From NCBI GenBank assembly GCA_016125405.1, contig WGLW01000023.1:163118-227117 (forward strand): DNA of 64,000 nt. The letters are read 5' to 3'. This DNA comes from Alphaproteobacteria bacterium (lineage in GTDB: Bacteria; Pseudomonadota; Alphaproteobacteria; Caulobacterales; Hyphomonadaceae). Within the stretch, counting starts at the first letter, position 1. The number at the start of each line of letters is the position of its first letter. Position numbers and translations under genes: made by a program. Positions 1-64,000 of the stretch are shown here, piece by piece. The notes under the pieces are model-generated. The model was not told the origin of the DNA, made no database searches, and saw nothing but the letters and a program-made list of their open reading frames with translations.

Positions 1-2
1 GC

Positions 3-584
3 GTGGTGGCGGCGATCCGGCAGAACTCCGCGGCGGACTATTCCGCCATGAGCCTCGCCATGATCGGCATTTCGATTCCAACCTTCGTGACGGGACCGTT
101 GCTGTCGCTGGTGTTCGGCGTTTGGCTCGGCTGGTTCGCCGCCGGCGGGCTCGATCTCGGGCGGATGAATTTCTACAATCTCTTCCTGCCGATCCTGACG
201 CTCGCCCTGCCCCAGATCGCCATCATCTCACGCCTGATGCGCGCTTCGATGATCGAGGTGCTGAAGAACAACTTCATCCGCACGGCGCGCGCCAAGGGGC
301 TATCGGAAATGCGCATCCTGCTGCGCCACGCGGCGCCGGCCGCCATCCTGCCCGTCGTGTCCTATCTCGGGCCAGCGACCGTGGGCATCATCACCGGGTC
401 GGTGGTGGTGGAGCGCGTCTTCGGCCTGCCGGGCGTGGGCCAGTCCTTCATCGACGGCGCCATCACGCGCGATTATCCCCGCGTGATGGGGACAGTGATC
501 CTCTATGGCGGGCTGATCATCATCTTCAATTTGATCGCCGACATTCTCTATGCCGTGCTTGATCCCAAGGTGCGGTACGAATGA
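3..584 (+). CDS. oppB: ABC transporter permease, OppB/DppB type (5' end cut by window)
   Basis: Binding-protein-dependent permease signature (IIEVLKNNFIRTARAKGLSEMRILLRHA...P) and C-terminal DPKVRYE; overlaps the next permease by ATGA. Confidence 0.85.
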   Translation: MVAAIRQNSAADYSAMSLAMIGISIPTFVTGPLLSLVFGVWLGWFAAGGLDLGRMNFYNLFLPILTLALPQIAIISRLMRASMIEVLKNNFIRTARAKGLSEMRILLRHAAPAAILPVVSYLGPATVGIITGSVVVERVFGLPGVGQSFIDGAITRDYPRVMGTVILYGGLIIIFNLIADILYAVLDPKVRYE

Positions 585-1486
585 CCCTGACGGCGGCGAC
601 CCATTCCGAGAAGTCGGCCCTGATGGAATCGGCGGCGGTGAAAGGCCGTTCGCTGTGGGAGGATTCGCGGCGGCGGCTGCTGGCCAACAAGGCGGCGATG
701 GCTGGCTTCGTCGTGCTGGGCCTGCTGGTGATTATCGCGATCTTTGGTCCGTTTGTCTGGCCGCACAAATTCGCGACGCAATACCGCGATGCGCTGTCGC
801 TTCCGCCGACCTGGAAAGACCTGCACATCCTCGGCACCGACATCTATGGCCGGGACATGGTCGCCCGCGTGATGGTGGGGCTTCGGATTTCGTTAACAGT
901 CGGCGTCGTCGCCACGTTCGTCAGTCTCGTGATCGGCGTCGCATGGGGCGCCATCGCGGGTTTTGCCGGCGGGCGCATTGACCAGCTGATGATGCGCACC
1001 GTCGACGTGATCTACGCCATGCCGTACATCTTCTTCGTCATCCTGGTGACGGTGGTGTTCGGCCGGTCGATCTTCCTGATCTTCCTCGCGATCGGCGCGA
1101 TCGAATGGCTGACCATGGCGCGCATCGTGCGCGGCCAGACGCTGATGCTGAAGCAGAAGGAGTTCGTCGAGGCGGCGCGCGCGGCCGGCGTGCGGCCCAT
1201 CGGACTGGTGGTGCGCCATATCCTGCCGAACCTGCTTGGACCGGTGGCGGTCTATGTGACGCTGACGATTCCGGTGGTGATCCTGCAGGAAAGCTTTCTC
1301 TCCTTTATCGGCCTTGGCGTGCAGGAGCCGCTGACGTCGCTCGGACGGCTGATCTCGGAAGGCCAGCGCGAACTTGGCCATCCCTGGATGCTGTTTGTGC
1401 CCGCGGTCACGATGGTGATCACGCTGTTCAGCCTGAACTTCATCGGCGACGGCCTGCGCGACGCGCTGGACCCCAAGGACCGCTGA
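581..1486 (+). CDS. oppC: ABC transporter permease, OppC/DppC type
   Basis: EAA-loop-like motif (VEAARAAGVRPIGLVVRHILPNLLGP), C-terminal FIGDGLRDALDPKDR typical of OppC. Confidence 0.9.
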   Translation: MTLTAATHSEKSALMESAAVKGRSLWEDSRRRLLANKAAMAGFVVLGLLVIIAIFGPFVWPHKFATQYRDALSLPPTWKDLHILGTDIYGRDMVARVMVGLRISLTVGVVATFVSLVIGVAWGAIAGFAGGRIDQLMMRTVDVIYAMPYIFFVILVTVVFGRSIFLIFLAIGAIEWLTMARIVRGQTLMLKQKEFVEAARAAGVRPIGLVVRHILPNLLGPVAVYVTLTIPVVILQESFLSFIGLGVQEPLTSLGRLISEGQRELGHPWMLFVPAVTMVITLFSLNFIGDGLRDALDPKDR

Positions 1487-1496
1487 GCAATCTGCC

Positions 1497-1943
1497 TCAG
1501 GGGACTTTCGCGTTGGCGCCGTCCATCTCGACCAGGCCCATTCGGTTGCCGGCGGGATCGAGGAACAGGCCGAGAATGACAACGCCCTTCACCTCGAAGC
1601 GCGGCGTCTGCACCTGTCCTCCATGGGCGACAACCTGCTCCAGCGCCTCGGTCACATCCGGCACACCGATATAGATGACCTTCTCCGCAGGGTCCTGCCG
1701 GATGGCGCCGTTTAGCGGCGGGGTCACGGCGACCGACACATTGCCAGCGGGGCCTGCCGCCCAGCCGAAAACTTCACTGTAGAAGGCCGACAGCGCCTTC
1801 GCGTCCGGGCCTGCAAGATCAAAGAAAACGATGGGCGCTGGCATGGCGTCTCCTCTGCCGGGTTGTTGTGAGGTCGCTGCGCCGGCCGCGAGGACCGAGG
1901 CGGCGGCTATGAGAAGAAAAAGCAGGACCGATCGCTGGGTCAC
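1497..1943 (-). CDS. VOC/glyoxalase-like domain protein with N-terminal signal-like segment
   Basis: IVFFDLAGPDAKALSAFYSEVFGW ... LGLFLDPAGNRMGLVE pattern of VOC proteins. Confidence 0.75.
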   Translation of the reverse strand: MTQRSVLLFLLIAAASVLAAGAATSQQPGRGDAMPAPIVFFDLAGPDAKALSAFYSEVFGWAAGPAGNVSVAVTPPLNGAIRQDPAEKVIYIGVPDVTEALEQVVAHGGQVQTPRFEVKGVVILGLFLDPAGNRMGLVEMDGANAKVP

Positions 1944-2482
1944 GCAGACACCTGGCGCGCCGGCATGAAGCGGCTGTTTCGCAGGAGCGCCGCGGAGATC
2001 AGCGAGATCACGACGCCAACGGGAAAAATCTCGATGAAGGTCATCGGCCAGCGATAGAGCGGGTTGGCGTAGTTCCGGACGAACTCGGACATCTGGGCCG
2101 TGATCGTCGCCAGCTCCTCGGGAGAGGCGCCTTTTGCGCGCGCCGATTCGATCATCGCGGAGGAGTACGAAGCAGCGAAGCCATACTTCGTCACCGCCAG
2201 GGAGAGCTCCCAGCCGGCGACGTAGATGACGCCAGCCACCGCGCTGATCGCAAGGCCGACGCCAAAGGCCGGGAAGAATTTGATGACGCCGCCCAAGCGT
2301 TTGTCGCGGTGCTGCTTGACGCCGACGAAGACCGCGCTGAGGGCGACAATCATGGTCGCATAGCCCAGAAACAGGCCGCCCTCGAATGTCTTGCCATTCG
2401 ACCAGATCATCACCTCCACCACCATGGGCACGGCGACGATCAATCCGGCGATAAAGCCAAATACGAGAATTGTGCGGATCAT
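1940..2482 (-). CDS. DUF4199-like membrane protein
   Basis: Four hydrophobic segments; MIRTILVFGFIAG...GYATMIVALSAVFVGVKQHRDK resembles DUF4199; internal Met chosen as start. Confidence 0.65.
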   Translation of the reverse strand: MIRTILVFGFIAGLIVAVPMVVEVMIWSNGKTFEGGLFLGYATMIVALSAVFVGVKQHRDKRLGGVIKFFPAFGVGLAISAVAGVIYVAGWELSLAVTKYGFAASYSSAMIESARAKGASPEELATITAQMSEFVRNYANPLYRWPMTFIEIFPVGVVISLISAALLRNSRFMPARQVSA

Positions 2483-2607
2483 TGGACTCCCCCTCAGAAG
2501 ACCTCCAAATCGACCCCGGATTGGACGCCGCCGCAATCGCCCAAAAGGGTGACCGGGGGCAATTCGCCCGAATTATCGAGCGTTACATGGCGGGTTACGC
2601 AACTACG

Positions 2608-3057
2608 CTAGCGGATCAGGCCCAGCTCACGCGCCCTCATCACCGCCTCTGTCCGCCGCGAGACGTCGAGCTTGTCGTAAAGGCGGCCGACATGCGTTTT
2701 CACGGTGTTGGGCGAGACTGCGAGGCTGGCGGCAATCTGCTTGTTGGACTGGCCTGCGGCGATCAAGCCGAGGACCTCGAGTTCTCGAGTGCTTACGCCG
2801 AGGCTGGCGACGGCCTGGGGATTACCGTCAAACGGGAGGCCTTTCGTCGCCGGCCGGCGGAACAGCCGCGCACCCAGCCAGATGCCGAGTGCCGTGAATG
2901 CGAGGGCGACCAGACCGACATAAATCGCTACCGGATAGACGCGCGCAAGGTAGCTGTATTCCAACCACTGGAGAGCAAGGGCGCCGACCGCCAGGCCCGC
3001 GCCATACAGGATGATGGTGGTCCACATGGCCTTCGACGGTCGCGCCCGCATTCGCAT
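2608..3057 (-). CDS. LuxR-family HTH regulator with two N-terminal TM segments
   Basis: C-terminal LSTRELEVLGLIAAGQSNKQIAASLAVSPNTVKTHVGRLYDKLDVSRRTEAV; hydrophobic N-terminus. Confidence 0.85.
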   Translation of the reverse strand: MRMRARPSKAMWTTIILYGAGLAVGALALQWLEYSYLARVYPVAIYVGLVALAFTALGIWLGARLFRRPATKGLPFDGNPQAVASLGVSTRELEVLGLIAAGQSNKQIAASLAVSPNTVKTHVGRLYDKLDVSRRTEAVMRARELGLIR

Positions 3058-3063
3058 GGAGCC

Positions 3064-4371
3064 TTACCCTGCCTGTCCGGGCGAGGCGACCGCCTCCAGC
3101 CGCTGGCCTGTGGCGCGCGTCCGCGCTCCAAGGCGCACAGGCAACGTGTTAACCCCGCGCATGCCCATCCGCTTGATGTAGTCCAGCCTGTCCGGATCGA
3201 TGACCGAGAGGTCGGGATAGCGGGCATAGAGGCAATGGAGCGCGCTCTGCGCCTCGACCCGGGCAAGCTGCTGGCCCAGGCAGAAGTGAATGCCCGCGCC
3301 AAAGGCCAGATGCGGGTTCGGGAACCGCTCGAGCCTCAGCTTTTGGGGGGCCTCAAACACGGCGGGATCTGCATTGGCGGTTGAAAGGCAGGCCATGACC
3401 ACCTGTCCGCGTTTCAGCCGCTGGCCGAAGAAGTCTGCGTCGCGCGCCACATAGCGCGGCTTGGTCGCCTGCACCGCCGTTACGTGGCGCGCCAACTCCT
3501 CTACCGCGCGTTCCGTCCGGCCCGACAGGTCCGCCAGCAGCCACGCCTTCTGGTCAGGATTGGCGTCGAGATCGACGACGGCGCCGCTGACAAGGTGTGT
3601 GGTGGTTTCAAAACCGGCGACGAGAAGAAGCAGGACCATCGCAATTAGTTCGTCAGCATCGAGCTTGTCGCCATCCTGTTCGGCCTGCACCAGATCGCTG
3701 ATCAGGCCGGGGCGCGGCGAACGCCGCACCTCCTCGATCTGGCGGCGGACATAGGCGGTCATGCGCTTGACCGCGCCGAGCGCGTTGAAGAGGCCGAGGA
3801 AGCCCGACAGGCCGGCGATCGAGGCGGTCCATTGGGAAAAGATTTCACGGTCACTGTGCGGCAGGCCGAGCAGCTCGCAGATGACCTCCAGAGGCAGGCG
3901 ACGGGAGTACTCCGTCGCGAGGTCGACCTGATCGATCCCTTCGAACCCATCCAGAATGCGATCGGCGGCCGCCTCTATCTGCGGACGCATGTCCTGCACG
4001 CCGCGCCGGCGGAAGGCCTGGTCGACCAGCTTGCGGAGGCGCCGATGGTCCGGCTCATCCTTCAGCAGCATGTTGTTCATCAGGAGCCGCAGCGAAGACG
4101 GCAGCCAGCGCGGGTCGACGCCCCCGGCGCCGGACCTGCCAGCGCGCCTGCCCTCCTGCACGAAAAGCTCGTTGTCCTTCAGCATCGCCGCGACAGCCGC
4201 GTGCGAGGTGGCGAGCCAGACGCGGCCCACGAACGGCATTTTCACAGGGATGACCGGCCCCGCAGCGAGCGCCCGAGCCAGGGCCGGATAAGGCGCCGCC
4301 TTGAGTTCAGCCCCCGTGAGGTCAAAGCCAACCGGCTGGTCGATCCTGTAGACGGGGGCTGCGGAGGTCAT
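3064..4371 (-). CDS. cytochrome P450
   Basis: Heme motif FGAGIHFCLGQQLAR, I-helix AGFETTTH, K-helix EELARH. Confidence 0.93.
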   Translation of the reverse strand: MTSAAPVYRIDQPVGFDLTGAELKAAPYPALARALAAGPVIPVKMPFVGRVWLATSHAAVAAMLKDNELFVQEGRRAGRSGAGGVDPRWLPSSLRLLMNNMLLKDEPDHRRLRKLVDQAFRRRGVQDMRPQIEAAADRILDGFEGIDQVDLATEYSRRLPLEVICELLGLPHSDREIFSQWTASIAGLSGFLGLFNALGAVKRMTAYVRRQIEEVRRSPRPGLISDLVQAEQDGDKLDADELIAMVLLLLVAGFETTTHLVSGAVVDLDANPDQKAWLLADLSGRTERAVEELARHVTAVQATKPRYVARDADFFGQRLKRGQVVMACLSTANADPAVFEAPQKLRLERFPNPHLAFGAGIHFCLGQQLARVEAQSALHCLYARYPDLSVIDPDRLDYIKRMGMRGVNTLPVRLGARTRATGQRLEAVASPGQAG

Positions 4372-4372
4372 G

Positions 4373-4918
4373 TCAGTTCAGCCTCTGCACATGAATGGCG
4401 GCGGACTTGCCGATCTTCAGCATGAAGCTGCCCAGCGCCGCCTTGCGGATTTCGGCGGTCCACGGCGGATCGCCGATATGGTGAATGCCGACCGTATCGG
4501 TCTGCTTCCACACCTGGCCGTTCTGCATGGTGAAAACCATATAGCCGTCGCCGCTGGTCTCGATCGAACGGACCGGAAGCGACACGCGATCGACGGACGC
4601 GCCTTTGTCCTTTTCGCGCTTCGCCTGTTTCTCCGGCTTGCTGGTCACCGGCGCCGTCAGCGCGGATTCGGATGACGACCTGCTTCCAAAGGATTCGGCG
4701 GGGGTCGGCTGCGGCGAGGCGGCCGCCTCGGCGGCGTGGGCGGCTTTCAGGTCTGGCGTGAGCGCATCGAAGCAGGCGTGACGCCGGCCCGCGTCGGGGA
4801 TGTCTGCACAGGCGTAAACCTTCGACATCAGCGCCTCCTGTGCGTGAGCAGGCGCGGGACAGACGGCGAACATGGCGCCGGCGGCGATGGCCAAAAGGGA
4901 GGCGGAAGCGAGACGCAT
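4373..4918 (-). CDS. hypothetical secreted protein
   Basis: Signal-peptide-like N-terminus; intact ORF packed against the P450 gene. Confidence 0.6.
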   Translation of the reverse strand: MRLASASLLAIAAGAMFAVCPAPAHAQEALMSKVYACADIPDAGRRHACFDALTPDLKAAHAAEAAASPQPTPAESFGSRSSSESALTAPVTSKPEKQAKREKDKGASVDRVSLPVRSIETSGDGYMVFTMQNGQVWKQTDTVGIHHIGDPPWTAEIRKAALGSFMLKIGKSAAIHVQRLN

Positions 4919-5045
4919 TGGTCAAACTCTCTCAACTGGACGCGAGCAGGTGCTAATTCCTTTCGCAGTGGCGCACTCTGACGCTAGTTTCGCCTCCGGG
5001 AAAGGCCGCGCCAGTATTGAGACGCGGCGTCAAGGAGTGGATTGA

Positions 5046-6677
5046 ATGCAGTTTACCCGGAAAGCCTTCGTCATCTCGATGTCGGCTGCGTTTCTTGCGC
5101 TCGGCGCATGCGGCGGCCCCAGCGGCGGAGGAAGCCAGGTTTCGCGTGAGGAGCAGCTGCGCCGCGGCGTGAACGCCAACCCGGACTCGGTCGATCCGCA
5201 CAAGGCGCAGGGCACCTGGGAGAACGACATCATCGGCGACATGTTCATCGGCCTGTTCACCGAGGACGCCGCATCCAAGCCGATCCCCGGCGTGGCGGAA
5301 AGCTGGACCACATCGGAAGACGGCCTCACCTGGACGTTCAAACTGAAACACACAAACTGGTCGGACGGCGTGCCGCTGACGGCGAACGATTTTGTCTTTT
5401 CGCTGCGACGGATGCTGAACCCCAAGACGCTTGGCGCCGTCTATGCCTCGATCCTCTATCCGATCAAGAACGCGCAGGCGGTAAACTCCGGCAAGATGCC
5501 GCCTGAACAACTCGGCGTGCGCGCGGTCGACGACTACACGCTGGAGATCCAGCTCGAAAATCCGATGCCTTACCTGCCCGCCCTGCTGAAGCACTACACC
5601 GCCTATCCGGTGCCGCAGCATGTGGTCGAGAAATACGGCGACGACTGGACGCGGCCCGAGCACATCGTCGTCAATGGTCCCTACAAACTGGTCGAATGGC
5701 GCTCGGGCGATTACCTGCGCTCGGTGAAGAACGACGCCTTCGCCGACGCCGCCAACGTCTGTTTCAAGCAGATCATCTATTTCACCCAGTCTGACCATGA
5801 CGCGATGGTGCGCCGCGCCCAGGCGGGCGAAATCGACATGAACAGCTCGTTTCCCAGCGGGCAACTTGCCGAGACGGAACAGAAACTGCCGGGCTGGCCG
5901 CGTGTGTCGCCGATGATGGCGACGACCTACACGGTCACCAACACAACCAAACCGCCATTCGACGACAAGCGCGTCCGGCAAGCGGTGGCGATGGCTGAGG
6001 ACCGCGAATACATCACCAAATCCATTCTCAAGGGCAGACAGATACCGGCCTACAATTTCGTGCCACCGGGCATGAATGGCTATCCGCATCCGGCCGAGTT
6101 CCGCTGGAAGGACGAACCGCGCGCCCAGCGCCTGAAGGAGGCGGTGGCGCTGCTGCAGCAGGCCGGATATGGCCCCGACAAGCCGCTGGAATTCGAATAT
6201 CTCTACCGCGCCTCAGGCGACAATCCGCGCATCGCGCCGGTGCTGCAGGCCAACTGGCAGGATATCGCGCCCTGGGTGCACCCGCAGATCCGCCAGGTGG
6301 AGACCAAGGATCTCTACAAGCAGGAGCAGGAACAGGACTTCACCATCGCGGATTCCGGATGGGTGGTGGACTACAACGACCCCTACAACTTCCTCTACCT
6401 GATGGATTCGCGCACCGGCCCGATGAACTACGGCCAGTACAAAAACCCGGCCTATGACGACCTGCTCGACAAGGCCCTTAAACAGACCGACACGGCTGAG
6501 CGGACAAAGTATCTGGAACAGGCCGACCAGATGATGCTGGATGATACGGCGGTGATCCCGCTGCTGACGCGCGTGACGCAGGACATCGTCAACCCGGATA
6601 TCACGGGCTATGTCGACAACATCGAGGACATTCACCGCAGCCGGTATATGTGCCGGAAAGGCCTGAAGGCGGGTTGA
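5046..6677 (+). CDS. oppA: peptide ABC transporter substrate-binding lipoprotein (SBP family 5)
   Basis: Lipobox-like LALGACGG; RRGVNANPDSVDPHKAQGTWENDIIGDMFIGLFTEDA typical of OppA. Confidence 0.92.
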   Translation: MQFTRKAFVISMSAAFLALGACGGPSGGGSQVSREEQLRRGVNANPDSVDPHKAQGTWENDIIGDMFIGLFTEDAASKPIPGVAESWTTSEDGLTWTFKLKHTNWSDGVPLTANDFVFSLRRMLNPKTLGAVYASILYPIKNAQAVNSGKMPPEQLGVRAVDDYTLEIQLENPMPYLPALLKHYTAYPVPQHVVEKYGDDWTRPEHIVVNGPYKLVEWRSGDYLRSVKNDAFADAANVCFKQIIYFTQSDHDAMVRRAQAGEIDMNSSFPSGQLAETEQKLPGWPRVSPMMATTYTVTNTTKPPFDDKRVRQAVAMAEDREYITKSILKGRQIPAYNFVPPGMNGYPHPAEFRWKDEPRAQRLKEAVALLQQAGYGPDKPLEFEYLYRASGDNPRIAPVLQANWQDIAPWVHPQIRQVETKDLYKQEQEQDFTIADSGWVVDYNDPYNFLYLMDSRTGPMNYGQYKNPAYDDLLDKALKQTDTAERTKYLEQADQMMLDDTAVIPLLTRVTQDIVNPDITGYVDNIEDIHRSRYMCRKGLKAG

Positions 6678-6700
6678 CACCGCCCCAGGCTGACCCTGGC

Positions 6701-7599
6701 CTACATGGGCGCGTCGGACTGGATGTCCTGCGGCTTCTTGTCGTCGCCCGGCTGTACCATCGGCGCGCCCTGCCCGCGCAGCGACTGGGCGACATCGTTC
6801 AGCAGCGTGGTGACGCGCTGGGCGTTGGCGCCCATGTCGGGACCCGGGTTGCGACTGGTGGAGCGAACATCGATGCGCGAGCCCTCGCCCTGCGGCGTGA
6901 CGCGAACGGCGATATCGGACGCAAGACCGTACCAGCGGCTGTAGTGGACCGCTTCGAGTTCGCCGTCCGGCGGGCTCGAGCGCATCACGTTCCAGCCCAG
7001 CCGCTTTGCCGCCACTTCCACGGCCACCGTGGCTTTCGCTGGCGGAACACCAACGAGAAGCGGCTTGAGGTCATAGGCGCCGGCCTGGGCTTCGGCGAAC
7101 GTCTTGCCCGCCCAGTGGCCGGATGTCGGCGGCAGCACGCCATCGTCGCGGATCGGCGCGGCGCCGGCGTCCTCGCGGCTTTGCAGCGTGACGACGCTGA
7201 AGGCGACGGGCCGCGACCAGTCGGTCTGCACGTCGTGAATAGGGGGCAGCGAGGCCCGCAGGGATTCATCCGCATAGATGTTGAAGCCGATGAACAGCGC
7301 CGCCGTCAGCCCTGCAATGCCGGTGATGACGCCGCGCGAGCTGCGGGCGAAGGCGCTCGCCACAAGCCCTGCTGCAACGACCACGCCCCCGGCGATGGCG
7401 ACATACTTTGCGATCCGCTCGATGCCCGCCGTCGCAGGCTCCAGCGCCAGCACGTGCACGCGATAGAGCGCCGGACCCGCCAGCAGCACCAGAACCGAAG
7501 CGAGCGTCAGCGCAACGCCGGCGACGAGGAGAAAGAGCCGCACTCGCCCCCTGGGGGGCGCGACGGCGGAGCCGACCGGCGCCCCGGTTGCAGCTTCCG

Positions 7600-7603
<4 letters not shown>
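6701..7603 (-). CDS. DUF1499-domain membrane protein
   Basis: DVQTDWSRPVAF ... IDVRSTSRNPGPDMGANAQRVTTLL typical of DUF1499; N-terminal TM segments. Confidence 0.75.
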
Positions 7604-9360
<1,757 letters not shown>

Positions 9361-9432
9361 GTATTGTTGCGCTGTTCAGGGCAGTTTAGTCGTGACGCCG
9401 TCTAGGAGCAATCGCGAGGGGGGATTTAGCGC

Positions 9433-10416
9433 ATGAAGCAGCTTGTTTTTGCCGCGCTTCTTGTGGTCGCAGCCTGCGGACGGGCGCCTGATCCGACAGC
9501 AGGCGCCTCAACGGCGGCGATTGCCGGCGCCGCCGCCGCGCCTGTGGCCCCCGATGCCCCGGCGATGGCGCGGACCGCGGCGCCGACAAGAACCGACCTG
9601 AAGGGACGGATGGACTGCCTGAGGGATCACGGCGGCATTGTCGTGATCGGCCATCGCGGCGGGCCGACACGCGATTATCCCCCAAATGCGCTTGAATCCC
9701 TGAAGCGGACCTTTCACGCAGGTACGCACGGCATGGAAATCGACGTGGCCCGGTCCAGCGACGGGCGCCTCTATTTGATGCACGACGACACGCTGGAACG
9801 GTCGACGACGGGCTCAGGCACAACAGACGGTCTGAAGTGGGCGGACATTCAAAAGCTCCAACTAAAGACCGGGCGGAAAACGACCGATTTTCATCCCGCC
9901 AGCCTCGAAGCCGTTCTGGACTGGGCGGTGAGCGCGGGCGCGCTGGTCGAGCTGGACCGCAAGTCGTCCGTCTCGATCGCATCCGTCGTGGACGCGGTTC
10001 GCCGCGTCCACGCGGAAAACTCCGTGCTGATGGTGACGTATACGGACGCACAGGCCGAAGCGGTGCACCATGCCGATCCCGGCCTGTTCATCGCAGCGAC
10101 CATTCATTCAGCCAGCCAGCTCGATCGTCTGCTGTCGCATGGCCTGCCCGCAGATCGCCTCGTGGCCTGGACCGGCGACGAGCGGCCCGATCCGGAGTTG
10201 TGGAAAGCGCTCAGGGCGAAAGGCGTACTGTCGGCGTTTGGCACGCTGGGCCCGCGCGGAAAGAGCCTCGACAGCGCGTACTGGTCGGATGGCGACGGAT
10301 CGGAATACACCGACCTGGCCGCCGAAGGACTCGCCTTTGTGGTGACTGATCTTTCTGACAAGGTCTCGCGGCAGCTGGCGCCCGAGATGAAGCAGGCGGA
10401 AAGCTGCGGCTTCTGA
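9433..10416 (+). CDS. glycerophosphodiester phosphodiesterase family lipoprotein
   Basis: IGHRGGPTRDYPPNALES ... MEIDVARSSDGRLYLMHDDTLERSTTG; N-terminal VVAACGR lipobox. Confidence 0.88.
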   Translation: MKQLVFAALLVVAACGRAPDPTAGASTAAIAGAAAAPVAPDAPAMARTAAPTRTDLKGRMDCLRDHGGIVVIGHRGGPTRDYPPNALESLKRTFHAGTHGMEIDVARSSDGRLYLMHDDTLERSTTGSGTTDGLKWADIQKLQLKTGRKTTDFHPASLEAVLDWAVSAGALVELDRKSSVSIASVVDAVRRVHAENSVLMVTYTDAQAEAVHHADPGLFIAATIHSASQLDRLLSHGLPADRLVAWTGDERPDPELWKALRAKGVLSAFGTLGPRGKSLDSAYWSDGDGSEYTDLAAEGLAFVVTDLSDKVSRQLAPEMKQAESCGF

Positions 10417-10958
10417 CCCCCGCAGAATTGACGCGTTGCAGCATGAAGGTTGGGTAATTCATTTCGCGACGCAACAGGAGCGAATTCGGCCCAGCCCGGC
10501 CCTTGTGGAAGGCAGGAAATGCGCGCCGCGCGTCGCTTTGCTCACGAATTCCGACGCCGTCTTGCCCTTTGTGAAACAATTGGCCGCCTTGCCGCAGCTA
10601 TTTGCTCTCGACGATCAGGCCGCACGATCGATATGGGAAGCATGGCGAAGGCGCGTTGAACGGAGTAGCGTGCCTGCGAGTTAACCAGGCTGCGCATCAA
10701 CAGGGCATTTGACGGATGCGTGGCGGATCGTTGGAGGCTGAGAGGGGTCAGCCTTCCGGACTTCGCCTGGGACACGAATCGTGGTCCCGAAGCGGTCTGT
10801 CATTGGTGCGGAGATGGCACAATTGCTGCTCAGGGCATGGGCGAAAAAGGAATTTCGGCGGGGGCTTGCAGCCCAGGCCGTGCGTGAGGCATTTGCCCGC
10901 GGGTTATAACTCCGGGGTCGAAGCCTCATCTCGTGGGACAGAAGTGGGTGTGCTTTAG

Positions 10959-12830
10959 ATGAAGACGGTGGACGGAACTCTCGTGGCAACGAAAAGCGTA
11001 ACGACCGAACGGACCCACGCCTCAATCCCGGGGCTTGAGCCGGCGCCAACCCGACACAAGCGGCTGGTTGAATGGGTGGGCGAGGTTGCGGCCCTGACCA
11101 AGCCGGATCGCGTCTACTGGTGCGATGGCTCGGACGCCGAGTGGGAGCGCCTCACATCCGAACTCGTGGCGCAAGGCACGCTGAAGCGCCTCGATCCGGC
11201 CAAGCGTCCCAACTCCTTCTACGCCGCCTCCGATCCCAAGGACGTCGCCCGCGTCGAGAGCCGCACCTTCATCTGCTCGGAAAAAGAGGAAGACGCCGGC
11301 CCGACCAACAACTGGAAGGCGCCTGCCGAGATGCGCGCCATCCTCAACCCGCTGTTCGACGGCTGCATGCGCGGCCGCACCATGTATGTCGTGCCCTTCT
11401 CGATGGGTCCGATCGGCTCGCCCATCTCAGCCCTCGGCGTCGAGATCACCGACAGCGCCTACGTCGCCCTGTCGATGCGCGTGATGACCCGCATGGGCCG
11501 CGCCGCGCTCGAAGCAATGGGCGATGACGGCTTCTTCGTGCCAGCCGTCCACTCGGTCGGCGCCCCGCTGGCGCAAGGCCAGAAGGACGTCGCCTGGCCT
11601 TGCAACGACGAGAAGTACATCACGCATTTTCCGGAAACGCGGGAGATCTGGTCCTACGGTTCGGGCTATGGCGGCAACGCCCTCCTCGGCAAGAAGTGCT
11701 ACGCCCTGCGCATCGCCTCGGTCATGGCCCGCGACGCCGGCTGGCTGGCCGAGCACATGCTCATCCTCAAGCTGACCTCGCCGGAAGGCGCGCACAAATA
11801 TATAGCCGCCGCTTTCCCGTCGGCCTGTGGCAAGACCAACCTTGCGATGCTCGAGCCCACCATTCCCGGCTGGAAAGCCGAGACGATCGGCGACGACATC
11901 TGCTGGATGCGCTATGGCGACGATGGCCAACTCTACGCCATCAACCCGGAAGCCGGCTTCTTCGGTGTTGCGCCGGGCACGTCGGCCTCGACCAATCGCA
12001 ACGCGCTCGACAGCTGCGCGAAGAACACCATCTTCACCAACGTCGCACTCACGTCCGATGGCGACGTCTGGTGGGAAGGCATGACGAAAGAGCCGCCCGC
12101 CAATCTCACCGACTGGCGCGGCCGCGTGTGGAGCCCGTCGATGGGAGAACCCGCCGCTCACCCCAACGCTCGTTTCGCCTGCCCAGCCGACCAGTGCCCG
12201 GCCATCGCCGACGAGTGGGCTGATCCTGCCGGCGTTCCGATCTCCGCCATCCTGTTCGGCGGCCGCCGCGCATCGGCGGTTCCGCTTGTCACGGAAGCGT
12301 TCGATTGGGAGCATGGCGTGTTCATGGGGTCTACGGTCGCCTCCGAAGGCACCGCTGCCGCCGAGAACAAGGTCGGCGAACTGCGCCGCGACCCGTTCGC
12401 CATGCTGCCTTTCTGCGGCTACAATATGGGCGATTATTTCGGCCATTGGCTGAAGGTCGGCGCCGCCGCGAAAGACCCGGCGAAGCTTCCGAAGATCTTC
12501 TTCGTCAACTGGTTCCGCAAGGACGAGAACGGCAAGTTCATCTGGCCGGGCTTCGGCGAGAACAGCCGCGTGTTGAAATGGATCGTCGAACGTCTCGACG
12601 GCAAGGCGCAGGCGAACGACACGGCCATCGGCCGCGTTCCGGCGAAATCTTCGCTGGATGTTGCGGGCCTCAGCCTCACGGACGCGCAACTCGACATCCT
12701 GCTCGGCGTTGACCACGTCGTCTGGCGCGAGGAAGCGGGACTGATCCCCGCCTTCTTCGACAAGTTCGGCGACCACCTGCCAAAAGCGCTCTGGGACCAG
12801 CAAAAGTCGCTCGTGCAGCGGCTGGGCTGA
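10959..12830 (+). CDS. pckG: phosphoenolpyruvate carboxykinase (GTP)
   Basis: [17 protein letters not shown]-type [27 protein letters not shown]; about 620 aa GTP-PEPCK architecture. Confidence 0.95.
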
Positions 12831-12853
12831 CCATCCGGACATCAAATTCAAAA

Positions 12854-12880
12854 GGCCCGCCCTCACCGGCGGGTCTTTTT
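12854..12880 (+). terminator. rho-independent terminator downstream of pckG
   Basis: ggcccgcc-ctcacc-ggcgggtc hairpin (one G:U pair) followed by TTTTT. Confidence 0.85.
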
Positions 12881-12882
12881 CA

Positions 12883-13245
12883 TTATCCGTCGAGGCCCAG
12901 TTCCCGCTGCTTCTTCTTTGAGAGACCCGCCGCAACGAGCGCGTGAGACTGTTTGAGATACTGCTTCAGCTCGGCGTCCTTGAGGCCCGGCTTGTCGTAG
13001 GCCTGGATCCACTTCATGCCGCGCGAGGCGAGATAGGGCGCGGGCCTGCAGCCCGGCGCGTCGCGCAAGACTTCCCAACCGATCTCCGACACTTTGAAGG
13101 TGATGCCCGGATGGTGGCCGCGCTCCCATCCGCCAATCGCGAAGACCTTGCCCCCGACCTTCCAGACGTGGCTGCCGCCCCACTGGCAGACGTAGGTTGC
13201 CGCCGGCAAGCCGCCGCAGAAAGCGTTGTACTGGGTGTAGGTCAT
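12883..13245 (-). CDS. MmcQ/YjbR family protein
   Basis: VWKVGGKVFAIGGWE...ITFKVSEIGWEVLRDAPGCRPAPYLASRGMKWI typical of MmcQ/YjbR. Confidence 0.8.
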   Translation of the reverse strand: MTYTQYNAFCGGLPAATYVCQWGGSHVWKVGGKVFAIGGWERGHHPGITFKVSEIGWEVLRDAPGCRPAPYLASRGMKWIQAYDKPGLKDAELKQYLKQSHALVAAGLSKKKQRELGLDG

Positions 13246-13793
13246 GGCGTGGGGGCGGCCTCACGATTGCGCGCCATGAGCCAGAAAGCCAGTGAGATGA
13301 CGCAGCAGACAAGGGCTGCCGCGACCAATCTACGCCGGAACGCCAAGGTCTGCAGGCCAGTCGAGAAATACGGCAACGCAAATTGCGCCGCGGCAAGGAG
13401 GCTCAGGCACGCGCCAGCGTGAACGCCGAAGCCTTTGCGAAGCGGAAGCCACCGCCCATTCCGGGCGTTTGCAAGCCGCCACAACGTCGACGCCCAGAAC
13501 CACACGCATCGCACCACGCAAAAGATGGCGACCACGCAGACGGCGTCCAGGATAAACGGCAACAGCGCCAGGCTGTAGAGCAGGAACATGACAGACTGCA
13601 CAGAAGGCGGCGCAAATTTGAACGCCACCCAGGCCAATCCGACAACGCCAGCCCAGACCAGAAATACCCATGGCCTGCGCGCCCAGAACGGCGCGTCGAG
13701 AATTCTGCTCCTCATCCGTTCCGTCATCTGCGGGCCGTTCAGCACGGCGCCGTTCGGACCGAATTCCGGGCCTGTTGAAGGTGTGTCGGCCAT
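13242..13793 (-). CDS. hypothetical membrane protein
   Basis: Several TM segments; 4-nt overlap with the downstream MmcQ/YjbR gene. Confidence 0.55.
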   Translation of the reverse strand: MADTPSTGPEFGPNGAVLNGPQMTERMRSRILDAPFWARRPWVFLVWAGVVGLAWVAFKFAPPSVQSVMFLLYSLALLPFILDAVCVVAIFCVVRCVWFWASTLWRLANARNGRWLPLRKGFGVHAGACLSLLAAAQFALPYFSTGLQTLAFRRRLVAAALVCCVISLAFWLMARNREAAPTP

Positions 13794-13857
13794 CCTCGAC
13801 TCCCAACCGCTGCGCCAGCCTATCGAGGCTGCTGCCGGCGCAATCCGCACCGCGGAC

Positions 13858-14022
13858 CTAGCTATTGTTTGGTTCGGTGACTTTTTCCGCGGGCGCGCCG
13901 GCCTGCGCCACAGGCGCCGCATGCACCGGATCGCCCTTTGCGACAGGCGCCTCTGCCGCGATGCAGCCTTCCGACAGCAACGACATTACAGCTGCGATCG
14001 CCACCCGCTTGATCAGGGCCAT
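13858..14022 (-). CDS. small secreted/lipoprotein-like protein
   Basis: MALIKRVAIAAVMSLLSEGCIAAEAP signal-like start with Cys; 54 aa. Confidence 0.4.
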   Translation of the reverse strand: MALIKRVAIAAVMSLLSEGCIAAEAPVAKGDPVHAAPVAQAGAPAEKVTEPNNS

Positions 14023-14143
14023 AACGTCCTCCCTGTGCCGGACACGCTCTCTGCGGCGGCGCGGTCTTGAACCTTCCACGAGCCTGCCACAGCGCAAATA
14101 TCTGCAACAGACCCCGACTCGGGAAGAGACTCGATGGAAAAAG

Positions 14144-14821
14144 TTAAGGAAACAGGCGCCGCGTGGACCATGCGGCCGCAGGCGTCTCGCGGGTAAATTC
14201 CAGCCGGTCGTGCAGGCGGAAAGGCCGGTCGCGCCAGAATTCGATGCGGGCGGGAACCACGCGCCAGCCGGTCCAGTGCGGCGGACGCGGCGTCTTGCCG
14301 ACGCCGTATTTCACCGCAGCTTTCGCGATCCGGCTTTCCAGTTCGAACCGGCCCTCCATGGGCCGCGACTGGTCGGACGCCCAGGCGCCGATCTGGCTGT
14401 CCTTGTGGCGGGTGGCGAAATAGGCGTCGGCCTCGGCTTCCGTGACCGGCTCGATCGCGCCGGAGACCCGCACCTGCCGGCGAAGACTCTTCCAGTGGAA
14501 GCACAGCGCCGCCTGCGCGTTTGCCGCCAGCTGCCGGCCCTTGCGGCTTTCGGAGTTGGAATAGAAGGCGAAACCCGCAGGCGAGACATCCTTCAGCAGA
14601 ACCATCCGCACATCCGGCGCGCCGGAGGCATCGGCAGTCGCCAGCGCCATGGCGTTGGGATCGTTCGGCTCGGACTTCTTCGCGTCTTCCAGCCAGTCGT
14701 GGAACAGCGCGATGGGATCGTCCTTCGCGAACAGCGCCGGATCGTCGGGCGAGGCGGCCGCGGATTTCGCATACGCCTCGGCGTCAGGCGATGGGGGGAT
14801 GATGCTGGACCGATCGGCCAT
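14144..14821 (-). CDS. pdxH: pyridoxamine 5'-phosphate oxidase
   Basis: [40 protein letters not shown]-terminal RLFP. Confidence 0.93.
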
Positions 14822-14830
14822 GGGACTTTC

Positions 14831-15586
14831 CTAAACGATCATGCCGCCGTCGACGCGCAGCACCTGGCCGGTGATATAGGAGGCGTTGTCCGACAATAGA
14901 AACGCCACAGCGTCGGCGATGTTCTGGGCGGAGCCCCAGCGGCGCTCCAGCGGGACGAGGCGGCCCATGCGCTCCAGCGTCTTCTCGCGGTCGAGTCCTT
15001 TGGCGAACGCCGTCGACCACATGCCGTCGTCGATGACGCCCGGCGCCACCGCATTCACGCGCACACCGGAGCGGCCAAGGTCGATCGAGGCGTTGCGCGT
15101 GAAGGAGTTCACCGCGCCCTTGGAGGTCGAATAGGCGATCTGGCCCATGGCGCCGGAGAAGGCCGAGACGGACGAGATGTTCACCACCGCGCCCTTCTGC
15201 TGGATCAGCGAGGGCGACAGTGCATCCGTCAGCAGGATCAGGTTGCGGACGTTGACGTTGAGCGTCTTGTCCAGCCCTTCGCCCGTCACCTTGCCCATCG
15301 GCTGGGCCTCGGAGACGCCGGCATTGTTGACGAGATAGTCGATATGGCCGAGCGCCTTCAGCGCGGCGTCGGCGGCCGCCTTCCAGCCCTCTGCGCTTTC
15401 CATGTCGGCGGCGATCACGACGGGCTCATTCGGCAGGCTGACGGCCAATTCCTTCAGCTTGTCGGCCGAGCGGGCCACGAGCGCCACTCGTGCGCCGTCA
15501 TTCGCAAGCGTCCGCGCGATGGCCTCTCCGATCCCGCGGCTGGCGCCGGTGACGACCGCAGTCTTGCCCTTGAAGTTATACGTCAT
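14831..15586 (-). CDS. SDR family oxidoreductase
   Basis: TGASRGIGEAIA, NNAG, YSTSKGAVNSFTR, C-terminal VDGGMIV. Confidence 0.9.
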   Translation of the reverse strand: MTYNFKGKTAVVTGASRGIGEAIARTLANDGARVALVARSADKLKELAVSLPNEPVVIAADMESAEGWKAAADAALKALGHIDYLVNNAGVSEAQPMGKVTGEGLDKTLNVNVRNLILLTDALSPSLIQQKGAVVNISSVSAFSGAMGQIAYSTSKGAVNSFTRNASIDLGRSGVRVNAVAPGVIDDGMWSTAFAKGLDREKTLERMGRLVPLERRWGSAQNIADAVAFLLSDNASYITGQVLRVDGGMIV

Positions 15587-15715
15587 CGCCCATCCCTGAT
15601 TTCAGATTTTCCCAACCGTATCGGCCCGATGCCGCTTGCGCCAGACGCAGGTGCGTTGACCCAGGCGGCCCAGAGGATAGCGTCTGGTGACCTACCTCAA
15701 CGGACGACGCCCCAT

Positions 15716-16648
15716 ATGACCTTCTCCACGCCCCTCACCCTTCGCGGCCCGCTGCGCAAACCGGCGCAGATGCTGCAGCACCAGGAATACGGCGGGCATT
15801 CCTCGATCCACGACGACGCCATGGCCGAGAAGCTGGGCTTCCGCGCAGGCCCGATCGAGGGGCCGACGCATTTCAGCCTCTACCCGCCACTGCTGGAGAA
15901 GATCTTCGGGCAAGCCTGGTTCGAACGCGGCTGCATCTCGGCGCACTACCAGAACATGGTGGTCGAAGGCGAAGAAACGCGCGCCTTCGCCGACATCCCG
16001 CCGCCCGGCGCAACCATCACCAAAGCCTGGGTGGAGAAGGCTGACGGCACGCCGGTGCAGGAGGCATCCGCCAGTATCGGCCCTGGCGAGACGCTGCTCG
16101 ATGCGCGGCTGAAATCGCTGCGTCCGCCCGGCAAGCTGGTGATCCTTGGCGACCTGAAAGTCGGCATGACGACAGGGCGCGATGAACACATCCGCATGGA
16201 CCCGGACCAGCACATGGGTCCGCTCTATCCCTTCAGCCTCAACCAGAAGCTGGCGGTGATTACTGAAAATTCGCCGTGGTATTCTGACCCGAAGTCCTCG
16301 CCCTGGGACCGGGCCATCGTGCCGCTCGAGATGGTCTCCGTCCTGGCGCAGTATTCGAGCCGCGAGTCAGGCCGGGAGTCCGCCTTCCCCACGCGCGGAC
16401 CCGCCGTCGGCCTCTTCGCCGATCAGGAAATCCGCATGATCGACGGCCCGCTGTTTGTCGGCGAGGACTATATCGTGCGCCGCGAAATTGTCGCCCTGTC
16501 GGAAAGCAAGCGCACCGAAAGCCTTTGGGTGCGGACACGGATATTCGACAAGACGGGCAAGAAGCAGGTCGCCGAAATGCTTCTCAACCACGCGACGCTG
16601 AAACACTCCTACGCCAACTATGAGGCCGAACTCGCCGCGGCGAGCTAA
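15716..16648 (+). CDS. uncharacterised about 310 aa protein, weakly hot-dog/MaoC-like
   Basis: Intact ORF; HSSIHDDAMAEKLGFRAGPIEGPTHFS loosely resembles a hydratase-2 motif. Confidence 0.6.
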   Translation: MTFSTPLTLRGPLRKPAQMLQHQEYGGHSSIHDDAMAEKLGFRAGPIEGPTHFSLYPPLLEKIFGQAWFERGCISAHYQNMVVEGEETRAFADIPPPGATITKAWVEKADGTPVQEASASIGPGETLLDARLKSLRPPGKLVILGDLKVGMTTGRDEHIRMDPDQHMGPLYPFSLNQKLAVITENSPWYSDPKSSPWDRAIVPLEMVSVLAQYSSRESGRESAFPTRGPAVGLFADQEIRMIDGPLFVGEDYIVRREIVALSESKRTESLWVRTRIFDKTGKKQVAEMLLNHATLKHSYANYEAELAAAS

Positions 16649-16735
16649 GGGCGCCGCTGCGTCAGTCTGGCGAAGCCCGTATCGATGACCTACGGATGAC
16701 GGCGACACCGCCGCCAAACTCCGCGAGGATCAACG

Positions 16736-18112
16736 ATGCGCCCGACTGCACTTTTCCGCCATCGCGTTGCGCGCATGATTGCAAGTCTCGCCGCCGCGCT
16801 GCTTGTGGCCTCTCCCGTGGCGCTGTCCAAAACGCCGCCGCGCAAGCCAAACGTTATCATCATCCTGGCCGACGATCTCGGCTATGGCGATGTCGGCGCC
16901 TTTGGCGGCAAGCTGATCAAGACGCCGAATATCGACCGCATGGCGAAGGATGGCGTGAAACTCGCGACGTTCTTCTCATCCGCCAACATCTGCACGCCCT
17001 CGCGCGCCGGATTGCTGACGGGCCGGTATCCGATCCGCACGGGTCTTGGCTACGAGGTGATCCAGGCGAAGGACACCAACGGCCTGCCGCTTTCGGAAAT
17101 CACCATCGCCGAGGCGCTGAAACCGGATTACGCCACGGCGCTGATCGGCAAATGGCATCTGGGTCATGTGCCGCCCTACTGGCCGCCGAACGTGCAGGGC
17201 TTCGACCTGTTCTTCGGCCTGCCCTACAGCCACGACATGAAGCCGTTGGCGCTCTACAACAAGGAGCCCGGCGGCCCGCTCACCAGCGAGGACGTCGACT
17301 TCAGCCACCTGACGCAGCGCTTCTTCGATCGCGGCCTGCGGTTCATCGAAGACAACAAGGACCGCCCATTCTTCCTCGAGTTGGCGCTGAATGCGCCGCA
17401 TGAACCGGAAGTTCCCAACCCGGATTTCAAGGGTAAGTCGAAGGCCGCCAATTTTGGCGATGTGGTGGAAGAAGTCGATGCGCGGGTGGGCATCCTGCTT
17501 GCGAAACTGAAATCGCTGGGGCTGGAGAAGAACACGCTCGTGATCCTGACCTCGGACAATGGCCCGTGGTTCGAGGGGTCGTCCGGCGGCTTCCGCGACC
17601 GCAAGGGCGGCGCAGGATGGGAAGGCGGGTATCGCGTGCCGTTCATCGCCCGACAGCCCGGAACCATCCCTGCCGGCATAGTCAGCAACGCGATGGCGAT
17701 GAACATCGATTTCCTGCCGACCATCATGGCGTGGACGGGCAAGCCGCTGCCCGCGACGACGATCGACGGCAAGGACCTCTCGCCTGTTCTGAAAACGCGA
17801 AATGCGCCTTCGCCGCATGACGAACTGATCCTGTTCAACAACGAACGTGTCGCGGCCGTGCGAACGAAGGACTGGAAGCTGGTGATCCGCACCTATTATC
17901 GGGTCTACGACATACCGCTCGACAAGTACGGCTATTCGCAGCTGATCGACCTGAAGAACGATCCGACTGAATCCTACAACGTCGCAGCCCTTCATCCAGA
18001 CGTGATGAAAGACATGGTGGCGCGCGCCAAGCGGGCCCAGGCGGAATTCGAACCGCTTGGCGTGAGGCAGGCGCCGGACGTCTTGCCCGGCGCCAAGCCA
18101 TCAACGCCCTAA
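16736..18112 (+). CDS. sulfatase (arylsulfatase family)
   Basis: PNVIIILADDLGYGDVGAFGG; C-T-P-S-R sulfatase signature NICTPSRAGLLTGRYP. Confidence 0.93.
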   Translation: MRPTALFRHRVARMIASLAAALLVASPVALSKTPPRKPNVIIILADDLGYGDVGAFGGKLIKTPNIDRMAKDGVKLATFFSSANICTPSRAGLLTGRYPIRTGLGYEVIQAKDTNGLPLSEITIAEALKPDYATALIGKWHLGHVPPYWPPNVQGFDLFFGLPYSHDMKPLALYNKEPGGPLTSEDVDFSHLTQRFFDRGLRFIEDNKDRPFFLELALNAPHEPEVPNPDFKGKSKAANFGDVVEEVDARVGILLAKLKSLGLEKNTLVILTSDNGPWFEGSSGGFRDRKGGAGWEGGYRVPFIARQPGTIPAGIVSNAMAMNIDFLPTIMAWTGKPLPATTIDGKDLSPVLKTRNAPSPHDELILFNNERVAAVRTKDWKLVIRTYYRVYDIPLDKYGYSQLIDLKNDPTESYNVAALHPDVMKDMVARAKRAQAEFEPLGVRQAPDVLPGAKPSTP

Positions 18113-19269
18113 AGGCCCTTGTTCGGATTGATCAGGAATTTCTCGCCGGTCGATTTCTTGTTGTAGGCGTTGATCACGTCGAGCTGCAGCGCCTCGGCGA
18201 GCGAGATTTCCTTCGTGTAGTGGCTGGCGAAGGTGGTCTTGAGTTCGGCGACCACGCGCTCGCGCAGTTTCTGCGCCTCGGCGAACCCGATCTTCTGAAG
18301 GAAGGGCGTCAGCAGGAAGCCGCCCACGCCCCACGCCATGCCATAGGCGCCCGTGAGGATCGTCGGCTCCAGCGACAGGCGGCCATAGATGTAGACCTGC
18401 TTGTGCGTGGACGCTCCCTAACGGCTGTAGGCGCCGGGTCTGGAGTTAAGCGCGCTCTCCATCGCGCCGAGGATCTGCCCCGCCAGCTTGCCGCCGCCGA
18501 TGGCGTCGAAGCCCAGCGTCGCGCCCGTTGTCTTGCACGCCGAGATCAGGTCTTCCATGAAGCCCGGCTTGGACGAATCGACCACATGCTTTGCGCCGAT
18601 GTCGCGCAGGATTTTCTCCTGCTCGGCGCTGCGCACGATGTTCACCAGCTCGATGCCGTCCTTGAGGCAGATCTTGTTCAGCATCTGGCCGAGATTGGAG
18701 GCGGCTGCGGTGTGCACGAGAGCGGTGTGCCCTTCGTTCTTCATCGTCACCGTCATCGCCAGCGCGGTCAGCGGATTGACGAAACAGGAGGCGCCGTCGG
18801 CTGCGGTGACGTTGTCCGGCAGCACCAGGCACTGAACCGCCTTCATGGTGCGGTATTGCGCATACATGGCGCCGCCCAGCATGGCGACCTTCTTGCCCAT
18901 GAGCTTCTGCGCTTCCGGCGAAGAGCCAGCCTTCACCACCACGCCGGCGCCCTCATTGCCAACCGGCATGGATTCATCGATCCGCGCCGCCATCGCGCGC
19001 ATCATGCCTTCGGGAATTTTTGCCGTGACCGTCGGACTGTCCTTCGTACCGCCCTGCTTCGCCGCCGGCATGTCGGCCCCGCCGAGCAGGGCGGCGCCAA
19101 GCAGCAGGCCGAGATCGGACGGGTTGATCGGCGAGGCCTCGACGCGCACCACGACCTCGTCGGGGCCTGGGTCCGGAACGGGCACGCGCACCAGCGACAA
19201 TTCCAGCTCGCCGCTTTTCTTTATCAGCGAACGCAGCTGCAGTCCGGTCATCTCCGCCACGTCAATCAC
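18109..19269 (-). pseudogene. zinc-binding dehydrogenase (MDR/quinone oxidoreductase-like) interrupted by an in-frame TAG
   Basis: ORFs 18418..19269 and 18109..18339 are in the same minus frame; stop complement cta at 18418-18420; readthrough gives ...GAYSR*GASTHKQVYIYGRLSLEPTILTGAYGMAWGVGG... Confidence 0.85.
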
Positions 19270-19380
19270 TCCCTGAATTGTCCCTTTGGCATCTTCTATG
19301 CGCCGATGACGGGTGGGAAGCTAGGGCGTTAAGGAACGCCATCTGGCCAATCCGCCCGAAATGCGCTTCAAGCTGCGGAC

Positions 19381-20472
19381 ATGTCGCACAACACCTACGG
19401 CCACCTCTTCCGCGTGACGACCTGGGGCGAAAGCCACGGGCCAGCGATCGGCTGCGTCGTCGATGGCTGCCCGCCCGGCATCAGGCTGACGACGGCCGAT
19501 ATCCAGCCCTGGATGGATCGGCGGAAGCCCGGGACCTCGCGCTTTGTCACGCAGCGGCGCGAAGACGACGTGGTGAAAATTCTCTCCGGCGTGTTTGAAG
19601 ACGATCGCACCGGCGGACAGGTCACCACCGGCACGCCGATTTCACTGATGATCGAGAACACCGACCAGCGCTCGAAAGACTATTCCGAAATCCGCGACAG
19701 CTACAGGCCCGGCCACGCCGACTACGTGTACGACCAGAAGTATGGCGTGCGTGATTATCGCGGCGGCGGACGCAGCTCGGCGCGCGAGACGGCGTCGCGT
19801 GTCGCCGCCGGCGCCATCGCGCGACTGGTGCTGGGCCCCGCCATCACCATCCGCGCCGCAGTGGTCCAGATCGGTCCGCACAAGATCAACCGCGACAACT
19901 GGAACTGGGACGAGGTCGAGAAGAATCCCTTCTGGTGCCCGGACGCAGAAGCCGCAGCCAGGTGGGAAACGTTCCTCGATGAGACCCGAAAGGCGGGATC
20001 CTCCTGCGGCGCCATTGTGGAAGTTGTCGCCGAGGGCGTTCCCGCCGGTTGGGGGGCGCCGGTCTACGCAAAGCTGGATACGGATATCGCCGCCGCGCTG
20101 ATGTCGATCAACGCCGTGAAGGGCGTCGAGATCGGAGCCGGCTTTGCTGCTGCTGCGTTGAGCGGCGAAGAGAACGCCGACGAGATGCGCATCGCAGGGA
20201 ATGGCGTCGAGTTCCTGTCCAACAACAATGGCGGCGTGTTGGGCGGCATCTCCACCGGGCAACCCGTTGTCGCCCGCATGGCCGTGAAGCCGACGTCGTC
20301 GATCCTCACGCCACGCCGGACAGTAACGAAGGCTGGCGAAGATACGGAAATCCGCACCAAGGGACGCCACGATCCCTGCGTTGGCATTCGCGGCGCGCCG
20401 GTGGCCGAGGCCATGCTGGCCGCCGTTCTGGCCGACCACAAGTTGCGCCACGCGGGACAGACCGGACGCTGA
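19381..20472 (+). CDS. aroC: chorismate synthase
   Basis: [53 protein letters not shown]. Confidence 0.97.
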
Positions 20473-20600
20473 TCGTCGAGGCCCGGCTAATCCCGGTTAA
20501 TCGCCCGCCGTACGGCTGAATTCCGGCTTCATGCAGCGTTCAGGTTGAAAGAGCGATCTTCGCGTCCGATGTGGATTTTCGGCCGAAGGAGTGCCGTCTC

Positions 20601-21236
20601 ATGCGCCTCAAATTTGCCTTGTTTGCGCTCACCGCGCTCGGTGGTTCCGCCCTCGCCCTGCCGGCGTCGGCGCAGACCTATTACGGCCCGTACGATCAGC
20701 ACTGCGAAAACGTTCGCAAGAACAACCAGGCGGCCGGCGCCGTTCTCGGTGCGGTCATTGGCGGCGTGCTCGGCAGCAACATCGCGGCGCACGGACACCG
20801 CGGCGACGGCACTGCCGTTGGCGCTGGCCTCGGCGCGCTGACAGGCGCCGCCGCAGGGTCAACCACGACATGCGCTCCGCCGCCGCCGCCGACTCCCTAT
20901 CCTGTCAGTGGCGCGCCCTATCCTGACGCGCCTCCCTATGACGACGGCCTTGCCGGCGGACCGGGATCGCGCTCCGGTTACTATCCTCCGAACGACGGCG
21001 TTTACGATAACCGGTATGGGTATGGGGACAGCGATCGCGGCTACGTGCGACATCATCGTCGGCATAATCAGGTTGCCGCGCAGGACAGCGATACCTATAA
21101 GTATCAGGACGATTTTGCGGGGCGGGATTGCACCACCACAACCCAGGTGACGAATCTTCCCGACGGTTCATCCATCCAGAAGCCTGTGCAGGTGTGCCGT
21201 GAGGCGCGCTATGGCGACTGGGAGGTACAAAATTAG
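20601..21236 (+). CDS. glycine-zipper 2TM domain protein
   Basis: Signal peptide then AAGAVLGAVIGGVLGSNIAAHGHRGDGTAVGAGLGALTGAAAG. Confidence 0.8.
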   Translation: MRLKFALFALTALGGSALALPASAQTYYGPYDQHCENVRKNNQAAGAVLGAVIGGVLGSNIAAHGHRGDGTAVGAGLGALTGAAAGSTTTCAPPPPPTPYPVSGAPYPDAPPYDDGLAGGPGSRSGYYPPNDGVYDNRYGYGDSDRGYVRHHRRHNQVAAQDSDTYKYQDDFAGRDCTTTTQVTNLPDGSSIQKPVQVCREARYGDWEVQN

Positions 21237-21480
21237 AAGGTCTGCCAACTGCCTGCGCAGTTGTGCGGGCGTTCTTCACGAGGCAGGCCCGTCCCCCCAA
21301 CCCAGGGCCTGACGAGGGCGAGCAGCATCACGCAAGTGGCGCTGCTCGCCTGGGGCGGGGACGGTCTGAAACTCTATCCACAGAATCGAATTTCGAGCGA
21401 AGCGACCATTGCGACTCCGTCTCACGATGGGTACGCGTGCGTTTCCATTGTGCTCTCGAAATCGTGTTTGCGGACCAGCC

Positions 21481-22248
21481 TCAGTCGTCGCGCGTCGCGT
21501 GAAAAAGGCGCTCGCGGTTGCCGTCTCCTCCGGCAATCGGACTCGCCGTCCACTGACGGACAATCCAGCCGCGCGATGACAGCCACGACTCCAGTTCGCG
21601 CGCCGCACGGTCAGTTGCCTCATCGTCCACGACGATGCCGCCCTTGCCGACATGCGATGGTCCAACTTCGAACTGGGGCTTGAACAAGGCGACAAGATCG
21701 CTCCCCGCGGCGGCAAGGGAAAGCGGACGATCAAGTAGTTTCGCAAGGCCAATGAAGCTCGCATCGCAGACCACAAGCGTGGGTGGCTCCGCTAGCATGT
21801 TTGGCTCGAGGCTGCGCGCGTCGGTTTCCTCAAGAGACGTCACCCGGGCGTCTCCGGCCAGCCTCGGATGCAACTGCCCGCGACCCACATCGACCGCCGT
21901 CACATGCCGCGCCCCGCGCGCCAGCAACACATCGGTGAAGCCGCCGGTTGAAGCGCCAACATCGAGGCAGAAGCGGCCCGCCGGATCCAGGCCGAACGCG
22001 TCCAGCGCATGAGCCAGTTTGACGCCGCCGCGCGACACCCACGGATGGGCCGGCGTCCAGTCAATTGCCGACGCCTCGCTGACGATCTGGCCCGGCTTGA
22101 GCGCCGGCGATCCATCCACCTTCACATTCCCGGCTTCGATCGCCATGCGGGCCTGCGATCGCGACGCGGCAAGACCACGCCGGACAAGCTCGACATCCAG
22201 CCGGCGCGGCTCGCCGGTCTCCTGCTTGTCTCCGCCAGCGTTCGTCAC
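21481..22248 (-). CDS. tlyA: TlyA family rRNA (cytidine-2'-O)-methyltransferase/hemolysin-like
   Basis: RRLDVELVRRGLAASRSQARMAIEAGNVKVDG (S4-like) plus LDVGASTGGFTDVLLARGA. Confidence 0.93.
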   Translation of the reverse strand: MTNAGGDKQETGEPRRLDVELVRRGLAASRSQARMAIEAGNVKVDGSPALKPGQIVSEASAIDWTPAHPWVSRGGVKLAHALDAFGLDPAGRFCLDVGASTGGFTDVLLARGARHVTAVDVGRGQLHPRLAGDARVTSLEETDARSLEPNMLAEPPTLVVCDASFIGLAKLLDRPLSLAAAGSDLVALFKPQFEVGPSHVGKGGIVVDDEATDRAARELESWLSSRGWIVRQWTASPIAGGDGNRERLFHATRDD

Positions 22249-22373
22249 GGCCTGCCCCGCGTGTGTGTCCGCCCCTTAGACGTCGCACAGCAGCCTTCCG
22301 CAAGCCATCCTCGTGGGCTTTGCAGGCTTGAGGGGCCGGTCTAGAAGGCTGCGCAGCCCGGAGCGCCGAAGCG

Positions 22374-23390
22374 ATGCCCGTTGTCCCGATCGAACGGAAC
22401 GACCATTCCGAACCGAACGCCGAGGCGTTCATCTTCGGCTTCGAATTCCCGCCCGAAGGCGCGGTTCATCGCATCGACTGGAGCGCCGCCAAGGCCACGG
22501 CCGCCTGCCCGCCTTCAGGCTGGCGCTGGCTTCACCTGAACCGCCTGTCGGACGAGACCCGGGACTGGCTGGAAACCTCCAGCGATCTCGACGAGACCGT
22601 CATCAGCGCGCTGCTGCAGGCCGAAACGCGGCCGCGCTGCCTGGCCCATGACGACGGCGTGCTGCTCAACCTGCGCGGCATCAACCACAATCCCGGCGCC
22701 GAACCGGAGGACATGATCTCGGTCCGCATGTGGGCGACGAAGAATCTGGTCATCTCGATGCGGTCCTATCCCGTGAAGGCAATCCACGACGTGAGAGAAC
22801 TGACGGCCTCCGGCGCTGGACCCGGATCGCCTGGTGACCTGCTGGTGATGATTGCGGCGAGCCTGGTCGACCGGATCGAACCCGTCGTCGAACAACTCAA
22901 CGACGAGGCGGACGAGTTTGAGGAAAAACTGCTGAAGGAGGACGAAGACGTGCCTCCCAGTGAGCTGGCCGAATTCCGCCGCAGCATTCTTCTGCTTCGC
23001 CGCTACATCCAGCCACAGCGCGACGCGATGGTGCAGCTCCAGCGCGAGGGCCGTTTGCTGATCCAGGCAGACCAGGTGACGGATCTTCGCGAAATCGCCG
23101 ACCGGGTTACGCGCATTGCGGAGGAACTGGACACCATCCGGGACCGCGCAGCCGTTATCCAGGACCAGATTTCGGGACAAAGGCAGGAAGAACTCAACCA
23201 GCGCCTGCTGGCGCTGTCGGTGATCTCGGCCCTGTTCCTGCCGCTGACATTTCTTACAGGACTGTTGGGGATGAACCTCGCCGGCATCCCCTTCTCACAC
23301 AGCCCATGGGCGTTCGGGTTTGTTGTAGCGCTTTCCGTGGCTCTGGCAGCCGCACTTCTTATCTATCTGCGGGTCAAACGCTGGATCTGA
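22374..23390 (+). CDS. zntB: CorA-family divalent cation transporter (ZntB-like)
   Basis: C-terminal two TM segments with GMN motif FLTGLLGMNLAGIP; CorA-like helical domain. Confidence 0.88.
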   Translation: MPVVPIERNDHSEPNAEAFIFGFEFPPEGAVHRIDWSAAKATAACPPSGWRWLHLNRLSDETRDWLETSSDLDETVISALLQAETRPRCLAHDDGVLLNLRGINHNPGAEPEDMISVRMWATKNLVISMRSYPVKAIHDVRELTASGAGPGSPGDLLVMIAASLVDRIEPVVEQLNDEADEFEEKLLKEDEDVPPSELAEFRRSILLLRRYIQPQRDAMVQLQREGRLLIQADQVTDLREIADRVTRIAEELDTIRDRAAVIQDQISGQRQEELNQRLLALSVISALFLPLTFLTGLLGMNLAGIPFSHSPWAFGFVVALSVALAAALLIYLRVKRWI

Positions 23391-23410
23391 CGAGAGATGT
23401 CTCGCACCTG

Positions 23411-23638
23411 TCAGGTGCGATCGTCGCCATCCGTTGCGCGATCGATGCTTTCTTTGGTGGCCTGGCCGAGATCCTTGACCTCGTTCTGAAGCGGCTTGGT
23501 CGAGTGATCGATTTTCGCGAGACCCTCGTCGACATCCGCTCCGGCCCGCTCAAGCGATCCTTCGCGCACCCACAGAAAGCCCAGCACGATCAGGAAACAG
23601 ACCAGCACCGTGCCGGCAATGGCTCCAATCCCTCGCAT
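23411..23638 (-). CDS. small single-TM protein
   Basis: MRGIGAIAGTVLVCFLIVLGFLWV followed by a charged helix; 75 aa. Confidence 0.5.
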   Translation of the reverse strand: MRGIGAIAGTVLVCFLIVLGFLWVREGSLERAGADVDEGLAKIDHSTKPLQNEVKDLGQATKESIDRATDGDDRT

Positions 23639-23720
23639 GTGAGGCTCCTTCCGGCTGAACGGAGGAACAACGTCCAGCGAAGCTCGCAGGTTCCCGAGGG
23701 GCGAATTGTGAAGAGCGGGT

Positions 23721-25466
23721 TCAGCCGCGCGGTTTGAACCGCGCGCGCAGGTCCGGCTTCATGATCTTGCCGTTGGCGTTCCGCGGCAACGGATCGGTCT
23801 GGATGATGATCTCGACCGGGACCTTGAACGCCGCCAGCTTGCCGGAGATGAACTTCTTCAGCTCCTCCTCGGTGACGCTGGTTTCCGGCTTCAACTGGAC
23901 CACGGCGCCCACTTCCTCGCCCAGCACCTTGTGCGGAATTCCGACGATCGCCGCATCCATTATTGCCGGGTGGTCGTAGAGCGCGCTTTCGACTTCGATA
24001 CAGTAGATGTTCTCACCGCCGCGGATCAGCATGTCCTTGGCGCGGTCAAGCAGGAAGAGGAACCCTTCCTCATCAATCTTGCCGATGTCGCCGGTCACAA
24101 CCCAGCCGTCGATAAAGGTCTTGGCGGTGGCTTCGGGCTTGTTCCAGTAGGCCTTGGTTATGTTGGGGCCCTTGGCCCACAGCTCGCCGACTTCGTTCGG
24201 GCCGAGCGTCTCGCCCCTGGCGTCCACGATCTTGAAATCCATCGCGGGCGCCGCGGCGCCGCAGCTTTCCGGGCGCAGTTCATAGTCCTTGCCGAAATTC
24301 ACACACGAGGTGGCGCAGGTTTCGGTCATGCCCCAGCCATTGCTGGCGGCGCCGTCCGGGAAACGGCGCTTGATCGTCGCCACCAGTTCCGGCGCTGACG
24401 GAGCCCCGCCATACGACACGGCCATGATCGAGGAGAGGTCGTACTTGTCCCGATCAGGGTGTTCGAGCACCTGCCAGGCGATGGCCGGCACGCCGCCAAT
24501 GACGGTGATCTTTTCACGCTCGATGATCTTCAGCGCTTCGCCCGCATCCCACTTGTACATGGTCACGATCTTGTCGGCGTTCATGATCGCCGGCAGCAGG
24601 TTGGCGAACGCTCCGGTGGCGTGGAAGAACGGGATGGCCAGAAGCGGAATCCGCGGCGGATCAACCTTGGGGTCGCGCACCGGCACGGGCTCGCCGTAGC
24701 GGATCAGGCCGCGCGCCTGACAGGAAAGGCCGTTGAACACGTTGGAGTTGCAGGCGCGATGCGTCGCGAGAGCGCCTTTCGGCTTACCGGTCGTGCCGGA
24801 GGTGTACATGATGGTCGCGTCATCGTCCGGACCCACATCGGCATCCGGCATCTTCACATCGGCCAGAGCCGCCCACGTTGTCGGCTCCCCGATCAGCTTG
24901 TCCATCGACGCGACACGCGGATCGGCTTCTTCCTCGAGGCCGCGCGCCACGATCACATGCTTCAGGGCGGTCAGCCGGGGCAGATGCTCACGCAGCCGTT
25001 CCAGCCGCTCGACATCGATCACGGCGACCTTGGCGCCCGAATCCGAAAGGCCGTATTCCAGCTCTTCGCCGGTCCACCAGGAATTCATTGGCGTCGCGAT
25101 GGCGCCCAGCGTCAGCGCAGCGAAGAACGCCACCGGCCATTGCGGATAGTTCCGCATGATGACGGCGACGCGATCGCCCTTCTTCACGCCATACTGGTCT
25201 CGCAACACGGTCGCGAAGTGCGCTACGGCTTTGTAGTGGGCGCTGAACGTGACGCGCTCGTCCTGGTAGACGAGAAACTCCCGTTCGCCCCAGTTGATCG
25301 AGTTCAGGACCAAGTCGCGGATTGTGAGCGGCGCGTTCTTGTACGTGCGCAGCTTCACGCCGCCGATGGTCTTCTCTTCCATTTCGAACTTGGCGCCCGG
25401 CGCAGTCAGCAGAGCATTCGCCTGTGCGATGGTCATCACCGGGCTTAACCGGGCGGTATCCGCCAT
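23721..25466 (-). CDS. AMP-binding acyl-CoA ligase
   Basis: IMYTSGTTGKPKGALATHR, GWVVTGDIG, DRAKDMLIRGGENIYCIEVE, NANGKIMK. Confidence 0.92.
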   Translation of the reverse strand: MADTARLSPVMTIAQANALLTAPGAKFEMEEKTIGGVKLRTYKNAPLTIRDLVLNSINWGEREFLVYQDERVTFSAHYKAVAHFATVLRDQYGVKKGDRVAVIMRNYPQWPVAFFAALTLGAIATPMNSWWTGEELEYGLSDSGAKVAVIDVERLERLREHLPRLTALKHVIVARGLEEEADPRVASMDKLIGEPTTWAALADVKMPDADVGPDDDATIMYTSGTTGKPKGALATHRACNSNVFNGLSCQARGLIRYGEPVPVRDPKVDPPRIPLLAIPFFHATGAFANLLPAIMNADKIVTMYKWDAGEALKIIEREKITVIGGVPAIAWQVLEHPDRDKYDLSSIMAVSYGGAPSAPELVATIKRRFPDGAASNGWGMTETCATSCVNFGKDYELRPESCGAAAPAMDFKIVDARGETLGPNEVGELWAKGPNITKAYWNKPEATAKTFIDGWVVTGDIGKIDEEGFLFLLDRAKDMLIRGGENIYCIEVESALYDHPAIMDAAIVGIPHKVLGEEVGAVVQLKPETSVTEEELKKFISGKLAAFKVPVEIIIQTDPLPRNANGKIMKPDLRARFKPRG

Positions 25467-25640
25467 TGCGTCTGCTCCCTTGATGCGGCCCCTCGGAGGG
25501 CCGGCTGCGTCTTTGCGCCATCAAATCGCACATGGTCCGGTGCGGGGCTAGACCCTATCGGGCAAAGGATTTTACTGGCGGGAGGGGCCGCCTTGCGACA
25601 AAACGGGCCGCAGTGGCCACAACGGCCGGAGAAGACCGCC

Positions 25641-26153
25641 ATGCCGGGCGCACCCTTTGCAATCGTGGATGTTGAAGAGGCGCAGCTGCCCGGCATTCAG
25701 GCGATCTTCAACCAGGCGGTGCGCGATACCTTTTCAATCTGGTCGGAAACGGAAACCACCCTGGGCCAGCGCCGCTCGTGGCTGGAGGCGCGCCGAGCAG
25801 GAGGATTTCCGGTGATCGCCGCCGTCGATCCGGCACACCCTGCCCGCGTTCTGGGTTATGGCAGCTTTGGCGTTTTCCGGGATTTTCCCGGCTACGTGAA
25901 AACGGTCGAACACTCGGTCTATGTGGCGCCGGCCAGCCAGCGCATGGGCGTCGGCCGGGCGATCCTGTCCGAACTGGTCGATCAGGCGCGAGCGCGGAAC
26001 CTGGAGCGTATGGTCGGCGGCATCGATTCCAGCAACGACGCCTCACTGGCCCTGCACGCCGCGATGGGATTTGAACGGCAAGGCTGCCTCACCGGCGTCG
26101 GACGCAAGTTCGGCAAATCGCTCGATCTCGTATTTGTCGTGAAGGCGCTCTAG
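25641..26153 (+). CDS. GNAT N-acetyltransferase (phosphinothricin acetyltransferase-like)
   Basis: EHSVYVAPASQRMGVGRAILSELVDQARARNLERMVGGIDSSNDASLALHAAMGFE. Confidence 0.88.
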   Translation: MPGAPFAIVDVEEAQLPGIQAIFNQAVRDTFSIWSETETTLGQRRSWLEARRAGGFPVIAAVDPAHPARVLGYGSFGVFRDFPGYVKTVEHSVYVAPASQRMGVGRAILSELVDQARARNLERMVGGIDSSNDASLALHAAMGFERQGCLTGVGRKFGKSLDLVFVVKAL

Positions 26154-26156
26154 CCG

Positions 26157-28070
26157 CTAGCCGACGATCAGCTTCAGTGCGCGTTCGTCACCGCGCCCCA
26201 GCGCCTGGATTGCGCGTGCGGCGATCGAACGAGCGTCCAGCCCGGCGCGCTCGTACATCTTCTCGGGCTTGTCCTGATCCTGGAACACGTCCGGCAGGTG
26301 CAACGTGCGCACCTTCAGGCCTTTGTCGAGCAGGCCGCGATCCGACAGGTTGTGCAGCACGAAGGCGCCGAACCCGCCCCGGGCGCCCTCCTCGATCGTC
26401 AGCAGGACTTCGTGGTTCTTGGCAAGCTGGGCGATCAGCGCCTCGTCGAGCGGCTTGGCGAAGCGCGCATCGGCCACCGTCGTCGAGAGGCCCTGCGCCG
26501 CCAGCATGTCGGCGGCCAGCATCGCCTCGGGCAAGCGGGCCCCGAACGAGAGGATTGCAATGGTCGATCCCTGACGGACGATGCGTCCCTTGCCGATCTC
26601 CAGTGGCTGCGGATCGTCCAGTAGCGGCAGTCCCCGGCCCTCGCCGCGCGGATACCGGAAGGCGGACGGGGCGTCGTCGATCGCGTGCGCGGTTGCGACC
26701 ATGCGCTGAAGTTCAGTCTCGTCGGCTGCGGCCATCAGCACGAACCCCGGCAAGGCGCCGAGATAGCCGACATCGAACGAACCCGCGTGCGTGGGACCGT
26801 CCGCGCCGACCAGGCCTGCGCGGTCCAGGGCGAATCGCACCGGCAGTCTCTGGATCGCGACATCGTGGACGACGCTGTCATAGCCGCGTTGCAGGAAGGT
26901 GGAGTAGATCGCCGCGAACGGCTTCATGCCCTCAGCGGCAAGGCCCGCCGCGAACGTGACCGCGTGCTGTTCCGCAATCCCGACATCGAAGCAGCGGTTC
27001 GGGAAACGATCGCCGAACAGATCGAGACCCGTGCCGCCTGGCATCGCCGCGGTGATGGCGACAACCTTGTCGTCCTTCTCCGCCTGGCGGATCAGTTCCT
27101 GCGCGAAGACCTTTGTGTACGACGGCGGGCCGGCGCTCGCCTTGGCCTGCTCGCCGGTCACGACATTGAATTTCGAGACGCCGTGATACTTGTCCTCGGC
27201 GTTTTCGGCAGGCGCATAGCCGTGGCCCTTCTGCGTGACGACGTGGACCAGCACCGGCCCATTGTCCATGTCCCGCACATTTTCCAGCACCGGCACCAGG
27301 GCATTGATGTCGTGACCGTCGATCGGCCCGACATAGTAGAACCCAAGCGCATCGAACATGTCGCCGCCGAGCGCGAAGTTGCGCGCGTAATGCTCCGCCT
27401 TCCTGCCAAGCTCATCGAGGCCGATCTTGCGGGCGACGCGCTTGCCGAGATTGCGCACCTGACGATAGCCCTTCGAGGACACCGTGCGCGAAAGATAATG
27501 GCTCATCGCGCCCACCGGCGGCGCGATGGACATGTCGTTGTCGTTGAGGATGACGATCAGGCGGGTGTGCATCCCGCCGACATTGTTCATTGCCTCGTAG
27601 ATCATGCCTGCGCTGAGCGCCCCGTCACCGACGACCGCGATGACGCGATTGTCGCCGCCCTTGAGATCGCGCGCGACGGCGAAGCCCGACGCGGCGGATA
27701 TGGAGGTGCCGGCATGGGCTGCGCCGAAGGGGTCGTATTCGCTCTCGTCGCGCTTGGTGAAACCGGAAAGTCCGCCGCCCTGTCGCAGCGTGCGGATACG
27801 ATCGCGCCGGCCGGTGAGAATCTTGTGCGGATAGGCCTGGTGCCCGACGTCCCACACCAGCTTGTCTCGCGGCGTGTCGAAAACGGCGTGCAGCGCAACG
27901 GTAAGCTCGACGACGCCGAGGCCGGCCCCGAGATGGCCGCCCGTGACCGAAACGGCGTTGATCGTCTCCGCGCGAAGCTCGTCGGCGATCTGTTTCAGTT
28001 CGGCCCGCGAACGATCCTTGAGGTCGGCCGGCGAGGCGATCTGGTCCAGGAGAGGCGTCGGCGTGGTCAT
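26157..28070 (-). CDS. dxs: 1-deoxy-D-xylulose-5-phosphate synthase
   Basis: [55 protein letters not shown]. Confidence 0.96.
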
Positions 28071-28102
28071 CGCTGGGGTCTATCGTCCTGAAAACAGGTC
28101 AA

Positions 28103-29008
28103 TTAGTGGCGGCGATTCAGCACAAAGTCGACAGTCTGAAGCAAAGATGTGGCCCGATTGCCAAACGAGGCCAAATGCTGCTTCGCCTGTGCGGCGAGAA
28201 ACCGCACCTGCCCTTGCGCCCCCTCGACGCCGAGCAGGGTCACAAAGTTGACCTTGCCAGCCTCCCTGTCCTTGTCCACCGCCTTGCCCAGTGTTTCCGC
28301 ATCACCTTCGACGTCCAGAAGGTCGTCGACGATCTGGAACGCCAGCCCGAGATCATTGGTATAACCCGCGATGGCCTGGCGTTCGTGCTCCTGGGCGCCG
28401 CCCAGAAGGGCGCCTACCTCGCCGGCGAAACTGATCATCGCGCCGGTCTTCAGGCGCTGCATCCGGGTCAGCACCTGCAGCGGCTCCTCGGCGCCCGTCT
28501 CCGGGTTCATGTCGATCATCTGGCCGCCGACCATGCCGCGCGGGCCCGCCGCCGCCGCCATGCGCTCGATCAGGCGGCAGCGCATCACCGCATCGCGATG
28601 CGTTTCCGGAGAGGCCATGATCTCGAACGCCAGCGTCAGGAGCGCGTCGCCCGCCAGCACAGCCGTCGCCTCGTCGAATGCCTTGTGCACCGTCGGCTGG
28701 CCGCGGCGAATGTCGTCGTCGTCCATGCAGGGCAGATCATCATGGATCAGTGAATAGGCGTGGACGCATTCCAGCGCCGCCGCCGCCCGCAGCAATGACT
28801 TCTCCTGCGCGCCAAACATCCGTCCGACTTCGATGGCGATGAAGGGACGCAAGCGCTTGCCCTGACCCAGTGCGCCATGACGCATCGCACGCATCAGCTG
28901 CGCTTCGGGACCCGACGCTGGCGGAATCAACTGGTCGATGGCAACCGTGATGCGGTCGCCAACCTCGCCGAGGCGTTTCTCGAAATCCGGATCCACGACA
29001 TGGATCAC
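28103..29008 (-). CDS. ispA: polyprenyl synthetase (farnesyl diphosphate synthase family)
   Basis: IHDDLPCMDDDDIRRGQPTVHKAF and second Asp-rich FQIVDDLLDVEGD. Confidence 0.94.
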   Translation of the reverse strand: MIHVVDPDFEKRLGEVGDRITVAIDQLIPPASGPEAQLMRAMRHGALGQGKRLRPFIAIEVGRMFGAQEKSLLRAAAALECVHAYSLIHDDLPCMDDDDIRRGQPTVHKAFDEATAVLAGDALLTLAFEIMASPETHRDAVMRCRLIERMAAAAGPRGMVGGQMIDMNPETGAEEPLQVLTRMQRLKTGAMISFAGEVGALLGGAQEHERQAIAGYTNDLGLAFQIVDDLLDVEGDAETLGKAVDKDREAGKVNFVTLLGVEGAQGQVRFLAAQAKQHLASFGNRATSLLQTVDFVLNRRH

Positions 29009-29038
29009 CGGAGACGTCCCGATGTGCGTGGCGACAGG

Positions 29039-29290
29039 CTACATGTCATCCGCACGCTCCAGACCCTTGGGCCCGTCCGGCCCCAGCACGATCTTCTCGA
29101 CCTTGAGTTCGGCTTCCTTGAGTTTCCTCTCGCAATGCGCCTTTAGCGCCGCGCCGCGCTCGTAGATGCGGATTGAATCCTCCAGGGCCACGTCGCCCGC
29201 CTCGAGCTTGTGGACAATCTGTTCGAGCTGCGCCAGCGCATCCTCGAAACTCAGCGAGGCGATATCGGCCGCGGCCTTGGGTTCTGCCAT
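29039..29290 (-). CDS. xseB: exodeoxyribonuclease VII small subunit
   Basis: [54 protein letters not shown]. Confidence 0.95.
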
Positions 29291-29366
29291 TCTTCACTCC
29301 GGAACTGGGTGGGGAGAATAGGAAAGCGGGCGGAGGCATACAATGCACCCCGACCGGCGCTTCAGA

Positions 29367-29990
29367 TCACTTCCTGCGCTCATAAACGCGGAAAGACCAG
29401 TAGGCGTCGCCCCCGTCACGCACGCAGACCCACCCGCGCTTCGCCAACGGACGGCGCAACATCCGGTTGAACCAGCCGTGCGCCGCCAGCACGACGTCGC
29501 GGCCATCTTGCGCTGCGTCGATAAGCATATCGGCGGCCTTTTCCGCACGACGGCGGGTTTCCGTCGCCGTCTCGTCGCCGTCGGAATGTCCCATCAGCCA
29601 GGCAAGGCGCGCGAACTTGTTCCATGTCTTGGGAAGGTAGCGGTGGCGCGACGACCAAGACGGCGGCGGCAACGGGGCTTCATTGAATACGGCGTGCGAG
29701 CTGACGTCCCGGCCGTTTGCGATCAGGCCCGCCGTTTCAATCGAGCGTGGACGGACGCTGGAAAAGATCAGCACGTCTCCATCCGCGTGGCGCAGCAGGT
29801 TCTCCGGCGGCGACTGTCCACCAAGCAGCGAGCCAGCCTCATACTTTGTCCACCATTCACGATACGCGGGCGCATCCAGACGCGGCCCGGCCTCGCGATC
29901 GAGCGCAGGCTTGCCGTGGCGGGCAATGATGATTCGTCCAGGACGCACAGCGCCGCTTTGCCGATCCGTGTTTTGCACGGCTGCATCCAT
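29367..29990 (-). CDS. histidine phosphatase family protein
   Basis: IIIARHGKPALD, VRPRSIETAGLI, VLAAHGWFNR. Confidence 0.85.
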   Translation of the reverse strand: MDAAVQNTDRQSGAVRPGRIIIARHGKPALDREAGPRLDAPAYREWWTKYEAGSLLGGQSPPENLLRHADGDVLIFSSVRPRSIETAGLIANGRDVSSHAVFNEAPLPPPSWSSRHRYLPKTWNKFARLAWLMGHSDGDETATETRRRAEKAADMLIDAAQDGRDVVLAAHGWFNRMLRRPLAKRGWVCVRDGGDAYWSFRVYERRK

Positions 29991-30097
29991 CCCGTCGTGG
30001 CCCCACGCCAGCGCTGTCCCCCGAATGGAGGGTCCCGCGACTGCTTAGAACAGGATGGCGAAAAACGGAAACAGCAAAGACCGCCCAGGCGGCCGCC

Positions 30098-30973
30098 CTA
30101 TTCGAGCGGTTTCCAGAGCCGCCCAGCGGCGCAATCCGTGCCTGGCTCACGACGGCACACATGCAGGGTGAACAGCACGGTTTCGGCCCGGCCGATCAGG
30201 TCGTCCATCGGCACATAACCGATGGCCATTGGGCCTCCGGCGATCGGACGCATCGCCCAGGCATCCGGAGAGGCGGCGGCCAGATCAGGATGACCGGACG
30301 GCGCGCGGCTGTCTTCGGAATTGTCCCGGTTGTCGCCCATCATGAACACGTGCCCGGCAGGCACCTTGAAGAGCGGGGTCTGGTCGAGACCGCTCACGTC
30401 GTCCCATTCGTGAATCAGGTGAGGTCTTTTTTCACCGGGCAATTGTTCCTGATATTCAGTCGCGGTGTGGATCATGTGCGAGCCGTCGCTGCTGACATAG
30501 GTGGTCTGGCGCACTTCCTTGCGCTCGATCAGCTTGTCGTTGAGATAGAGTCTGCCCTGCTTCATCTGCACCGTGTCGCCCGGCAGCCCGACAAGGCGCT
30601 TGATCATCACCTTTGAATCATGCGGGTGCTGGAAGACAATGACATCACCGCGCTTGGGCATGCGGCCAAAAATGCGCTCGTTGGGATTGTCCTTGTTGTC
30701 GCCGAAGATCAAGCGGCCGATCCCGAACGGAATCGAATTGCGGTCATAGCCGTAAGCGAACTTCGCGACCGCCACCCGATCGCCCACCTGAAGCGCCGGC
30801 ACCATGCTTTCGGACGGGATCGACCGCAGTTCGTAGACGAAGGTCGAAAACACCAGCCAGAACGGAACGAACACGGCGATGGTCAGCGCTGTTTCCCGCA
30901 CTTCGTGGATCAGCCGCTGGGACCACGTTTTGCGTTCCGCGACCGTATCATCAGTCGAGGTGTCACTAGGCAT
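30098..30973 (-). CDS. lepB: signal peptidase I (paralog 1)
   Basis: Catalytic Ser region IPSESMVPALQVGDRVAV, Lys region MIKRLVGLPGDTVQM, GHVFMMGDNRDNSEDSR. Confidence 0.94.
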   Translation of the reverse strand: MPSDTSTDDTVAERKTWSQRLIHEVRETALTIAVFVPFWLVFSTFVYELRSIPSESMVPALQVGDRVAVAKFAYGYDRNSIPFGIGRLIFGDNKDNPNERIFGRMPKRGDVIVFQHPHDSKVMIKRLVGLPGDTVQMKQGRLYLNDKLIERKEVRQTTYVSSDGSHMIHTATEYQEQLPGEKRPHLIHEWDDVSGLDQTPLFKVPAGHVFMMGDNRDNSEDSRAPSGHPDLAAASPDAWAMRPIAGGPMAIGYVPMDDLIGRAETVLFTLHVCRREPGTDCAAGRLWKPLE

Positions 30974-31174
30974 GAACAGAAATCCCGGCGCGGCGTGAAG
31001 TGGCGAAACAACTGGCGACGACCCGGATGATGGGCCGGGCGCCGGACGCCCCATACGCTATGGCTCCGCCAGCGTCGTCAAGGCGATGCGGCATGAAGGC
31101 GTGTCCTGCAGCCCTGTCCGGACACCGGATGGCCCGCCAAACCGGAGGTTTGCCGCTTCGCTTCGGGGGGACGA

Positions 31175-32077
31175 TCAGGACTTCGGATGGGCGTCATGGA
31201 AGCTGCGCCACAGCCTTGGCGCAGGGCAATCGAGCCCCTCTTCCTTCCTGCAGCTGTGAAGCGTCCACAGGACCGTTTCAGCCCGCCCCATCAGGTCGTC
31301 GACAGGAACAAAGCCGATCGCCTTCTCGCCCCGGTCGAGGCTCGGCGGACACCCCCAGGCTTCGGGGAAAGCTTCCGCCATGCCCGGATGGCCGGACGGC
31401 GCGCGGCTGTCTTCGGAATTGTCGCGGTTGTCGCCCATCATGAACACGTGTCCCGCCGGCACCCGGAACACCGGCGTCTGGTCGAGACAGGACTGGTCCG
31501 AGAACTCATGGATCAGGTGTGCGCCCTTCTCGCCGGGCAGCTGCTCGCGATACTCGATGGCCGTCACCGGCAGGTGGTTCTGGTCGCTCTGGCGGTAGGT
31601 CGTCTGGCGCGTTTCTTCGCGCGGCACCGGCTTCCCGTTGAGATAGAGCTGCCCGCCGCGCATCTGCACGGTATCGCCGGGCAGGCCAACAACGCGCTTG
31701 ATCAGCACAAGAGACTGGCGCGGGTGACGGAACACGATCACATCGCCGCGCTTCGGCAGTTTCGCGAACAGCTTGGCTTTCGGATTGTCGGGCCCGTTGC
31801 CGAAAATCAGTCGCCCGAGACCGAACGGAAGCGAATTGCGGTCGTAGCCATAGGCGAACTTCGCCACGGCCAGCCGGTCGCCGACCTGAAGAGCGGGAAC
31901 CATGCTTTCCGAGGGAATATAGCGCTCATCATAGGCGAGCGTGGAGAAGAGCAGCCAGATCGGTGCGAATACGGCGATCGTCAGCAGCGTTTCGCGGATC
32001 TCGGCCGCGATCCGCTTGCGCAGCGGCCTCTCCTCGATCTCCGGTTCGGCGGTTGCGGTCTCGCTGTCCATGCTCAT
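31175..32077 (-). CDS. lepB: signal peptidase I (paralog 2)
   Basis: IPSESMVPALQVGDRLAV, LIKRVVGLPGDTVQM, FMMGDNRDNSEDSR; closely related to the neighbour. Confidence 0.94.
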   Translation of the reverse strand: MSMDSETATAEPEIEERPLRKRIAAEIRETLLTIAVFAPIWLLFSTLAYDERYIPSESMVPALQVGDRLAVAKFAYGYDRNSLPFGLGRLIFGNGPDNPKAKLFAKLPKRGDVIVFRHPRQSLVLIKRVVGLPGDTVQMRGGQLYLNGKPVPREETRQTTYRQSDQNHLPVTAIEYREQLPGEKGAHLIHEFSDQSCLDQTPVFRVPAGHVFMMGDNRDNSEDSRAPSGHPGMAEAFPEAWGCPPSLDRGEKAIGFVPVDDLMGRAETVLWTLHSCRKEEGLDCPAPRLWRSFHDAHPKS

Positions 32078-32161
32078 CCTGTAGGCTCGCGCCTGCGAGC
32101 AATCAGCCGCACGCAAACGCCGCGCCGGGTTTCGGACAAAAGGCCCATCGGGAGGTCAGGA

Positions 32162-33229
32162 TCAAGAGGCGCGGCTGTACCACTTCGTCCCGTCGCGCAG
32201 TCCGGACACGACAAGGCCCCGTCCGACAAGGCAATTCAGGTGTGCGACCGTTTCGCCGGTCGCCATCCCGAGCGTGTCCCGGTCGATGGACCGGGCGAAC
32301 ATCGCGGGGAACAGGTCCACTGCCCGGCGCGGCTCGTCCAGACGCGTCAGGACACGCCGCATGGCCAGTTCGTGACCGTCGATCAGCGCCTGAAGCCGTT
32401 TGTGGGCCCCGAGAAATGGCTCATTGTGGGACGGCAGCACCAGCGCGTCCGCCGGAATCGCCGTCTTGAGTTTCTCGCACGAGTTCAGCCAGTCGTTCAG
32501 CGGGTTGCCGTTCGGCTCGGTCGGGAAAACCGACACGTTCGATGAAATCCTCGGCAGGATCTGGTCTCCTGAAATGAACACGTTCAGTTCCGGCTGCCAG
32601 AGACAGGCGTGTTCCGGCGAATGGCCGCAGCCCGTGATCACATGCCAGGTCCGCCCGCCGATCTCGATCTCGAGCCCATCCGAGAGCCGCTCATACGCGT
32701 CCGGCAATTGCGACACCGCCTTGCCGAAACCGCCGAAGCGATCGACGTAGCGGTCAAGGTCCTCCTGCTCCCAACCCGCCGCCCGATAGAATTTCACGCC
32801 GGCCTCGGGCGCCTCGCGGCCCGTATCCGCGACCAGCATCCGGCACGAGATGTACTCAAGCCGGGTCATCCACAGGTCGCACTGGAATTTCCGCGTGATC
32901 CAGCCGGCGAGCCCGACATGGTCAGGATGCATGTGCGTTACGATCACGCGCTTGACCGGCTTTCCGCTAAGGCCGCCGCTGGCGGCGTCGCCCGTGAATA
33001 TCGTGCGCCAGTGCGATTTGGTCTCGCTGGTCTGGATGCCCGTATCGACCAGCGTCCAGCCGTCGCCGTCTTCCAGCAGCCAGAGGTTGATCCATTTCAG
33101 GGAAAATGGCAGCGGCATCCGCACCCAGCGTACGCCCGGCGCAATTTCCTTGCTCGTTCCGGTCTCTGGCGGGTCTCCGCAGGGATAGTCATAGCGCGCC
33201 CGCTCGGTCTTGCCCTCGAAACCGTCCAT
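32162..33229 (-). CDS. MBL-fold metallo-hydrolase
   Basis: VIVTHMHPDHVGLAGW, TGCGHSPEHACLW, VLPSHNEPF. Confidence 0.9.
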   Translation of the reverse strand: MDGFEGKTERARYDYPCGDPPETGTSKEIAPGVRWVRMPLPFSLKWINLWLLEDGDGWTLVDTGIQTSETKSHWRTIFTGDAASGGLSGKPVKRVIVTHMHPDHVGLAGWITRKFQCDLWMTRLEYISCRMLVADTGREAPEAGVKFYRAAGWEQEDLDRYVDRFGGFGKAVSQLPDAYERLSDGLEIEIGGRTWHVITGCGHSPEHACLWQPELNVFISGDQILPRISSNVSVFPTEPNGNPLNDWLNSCEKLKTAIPADALVLPSHNEPFLGAHKRLQALIDGHELAMRRVLTRLDEPRRAVDLFPAMFARSIDRDTLGMATGETVAHLNCLVGRGLVVSGLRDGTKWYSRAS

Positions 33230-33375
33230 TGGCCGCCTTTCCGTCAATCCTGAACCAACACTCTATATAGGGGCCGCCTTTCCGCAAACGGCAGGCAGCG
33301 GCGCGCCGCGCGGCGTCATCGACGCAGATCGCGGCTCACGCTAGCTTTATTGCCGTCTGCTTGGGGAGAATCAGG

Positions 33376-33636
33376 GTGATACGCGGCATCCTTGGCCTGG
33401 TGATTGGACTTTACCTCACTGTCGCGCTGGTGGTGGCCGGCGGCGGCGTCTACGGCTTCCTGACCCACCAGAACAGCCGCAGCTACGACTGTTCGGGAAA
33501 ATACAGCTGGGCGCCTTACGCGCTGATCCGCGCCGCGACCTGGCCGAAGGCCTGGTACGACGACCGCGCGAAGACCACGCGCATCACCGACTGGCTGGTC
33601 GTGAAGTACGATCCGTTCCCCACCGCCTGCCGCTAG
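33376..33636 (+). CDS. hypothetical single-TM protein
   Basis: GTG start preceded by ggggaga; one N-terminal TM. Confidence 0.5.
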   Translation: MIRGILGLVIGLYLTVALVVAGGGVYGFLTHQNSRSYDCSGKYSWAPYALIRAATWPKAWYDDRAKTTRITDWLVVKYDPFPTACR

Positions 33637-34262
33637 TTCGGCTTGGCGGCTGCCGGCGGGCCCGAATCCGCCGACGAGATGAGAAGCCACTGGTTCATCG
33701 CCGCCGACTGGCGCGTCGCCGACATCAGCACCAGGACGGCGTTGTCGATCATCTCGCCCTGGTCCGGCACCCCGCCATCGACCAGCGCCTTGTGCAGCCT
33801 GGCCGCGAGGGCCTCATCCTTGTCCCAGTCCTGGGCAAGCAGCGGCTTGAGGTCGTCGTCTCCGAGCTTGTTCCATACATTGACGATGACGCCGTCGTCC
33901 TTCAGCCCATGCTGGGTCATGTAGCCGAGCACCACATCGATGATGGCGCCTTGCAGCGCGATCTGGCCGGCGAGGTCGCGGCGGTCCGTCTTCCAGTTGA
34001 ACTTCGCGGCGCATGTCGCATAGGCCGCAGATATGGCCTGCTCGACCGCTGGCTTTTCGGTGTCGTCCCGCCGGAGATAGACATCCACCATCTTCACCAC
34101 CTCGGCGTCCGACATGCCGTCATAGACGCAATTGGCCTCCTGCAGCACCGCGGCGTCCGCAGTCGATGGAGGCGCGGCGGCGGCAGGGAGCGGAGACTCC
34201 ATCAGCAGGGCCAGAAGCACTGCAGCGCCCGTCAGGGTCCAACCCGATTTCATATGCGGCAT
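33633..34262 (-). CDS. hypothetical secreted protein
   Basis: Signal peptide; intact ORF. Confidence 0.55.
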   Translation of the reverse strand: MPHMKSGWTLTGAAVLLALLMESPLPAAAAPPSTADAAVLQEANCVYDGMSDAEVVKMVDVYLRRDDTEKPAVEQAISAAYATCAAKFNWKTDRRDLAGQIALQGAIIDVVLGYMTQHGLKDDGVIVNVWNKLGDDDLKPLLAQDWDKDEALAARLHKALVDGGVPDQGEMIDNAVLVLMSATRQSAAMNQWLLISSADSGPPAAAKPN

Positions 34263-34459
34263 TCCCCTTCGGACAGCAGGACTATTGCGATGCTAGGATG
34301 CAGCGCAGGCCTGCGCCAGAGCCAGCGCGGCGCATCACATGTGCGTAAGACCCTTGCTCGCGAGACGGGCGCCTGCGGGTGCCTACTGGACCTTGCGTTC
34401 CGCCCTCTCCAACATCCCGCTCGACAACAACGCCTCAGCGGCGACGGGAGACGGGTCAT

Positions 34460-35086
34460 ATGCGCCACGCCGGATTCGCCGCGGTCTTCGCCACAATGAT
34501 TGCGTCAGGGCCCTTGCTGCCCGCGCCCGCTCTCGCTCAACAGGCTGCGCCGGCGGGCGATTATGTCATGGACCCCACCCACGCCAGCCTGAACTGGCAA
34601 GTGCTGCATCAAGGCATGTCCTGGTACACGGCGCGTTTCACCGGCTTTGCGATCGATCTCCATTTCGACCCGTCGGACGTCGCAAAATCGAAAGTCTCCG
34701 CATCCATCGACCCGAAATCGGTCGAGACCGACTACGAAAAGACGCGCCCGGCCGGCAACACGACGGACTTCAACGCCGAGATCGCCACCAATCCGCGCTT
34801 CCTCAACGCTGGCAAGTTTCCGAAAATCACCTTCGTCTCCACCGGCGTGAAGAAGACCGGCGACAAGACAGGCGTGATGAGTGGCAATCTCACCTTCCTT
34901 GGCGTCACCAGGCCCGTCACGCTCGATATCGCCTATGTCGGAGACCGCAACGACCCGCGCATCCAGAAGCACAAGGTCGGCTTCCAGGCGACGGGCTTGT
35001 TCAAGCGGTCTGACTTCGGGATGGAGGCCGGACCGGTGGGAGACGAAGTCAAAGTCGAGATCAACGCGGAGTTCGTACAGAAGTAA
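34460..35086 (+). CDS. YceI family protein
   Basis: DYVMDPTHASLNWQVLHQGMSWYTARFTGFAIDLHFDP ... KITFVSTGVKKTG ... GNLTFLGVTRPVTLDI. Confidence 0.92.
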   Translation: MRHAGFAAVFATMIASGPLLPAPALAQQAAPAGDYVMDPTHASLNWQVLHQGMSWYTARFTGFAIDLHFDPSDVAKSKVSASIDPKSVETDYEKTRPAGNTTDFNAEIATNPRFLNAGKFPKITFVSTGVKKTGDKTGVMSGNLTFLGVTRPVTLDIAYVGDRNDPRIQKHKVGFQATGLFKRSDFGMEAGPVGDEVKVEINAEFVQK

Positions 35087-35119
35087 GGCCCGCCTGCCGC
35101 CAACCCTAAGGAGATCGCC

Positions 35120-35737
35120 ATGCGCCAACTGGCCGCTCTCGTCCTGCCTCTGGCTCTGGTGGGGTCCTGCACCTCGATGATCCAGGCGAAGCAGACCCTT
35201 CAGACCGTCGGCTCAGGCCAGTACACGCTTGAAAAGCCGCATGGCTCGATTGTCTGGCGCGTCATGCACATGGGGCTGTCGCATTACACCGCCCGGCTGA
35301 CAGACTGGGACGCCACGCTCGACTTTGACCCGAAGAATCCGGCCGCATCCCACATCAAGGCAATCATCAATCCGCTTTCGGTGAGCGCCGAGCATCCGAC
35401 CGACAAGGACTGGAACCGGCACATCGGCGAGGATTTCCTGCTGGGCAAGGAATTCCCGCAGATCGTCTTCGAGTCGACCAAGGTCGAGCCCACCGGTGAA
35501 TTCACCGGCAAGGTGACGGGAAATCTCTCCTTCGCCGGCATGACCCACCCGGTGACCCTTGACGTCACCTACAATGGCGCGATCGCCTCCTCGCCCTTCT
35601 TCGGCGGGCGGAGCCTGGTCGGTTTTTCCGCGCGCGGCGTGATCAAGCGGTCAGAATGGGGCGTCACGAACTACGCCTCAATCGTCTCGGACGATGTCGA
35701 GATCATCATCGAGGCCGAATTCGTGAAGGCCGGTTGA
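35120..35737 (+). CDS. YceI family lipoprotein
   Basis: LVGSCTS lipobox; GSIVWRVMHMGLSHYTARLTDWDATLDFDP ... GNLSFAGMTHPVTLDVTYNG. Confidence 0.92.
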   Translation: MRQLAALVLPLALVGSCTSMIQAKQTLQTVGSGQYTLEKPHGSIVWRVMHMGLSHYTARLTDWDATLDFDPKNPAASHIKAIINPLSVSAEHPTDKDWNRHIGEDFLLGKEFPQIVFESTKVEPTGEFTGKVTGNLSFAGMTHPVTLDVTYNGAIASSPFFGGRSLVGFSARGVIKRSEWGVTNYASIVSDDVEIIIEAEFVKAG

Positions 35738-35819
35738 CGCTGGCGCCGCCCCCTTCATCGGTGCGCACCGGGTGTGGCATGGTCTGGTCGGTCGCGATCC
35801 ACAGCAAAGGGACGGTCGA

Positions 35820-37067
35820 ATGACGGACGCCGCAAGCTACCGCTACAGCACCGTGGCGATTGTCCTGCACTGGCTGATCGCCGCCGCCATCATCGGGATG
35901 ATCGGCCTCGGCTGGTACATGTCGGACCTCGCCAACACCGATCCGAGCCGGTTTCCACTGATCCAGCTGCACAAGTCGATCGGGATCACCATTCTTCTGC
36001 TGTCGGTCGCCCGGGTCATCTGGCGCCTGATGAACCCGCCGCCGCCTGACCCGCCGATGTCGGCCCGGCAGGCTGGGCTGGCGAAATTCGTCCACGTTTC
36101 GCTTTACGTGCTGATCATCGTGATGCCGCTGACCGGCTGGATCATGGTGTCGGCGTCGCCGTCCGGTGTGGGGACGATCCTCTACAACACCGTACCCTGG
36201 CCTCATCTGCCCGGGCTGAGCACATTGCCGCTCGACGCCAAGCGGCAACTCCACGAGCCGCTTGAATTCGTCCACTCCAAACTCGCATGGGTGATCATCG
36301 TGTTGCTAGGTTTGCACGTCGCCGGCGCTCTCAAGCACCAATTCATGGACCGTGACCAGCTCCTGGCGCGGGTGTGGCCCGGACTGTTTGGCCGCACCGC
36401 CGGGCCGGTGCGGAAGACCCGCGGCGCGCTCTGGGCTTTTGGCGGCGCCATCCTCTTCTTTGCAGTGGTCGCTGGCATGGGCGTCGTCGACGGACACGCC
36501 GCGCGGGCCGTCGGGCCTGAAACACCGGATGCAGCAAAGGCCTCGCCGGCGCCAGTGTGGAAAGTTGACCCCGCGCAAAGCTCGATCGTCTTCAAGGCCG
36601 CCTATATGGGCCGCGCCTTCAGCGGAAAATTCGACGACTGGACCGCAAATATCCAGTTCGACCCCGACAAACCGGAGGACGCGCGCATCCATGTCGTCGT
36701 GAAGACCGCTTCGGCCGACACCGGCGAGCCCTATTTCGACGACAGCCTCAAGGAGGGCGACTGGTTCGACATCCGGAAAAACCCGGAGGCCGTGTTCGAG
36801 GTCAACGAAGGTGTGCTGAAGGATGGCCCCACGCAATACGAAGCCACGGGCGTTCTCACGCTGAAAGGCCAGCGGTTCCCGCTCCGGCTGCCCTTCACGC
36901 TCCAGATCGACGGCAAGACGGCGAAGATGCACGCCGAGACGAGCCTGCAGCGCATGGCGCTTGGCATTGGCGCGGGCACGCCGGCCACCGAGCAGGACGA
37001 CAAGACGAAGGAATGGGTGAAGGACGACGTTGCGCTCGTCGTCGATGTCGTCGCCACGCGCCAGTGA
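35820..37067 (+). CDS. cytochrome b561 - YceI fusion protein
   Basis: N-terminal YSTVAIVLHWLIAAAIIGMIGLGW...LHKSIGI...b561 helices; C-terminal VWKVDPAQSSIVFKAAYMGRAFSGKFDDWTANIQFDP YceI domain. Confidence 0.92.
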   Translation: MTDAASYRYSTVAIVLHWLIAAAIIGMIGLGWYMSDLANTDPSRFPLIQLHKSIGITILLLSVARVIWRLMNPPPPDPPMSARQAGLAKFVHVSLYVLIIVMPLTGWIMVSASPSGVGTILYNTVPWPHLPGLSTLPLDAKRQLHEPLEFVHSKLAWVIIVLLGLHVAGALKHQFMDRDQLLARVWPGLFGRTAGPVRKTRGALWAFGGAILFFAVVAGMGVVDGHAARAVGPETPDAAKASPAPVWKVDPAQSSIVFKAAYMGRAFSGKFDDWTANIQFDPDKPEDARIHVVVKTASADTGEPYFDDSLKEGDWFDIRKNPEAVFEVNEGVLKDGPTQYEATGVLTLKGQRFPLRLPFTLQIDGKTAKMHAETSLQRMALGIGAGTPATEQDDKTKEWVKDDVALVVDVVATRQ

Positions 37068-37293
37068 GAGGCGCGCGCGCATACGTTCGCGAATCGGAAT
37101 CAGGTGTGGGTGACTCGATTTTCATTCTGACGCGCGTCTCGAGGCGTCGAAAAAGTGTGTCTCGAAAGTCGCAGCGGCGATACAAAATGAGTCACGCCAA
37201 ACGCGGTCGCGGGCGCCTGTCGGCGCCTTCAACGACGATCGTGATCGCAGTTCGCGGGCGCCAGAACCGGGCGCTGGAACCACGGATGAAGTG

Positions 37294-38286
37294 ATGGACA
37301 AGACGACCGATCACACGCGTCGCGAGGCCGCGCCGGTCGTTCCCGCCGATGACGCGAACCTGGTCAGCGCGAGTCGCATCCTGCTCGACGGAGGTCTGGT
37401 CGCGATGCCGACCGAGACGGTCTACGGCCTCGCCGCGGACGCCACGAACGGACGCGCGGTCGCATCGATTTACACAGCCAAGGGGCGCCCCTCCTTCAAC
37501 CCACTCATCTGCCATGTCGCGGACCGGGCGATGGCGGAAACCTGCGCTGTCTTCTCTCCGCTCGCGCATGCCCTCGCCGACCATTTCTGGCCAGGACCGC
37601 TCACGCTTGTCCTGCCGCGCGCCGCAACCTGTCCGGTGAGCGAGCTTGCCACCGCCGGCCTCGACACGATTGCGGTGCGCATGCCGAAAAGCCCGGCGGC
37701 GCTTGAACTTATCCGGCTTGTCGGGCGTCCGCTCGCGGCGCCTTCGGCCAATCCCTCGGAGCGTCTTTCGCCGACCACCGCCGCCCACGTGGCGGAAAAT
37801 CTCGGCGACCGGATCGACCTCATTCTCGACGGCGGCGTGTGCCGTGCGGGTCTGGAATCGACCATCATCGCGCTCACGAAAACCGGCGCCGCGATGCTGC
37901 GGCCGGGCGCACTCGCACGCTCCGGGATCGAGTTGCTCACAGGTCTGCTCACCGCGCCGGACCCCCACGCAGGCATCGTGGCGCCCGGCATGATGAGGCG
38001 CCATTACGCCCCCCGCGCGCCCCTTCGACTCGATGCCGTGGACGCGCGCGAAGGCGAATCGTTCCTTGCGTTCGGAGCGCCTCCGAAGGGTGTGACCGCC
38101 TCCCTGAATCTCTCCGAGAGAGGCGACCTCGAGGAGGCGGCGTCGAACCTCTTCGCGATGCTTCGGCGCCTCGATGCGACTTCGAACGCGATCGCCGTGG
38201 CGCCGATTCCTGACACCGGACTCGGAGAAGGAATCAACGATCGGCTCAAACGAGCCGCTGCACGTTTCCCCAAAGATGGTGTATGA
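37294..38286 (+). CDS. tsaC: L-threonylcarbamoyladenylate synthase (Sua5/YciO/YrdC)
   Basis: GGLVAMPTETVYGLAADATN, KGRPSFNPLICHV, APSANPSERLSPTTAAHV. Confidence 0.93.
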   Translation: MDKTTDHTRREAAPVVPADDANLVSASRILLDGGLVAMPTETVYGLAADATNGRAVASIYTAKGRPSFNPLICHVADRAMAETCAVFSPLAHALADHFWPGPLTLVLPRAATCPVSELATAGLDTIAVRMPKSPAALELIRLVGRPLAAPSANPSERLSPTTAAHVAENLGDRIDLILDGGVCRAGLESTIIALTKTGAAMLRPGALARSGIELLTGLLTAPDPHAGIVAPGMMRRHYAPRAPLRLDAVDAREGESFLAFGAPPKGVTASLNLSERGDLEEAASNLFAMLRRLDATSNAIAVAPIPDTGLGEGINDRLKRAAARFPKDGV

Positions 38287-38387
38287 GGGATTCGTTGAGT
38301 CGCTTTCTAAGGGAGGTGAGCTCAGCGCAATTGGATGATCGATCTCGCTGAGACGACATCCGAGGGACCATCTAAGGAGACTCCAGA

Positions 38388-38483
38388 ATGGCTGTTAAGA
38401 AAAAAGCTGCGAAGAAGAAAACCGCCGCGAAACCCGCCGCGAAAAAGCCGGCGAAAAAAACCGCCGCGAAAAAGAAGAAGTAA
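38388..38483 (+). CDS. 31-aa Lys/Ala-rich histone H1-tail-like small protein
   Basis: atg..taa = MAVKKKAAKKKTAAKPAAKKPAKKTAAKKKK; strong SD taaggaga at 38372-38379 (8-nt spacing); absent from the supplied track because it is short. Confidence 0.75.
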   Translation: MAVKKKAAKKKTAAKPAAKKPAKKTAAKKKK

Positions 38484-38496
38484 CTTCGCACTGGGC

Positions 38497-38551
38497 GGTC
38501 GGCAGCCCGGTCCGGGCTTGAGCCGCGGGAGAGATCCCCAGGCCGCCGACC
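38497..38551 (+). ncRNA. putative structured RNA element (three-way junction)
   Basis: Outer stem GGTCGGC/GCCGACC enclosing AGCCCG-gtc-CGGGCT and GGGA-GAGA-TCCC hairpins. Confidence 0.4.
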
Positions 38552-38578
38552 TTCCCACCGAACTAGAGTTGAATTCCT

Positions 38579-38616
38579 CGCGCTCATCCGGTCACCGGGT
38601 GGGCGCGAACTCTTTT
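38579..38616 (+). terminator. terminator-like hairpin
   Basis: CGCGCTCATCCGGT-c-ACCGGGTGGGCGCG pairs end to end with G:U wobbles, then AACTCTTTT. Confidence 0.6.
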
Positions 38617-38854
38617 GGGGCCTCGCATCCCCGCGCGCGGCGCCGTGCGGGCGCAACCTTCGCCCGGCTATTGTTCACCGCCGGTCAGGCGCTTTGCCCG
38701 GAAACGCATCCCGCGGCGCGTGAACTTCCGGCAACACTCTGCTTCCAATGGAAATTCACCATGCTGCGGCTGCCATCCGCCGTGGTTTTGAATTGTGAGC
38801 CTGTGGATGAAACGCTAGGTTGACCTCCGACCTCATGGTCAGGGGACCCTCGAG

Positions 38855-39877
38855 ATGGAAATCGTCGCTATTATCGGCGTCATCCTGCTGGCGCTGTTGT
38901 TCGCCTTCCTCATCTACAGAGCAGCGCGCACCTACGACGCCGGCGCGCACGCCACCTTCATCACCGCCAAGGGCGGCGAGTACTATGGCGCCCTGCGCGC
39001 GCCGATCACGCTCTGGAACCCGATGATCAAGGTGCTGAAGGACAAGCACGCCCCCGCCATCTCGATCATCACCCTCGATCCGTCAGGCACGGACTATTTC
39101 GAGAAATCCCTGGTCACCCGCCGCACCGGCGAGGTTTCGCTGCGGGTCCACGTCTGCGCCCCCCGTCCGTTCATCTCCCGGACCTCGGAGAAGAAGCAGC
39201 TGCGCATCAAGACCCGGGTGGCTTTCCAGTTGGATATCGAACGCATCCAGATCCCCAGCCAGATGGAGGCCTTCGGGGCGACGCTGGGCGCGCGCATCGA
39301 AAACCTCTTCGACAACGCCATCGGCCAGTACGAAGACCAGGAAGTTTTCGCCCGGCAGTCCGAGATCGAAGCCTCAGTGCTGCGCCAGCTTCAGGACATC
39401 GAATTCCCGCCAGACCCGATGCACCCCACCGGCATGCCGCTGGGCATAAAGGTCTACGAGGCGATCTTCTCCTATGAACCGGTCAGCTCCAGCGGCGTGA
39501 CCGGAGACGGCGTCCGCGGCCCGATGGCCTACGCCAAGGACGATCTCGACGATCTGGCGGACATGCTGGAGAAGGCCGATCCCAAGACGGTCGAGGTCAT
39601 CATGCGGATGATGGAGATGCAGACCCGGCAGAATATCGTCGAGCTGCTCTGCAAGTCCGGCGGCCTCGTCGCCTTCACGGCGCCTGAACTGGGCCTGTCC
39701 GAACGCCCGATCGACCGCGCGCTCAGCGGCATAAACCGCATGACGCCAGTGGCCGCCGAACCGGCGCCTGCGCCCGCGCAGCCAGCGCAGACGGACGGCT
39801 CGGACACTCCGGCGGCGGCCGCTCCGGTTGACCCGGCCGCGGCCTATTACGGCCTCGGCGCGCCGAAACAGCACTAG
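38855..39877 (+). CDS. SPFH/band-7-like membrane-anchored protein
   Basis: N-terminal TM; long basic/amphipathic domain with IKTRVAFQLDIERI...QEVFARQSEIEASVLRQLQDIEF; Ala/Pro-rich tail. Confidence 0.5.
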   Translation: MEIVAIIGVILLALLFAFLIYRAARTYDAGAHATFITAKGGEYYGALRAPITLWNPMIKVLKDKHAPAISIITLDPSGTDYFEKSLVTRRTGEVSLRVHVCAPRPFISRTSEKKQLRIKTRVAFQLDIERIQIPSQMEAFGATLGARIENLFDNAIGQYEDQEVFARQSEIEASVLRQLQDIEFPPDPMHPTGMPLGIKVYEAIFSYEPVSSSGVTGDGVRGPMAYAKDDLDDLADMLEKADPKTVEVIMRMMEMQTRQNIVELLCKSGGLVAFTAPELGLSERPIDRALSGINRMTPVAAEPAPAPAQPAQTDGSDTPAAAAPVDPAAAYYGLGAPKQH

Positions 39878-39989
39878 CCATAGCGTGTCCTGGCGGTTCC
39901 GCACCGCGCTTCGGCGGGCGCCGCGACGTGAGCGCTGGTAGTTTCCGACCGCTCCTGCGAAAGTGCGCCGTCGCGCAAGGGAGCAATGC

Positions 39990-41126
39990 ATGGCGGATGG
40001 AGCGGTTCAGGGCCTGGTCGGCGAGCGGTTCTCCGCCGTGCGCGCGCAGTTCGAGCGCAATCTCGCCAGCGGCGAGGACATCGGCGCCTCGTTCTGCGCA
40101 ACGGTGGACGGTGAAACAGTCGTTGATCTCTGGGGCGGCTATGCAGAGCCGGCCCGCACGCAGCCCTGGGTAAAGGACACCATCGTCAACGTCTATTCGA
40201 CCACCAAGACGATGACGGCGCTCACGGCGCTGCTGGTCGCCGACCGCGGCGAACTCGATTTCGACGCGCCGGTTGCAAAATACTGGCCCGAATTCGCCGC
40301 CAACGGAAAATCCGGCGTGAAGGTCAGCCACCTGATGAGCCACTCGGCCGGTCTTTCGGGCTGGAAGGAGCGGGTCACCAAGGAAGACCTCTACGACTGG
40401 GACAAGGTCACCTCGCTTCTCGCCGCCCAGGCGCCGTTCTGGGAGCCAGGCACGGCGTGCGGCTATCACGCGGTCACGCAGGGTTATCTGGTCGGCGAAG
40501 TGGTCCGCCGCATCACCGGCAAATCGCTGGGAACCGTCTTCCGCGAGGAGTTCGCAGAGCCGCTGGGCGCGGACTTCCACATTGGCCTGCCCGCATCCGA
40601 GGATGCGCGCGTCGCCGAACTTGTTCCTCCACCGCCGGGCACAGGCATCGGCGACGGACAGCAGAGCGACCTTCTCCGCAACATGTCGACCAATCCCCCC
40701 ATCGACGTCTCGGCGACCAGGACCCGGACATGGCGCGGGGCCGAGATTCCGGCGGCGGGCGGCACGGGCAACGCCCGTTCGGTCGCGCTGGTCCACACCA
40801 TCCTCGCCAATGGCGGCATGGGGAAAGGTAAGCGCTTCATGTCAGAGGCGGGCTGCCGCAAGGCGCTGGAATTCCAGATCGGCGGCACGGACCTGATCCT
40901 CGGCATTCCCGTGCGCTATGGCCTCGGCTTCGGGCTCACCGGGGGACGCGTGCCCCTGCCCAACCCCAATTCGATGTACTGGGGCGGCTATGGCGGCTCG
41001 CTGGCGGTCATCGACATGGATGCGCGCACCACCTTCGCCTACGCCATGAACAAGATGGCCGGCACCACGGTGGGCGATATGCGGGCCTTCAGCCTGATGA
41101 TGGAGATGTGGCAGGCGCTGGGCTAG
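39990..41126 (+). CDS. serine hydrolase, beta-lactamase family (EstB-like)
   Basis: S-x-x-K motif VYSTTKTMTALTAL; SHLMSHSAGLSGW; GYHAVTQGYLVGEVVRR. Confidence 0.92.
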   Translation: MADGAVQGLVGERFSAVRAQFERNLASGEDIGASFCATVDGETVVDLWGGYAEPARTQPWVKDTIVNVYSTTKTMTALTALLVADRGELDFDAPVAKYWPEFAANGKSGVKVSHLMSHSAGLSGWKERVTKEDLYDWDKVTSLLAAQAPFWEPGTACGYHAVTQGYLVGEVVRRITGKSLGTVFREEFAEPLGADFHIGLPASEDARVAELVPPPPGTGIGDGQQSDLLRNMSTNPPIDVSATRTRTWRGAEIPAAGGTGNARSVALVHTILANGGMGKGKRFMSEAGCRKALEFQIGGTDLILGIPVRYGLGFGLTGGRVPLPNPNSMYWGGYGGSLAVIDMDARTTFAYAMNKMAGTTVGDMRAFSLMMEMWQALG

Positions 41127-42547
41127 ACGACTCGCCCCGGGTTCATCCGGTTCTCCGGATCGAGCGCCCGCTTCACCGCGCGCATCATCTCCATCTCCAC
41201 CGGCGACTTGCGCCGGGCGATCTCGTCGCGCTTCAGCTTGCCGACGCCGTGCTCGGCTGAAATCGAGCCGTTCAGCTCGGTGATCAGGTCGTGGATCGCC
41301 TGCGTGACGGCCTTGCCCTCACCCTCGAGATAGGCCTCCGCATCGCGTCCCTGCGGCGCGGTCACGTTGAAGTGGATGTTGCCGTCCCCGACATGGCCAA
41401 AGGCGATCAGGTCGCCATCCGGCGCCATCCGCTTCACCAGAGCCTCGCCGCGCTCCATGAACTCGGCCACGCGCGAGACCGGAACCGAGACGTCGTGCTT
41501 TAGAGCCTTGCCGTGGGCCTTCTCCGCCGGCGACAGGGTCTCGCGGATTTTCCACATCATGGCCGACTGGGCGATATTTTCCGCAATGGCCGCATCCCCA
41601 ACCAGCCCGGCCTCGATGGCTTCGGCCAGCAACCCCTCCATCATCTCGCGTGCGCCTTCAGGGCGCGGCAGCGACAATTCGATCAGCACGCGCCACGGCG
41701 CCACGGCCGGCAGCGGATCGCGCGTGTCGGGGATGTGCTTCAGCACCAGACCCAGCCCGAAAGCCGGGATCAGCTCGAACCCGGTCACCGCTCCGCCTGT
41801 CCATGCACGGGCGCGGGCCAGCAGCTCCACGGCGTCGGCCGGGCTCTTCACCACCACCCACGCCGTTTCCTTCACAGCGGGTTTCGGGAACAGTTTCAGC
41901 GTCGCCGCTGTCACCACGCCCAGCGTGCCCTCCGCGCCGATAAAAAGCTGCTTCAGGTCATATCCGGTGTTGTCCTTCCGGAGCCCGCGCAGGCCGTTCC
42001 AGATGCGCCCGTCCGGCAAGACGGCCTCTATGCCCAGCACCAGGTCGCGCATCATGCCGTAGCGCAGCACCGCGACGCCGCCGGCGTTGGTGGAAATCAG
42101 ACCGCCGATCGTGGCGACGCCTTCGGACCCGAGCGACAACGGGAAGAGACGACCCGCCTTGTCCGCAACCTCTTGCGCCTGCGTCAGCACGACGCCCGCC
42201 TCCAGCGTCATCGCATCGTTCAGCGGATCGACCTCGCGGACCTTGTTCATGCGCCTCAGGCTGATCAGCGCCTCGCCATAAGGCACGCCGCCATTGACCA
42301 TGCCGGAATTGCCGCCCTGCGGCGTCACCGCGATCCCGAACTCGGCCGCCAACGCAAGCGCCTTCGACACCTCTTCGGTGGAGGCTGGCTTCACGAGAAC
42401 CGGCGTCGATCCGTTCCAGCGGCCGCGCCAGTCGTGAACATGAGGCGCGATCTCCTGCGGGTCGATGGACACGCCTTTCGGACCCAGGGCCTCCGTCAGC
42501 CGGGCGATGAACGGGTCGATACGGGACTGGACGGAACTATCCGCCAT
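41123..42547 (-). CDS. FAD-binding oxidoreductase (GlcD/D-2-hydroxyacid dehydrogenase family)
   Basis: VTPQGGNSGMVNGGVP, IGGLISTNAGGVAVLRYGMMRDLVLGIEAVLPDG, C-terminal EHGVGKLKRDEI. Confidence 0.93.
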   Translation of the reverse strand: MADSSVQSRIDPFIARLTEALGPKGVSIDPQEIAPHVHDWRGRWNGSTPVLVKPASTEEVSKALALAAEFGIAVTPQGGNSGMVNGGVPYGEALISLRRMNKVREVDPLNDAMTLEAGVVLTQAQEVADKAGRLFPLSLGSEGVATIGGLISTNAGGVAVLRYGMMRDLVLGIEAVLPDGRIWNGLRGLRKDNTGYDLKQLFIGAEGTLGVVTAATLKLFPKPAVKETAWVVVKSPADAVELLARARAWTGGAVTGFELIPAFGLGLVLKHIPDTRDPLPAVAPWRVLIELSLPRPEGAREMMEGLLAEAIEAGLVGDAAIAENIAQSAMMWKIRETLSPAEKAHGKALKHDVSVPVSRVAEFMERGEALVKRMAPDGDLIAFGHVGDGNIHFNVTAPQGRDAEAYLEGEGKAVTQAIHDLITELNGSISAEHGVGKLKRDEIARRKSPVEMEMMRAVKRALDPENRMNPGRVV

Positions 42548-42574
42548 GGCAGGGCGTCTCCTCGGGCAATGCGC

Positions 42575-43039
42575 CTAGCCTATCAGGTCGCTGCGCGGCT
42601 TGCAGCTTTTCACGCCCTTGCGCACCAGCGTCGTGACGAAAACATCACCAAAGCTGCCGACGAAGCGGAACCCCCGGGGCGCCCGCGCCGCAGAGAAACA
42701 GTTCCAGTCCGTGAATCCCGAATGTTCATAGGCGAAACAGGCCTGGCCTTCATCGTCGATCCTCAGCCGGCCATGTTCGACGCCAGCGGGGGTTTCGTAG
42801 AGCGTTTCACCCTTGGGATCGATGCATTCACGCCAGCTCATGCCGCGCCCGGTCTCGGCGCCATCTGCGTCCGTCTCCTGGACATAGCCCTGCATGTCGA
42901 TGCCGAAGAGCGCGGCTTTCGCATCCTTTGCGGACATGACCGGCGCCGAACCGCCCCCCGCCTGGGCGCACGCCGGAAGGGCCGCCAACACCATGGCGCA
43001 CGCCGCCAGGATAGCCGATGCGATCGAAATCCTCGCCAT
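42575..43039 (-). CDS. hypothetical secreted protein
   Basis: Signal peptide; Cys-containing small protein. Confidence 0.6.
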   Translation of the reverse strand: MARISIASAILAACAMVLAALPACAQAGGGSAPVMSAKDAKAALFGIDMQGYVQETDADGAETGRGMSWRECIDPKGETLYETPAGVEHGRLRIDDEGQACFAYEHSGFTDWNCFSAARAPRGFRFVGSFGDVFVTTLVRKGVKSCKPRSDLIG

Positions 43040-43171
43040 GCCCCCAGACTTACCATGCCGCCCTGAAAGCCGGAACACTCCGGATCAGCGGGCCCTATGT
43101 CCGGGTCGCAACTTGACTGGCCGGCCAAGCGCGGCTCCAAGAGACATCTCCACAAGCTCGGGAATATCTCC

Positions 43172-43945
43172 ATGCCCTATTCGCCCTTCGATCTCAGCGG
43201 CAAGGTCGCGCTCGTCACCGGCGGCAATCGCGGCATCGGCTATGGCATGGCCGAAGCGCTGGCCCAGGCCGGCGCCAGCGTCGCCATCTGGGGATCGAAC
43301 GAAAAGACCAACGGCGAGGCGGCGAAAAAACTCGGCGGCAAGGCGAAGGCGTGGACCGTCAACGTGGCCGACGAAACGGCTGTCGCCGCCGCGATGCTCG
43401 ATGTCGTGAAGCATTTTGGCCGGGTTGATACGGTCATCGCGAATGCCGGCGTGGGCGGCGGCGCCAAGTCGTTCTCCGAATTCCCGACCGAAACCTATCG
43501 CCGGGTCCTCTCGGTGAACCTCGACGGCGTCTTCTTCACCCTGCGCGAAGCCTGCAAGCACATGGTCGAGCGCGCGAAGGCGGGCGATCCCGGCGGATCC
43601 GTTGCCGGCGTAGCCTCGCTCGCCGCCATCGAGGGCGCGGCCCGCAACGAGGCCTATGCCGCCACCAAGGGCGCTGTCATCTCCATGATGAAGTCCATCG
43701 CCGTGGAACACGCCCGCTACGGCGTGCGCGCCAACTCGATCCTGCCTGGCTGGATCGCCACCGACATGACACAGGGCGCGCAGGATAACCCGGCCTTCGC
43801 CGAGAAGGTCATTCCGCGCGTGCCGATGCGCCGCTGGGGCCAGCCCGCGGACTTTGGCGGCGTCGCCGTCTACCTGTGTTCCGATGCATCGTCTTACCAC
43901 TCAGGCGATTCATTCGTGATCGATGGGGCGTATTCGATCTTCTGA
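43172..43945 (+). CDS. SDR family oxidoreductase
   Basis: VTGGNRGIGYGMAEAL, ANAGVGG, YAATKGAVISMMKS. Confidence 0.92.
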   Translation: MPYSPFDLSGKVALVTGGNRGIGYGMAEALAQAGASVAIWGSNEKTNGEAAKKLGGKAKAWTVNVADETAVAAAMLDVVKHFGRVDTVIANAGVGGGAKSFSEFPTETYRRVLSVNLDGVFFTLREACKHMVERAKAGDPGGSVAGVASLAAIEGAARNEAYAATKGAVISMMKSIAVEHARYGVRANSILPGWIATDMTQGAQDNPAFAEKVIPRVPMRRWGQPADFGGVAVYLCSDASSYHSGDSFVIDGAYSIF

Positions 43946-44054
43946 TAGGCAGATCGCCCCTCCCGATCCTGAATATCGATAAAGTGTCTCGCGCTCACAC
44001 GCGTGGCTTGCTAATCCTGCTGCGTCCCTCCCGCGCCAGAGAAAAGTGAGCGCC

Positions 44055-46940
44055 ATGACCCAGCAGCCCGTCGCCCGCCTCGCCGTCGCCGCACTTGCGG
44101 GAATCCTGCTTGCTGCCTGCCAGCCTGCCAGCAAGACAGCAGAGCCTGCGACGAAGCCCGCCGGACAACTCACGATCCCGCCGCTGAAACCGGTCATGCG
44201 AACGCTGGCCAACGGTCTGCGCGTCTATGAGATGCCGGATTCGAACACGGCCAGCGTCTCGGTCGCCGTTTGGTACGATGTCGGCGGCAAGAACGACCCG
44301 GCAGGCCGCTCCGGCTTCGCGCACCTCTTCGAACACCTGATGTTCAAGTCCACCAAGGACATGCCGCCGGAAAACATGGACAAGCTGACCGAATATGTCG
44401 GCGGCTTCAACAACGCCTCAACCTGGAACGACTTCACCAACTACTACGAGACGGTTCCGGCGAACTACCTCGAGAGCGTTCTCTGGGCCGAATCCGAGCG
44501 CATGGGCTCGCTGGTCGTCGACGACGCCAACTTCAAGTCCGAACGCGATGTGGTGAAGGAAGAACTTCGCCAGTCGGTGCTGTCGCGCCCATACGGCAAG
44601 CTGTTCAACCTCTACCTGCCGGAGGCGAACTTCTCCGTGCACCCCTATGGTCGGCCGGTGATCGGGTCGATCAACGATCTCGACAGCGCCACCATCGACG
44701 ACGTTCGAGCCTTCCATGCGGCTTACTACCGGCCCGACAACGCGATCCTCGTGATCTCCGGCAATTTCGATACGGCCAAGGTCGACGCCTGGGTCGACAA
44801 GTATTTCGCGCCGCTCACGACGCCCAAGCGGCCCATCCCGCGCGTGACCGCGGTTGAACCTGCCCGCACCGCACCGAAATCCCTCATCGTCTACGAACCC
44901 AACACGCCGCTGCCGGCCGTGGTGGTGTCATGGCCCGGCCTCGCGCCGGACAGCCCGGACCTCGCCGCCTGGATGATTATGGACGCCATCCTGCAGCGCG
45001 GACAGGATTCCCGCCTCTACAACGCGATGGTCTACAACCAGAAACTGGCGGCCGAGGTCGAATCCAACTTCGAGGTCACGCAACAGGCTGGCGTCTATGC
45101 GCTGATCGCCATTCTCAGCGAGGGCAAGTCGGCCGACGATGGCCTGAAATCGCTAAATGCCGAAGTGGCGAAGATGCGCGATGCGCCGGTCACCGACGCC
45201 GAGCTCGATGAAGCCCGCAACGAGTTGATCACGGAGGCGCTGGAAAGCCGCGAAACCTCGGACGGCCGCGCCTTCGAACTGGCGCGCTCGGTCATCCTGT
45301 TCAACGACCCCACCGCTTCCGACAAGCTTCTGGCCAAGCTGCAGACCGTCACGGCCGCCGATGTGCAGCGCGTGGCGAAAGCAATCATGGACGACAACCG
45401 CTCTGTCACCATCCGCTACCTGCCGGAAGCGCTGGCCAAGGGCGCCAAGTCGGACACGATCGAACCCGCCGCCACCATCGAGACGACGAAAATCGACATT
45501 CCCGCATCGGACATTCCGGTCTATGCGCTCGCCCCCGAGGGCAAGCGCGAACAGGCCCCGCCGCCCGGCCCGGCCGTCGCCGTCAACGTCCCCAGCGCCT
45601 CGGAGAAGACGCTCCCGAATGGCCTGCGCGTCATCGTCGCCAACAAGCCCGGCCTGCCGCTGGTCAGCGCGGACCTGCGCATCGCCGCCGGCGGTTCGCT
45701 CGATACGCAGGCCAAGGCCGGCCTCGCCACGCTGACCGCGGACCTCGCCACACGCGGCACCGCCACACGCTCGGCGACGGACATCTCGCGCCAGATCGAA
45801 AGCCTTGGCGCCTCGCTCAATGCCGGCGCAGGCGCCGACTCGACCGATGTCTCGCTCCGCACCCGGTCTGACAAGACGAAGGACATCTTCGCCATCATGG
45901 CGGACGTGGTGCAGAATCCGGCCTTCAAGGACGAGGAACTCGCCCGCGCCCGGCAGGAAACGCTCGACGGCCTGATGGTGTCGCTGCGCCAACCCTCGTC
46001 TGTCGGGCGCTACGCCATGACACGCCGGCTTTATGGCGACGGCCCCTACGGTTCGGTGCCCTCGCCCAAATCCATCGCCGCGCTGACGCCGGCGGACGCC
46101 GTGGCCTTCCACAAGATCCACTGGACGCCGTCCAATTCGGTTCTCGTGATCACGGGCGACATTACGCCTGAGAACGGCTTCGCCGTCGCCCGGGACTATC
46201 TGGGCGGATGGGAGCAGCCCGTCGACGTTTCGCCGCCGCCCCCGGCCCCCAAACCGGCGGCGTCATCCTCGCCTGCGGCGCCCGATGAACCGACGCCCGC
46301 GCCCCTCGTCGTCGACATTCCGAAAATCGGCCAGGCCGCCGTCTTCATGGGCCAGACCGGCCCATCGCGCACAGCGCCCGACTATTTCGCCACGCTGGTC
46401 GCCAATGATGTGCTCGGCGGCGGCTATTCGGCCCGGCTGAACGAGGAAATCCGCATCAAGCGCGGGCTTTCCTACGGCGCCTCGTCTCGTATCGCCTCGC
46501 GTAAGGATGCGGCCCCTATCATCGCCGGAGCCCAAACCCGTAACGACGCCGTGCCGCAAGTCGTGAAGCTGATGAGTGGCGAGATGTCCAAGCTGGGCGC
46601 CTCGGCAATCCCCACCGATGAGATGGACGCCCGCAAGGCGACGCTGATCGGCTCGTTCGGGCGGAGCGTCGAGACGACGGCGGGTCTGGCCGGCCAGCTC
46701 TCGGAACTCGCGCAGTTCAACCTTCCGCTCGACAAGCTGCAAACCTACACCAGCGACATCTCGGCGGTGACGCCCGAAGCGGCGGAAGCCGCCGCCAAGG
46801 CGCACTTCAATCCGGCGACAGCCGCGCTGGTCGTCGTCGGCGACGCCAAGGTGTTCGGGAAGGATCTGGCGAAGGCCTATCCGAAGCTGGAAACCATCGA
46901 GATCAGCAAGCTGAACCTCGACAGCGCCACGCTGAAATAG
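44055..46940 (+). CDS. M16 family zinc metallopeptidase (two M16 units, lipoprotein)
   Basis: H-x-x-E-H motif GFAHLFEHLMFKST; lipobox ILLAACQP; second inactive M16-like half. Confidence 0.93.
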   Translation: MTQQPVARLAVAALAGILLAACQPASKTAEPATKPAGQLTIPPLKPVMRTLANGLRVYEMPDSNTASVSVAVWYDVGGKNDPAGRSGFAHLFEHLMFKSTKDMPPENMDKLTEYVGGFNNASTWNDFTNYYETVPANYLESVLWAESERMGSLVVDDANFKSERDVVKEELRQSVLSRPYGKLFNLYLPEANFSVHPYGRPVIGSINDLDSATIDDVRAFHAAYYRPDNAILVISGNFDTAKVDAWVDKYFAPLTTPKRPIPRVTAVEPARTAPKSLIVYEPNTPLPAVVVSWPGLAPDSPDLAAWMIMDAILQRGQDSRLYNAMVYNQKLAAEVESNFEVTQQAGVYALIAILSEGKSADDGLKSLNAEVAKMRDAPVTDAELDEARNELITEALESRETSDGRAFELARSVILFNDPTASDKLLAKLQTVTAADVQRVAKAIMDDNRSVTIRYLPEALAKGAKSDTIEPAATIETTKIDIPASDIPVYALAPEGKREQAPPPGPAVAVNVPSASEKTLPNGLRVIVANKPGLPLVSADLRIAAGGSLDTQAKAGLATLTADLATRGTATRSATDISRQIESLGASLNAGAGADSTDVSLRTRSDKTKDIFAIMADVVQNPAFKDEELARARQETLDGLMVSLRQPSSVGRYAMTRRLYGDGPYGSVPSPKSIAALTPADAVAFHKIHWTPSNSVLVITGDITPENGFAVARDYLGGWEQPVDVSPPPPAPKPAASSSPAAPDEPTPAPLVVDIPKIGQAAVFMGQTGPSRTAPDYFATLVANDVLGGGYSARLNEEIRIKRGLSYGASSRIASRKDAAPIIAGAQTRNDAVPQVVKLMSGEMSKLGASAIPTDEMDARKATLIGSFGRSVETTAGLAGQLSELAQFNLPLDKLQTYTSDISAVTPEAAEAAAKAHFNPATAALVVVGDAKVFGKDLAKAYPKLETIEISKLNLDSATLK

Positions 46941-46949
46941 GCGGGGTTT

Positions 46950-47234
46950 CTAGATCCCGGCGACCCAGAGCTGGAAACGCGCCGCGATCACGAACGACAG
47001 CAGGACGAACAGCACGATCGCTGTCGCCACGCCGCCCGTGACCAGGCGAACCGGCGTCATGTCGGTATCGGCCAGCGGTTCGAGAAAGAAGGAGCGCAGG
47101 CTCGGCGGCTCGCATGTCTGCTTGAGGAACCAGGGCGCCAGCCGCGCCCCGATCCAGAGCGCCCAGGCCGTCAGCCCGACCGAAAACCCGAACAACCAGA
47201 GAGCCGGAACCAGATCGTCAACCCAGGCGGTCAT
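46950..47234 (-). CDS. small membrane protein
   Basis: Two hydrophobic segments, 94 aa. Confidence 0.5.
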   Translation of the reverse strand: MTAWVDDLVPALWLFGFSVGLTAWALWIGARLAPWFLKQTCEPPSLRSFFLEPLADTDMTPVRLVTGGVATAIVLFVLLSFVIAARFQLWVAGI

Positions 47235-47321
47235 CGCGAGTGAGCTCCAGAAGACGTCCCCGGCGCCTTCTGAATCAAGTCGCGAATCCCGTCAAACAGA
47301 CTTGGCGCCGCAGGGCGGCTT

Positions 47322-48605
<1,284 letters not shown>

Positions 48606-48761
48606 TCATCGAAACGTCACGCCATCATCACATGGCGGTTTTGCGAAATTTTTCGCCCAGCCCGCCCCGACGCGATTCTGTCACCGACCGGTCATGGCGC
48701 CTGACTAGTCGGTTCCGGCAGTCGACGCGGATCTCCGCGTCCGGGACACATCGGGGAAGAC

Positions 48762-51143
48762 ATGAAATTGATCTGGAAGATTGCGCTGCTCGTCAGCGCC
48801 AGCGCCTGCGCAAACCTTGCCGCCAACGCCCAGTCCGGTCCCGCCGCGGAGCCGGCCGCCGCCGCCGATGACGCAGCAGCGACGGACACCATCGTGGTGA
48901 TCGGCGAAGGCGTAACGCACTCGACTTCGGAAACCACGGAAACGATGGCGCTGCAGAAGGCGCCGGTATCCAGCGTGCTCGACCAGATCGGCGAACTTCC
49001 CGGCGTGCTCGTTTCAGAAGGCGACACGTTCGGCGGCGACGACTGGTCGACCACCATTTCGCTGCGCGGCTTCCAGTCCAACCTCTCCGAACAGCAGATC
49101 GGCATCACCGTCGACGGCCTGCCCAACGGGAACTCCGGATATGGCGGCGGCGCCAAGGCGAACCGCTACATCGACTCGCCCAACCTGGATAAAGTGGAAG
49201 TCTCGCAGGGCACCGCCGATGTCGCTTCGCGCTCGCTCGAGGCCCTGGGCGGCACGCTCAACTTCACGACTTCGGATCCCCTCAAGGAAAAGCGCCTCCG
49301 TTTCATCGGCTCGGCGGGATCATTCAACGCGCAGAAGGAATACGCCCGCTATGATACCGGCGAATTCCTCCCCAACACCTACGCCTGGCTCAGCATCTCT
49401 CATCAGGAACAGGACGACTGGGTCGATTCCGACGTGCCGTCGACGCGCGATCACGCAGCCCTGAAGGTCAAATCGGACCAGGGCCCGCTGGGCCTCACCG
49501 GATACCTCTCCTGGGACGACACGCACGAGCACAACTATCAGTCGATCACGCCGGCGGAATTCGCACAGGATCCGAACTGGGACCGCCTGACCTCGCAGTG
49601 GCTCGACAATCCCTATGTGAACCAGCTCTACCGCCCCGCCTGGGGCACGCTGCGGCAGAACCTGTTCGGCTACATCAAGGGCGACTACACGCCTGTGGAC
49701 GGCCTCAAGATTTCGGGCTCCGTCTATGATCACGAGCTGGACGGCCGCGGCGACTGGGTGCCGCCCTATCTCGTCGACGTCACTGACGACGGCGCCGGCA
49801 ATCCAGAATCCGAACTCAATTCCCGCGTCGATGGCGGGCCGCTGCTTGGCCAGATCTTCTTCGTCGACGCCAACGGTGCGGCCCTGTCGCCGACGCCGGG
49901 ATGCGCCTCGTCGATCACCTTCCCCTATGGCGGCGCTGGCCCGCAATACGACCCGGCCTGCTATCCGGCCAACGCCATTCCGGTCCAGTCCTACCGGCAC
50001 ACGCACTACCAGCAGAAACGCCGCGGCGTGACCGCCGACTTTGCCTGGGACGCGGATTTTGGCGCGGTCGCCAACACCCTGCGCGGCGGCGTCTGGTATG
50101 AGGACACCGAACGCGATGAATATCGCGACTGGCACACACTGATCGACGCCCGCGTGGGCGACGAATTCAACAGCCAGCCCTACTGGGTGCAGTACAACCG
50201 GAAATATCCCTACCAGACCTTGATGTACTACATTGAGGATCAGGCAACCTTCGGACCCGTGACCGCGCGTTTCGGCCTCAAGCAATATGACATCACGCTG
50301 AAACGCGAAGACCTCTTCGGGGCGAGCCCCAACATCAAGCTCAACTCGGACAGCGACCTCCTGCCGTCCGGCGGCCTCACCTGGAAAACACCGGTCAGCG
50401 GCCTCGAACTCTTCGCGGGCTACGGCAAGAACTTTTCCTCGATCAAGGACGGTGTGCTCGAAGCGGGGGCGACCGCGCTTGGAACCATCAAGCCCGAAAC
50501 GGCAGAGAACGTCGATTACGGCGCCCGCTATGTCGGCCGCCGCTTCTCGGGCTCGATCACGGGCTACAACATCCGCTTCTCCAATCGCGTCACCTTCGTG
50601 CCAGCGACGACAGGATCGGGCGCTCCTGACTACCTGAACGAAGCCGAAGGCAGCTACATCAACGTCGGCGGCATCGAATCGAAGGGCGTCGAGGCGGCGG
50701 GCACGTTTGAAATCTCCGACAACTGGTCGCTCTACGGCGCCTACACCCACAACGACTCGAAATATCTCGGCACCGGCTCCGCCGCCGGCGACGCGCTGCT
50801 CGGCATCTATGTGGGCAACACCGTTCGCGGCGCCCTGAAGCAAACCTTCGTCGCGTCCGCCGACTGGCGCGATAACAACTACTTCGCCGGCCTGTCGTAC
50901 AAATGGGTCGACAAGATCTATGTCGACGCCGCCAACACGACGGCGCTCGACTCTTTCGGCGTCGCCGATCTCTATGTCGGCGTAAATGTCGACGCCTTCA
51001 TGCCGGAAATGAAGGGCCTGGACCTTCGCCTGAACGTCAACAACCTGTTCGACGAAAGCTACATGTCGGGCGTGGTGGGCGACGGCACCGCCTATATCGG
51101 CGCGCCGCGCTCGGTGGTGCTGACGCTGACAGCCGACTTCTAG
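48762..51143 (+). CDS. TonB-dependent receptor
   Basis: Plug domain (VLDQIGELPGVLVSEG...ISLRGFQSNLSEQQIGITVDGLPNG) and C-terminal NVNNLFDESYMSG...PRSVVLTLTADF. Confidence 0.93.
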   Translation: MKLIWKIALLVSASACANLAANAQSGPAAEPAAAADDAAATDTIVVIGEGVTHSTSETTETMALQKAPVSSVLDQIGELPGVLVSEGDTFGGDDWSTTISLRGFQSNLSEQQIGITVDGLPNGNSGYGGGAKANRYIDSPNLDKVEVSQGTADVASRSLEALGGTLNFTTSDPLKEKRLRFIGSAGSFNAQKEYARYDTGEFLPNTYAWLSISHQEQDDWVDSDVPSTRDHAALKVKSDQGPLGLTGYLSWDDTHEHNYQSITPAEFAQDPNWDRLTSQWLDNPYVNQLYRPAWGTLRQNLFGYIKGDYTPVDGLKISGSVYDHELDGRGDWVPPYLVDVTDDGAGNPESELNSRVDGGPLLGQIFFVDANGAALSPTPGCASSITFPYGGAGPQYDPACYPANAIPVQSYRHTHYQQKRRGVTADFAWDADFGAVANTLRGGVWYEDTERDEYRDWHTLIDARVGDEFNSQPYWVQYNRKYPYQTLMYYIEDQATFGPVTARFGLKQYDITLKREDLFGASPNIKLNSDSDLLPSGGLTWKTPVSGLELFAGYGKNFSSIKDGVLEAGATALGTIKPETAENVDYGARYVGRRFSGSITGYNIRFSNRVTFVPATTGSGAPDYLNEAEGSYINVGGIESKGVEAAGTFEISDNWSLYGAYTHNDSKYLGTGSAAGDALLGIYVGNTVRGALKQTFVASADWRDNNYFAGLSYKWVDKIYVDAANTTALDSFGVADLYVGVNVDAFMPEMKGLDLRLNVNNLFDESYMSGVVGDGTAYIGAPRSVVLTLTADF

Positions 51144-51343
51144 AGACAGTTGGCGCGGGAGATCGTTGATTCGATTCCCCGCGCCAATTCGCGCACAGCC
51201 CCGACAGGCCAGCAGACAGCGTTTGCGCGGCGCGCAACATCGCCTATCGTTGTGTGGAGTCGCCCTTGGGGGGCTCCTGTACCAGCGGTCGACCCTTCGG
51301 GGTACGGCCGCGTGTTTTCATGCGCGGGAGAGAGCGCCAGACG

Positions 51344-51865
51344 ATGTCGCGAGGAATCACGCCAAGGATTGCGGCCGCTGCATTTGCCGTCATGTGTTTC
51401 ACCGGCGCCCAGTATCTTGGCGACCGGATGTCGATCGACGTTCCGGATGCCTGGACGGCGCAGGGGCCAGCGCAGGACGGGCTTGTTACCTTCACCGAAC
51501 CGGGCGGCATGGCGAACTGCAACATTCAGACGGTCGATAGTTCGGATCTGGCCAAGCTCAGCATTGACGAGATCAACAAGGAAACGGCCCACGCCTATTC
51601 GGCGGCTGAATACGCCGATCTGCTCGGGCAGGAGCCATCCGCAATCAGCCTGGTTTCGAGCGAAATCCAGCCGTTCGCCGACGCCTGGTTCCACATTGCG
51701 ACGTTCCGTTTCCAGACCACCGACGGACCCGAGGTCTCGATCCGTTTCGCATTCTATATCCTGCCGGGCCGCATCTCGATGGCGGGCTGCTATGCCAGTT
51801 CGGCTGATTTTGCGAAGTACGATTCCTTGTTCGACAAGACGATCAAATCCTTCCGGCCTTGGTAG
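51344..51865 (+). CDS. hypothetical secreted protein
   Basis: Signal-like N-terminus; intact ORF. Confidence 0.6.
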   Translation: MSRGITPRIAAAAFAVMCFTGAQYLGDRMSIDVPDAWTAQGPAQDGLVTFTEPGGMANCNIQTVDSSDLAKLSIDEINKETAHAYSAAEYADLLGQEPSAISLVSSEIQPFADAWFHIATFRFQTTDGPEVSIRFAFYILPGRISMAGCYASSADFAKYDSLFDKTIKSFRPW

Positions 51866-51889
51866 GGCGCCTCAGAAGGTCAGTGGGAG

Positions 51890-52474
51890 ATGAACAAGGG
51901 ACGGCTCGAAGCGTTCAGCGATGGCGTGCTGGCGATCATCATCACGGTAATGGTCCTGGAGCTGAAGGTTCCGCACGAACCGACGCCGGCGGCTCTGCTG
52001 GAGGTCTGGCCGGTCTTCCTCAGCTACGTGCTGAGCTTCGTCTTCATCGGCATCTACTGGAACAACCACCACCACCTGCTCCACATCGTCCACCACATCA
52101 GCGGCGGCGTCCTGTGGGCCAACCTGCACCTGCTGTTCTGGCTGTCCCTGGTGCCGTTCTCCACCGGATGGATGGGCGAGAATCATTTCGCGCTGTGGCC
52201 GGTGGCCATCTATGGCCTCAACCTGATCGGTTGCGCCATCGCTTTCACCATCCTGCTGCGGTTTCTCATCGCCACGAACGGCAAGGACTCGGCGCTCGCC
52301 AAAGCCGTGGGCAATGACTGGAAGGGCAACGTCTCACTGGTGATCTACGTGCTCGGCGTCGGCCTCGCCTTCGTCGAGCCCGTATTGGGCCTGGCCTGCT
52401 ATGTGGCGGTCGCCGTCATATGGTTCGTGCCCGATCGGCGGATCGAGCGCGCCTTGCCCGCAAAACCGGACTAG
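51890..52474 (+). CDS. TMEM175-family (DUF1211) potassium-channel-like protein
   Basis: N-terminal RLEAFSDGVLAIIITVMVLELKVP; multiple TM segments. Confidence 0.88.
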   Translation: MNKGRLEAFSDGVLAIIITVMVLELKVPHEPTPAALLEVWPVFLSYVLSFVFIGIYWNNHHHLLHIVHHISGGVLWANLHLLFWLSLVPFSTGWMGENHFALWPVAIYGLNLIGCAIAFTILLRFLIATNGKDSALAKAVGNDWKGNVSLVIYVLGVGLAFVEPVLGLACYVAVAVIWFVPDRRIERALPAKPD

Positions 52475-52488
52475 CGCTCTCCTCTCCG

Positions 52489-52935
52489 TCAACCAACCGG
52501 CGTCACCTTCTCGAAGGTCTTGCAGGTGGTCTGCACGGCCTCGTAGCGCGTCTCGGCGTCCTTGTCCCCGGAGAGGCCGGCATTGGCGTCCGAGACGATG
52601 GACCCGGCGACACGATCGAGATCCTCATCGACGGCCTTGTTGGACTTCTTGCCCTTCGTGTCCTCGATGTGCTTGTTCCAGGCGGACTTGAGCGCCTTGT
52701 CGACCGCCGCGCGCGTTTGCAGGTCCTTCAGCGCGTCGCCCGTCGCCTTGCCCGACCTCGCGTTCGCCACCTGCTCCGCGACGTCGTAGTACCGGTAGCA
52801 TTTGAGCGCCTGCTCGTAGGTCACATTCGTATCGATTTCTATCTTGGCCTGCTTCCCGCCTTGCGCATGCGCCGCTGTCCCCACAAGGGCCGCGCTCACA
52901 CCGATTGCGGCGGCCAGCGTCTTCATCGATCCCAT
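52489..52935 (-). CDS. hypothetical secreted protein
   Basis: MGSMKTLAAAIGVSAALVGTAAHAQ signal peptide. Confidence 0.6.
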   Translation of the reverse strand: MGSMKTLAAAIGVSAALVGTAAHAQGGKQAKIEIDTNVTYEQALKCYRYYDVAEQVANARSGKATGDALKDLQTRAAVDKALKSAWNKHIEDTKGKKSNKAVDEDLDRVAGSIVSDANAGLSGDKDAETRYEAVQTTCKTFEKVTPVG

Positions 52936-53331
52936 GGTTTTCCTCGTTCGACGGGTCGGTTCACGACTGGAGGAAGCTGCCCGTTCCGCTCCGCTCCTGA
53001 TCCCTTGTCCCCCGCACGGCGGCAAACCTGCCGGTGGGACCGGCCGGATGTCAAATGTCCTGTCAGCAACCCGATCCGGAACAAATCCAGCCGCCACATG
53101 TCCAGCACGCGCCGGCTTCGACCGCGGCCCTTTTTGATGTGCAGCGGGTTTAGGGACTCGACATACGCTGGTCGCTTCGAGCCCGTTTTCGCGAGTCCGG
53201 ACTTTACGTCGTGTCGCGGCCGCAGAATCCGCGCCAGGCGCCGTTCTCGCTGGACCGGCCCGGTCAATTCTGCCAAATTGTTAATCCAGTCGCGCGCGTG
53301 GGGCGCGTTGGAAAATCCCTGGGGGAATCTC

Positions 53332-54126
53332 ATGAAGATTCGCGCCGCTGCCGCCGCTCTTGCCGCCGCAGCCTGTCTCGCCATGCCTGCTTTCGCCGAG
53401 AAGATGACCAACCAGTCTGTGATCGACCTCACCAAGGCGAAGATGAGCGATGACGTGATCATTTCAGCAATCAACAGCGGCACGCCTGCTTTCGACACCT
53501 CGGCCAAGGGACTTATCGCGCTCAAGAACGCCGGCGTCTCGGACGCCGTCATGCAGGCAGTCATCGGCGCCAACGCCGGCCCATCGACGGCCTCGGCGCC
53601 GGCGGCGTCCGGCAGTCACGCCGCAGGCGGTCCTTCCCCTGAACAGGCGACCCTGATCGACGGCGGCAAACACGTGCAGATGCGCTATCTCACGCCGACG
53701 CTTCGCCACGTCGCAGCGCCGTTCGCCGGCCTGCGCACATACGCTTCGCTCTCGGGCCGCACCGCCGCCTTGCGCACCAGCGCGACACCGAAATTCGTCA
53801 TCGCCGTGCCGAACAACGCACAGCCTGAAAGTTACTTTACGCTCGCTCATCTGGCGCAGCAGCGGAACGGCAATCGCGAAGTGCTGGTTGGCGGCGGCTA
53901 TTACAGCTACTCGACCGGGATCACGAAGGACCGCGTCGTGCCCTGCACCAGCACCAAGGCCGCCAGCCAGGCAGGTGCTCCCGCCGGCTTCACCATGTAT
54001 GAAATCGCACCCACGGATCCGCTGGCCCCGGGCGAATACGCGCTGGTCCTCTATTCCAGCGTCGTGCGCTCAACCGGCTGGTTCGAAAGCGGCCTAGACA
54101 GCTATTTCGACTTCGGCGTGGATTGA
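53332..54126 (+). CDS. hypothetical secreted protein
   Basis: Signal peptide MKIRAAAAALAAAACLAMPAFA; NQSVIDLTKAKMSDDVIISAINSG...LKNAGVSDAVMQAVI repeat-like motif. Confidence 0.7.
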   Translation: MKIRAAAAALAAAACLAMPAFAEKMTNQSVIDLTKAKMSDDVIISAINSGTPAFDTSAKGLIALKNAGVSDAVMQAVIGANAGPSTASAPAASGSHAAGGPSPEQATLIDGGKHVQMRYLTPTLRHVAAPFAGLRTYASLSGRTAALRTSATPKFVIAVPNNAQPESYFTLAHLAQQRNGNREVLVGGGYYSYSTGITKDRVVPCTSTKAASQAGAPAGFTMYEIAPTDPLAPGEYALVLYSSVVRSTGWFESGLDSYFDFGVD

Positions 54127-54177
54127 GGCGCTTGCCGCCCCTTTGAACCGCCGCCCGACCTCGCCTACCTTGGGTGC

Positions 54178-56112
54178 ATGGAGTCCCCGGAAACCCCGTC
54201 GCCAGAGGCCGATCCGGCTGAAGCCGCCGCGCCTGCCGCTCCGCGCCTCGCCGGGGTTGACGTCGTCAGGGACAACCTGAAGCGCCTGCCGCCAAAACCC
54301 GGCGTCTATCGCATGTACGACGAGCACAACGACCTGCTCTATGTCGGCAAGGCGCGGAACCTCAAGAACCGGGTCGGCTCCTACGCCAAGCTGGGCGGCC
54401 ACACCCAGCGCATCGCCCGCATGATCTCGCTGACGCGCTCGATGGAGTTCGTCGTCACCGCCTCCGAAACCGAAGCGCTGCTGCTGGAAGCCAATCTGAT
54501 CAAGCGGCTCAAGCCGCGCTTCAACATCATCCTGCGCGACGACAAGTCCTTCCCCCACATCCTCATCCGCGAGGACCACGAGGCGCCCCAGGTGCTGAAG
54601 CATCGCGGCGCCAAGCGCATCAAGGGTCAGTATTTCGGACCCTTCGCCTCGGCCGGCGCTGTCGACCAGACGCTCGACACGCTGCAGAAGGCATTCCTGC
54701 TGCGCACGTGCACCGACAGCGTCTACGCCACCCGCTCGCGCCCCTGCATGCTGCACCAGATGGGCCGCTGCTCGGCGCCCTGTGTCGGCATCATCTCCCT
54801 GCCCGACTACGCCCAGCTGGTCAGCCAGGCGGAAAGCTTCCTCAACGGCGAGGCCGACGCGCTGCAGACCCGCCTTTCCACCGAGATGGAATCTGCCGCC
54901 CAGCAACAGGACTACGAGCGCGCCGCACGCCTGCGCGACCGCATCCGAGCCATCGCGTCCGTCCGCTCGACCCAGGGCGTCAACCCGGAAGGGCTGGTGG
55001 AGGCGGACGTGTTCGCCATCCACACCGATGCGGGCCAGTCCTGCGTCCAGGCGTTCTTCTTCCGCGCCGGCCAGAACTGGGGCGCGACGGCCTATTACCC
55101 GAAACACGACCGCGACGATCCGCCAGAGTCTGTCCTCGCCGCCTTCCTCGCCCAGTTCTACGACGACCGCCCGGTGCCGAAGCTGATCCTGCTCAGCCAT
55201 GACATCGACGAGGTTGATCTGATCCAGGAGGCGCTGGAACTGCGCGCCTCGCACAAGGTCGAGCTGCGCACGCCCCAGCGCGGGGAAAAGCGTGAGATCG
55301 TCGGGCAGGCGCTGCTCAACGCGCGCGAGGCGCTCGGCCGCAAGCTGGCCGAAACGCAAAGCCAGGCGCGCATCTTCGCGGCAATCCAGAAGATCTTCGA
55401 CATGCCCGAACCACCCAGGCGGATCGAGGTCTACGACAACTCGCACATCATGGGGACCAACATGGTCGGCGGCATGGTGGTGGCGGGACCGGAGGGGTTC
55501 GAGAAAAACAGCTACCGCAAGTTCAACATCAAGGACGAGGACCTCGAACCGGGCGACGACTACGGCATGATGCGCGAAGTCATGCGCCGCAGGTTCTCGC
55601 GGCTGAAAAAGGAAGCGGAAGACGCTGCTGCAGAAAATCGCCCGCGCCCGGAAACGTGGCCTGATCTCGTGCTGATCGATGGCGGTCTGGGCCAGCTATC
55701 CGTAGTCCGCGAAACCGTCGAGGCGCTGGGGTTTGCGCCCGGCGAACTAAACCTCGTCGCCATCGCCAAAGGGCCGGACCGCAACGCGGGGCGCGAGCAG
55801 TTCTTCCGCCCCGGTCGGGCGCCCTTCCAGCTTCCGCCGTCGGATCCGGCGCTCTACTACCTTCAGCGCCTGCGCGACGAGGCGCACCGCTGGGCCATTG
55901 GCGCCCACCGCGCCAAGCGTTCGGCGCAGATCGGCGCCAATCCGCTCGACGACATCACGGGCGTCGGCGCCGCCCGGAAAAAGGCCCTGCTGCACCGTTT
56001 CGGCTCGGCCCGGGGCGTCAGCCGCGCAACCGTGACCGACCTCCAGACCGTCGAAGGCGTCAACGCCGCCCTGGCCCAGCGCATCTACGACCATTTCCAC
56101 GGGGGCGGGTGA
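54178..56112 (+). CDS. uvrC: UvrABC system protein C (excinuclease subunit C)
   Basis: GIY-YIG KPGVYRMYDEHNDLLYVGKARNLKNRVGSY; RIEVYDNSHIMGTNMVGGMVV; C-terminal HhH. Confidence 0.96.
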   Translation: MESPETPSPEADPAEAAAPAAPRLAGVDVVRDNLKRLPPKPGVYRMYDEHNDLLYVGKARNLKNRVGSYAKLGGHTQRIARMISLTRSMEFVVTASETEALLLEANLIKRLKPRFNIILRDDKSFPHILIREDHEAPQVLKHRGAKRIKGQYFGPFASAGAVDQTLDTLQKAFLLRTCTDSVYATRSRPCMLHQMGRCSAPCVGIISLPDYAQLVSQAESFLNGEADALQTRLSTEMESAAQQQDYERAARLRDRIRAIASVRSTQGVNPEGLVEADVFAIHTDAGQSCVQAFFFRAGQNWGATAYYPKHDRDDPPESVLAAFLAQFYDDRPVPKLILLSHDIDEVDLIQEALELRASHKVELRTPQRGEKREIVGQALLNAREALGRKLAETQSQARIFAAIQKIFDMPEPPRRIEVYDNSHIMGTNMVGGMVVAGPEGFEKNSYRKFNIKDEDLEPGDDYGMMREVMRRRFSRLKKEAEDAAAENRPRPETWPDLVLIDGGLGQLSVVRETVEALGFAPGELNLVAIAKGPDRNAGREQFFRPGRAPFQLPPSDPALYYLQRLRDEAHRWAIGAHRAKRSAQIGANPLDDITGVGAARKKALLHRFGSARGVSRATVTDLQTVEGVNAALAQRIYDHFHGGG

Positions 56113-57017
56113 TGTCCGAGATTCCTCGCACCATCGAGATTGCGGTCGAACCCAAATCGAAGACCGACCAGCCGAAGCTATCGGCCGCGCTCGACGAGCT
56201 GGAGAAAGCGGACGCGGCGCTTGTTCGCTGGATCGACCGCAACCACAGCCAGGCATTTCTCACTTGCCTGGATCATCGACACCTGACGAATACGCTCCAC
56301 GCCCTCCGCACAAGATACAGCGTCAACGCCAATTTTGGCACACCGCAAGTAGCCTACCGTGAAGCAATCGGGCGCGCCGCCGACATCGACTACACGCACA
56401 AGAAACAGTCAGTCGGCGCCGGGCAATTCGCACGCGTCAAGCTCCGCTTGGAGCCTCTTCCGGCTGGTTCGGGGTTTGTGTTCGAAGACGGCATTCAGCG
56501 GACGCCGGATTACGGCGGCGCGGTTCCCCTGGAGTTCATCCCCGGCGTCGAAAAAGGCATTCGGTCCGTCGCTGCCTCTGGCCCATTCGCCGGCTTCCCG
56601 GTCATCGACTTCAAGGCAATCCTCCTGGATGGCGCCTACCACGACGCCGACTCCAGCACGTTGACGTTCGAGATCGCAGCGCGGGCCGCATTCCGCGAGG
56701 CGGCGGACAGACTTGGGATAATGCTGCTCGAACCGATCATGAAAATCGAGGTGGTGTCCCCGGAGGGCCATGTCGGCAGCGTAATCGGCGATCTCAACTC
56801 GCGCCGATGCGTGATCCACAGCCAAGAGATGCGTGGGACGGACACGGTGATTAACGCGTCCGTCCCGATCGCGAATCTCTTCGGCTTTGACGACGCACTG
56901 TCACGCAATACGCAGGGCCGCGGCAGCTCTGCGATGTGGTTCGACCGGTACGAACCGGTTCGTCCCCGCGGCGGCGATCCGGACAATTTCCCGCCCGCCG
57001 TAGGAATGAGAGCCTAG
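56112..57017 (+). CDS. free-standing elongation factor G domain III-IV-V protein without GTPase domain
   Basis: AVEPKSKTDQPKLSAALDEL, NANFGTPQVAYREAI, KQSVGAGQFARV, AYHDADSSTLTFEIAARAAFREA, LLEPIMKIEVVSPEGHVGSVIGDLNSRR, NTQGRGSSAMWFDRYEPV; starts in the TGATG overlap with the uvrC stop. Confidence 0.9.
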   Translation: MSEIPRTIEIAVEPKSKTDQPKLSAALDELEKADAALVRWIDRNHSQAFLTCLDHRHLTNTLHALRTRYSVNANFGTPQVAYREAIGRAADIDYTHKKQSVGAGQFARVKLRLEPLPAGSGFVFEDGIQRTPDYGGAVPLEFIPGVEKGIRSVAASGPFAGFPVIDFKAILLDGAYHDADSSTLTFEIAARAAFREAADRLGIMLLEPIMKIEVVSPEGHVGSVIGDLNSRRCVIHSQEMRGTDTVINASVPIANLFGFDDALSRNTQGRGSSAMWFDRYEPVRPRGGDPDNFPPAVGMRA

Positions 57018-57162
57018 CCGTGTCGACTGACCGGTCGAGGTTGAGAGAGACCGGTCCATCGCTTGCCCGCCAAAACTGCCGCAGCCCTGCGCCACATTCA
57101 GGGCCCATTCATGGGCGATCTGGCAGCCTGCTTCGCATGAGTTCCAGTTCTCCCGAGGGGGC

Positions 57163-57762
57163 GTGATGATCCGTCGCCTGCTTGTGGCCGCCGCCTTTGG
57201 CGCCGTGGCCGGCCTCGCCTTCATCGCCCTCGCCGCGCCTCGCGCCGCGGCGCAGTCGCCGTTCGAGGCCGGCAACCGGATGCTGGCCAACGCCGCCTCC
57301 GAAATCGCCATGGGCCAGCTGCAGTTCGGCGCCAACACGCTGACGGCCACCTTCGCCTCGGCCCTGCAGCGCTCGCGCGACACGGCCCGCGCGGACTCCC
57401 ACCCCATCCCGGCCGACATCCGCAACGCGCTGGAGCCCTTCTATCCGGACGAACTCCTGAAAAACGTGCGCTACTCCATCGGCGACACGACGCCCGCCGG
57501 AGTGGCCGGCTTCGCCATCCGCAACGGCAACGCGGCGGCCGTGACGCTGGTCGACACCATCGTGTTCAAGGACGAGGACTACACGAAGAATCTCGCCCTC
57601 TGGGCGCATGAACTCCACCATGTCGAGCAATACCGCGACTGGGGCCTCGATGGCTTCGCCCACCGCTACATGTTCGGATGGGCGGAAGTGGAAGACGAAG
57701 CCAGCGCCAAGGCCGCACAATTCGTCGACTGGTACAAGCGCAAGACCGGCCAGATCCGCTAA
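57163..57762 (+). CDS. DUF4157-like secreted metal-binding protein
   Basis: Signal peptide; ALWAHELHHVEQYRDWGLDGFAHRY. Confidence 0.75.
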   Translation: MMIRRLLVAAAFGAVAGLAFIALAAPRAAAQSPFEAGNRMLANAASEIAMGQLQFGANTLTATFASALQRSRDTARADSHPIPADIRNALEPFYPDELLKNVRYSIGDTTPAGVAGFAIRNGNAAAVTLVDTIVFKDEDYTKNLALWAHELHHVEQYRDWGLDGFAHRYMFGWAEVEDEASAKAAQFVDWYKRKTGQIR

Positions 57763-57819
57763 AGCCTATCGCCCGGCGCTAAACATGTGAAATAGTCCCC
57801 AGGCAACCGGAGGGCTCGC

Positions 57820-59469
57820 ATGTCAGCTGCACGGAACGTCATCGCGCTTGCCGCGACCCTTGTCCTTGCAACCGCATGCACCGCGTCTCCCACGGCCGCA
57901 ATGCCCCGGACGGCGCCGACGCCTGCAACCCAGCATCCGGTGCAGCTGTTCGAGGTTTCGCTCGATACAAAGGTTCCCGGGCCGGTGTCGGGGCGCCTGC
58001 TTGTGGTGACCATGCCCTGGGCCGATGCGAACCGGAACGGCAAGACACCCTCGATGCTTGCCGCCGCGCCGGACGATCCGATCGCCGCACAGGAGCTGGA
58101 TTATCTCGCCTCGGGCGGCAGCACCTATATCGACGCCGACGCCAAGGCCTATCCGGCGCCATTGTCGAAAGCGCCGCCCGGCGACTACGCTGTCCAGGCG
58201 ATCCTCGATGTGAACCACGACTATGCCTACGGAGGGCCGGGGCCGGGCGACATCGTCAGTCCCGTTTATCGCGTTCATCTGCCGGGCGGGATTCCACAGC
58301 TTGTGCTGGACGCCGTCACCCCGCAACCAGTCGCCACGGAACGGCCGCTGCAGCAATCGGCCGATGCGGCCGCGAAATCTGACGCCTTCGAAAAGCATCT
58401 CGATGACATCGATTTTGTCAGCCCGGCGCTCTCTGCATTCTGGGGCCGGCCCATGCATATCCGCGCCTGGGTTCTGACGCCGCCGGGCTATGAAACGTCG
58501 AAGGAAACCTATCCCGCCGTCTACCGCGCCGAAGGCTTTGGCGGCACGCATGCGCGCGCCCGGCGCCCCGCCCTCAATCACTGGAACATGATGCTGTCGG
58601 GCGAAACGCCGCCGATGATCCGCGTCTTCCTCGATCATTCCACGCCGTGGGGCACGACCGAGTTCGCGGATAGCGTCAACAACGGCCCGTGGGGCAAGGC
58701 GCTGACGGAAGAACTGATTCCCTATCTCGAGAGCAAATACCGGATGGACGCAAAACCCTCCGGCCGTTTCGTCACCGGTCACTCGTCCGGCGGCTGGTTC
58801 GCGATGTGGCAGCAGGTCCGCTACCCGAAAGTCTATGGCGGCACATGGGCGCGCGCACCGGATCCGGTGGACTTCCACTCCTTCACCGGCATCGACATCT
58901 ACCGGCCGGGCGCCAACGCCTACACGCGGCCGGACGGCTCCTCGCAATACCTGATGCGAAACGCCAAGGGCGAAGAGATCGTGTCGTTCCGCCAGTACAG
59001 CCAGCGTGAGGAAGTCGAGGGCGATTATGGCGGACAGATCGATTCCTTCGACTGGGTCTTTTCGCCCAGGGCCGACGACGGCAGGCCGCAGCCGCTGTTC
59101 GACCGCCATACCGGCGTCATCGATCCTTCGGTCGCCGCCTACTGGCGCGAGAATTACGACATCGCCGCCATCATCCAGCGCGACTGGAAGACGCTGAAGC
59201 CAGACCTCGACGGCAAGATCCACCTCATCGTCGGCACGGTCGACACCTTCCACCTCAACGAGGCGGCCGAACTGCTGCAGCACGAACTCGACGACCTGGG
59301 CGCGAAATCATCCTTCACCTTCATGCCGGGCCGGACCCATGGCACGCTCGACAGGATCGGCTGCGACCCGCAAGGTCTGGAAAAGAAGATCGCATGGGAG
59401 ATGTGGGCCATGGCGCGGCCCGGCTCGAAGCTGGCGCCAAAGCCCGCGCCGAAGTGCGCCGCGAACTGA
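57820..59469 (+). CDS. alpha/beta-hydrolase-fold esterase (Esterase D/enterochelin-esterase-like)
   Basis: GRFVTGHSSGGWFAMWQQVRYP nucleophile elbow; lipobox-like ATACTAS. Confidence 0.85.
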   Translation: MSAARNVIALAATLVLATACTASPTAAMPRTAPTPATQHPVQLFEVSLDTKVPGPVSGRLLVVTMPWADANRNGKTPSMLAAAPDDPIAAQELDYLASGGSTYIDADAKAYPAPLSKAPPGDYAVQAILDVNHDYAYGGPGPGDIVSPVYRVHLPGGIPQLVLDAVTPQPVATERPLQQSADAAAKSDAFEKHLDDIDFVSPALSAFWGRPMHIRAWVLTPPGYETSKETYPAVYRAEGFGGTHARARRPALNHWNMMLSGETPPMIRVFLDHSTPWGTTEFADSVNNGPWGKALTEELIPYLESKYRMDAKPSGRFVTGHSSGGWFAMWQQVRYPKVYGGTWARAPDPVDFHSFTGIDIYRPGANAYTRPDGSSQYLMRNAKGEEIVSFRQYSQREEVEGDYGGQIDSFDWVFSPRADDGRPQPLFDRHTGVIDPSVAAYWRENYDIAAIIQRDWKTLKPDLDGKIHLIVGTVDTFHLNEAAELLQHELDDLGAKSSFTFMPGRTHGTLDRIGCDPQGLEKKIAWEMWAMARPGSKLAPKPAPKCAAN

Positions 59470-59490
59470 ACAAGCCCAGGGAGACGCGTT

Positions 59491-60552
59491 GTGAACAAGG
59501 CCGCAAGACCGAAGCTGCTGAAGGAAGATATCATCGAGCCGGCCCTGCCGATCATCGACCCACACCACCACCTGTGGGACTACCGGGCGCTCGCCGCCTC
59601 CCTCCCACCGCCCGATCATCCCTTCACCTTCATCATCCACCGCTCCGGCCGCTACCTGCTCGACGACCTGCTGGCCGACACCAGCACCGGCCACAACATC
59701 CGCGCGACGGTCTTCATGGAATGCGGCGCCATGTACCGGGCCGACGGCCCCGCCGAGATGAAATCCGTCGGTGAAGTCGAGTTCGTCAACGGCATAGCCG
59801 CCATGTCGGCCAGCGGCCTGTTCGGTCCCACGCGCGCCTGCGCCGCGATTGTCGGGCACACCGAACTGAATCAGGGCGCGAAAGCCGGCGAGGTGCTGGA
59901 CGCCCTGGCGGCGGCGGGCGGCGGGCGCTTCCGCGGCATCCGCGACACGGCTTCCGCTGACGCCGACAGCACCGTGCTCGGCCCGCTGAACCGGCGGGGA
60001 ACCGGCCTCTACATGGAGCCGAAATTCCGCGAAGGCTTCGCCGAACTCGGAAAACGCGGGCTCACCTTCGACGCCTGGCTGCTGGAGCCGCAACTGCCCG
60101 ACCTGATCGATCTCGCCCGCGCCTTCCCGGACCAGCCGATCTGCCTCGACCATGTCGGCACGCCGCTGGGCCTCGGCGCCTACAAGGGTCGTCTTGAGGA
60201 GCGTTTCGCCGTCTGGCGCGACAACATCGGCGAGTTGGCCAAGTCCCAGAACGTGCACGTGAAGCTGGGCGGCCTCGCCATGCCGTTCTGCAACTTCCCC
60301 TCCATGCTGTCGGATAAGCGCGCGCCCTCGACGCAACTTGCGCAGGAATGGAGGCCCTACATCGAAACCTGCATCGAGGCCTTCGGCCCGAAGCGCTGCA
60401 TGTTCGAAAGCAACTTCCCGGTTGATGAAGTGAGCTGCGATTACCCAACCCTCTGGAACGCCCTCAAGCTCACCGTGAAAGGCGCCTCCGCCGACGAAAA
60501 GGCCGATCTCTTCTTCAACACGGCGAACCGCTTCTACCGGATGGGGCTCTGA
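59491..60552 (+). CDS. amidohydrolase family protein
   Basis: IIDPHHHLWDYR; CLDHVGTPLG; MFESNFPVDE. Confidence 0.92.
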   Translation: MNKAARPKLLKEDIIEPALPIIDPHHHLWDYRALAASLPPPDHPFTFIIHRSGRYLLDDLLADTSTGHNIRATVFMECGAMYRADGPAEMKSVGEVEFVNGIAAMSASGLFGPTRACAAIVGHTELNQGAKAGEVLDALAAAGGGRFRGIRDTASADADSTVLGPLNRRGTGLYMEPKFREGFAELGKRGLTFDAWLLEPQLPDLIDLARAFPDQPICLDHVGTPLGLGAYKGRLEERFAVWRDNIGELAKSQNVHVKLGGLAMPFCNFPSMLSDKRAPSTQLAQEWRPYIETCIEAFGPKRCMFESNFPVDEVSCDYPTLWNALKLTVKGASADEKADLFFNTANRFYRMGL

Positions 60553-60556
60553 TCCG

Positions 60557-61348
60557 ATGCAGGACCTGAACGGATCGTCCGCCATCGTCACGGGCGGCGG
60601 CACGGGCCTTGGCGCGGCCGTCGCCAGGGGACTGGCCATGCGAGGCGCCAATGTCTGCGTCAACTACGCCTCCAGCGCCGAGGCCGCCGAGGCGGTGGTC
60701 AGGGAATGCGTGGCGCTGGGTGTTCGCGCCCTCGCCGTCCAGGCGGATGTCGGCGAGGATGCCGACTGCCGGCGCCTGGTCGCATCCGCCGTCGAGGCCC
60801 TCGGCGGCGCCGACATCCTCGTCAACAACGCGGGTGTCACCAAATTCGCCAGCTACACGGACTTCGACGCGCTCGACGCTGACGACTTCCTGAGACTCTA
60901 CCGCATCAACGTCGTCTCGATGTACCAGATGGCCCGCGCGGCCCGCCCGCACCTTGAGGCCAATGGCAGGGGCGCGATCGTCAACGTATCCTCCATCGCG
61001 GGCGTCACGGGCGTGGGCTCATCCATCGCGTACGCCGCCACCAAGGGCGCGATCAACACGATGACGCTGTCGCTGGCCCGCGCGCTGGCCCCAAAGATCC
61101 GCGTCAACGCCGTCTGCCCCGGCTACATCGCGTCCGGCTGGTTCACGCGCCACAACGGCGCCGTCGCCGAGACCGAACGCTCCGAGCGCGCCATTCGCGA
61201 CACGCCGCTGAAAGTGGCCTCCACGCCGGACGACGTGGCCGAGACCGTGCTCTTCCTCGCCGGTCCCGCCAGCCGTCATGTCACGGGCGAAACCCTGCTG
61301 ATCGACGGCGGCGCCCATCTCGGCTTCTCGCCGCTGGTCGCGCGCTAG
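60557..61348 (+). CDS. SDR family oxidoreductase
   Basis: VTGGGTGLGAAVARGLA, NNAG, YAATKGAINTMTLSLARAL. Confidence 0.93.
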   Translation: MQDLNGSSAIVTGGGTGLGAAVARGLAMRGANVCVNYASSAEAAEAVVRECVALGVRALAVQADVGEDADCRRLVASAVEALGGADILVNNAGVTKFASYTDFDALDADDFLRLYRINVVSMYQMARAARPHLEANGRGAIVNVSSIAGVTGVGSSIAYAATKGAINTMTLSLARALAPKIRVNAVCPGYIASGWFTRHNGAVAETERSERAIRDTPLKVASTPDDVAETVLFLAGPASRHVTGETLLIDGGAHLGFSPLVAR

Positions 61349-61429
61349 CCGCCCGCTTCCCTTCTCGCGCCGACCGGTCCAGTGTTGCGCTTGCAGCTGA
61401 CGCAAGACCGGCGCACGGGAGACGGCCAC

Positions 61430-62596
61430 ATGAAGTTCGATCTCGAGGAAGACCACAAGCTCCTTCAGGACCTCGTCGCCCGGTTTGTGCGCGACGCGCT
61501 GATGCCGCTGGAGCAGAAGGTCCTGGCGCGCGACGCCGAGGGCAAGGGCGCCTACATCTCGGCCGAGGAAAAGACGGCCGTCGACGCGCTCAGCCAGGAG
61601 ATGGGCCTCTGGGGTCTCGATGCGCCGGAGGATGTCGGCGGCGCCGACCTGCCCGCCGTCGCCATGATCGGCGTCAACATCGAGATGGGAAAGACCTGCG
61701 TTCCCTATCACCTGCCGCCCGACAGCCCCAACCTGCGCATGCTGATGGCCACCGTGAACGCCGACCAGCGCGAGCGCTATCTGGCGCCCTATGTGAAGCA
61801 GGGCACCGTCTCTGCCATCGGCATTTCAGAGCCGGGCGCCGGCGGCGATCCCGCCATGATGACCACGCGCGCGGTGCGCGAGGGCGACGACTGGGTCATC
61901 AACGGCCGCAAGATCTGGATCAGCCGCGCGGCTGATGCGGACTTCACCATCCTCATGGCTGTCACCGACAAGGAAAAGGGCGCGCGCGGCGGCATCTCTG
62001 CCTTCCTGGTCGACAAGGGCACGCCGGGCTTCAACGTGCTGCGCCGCATCCCCATGCTGGGCGGCCAGTTCACCTACGAGGTGGCGCTGGAGGATTGCCG
62101 CGTGCCGCACGCCAACCTGCTGGGAACCGAAGGCCAGGGCTTCGCGCCCATGCAGATCCGGCTCTCCACCCGCCGCCTGCAGATGGCCTCATGGTCCATC
62201 GGCATGGCCATGCGCGCGCTGGAGATGATGCTGGATTACGCGCCCCAGCGCGTCACCTTCGGCGAGCCACTGTCGCATCGCCAGTCCGTGCAGTGGTGGA
62301 TCACCGATGCCGCCGCGAAAATCCGCGCCGCCCGGCTGATGACCTACGAGACCGCGTGGAAGCTCGACCAGGGCGCCGACGTGCGCACCGACGTCTCCAT
62401 GGTGAAGGCCTATGCCACCGAAATGGCCTACGAAGTGCTGGACCACGCCATGCAGCTCTACGGCGCCATGGGCGTCACCAAGGAACTCCCCCTCTCCCTG
62501 ATGCAGGCCCAGATGCGCACCATGCGCATCTACGACGGCCCCACCGAAGTTCACAAATGGGTCGTCGCGCGGAACCTGCTGGGGCTGAAGCGGTGA
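61430..62596 (+). CDS. acyl-CoA dehydrogenase
   Basis: AIGISEPGAGGDPAMMTTRAVREGDDWVINGRKIWIS; C-terminal YDGPTEVHKWVVARNLL. Confidence 0.94.
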   Translation: MKFDLEEDHKLLQDLVARFVRDALMPLEQKVLARDAEGKGAYISAEEKTAVDALSQEMGLWGLDAPEDVGGADLPAVAMIGVNIEMGKTCVPYHLPPDSPNLRMLMATVNADQRERYLAPYVKQGTVSAIGISEPGAGGDPAMMTTRAVREGDDWVINGRKIWISRAADADFTILMAVTDKEKGARGGISAFLVDKGTPGFNVLRRIPMLGGQFTYEVALEDCRVPHANLLGTEGQGFAPMQIRLSTRRLQMASWSIGMAMRALEMMLDYAPQRVTFGEPLSHRQSVQWWITDAAAKIRAARLMTYETAWKLDQGADVRTDVSMVKAYATEMAYEVLDHAMQLYGAMGVTKELPLSLMQAQMRTMRIYDGPTEVHKWVVARNLLGLKR

Positions 62597-62940
62597 ATGG
62601 CGTGAAAAAGGAACAATCCGATTCGCCGCCGAAAGTCGTATGGACGCCCAGAGAACGTTGGCTTTTAACAAAGGCGCGCTGGCTAAAGGGCCACAATGAG
62701 AAGCTGAAATCGCTCCGAAACATGTGGGCCTGGCAACGCATCGTCTTGGTTGTCGGTATCCCGGTCGTCTTTGTCGCAATATACCTGTTGGGGCCCGATG
62801 ACATGTCGCTCGTATCAAGGGCGATTGTCGCCCTGATCTTTGCGGTACTCATATTCGTGCCCTTATTGATTCCGAATCTCCTGATCGTTCTCACGACTGG
62901 TTTTGATGGGTTCCGCTCCAAAAACCGGAGAGACTCGTGA
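62593..62940 (+). CDS. small two-TM protein of unknown function
   Basis: GTG start in GTGA overlap with upstream stop; two TM segments; ends in GTGA overlap with the next gene. Confidence 0.65.
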   Translation: MNGVKKEQSDSPPKVVWTPRERWLLTKARWLKGHNEKLKSLRNMWAWQRIVLVVGIPVVFVAIYLLGPDDMSLVSRAIVALIFAVLIFVPLLIPNLLIVLTTGFDGFRSKNRRDS

Positions 62941-63719
62941 CGCCCGACCGCATCGGCGACATCCACATCACGCGCGAAGGCCACGTCGCGCAGGTGACGA
63001 TCCGCAAGCCGCCGCACAACATGATGAGCATCGATCTGGCGCGCGACCTCGCCGACGCGCTGGAGGCGCTCGACAGGGAGCCCAACATGCGCGCCGTCGT
63101 GCTGGCGAGTGAGGGCAAGAGCTTCTGCGCCGGCGCCGACCTTTCCAATCGCGCCGAGAATATCGGCCCGGCCACCCCGACCTCGAACCCGCTCTACGAG
63201 CAGGCCGTGCGACTGCACGCCACCGAACTGCCGATTGTCGCCGCCATCCAGGGCGCGGCGGTGGGCGCGGGACTGGGCCTCGCCCTGATAGCGGACTTGC
63301 GCATCGCCGCTCAGGAAGCCCGCTTCGCCGCCAACTTCGTCAAGATCGGCTTCCATCCCGGCTTCGGCCTCACCCACACCCTGCCGCGCCTGATCGGCCG
63401 CCAGCGCGCCGCGCTGATGTTCCTCACCGGCCGCCGCATCAAGGCGGAAGAGGCGAAGGAGTGGGGCCTCGTCGACGAGGTGGTCTATGCCGACCGCGTG
63501 CTGCCCGACGCCATCGCGCTGGCGAACGAGATCGCGGAGAACGCGCCCCTCGCCGTCCGCTCCACCCGCAAGACGCTGCGCGCGGGCCTCGCCGACGCCG
63601 TGAAGGCGCAGACCGACCACGAATTTTCCGAGCAGCAGTGGCAGATGAAAACCGCCGACTTCAAGGAAGGCGTCAAAGCGGTTTCGGAACGCCGCCCGGG
63701 AAACTTTACCGGGAAGTAG
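62937..63719 (+). CDS. enoyl-CoA hydratase/isomerase
   Basis: VLASEGKSFCAGADLS; AAIQGAAVGAGLGLALIADLRIAAQEARFAANFVKIGFHPGFG. Confidence 0.94.
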   Translation: MTPDRIGDIHITREGHVAQVTIRKPPHNMMSIDLARDLADALEALDREPNMRAVVLASEGKSFCAGADLSNRAENIGPATPTSNPLYEQAVRLHATELPIVAAIQGAAVGAGLGLALIADLRIAAQEARFAANFVKIGFHPGFGLTHTLPRLIGRQRAALMFLTGRRIKAEEAKEWGLVDEVVYADRVLPDAIALANEIAENAPLAVRSTRKTLRAGLADAVKAQTDHEFSEQQWQMKTADFKEGVKAVSERRPGNFTGK

Positions 63720-63739
63720 GCGGCCAACTCTCCCCGCTT

Positions 63740-63883
63740 GTCATCCCGGCCGAAGCGCCGGGATCCATGTCTTAGCAGGCGCGACGCCAAAGTGTGGGTC
63801 CCGGATAACACTTCGCGTTTCCGGGATGACAGCCTGGGCAGGATGACAGCAATTGAGTTCCGCATCCCCGGCGAAGGCCGGGG
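63740..63883. repeat. cluster of REP-like palindromes
   Basis: gtcATCCCGGCcgaagcGCCGGGATcc; gtcccggataacacttcgcgtttCCGGGATGAC; CCCCGGCgaagGCCGGGG. Confidence 0.7.
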
Positions 63884-64000
63884 CCCGGCGGCTCTATCCC
63901 CCAGCCAAGAGCCAGAATCCCCAGCCGCCACCGCGTCGTTGAAAAAAGTTATCCGACACCTGTCGGGACGGCCCGATCATCGCGGGCATGACGCAAGCGC

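Follow-up and report, generated by a model that had tools for sequence, protein, structure and literature searches.

Bacterial H1-like tails are known mostly as long repeats or as domains attached to other proteins, and the locus described here raises the question of whether such a tail can be encoded as a gene of its own. An initial annotation of the window (the whole analysed stretch of DNA, 64,000 nucleotides long) had pointed to a 31-aa Lys/Ala-rich small open reading frame (sORF) with an excellent Shine-Dalgarno (SD) sequence and, about 95 nt downstream, a terminator-like hairpin. These three elements were confirmed (Table 1): translation gives MAVKKKAAKKKTAAKPAAKKPAKKTAAKKKK, with 15 Lys and 10 Ala among its 31 residues, AAGGAG ends 8 nt before the ATG, and the 14-bp hairpin, which is followed by ACTCTTTT, lies 95 nt past the stop codon. 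The analysis added to that description a conserved GANTC doublet, a covarying 3′ UTR, a constant sua5 neighbour and longer homologues. The genome carrying the sORF comprises 3.86 Mb in 56 contigs.

Table 1. Positions of the sORF, its flanking elements and its upstream neighbour in the window
Feature	Position	Strand	Basis
sua5 (threonylcarbamoyl-AMP synthase), constant upstream neighbour	37291..38286	+	PF01300/PF03481, synteny
GANTC doublet GATTCgttGAGTCG, 3-nt spacer; second site TGAGTCG fits YGAKTCK	38289..38302	+	kept in 13/13 genomes
Possible leader stem or operator, GTTGAG (38294-38299) / CTCAGC (38321-38326)	38294..38326	+	pairing in the alignment
Leader box GGACCA	38365..38370	+	invariant in all aligned genomes
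Shine-Dalgarno AAGGAG within invariant AAGGAGAC	38374..38379	+	100% identical in 13 aligned genomes
sORF, 31-aa Lys/Ala-rich peptide	38388..38483 (stop included)	+	frame kept in relatives, mostly synonymous changes
3′ UTR closing stem GGTCGGC / GCCGACC with inner helix	38498..38551	+	helices 1 and 2 of the covariation analysis
Terminator-like hairpin, 14-bp stem (38578-38608) and outer GAGT/ACTC helix, 5′-side bulge between them	38566..38612	+	helices 3 and 4; terminator scan

A conserved small protein gene

Among the ORFs of 20-100 aa in the window, the sORF was the only one with at least 35% Lys, and no ORF of this kind was found in five first-order Markov shuffles of the window. Since the frame is additionally kept across species and its codon changes are mostly synonymous, a chance ORF was ruled out. 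The initial annotation had looked to conservation of the frame and SD among relatives, and this proved strong: start, stop, reading frame, SD and terminator hairpin are kept in 14 of the 15 genus genomes examined (window included) and in G023, a genome of the sister genus. The relatives compared, mostly MAGs, belong to the family Hyphomonadaceae. Used as a DNA query, the intergenic stretch gave matches in 13 of the remaining 14 genus genomes as well as in G023; the sole genus genome in which no unit was found, G012, is 77% complete. Thirteen of the 15 genus members, and likewise G023, each carry a single copy of the leader pattern GGACCA-N0-2-YHAAGGAGAC-N0-8-ATGGC, which gave no matches in the controls and is absent from the other 89 family genomes. 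In G009 the unit is present, the contig beginning inside the leader. A scan of the collection with the same pattern recovered such units in Hyphomonadaceae bacterium UBA7672, Alphaproteobacteria bacterium 32-64-14 and Hyphomonas sp. ih12.

Every copy of the unit contains an uninterrupted Lys/Ala-rich frame. In the 27-aa form, represented by 10 orthologues, seven of the nine variable codons changed purely synonymously, compared with 54 of the 234 possible single changes, which indicates constraint at the protein level. The orthologues measure 23, 27, 31, 43 or 82 aa (23-43 aa within the genus) and differ in steps of whole codons with their K/A/P composition retained. The other frames overlapping the sORF are not kept in relatives; those on either strand, such as a 162-aa frame on the + strand, were rejected, their open extent differing from one relative to another. 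Therefore, the sORF is a genuine, evolutionarily conserved small protein gene, and its coding nature is well supported.

It was also verified that the 31-mer has no family match in Pfam, NCBIfam or PDB, and a search for paralogues within its own genome returned weak matches only. Structure prediction without an alignment reported no secondary structure (pTM 0.14) and was uninformative. No tRNA or tmRNA was found, and a known RNA family was rejected after an Rfam search gave only chance-level matches.

Upstream motif, leader and 3′ UTR

The GANTC doublet forms a block of near-total identity amid a variable stretch. The pair, GANTCnnnGANTC, is kept in all 13 genomes readable at this point, where it lies between -87 and -103 relative to the ATG. 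In G008/L094 the first site changes from GATTC to GAGTC, so that only the free N differs, the site still reads GANTC and the remainder is unchanged, and the second site with its flanks, TGAGTCG, is invariant in 13 of 13. This site fits YGAKTCK, the longer form of the motif that has been tied to activation by GcrA in Caulobacter; Brevundimonas showed no preference of this kind (PMC7987155). The Caulobacter mipZ promoter likewise has two juxtaposed GAnTC sites and loses activity when GAnTC is mutated, and mutation of GAnTC sites lowers the activity of such promoters by 60-80% (PMC3667746). The likeness to mipZ-type GcrA/CcrM promoters consists of paired, adjacent GANTC sites before the gene, together with a fit to YGAKTCK (PMC3667746, PMC7987155). 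At the sORF, a consensus scan recognised no -10 or -35 hexamers near the pair.

The genome encodes GcrA (PF07750, E 1.7e-48), and two genes of the GcrA family were observed in it (G000:C18:54343-54837 and 85936-86322), the second match being much weaker (E 6.9e-15). A RAMA domain (PF18755, E 7.4e-21) occurs in a 391-aa frame of the same genome, which, judged by this domain alone, would be a CcrM-type methylase. Genome-wide, GANTCnnnGANTC occurs at 13 places, close to the number that a density of roughly one GANTC per 520 bp would produce, so it is only the conservation of the doublet that is telling. The mipZ gene of this genome was examined as an internal control for the GcrA motif and offered no clean promoter pair: its GANTC occurrences are confined to the reading frame ahead of the domain match. 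The conserved pair at the sORF suggests that CcrM methylation and GcrA may time the transcription of the sORF in the cell cycle, a testable lead. To our knowledge, no gene of this sort has been reported to be controlled by GcrA.

Closer to the start codon, GGACCA could pair with AUGG in the start codon region (38365-38392), which would place the SD in the loop; because the box is invariant, this pairing lies beyond a covariation test. The inverted repeat CTCAGCG (38321-38327) / CGCTGAG (38346-38352) described in the initial annotation is present, but its pairing is not conserved, and in relatives the CTCAGCG arm pairs instead with GTTGAG at 38294-38299.

Downstream of the stop codon, the RNA structure is well supported. 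In an alignment of 15 sequences, four helices (29 pairs) reached 95.6% paired cells and a covariation score of 0.309, with 14 pairs changed on both sides; none of 500 shuffles equalled it in paired percentage, in double-change counts or in score, and slid versions scored at most 0.115. Deriving and scoring the structure on one and the same alignment favours it, but the effect size is clear. Helices 1 and 2 had 88% and 93% of their cells paired and six pairs with compensatory changes, and in the 14-bp stem, which also carries compensatory changes, all cells were paired. The hairpin, followed by a short U tract, is likely a terminator. A covariance model of it, run against 105 family genomes, found one full-length copy per genome, always beside the sORF. 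The weak extra matches inspected, which were all but two of the weakest (G113 and G003:C116), were unrelated sequences or the same hairpin on the other strand; the apparent copies in G068 and G012 were rejected as unrelated, their positions being within or next to a glutaredoxin-like frame and downstream of an S1-like one (both named by reading).

Neighbourhood and likeness to H1-like proteins

Wherever enough sequence is available, the unit sits after sua5, which is usually preceded by a gene for a cytochrome b561-YceI fusion. In the window, G010 and G004, the automated upstream frames are overlapping wrong ones, and the leader sequence continues from the same sua5 end. The genes downstream of the sORF belong to several families, lie on both strands and differ between genomes. 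Given this constant upstream and changing downstream context, the sORF seems to be expressed independently of the genes that follow it. In the window the fusion gene occupies 35772-37067 (+), adjoined by two further frames that read as YceI-like (34379-35086 and 35120-35737). The frame at 38855-39877 (+) encodes a 340-aa membrane-anchored protein with no Pfam or NCBIfam family above cut-off; it is kept in the genus and in three related genera, not always beside the sORF.

When the surroundings of sua5 were checked in 28 genomes from 16 other genera, a K/A-rich ORF followed it only in G023 and in G020, which belongs to a third genus. The G020 ORF encodes 99 aa and has its own SD and its own classical terminator, with a 3′ UTR unrelated to that of the genus sORF; it is a positional and compositional match, in a type of sequence with which orthology is not provable.

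The 31-mer does not match the H1-like models PF07382 (HC2), NF038052 or NF038053, and the longer homologues gave only scores below cut-off, the 82-aa homologue scoring 29.3 bits (E 9e-7) against NF038053, an H1-like DNA-binding protein model with a cut-off of 80. The sORF family shares with H1-like proteins a basic, repetitive sequence that is rich in K/A/P and varies in length without leaving the frame. In chlamydial Hc2 and Bordetella BpH1, the likeness lies in the Lys/Ala-rich composition and in a length that varies by in-frame repeats, which in Hc2 are Lys-rich (PMC2848022), whereas these proteins measure about 165-237 aa. The C-terminal KPAA tails of AlgP and PhaF in Pseudomonas are likewise K/A/P-rich, disordered, highly basic and variable in repeat number. 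However, the AlgP tail exceeds 150 aa and follows a 124-aa helical domain, while the sORF peptide is the tail alone: an N-terminal helical domain of the AlgP/PhaF type is absent, and the start with its SD is conserved. Because the cut-offs are not reached and the AlgP-type domain is lacking, we assign the sORF product to neither the HC2 nor the AlgP family, and in sequence of such low complexity H1-like homology looks the same as convergence. The sORF is, in this sense, a micro-gene of the bacterial H1-tail kind, unrecognised by family profiles.

Two other proteins of related composition were observed. The same genome encodes a second, longer H1-like protein of about 134 aa (G000:C55:73978-74340; locus L106, about 1363-1764), in which an Arg/Lys/Ala tail accompanies an N-terminal part free of repeats (PF07382 HC2, E 1.4e-8, below cut-off). 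In G027, from another genus, a 102-aa free-standing KKPAAKK protein (L030:1242-1547) with a sub-cut-off HC2 score follows a NUDIX-like frame (by reading), has a different leader and is possibly an independent tail-only protein.

Proposed function and alternatives

A short ORF followed by a terminator-like hairpin could be a leader peptide, in which translation of the Lys and Ala codons controls transcription of the downstream gene by attenuation. This is highly improbable and largely refuted by synteny, since no downstream gene is constant and many lie on the opposite strand, the constant sua5 lies upstream, and the length grows to 82-99 aa. It is less remote, and still quite unlikely, that the transcript acts mainly as a structured regulatory RNA (a 3′ UTR-derived or dual-function sRNA) with a secondary peptide: the covarying helices and the single hairpin per genome speak for it, but the coding part is under protein-level constraint, Rfam gave nothing above chance, and the KA-rich ORF at the same place in G020 lacks this 3′ UTR. 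Regarding the upstream motif, the second GANTC site lies partly within the possible leader stem, pairing with downstream CTCAAC, and the conservation of TGAGTCG could thus reflect a leader stem or operator (GTTGAG/CTCAAC) rather than GcrA/CcrM control. This is a possible if somewhat unlikely account: pairing holds in 97.4% of the cells of the GTTGAG/CTCAGC stem, one pair being compensated, but the stem is broken in G023, where both GANTC sites remain, and the first GANTC lies outside it and is kept even where its N changes.

The partner of the peptide is a separate matter. Its main partner could be rRNA, mRNA or polyphosphate instead of DNA, in which case it would serve as a counter-ion or as a factor of granules or condensates; charge alone, in the absence of a fold, confers no specificity, and AlgP with its KPAA tail is located at polyphosphate granules (PMC9239181). 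Yet nothing at the locus points to polyphosphate or ribosomes, and the link to sua5, a tRNA modification gene, is positional, so that we hold this reading to be rather unlikely. Considering the H1-tail composition, the DNA binding of AlgP KPAA peptides in vitro (PMC9239181), the repeat variation of Hc2 and the absence of a fold or family, charge-driven binding to a polyanion is proposed, with DNA as the most likely one; by this analogy, the peptide probably binds DNA or another negatively charged polymer, and such a biochemical role is likely.

The reading that we favour, with moderate confidence, is a minimal H1-tail-like polycation whose charge would let it bind DNA (or RNA or polyphosphate), with perhaps GANTC-timed transcription and with a structured 3′ UTR. 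The sORF would give rise to a minimal unfolded polycation equivalent to an H1-like tail without the globular domain, which would associate by charge with the sugar-phosphate backbone of DNA, possibly with RNA or polyphosphate too, and locally compact or screen that backbone. Its length would be free to vary while charge density is kept, CcrM methylation and GcrA would set the cell-cycle timing of its transcription, and the structured 3′ UTR would end or stabilise the message. The initial annotation had suggested that a free-standing tail peptide could be a nucleoid or RNA-condensing factor; the H1-tail-like polycation stands as the best reading, and condensation itself we infer. A bolder version, in which this free-standing histone-tail peptide would rank among the smallest candidate nucleoid proteins and be produced as a CcrM/GcrA-timed wave of polycation at a set stage of chromosome replication, is offered tentatively and is rather unlikely as a whole.

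A conserved gene that encodes nothing but the tail, and whose product at a single locus spans lengths of 23 to about 100 aa, offers a natural experiment on the amount of charge that the task requires. Should the GANTC pair prove functional, it would also tie a polycationic peptide to the methylation clock of alphaproteobacteria.
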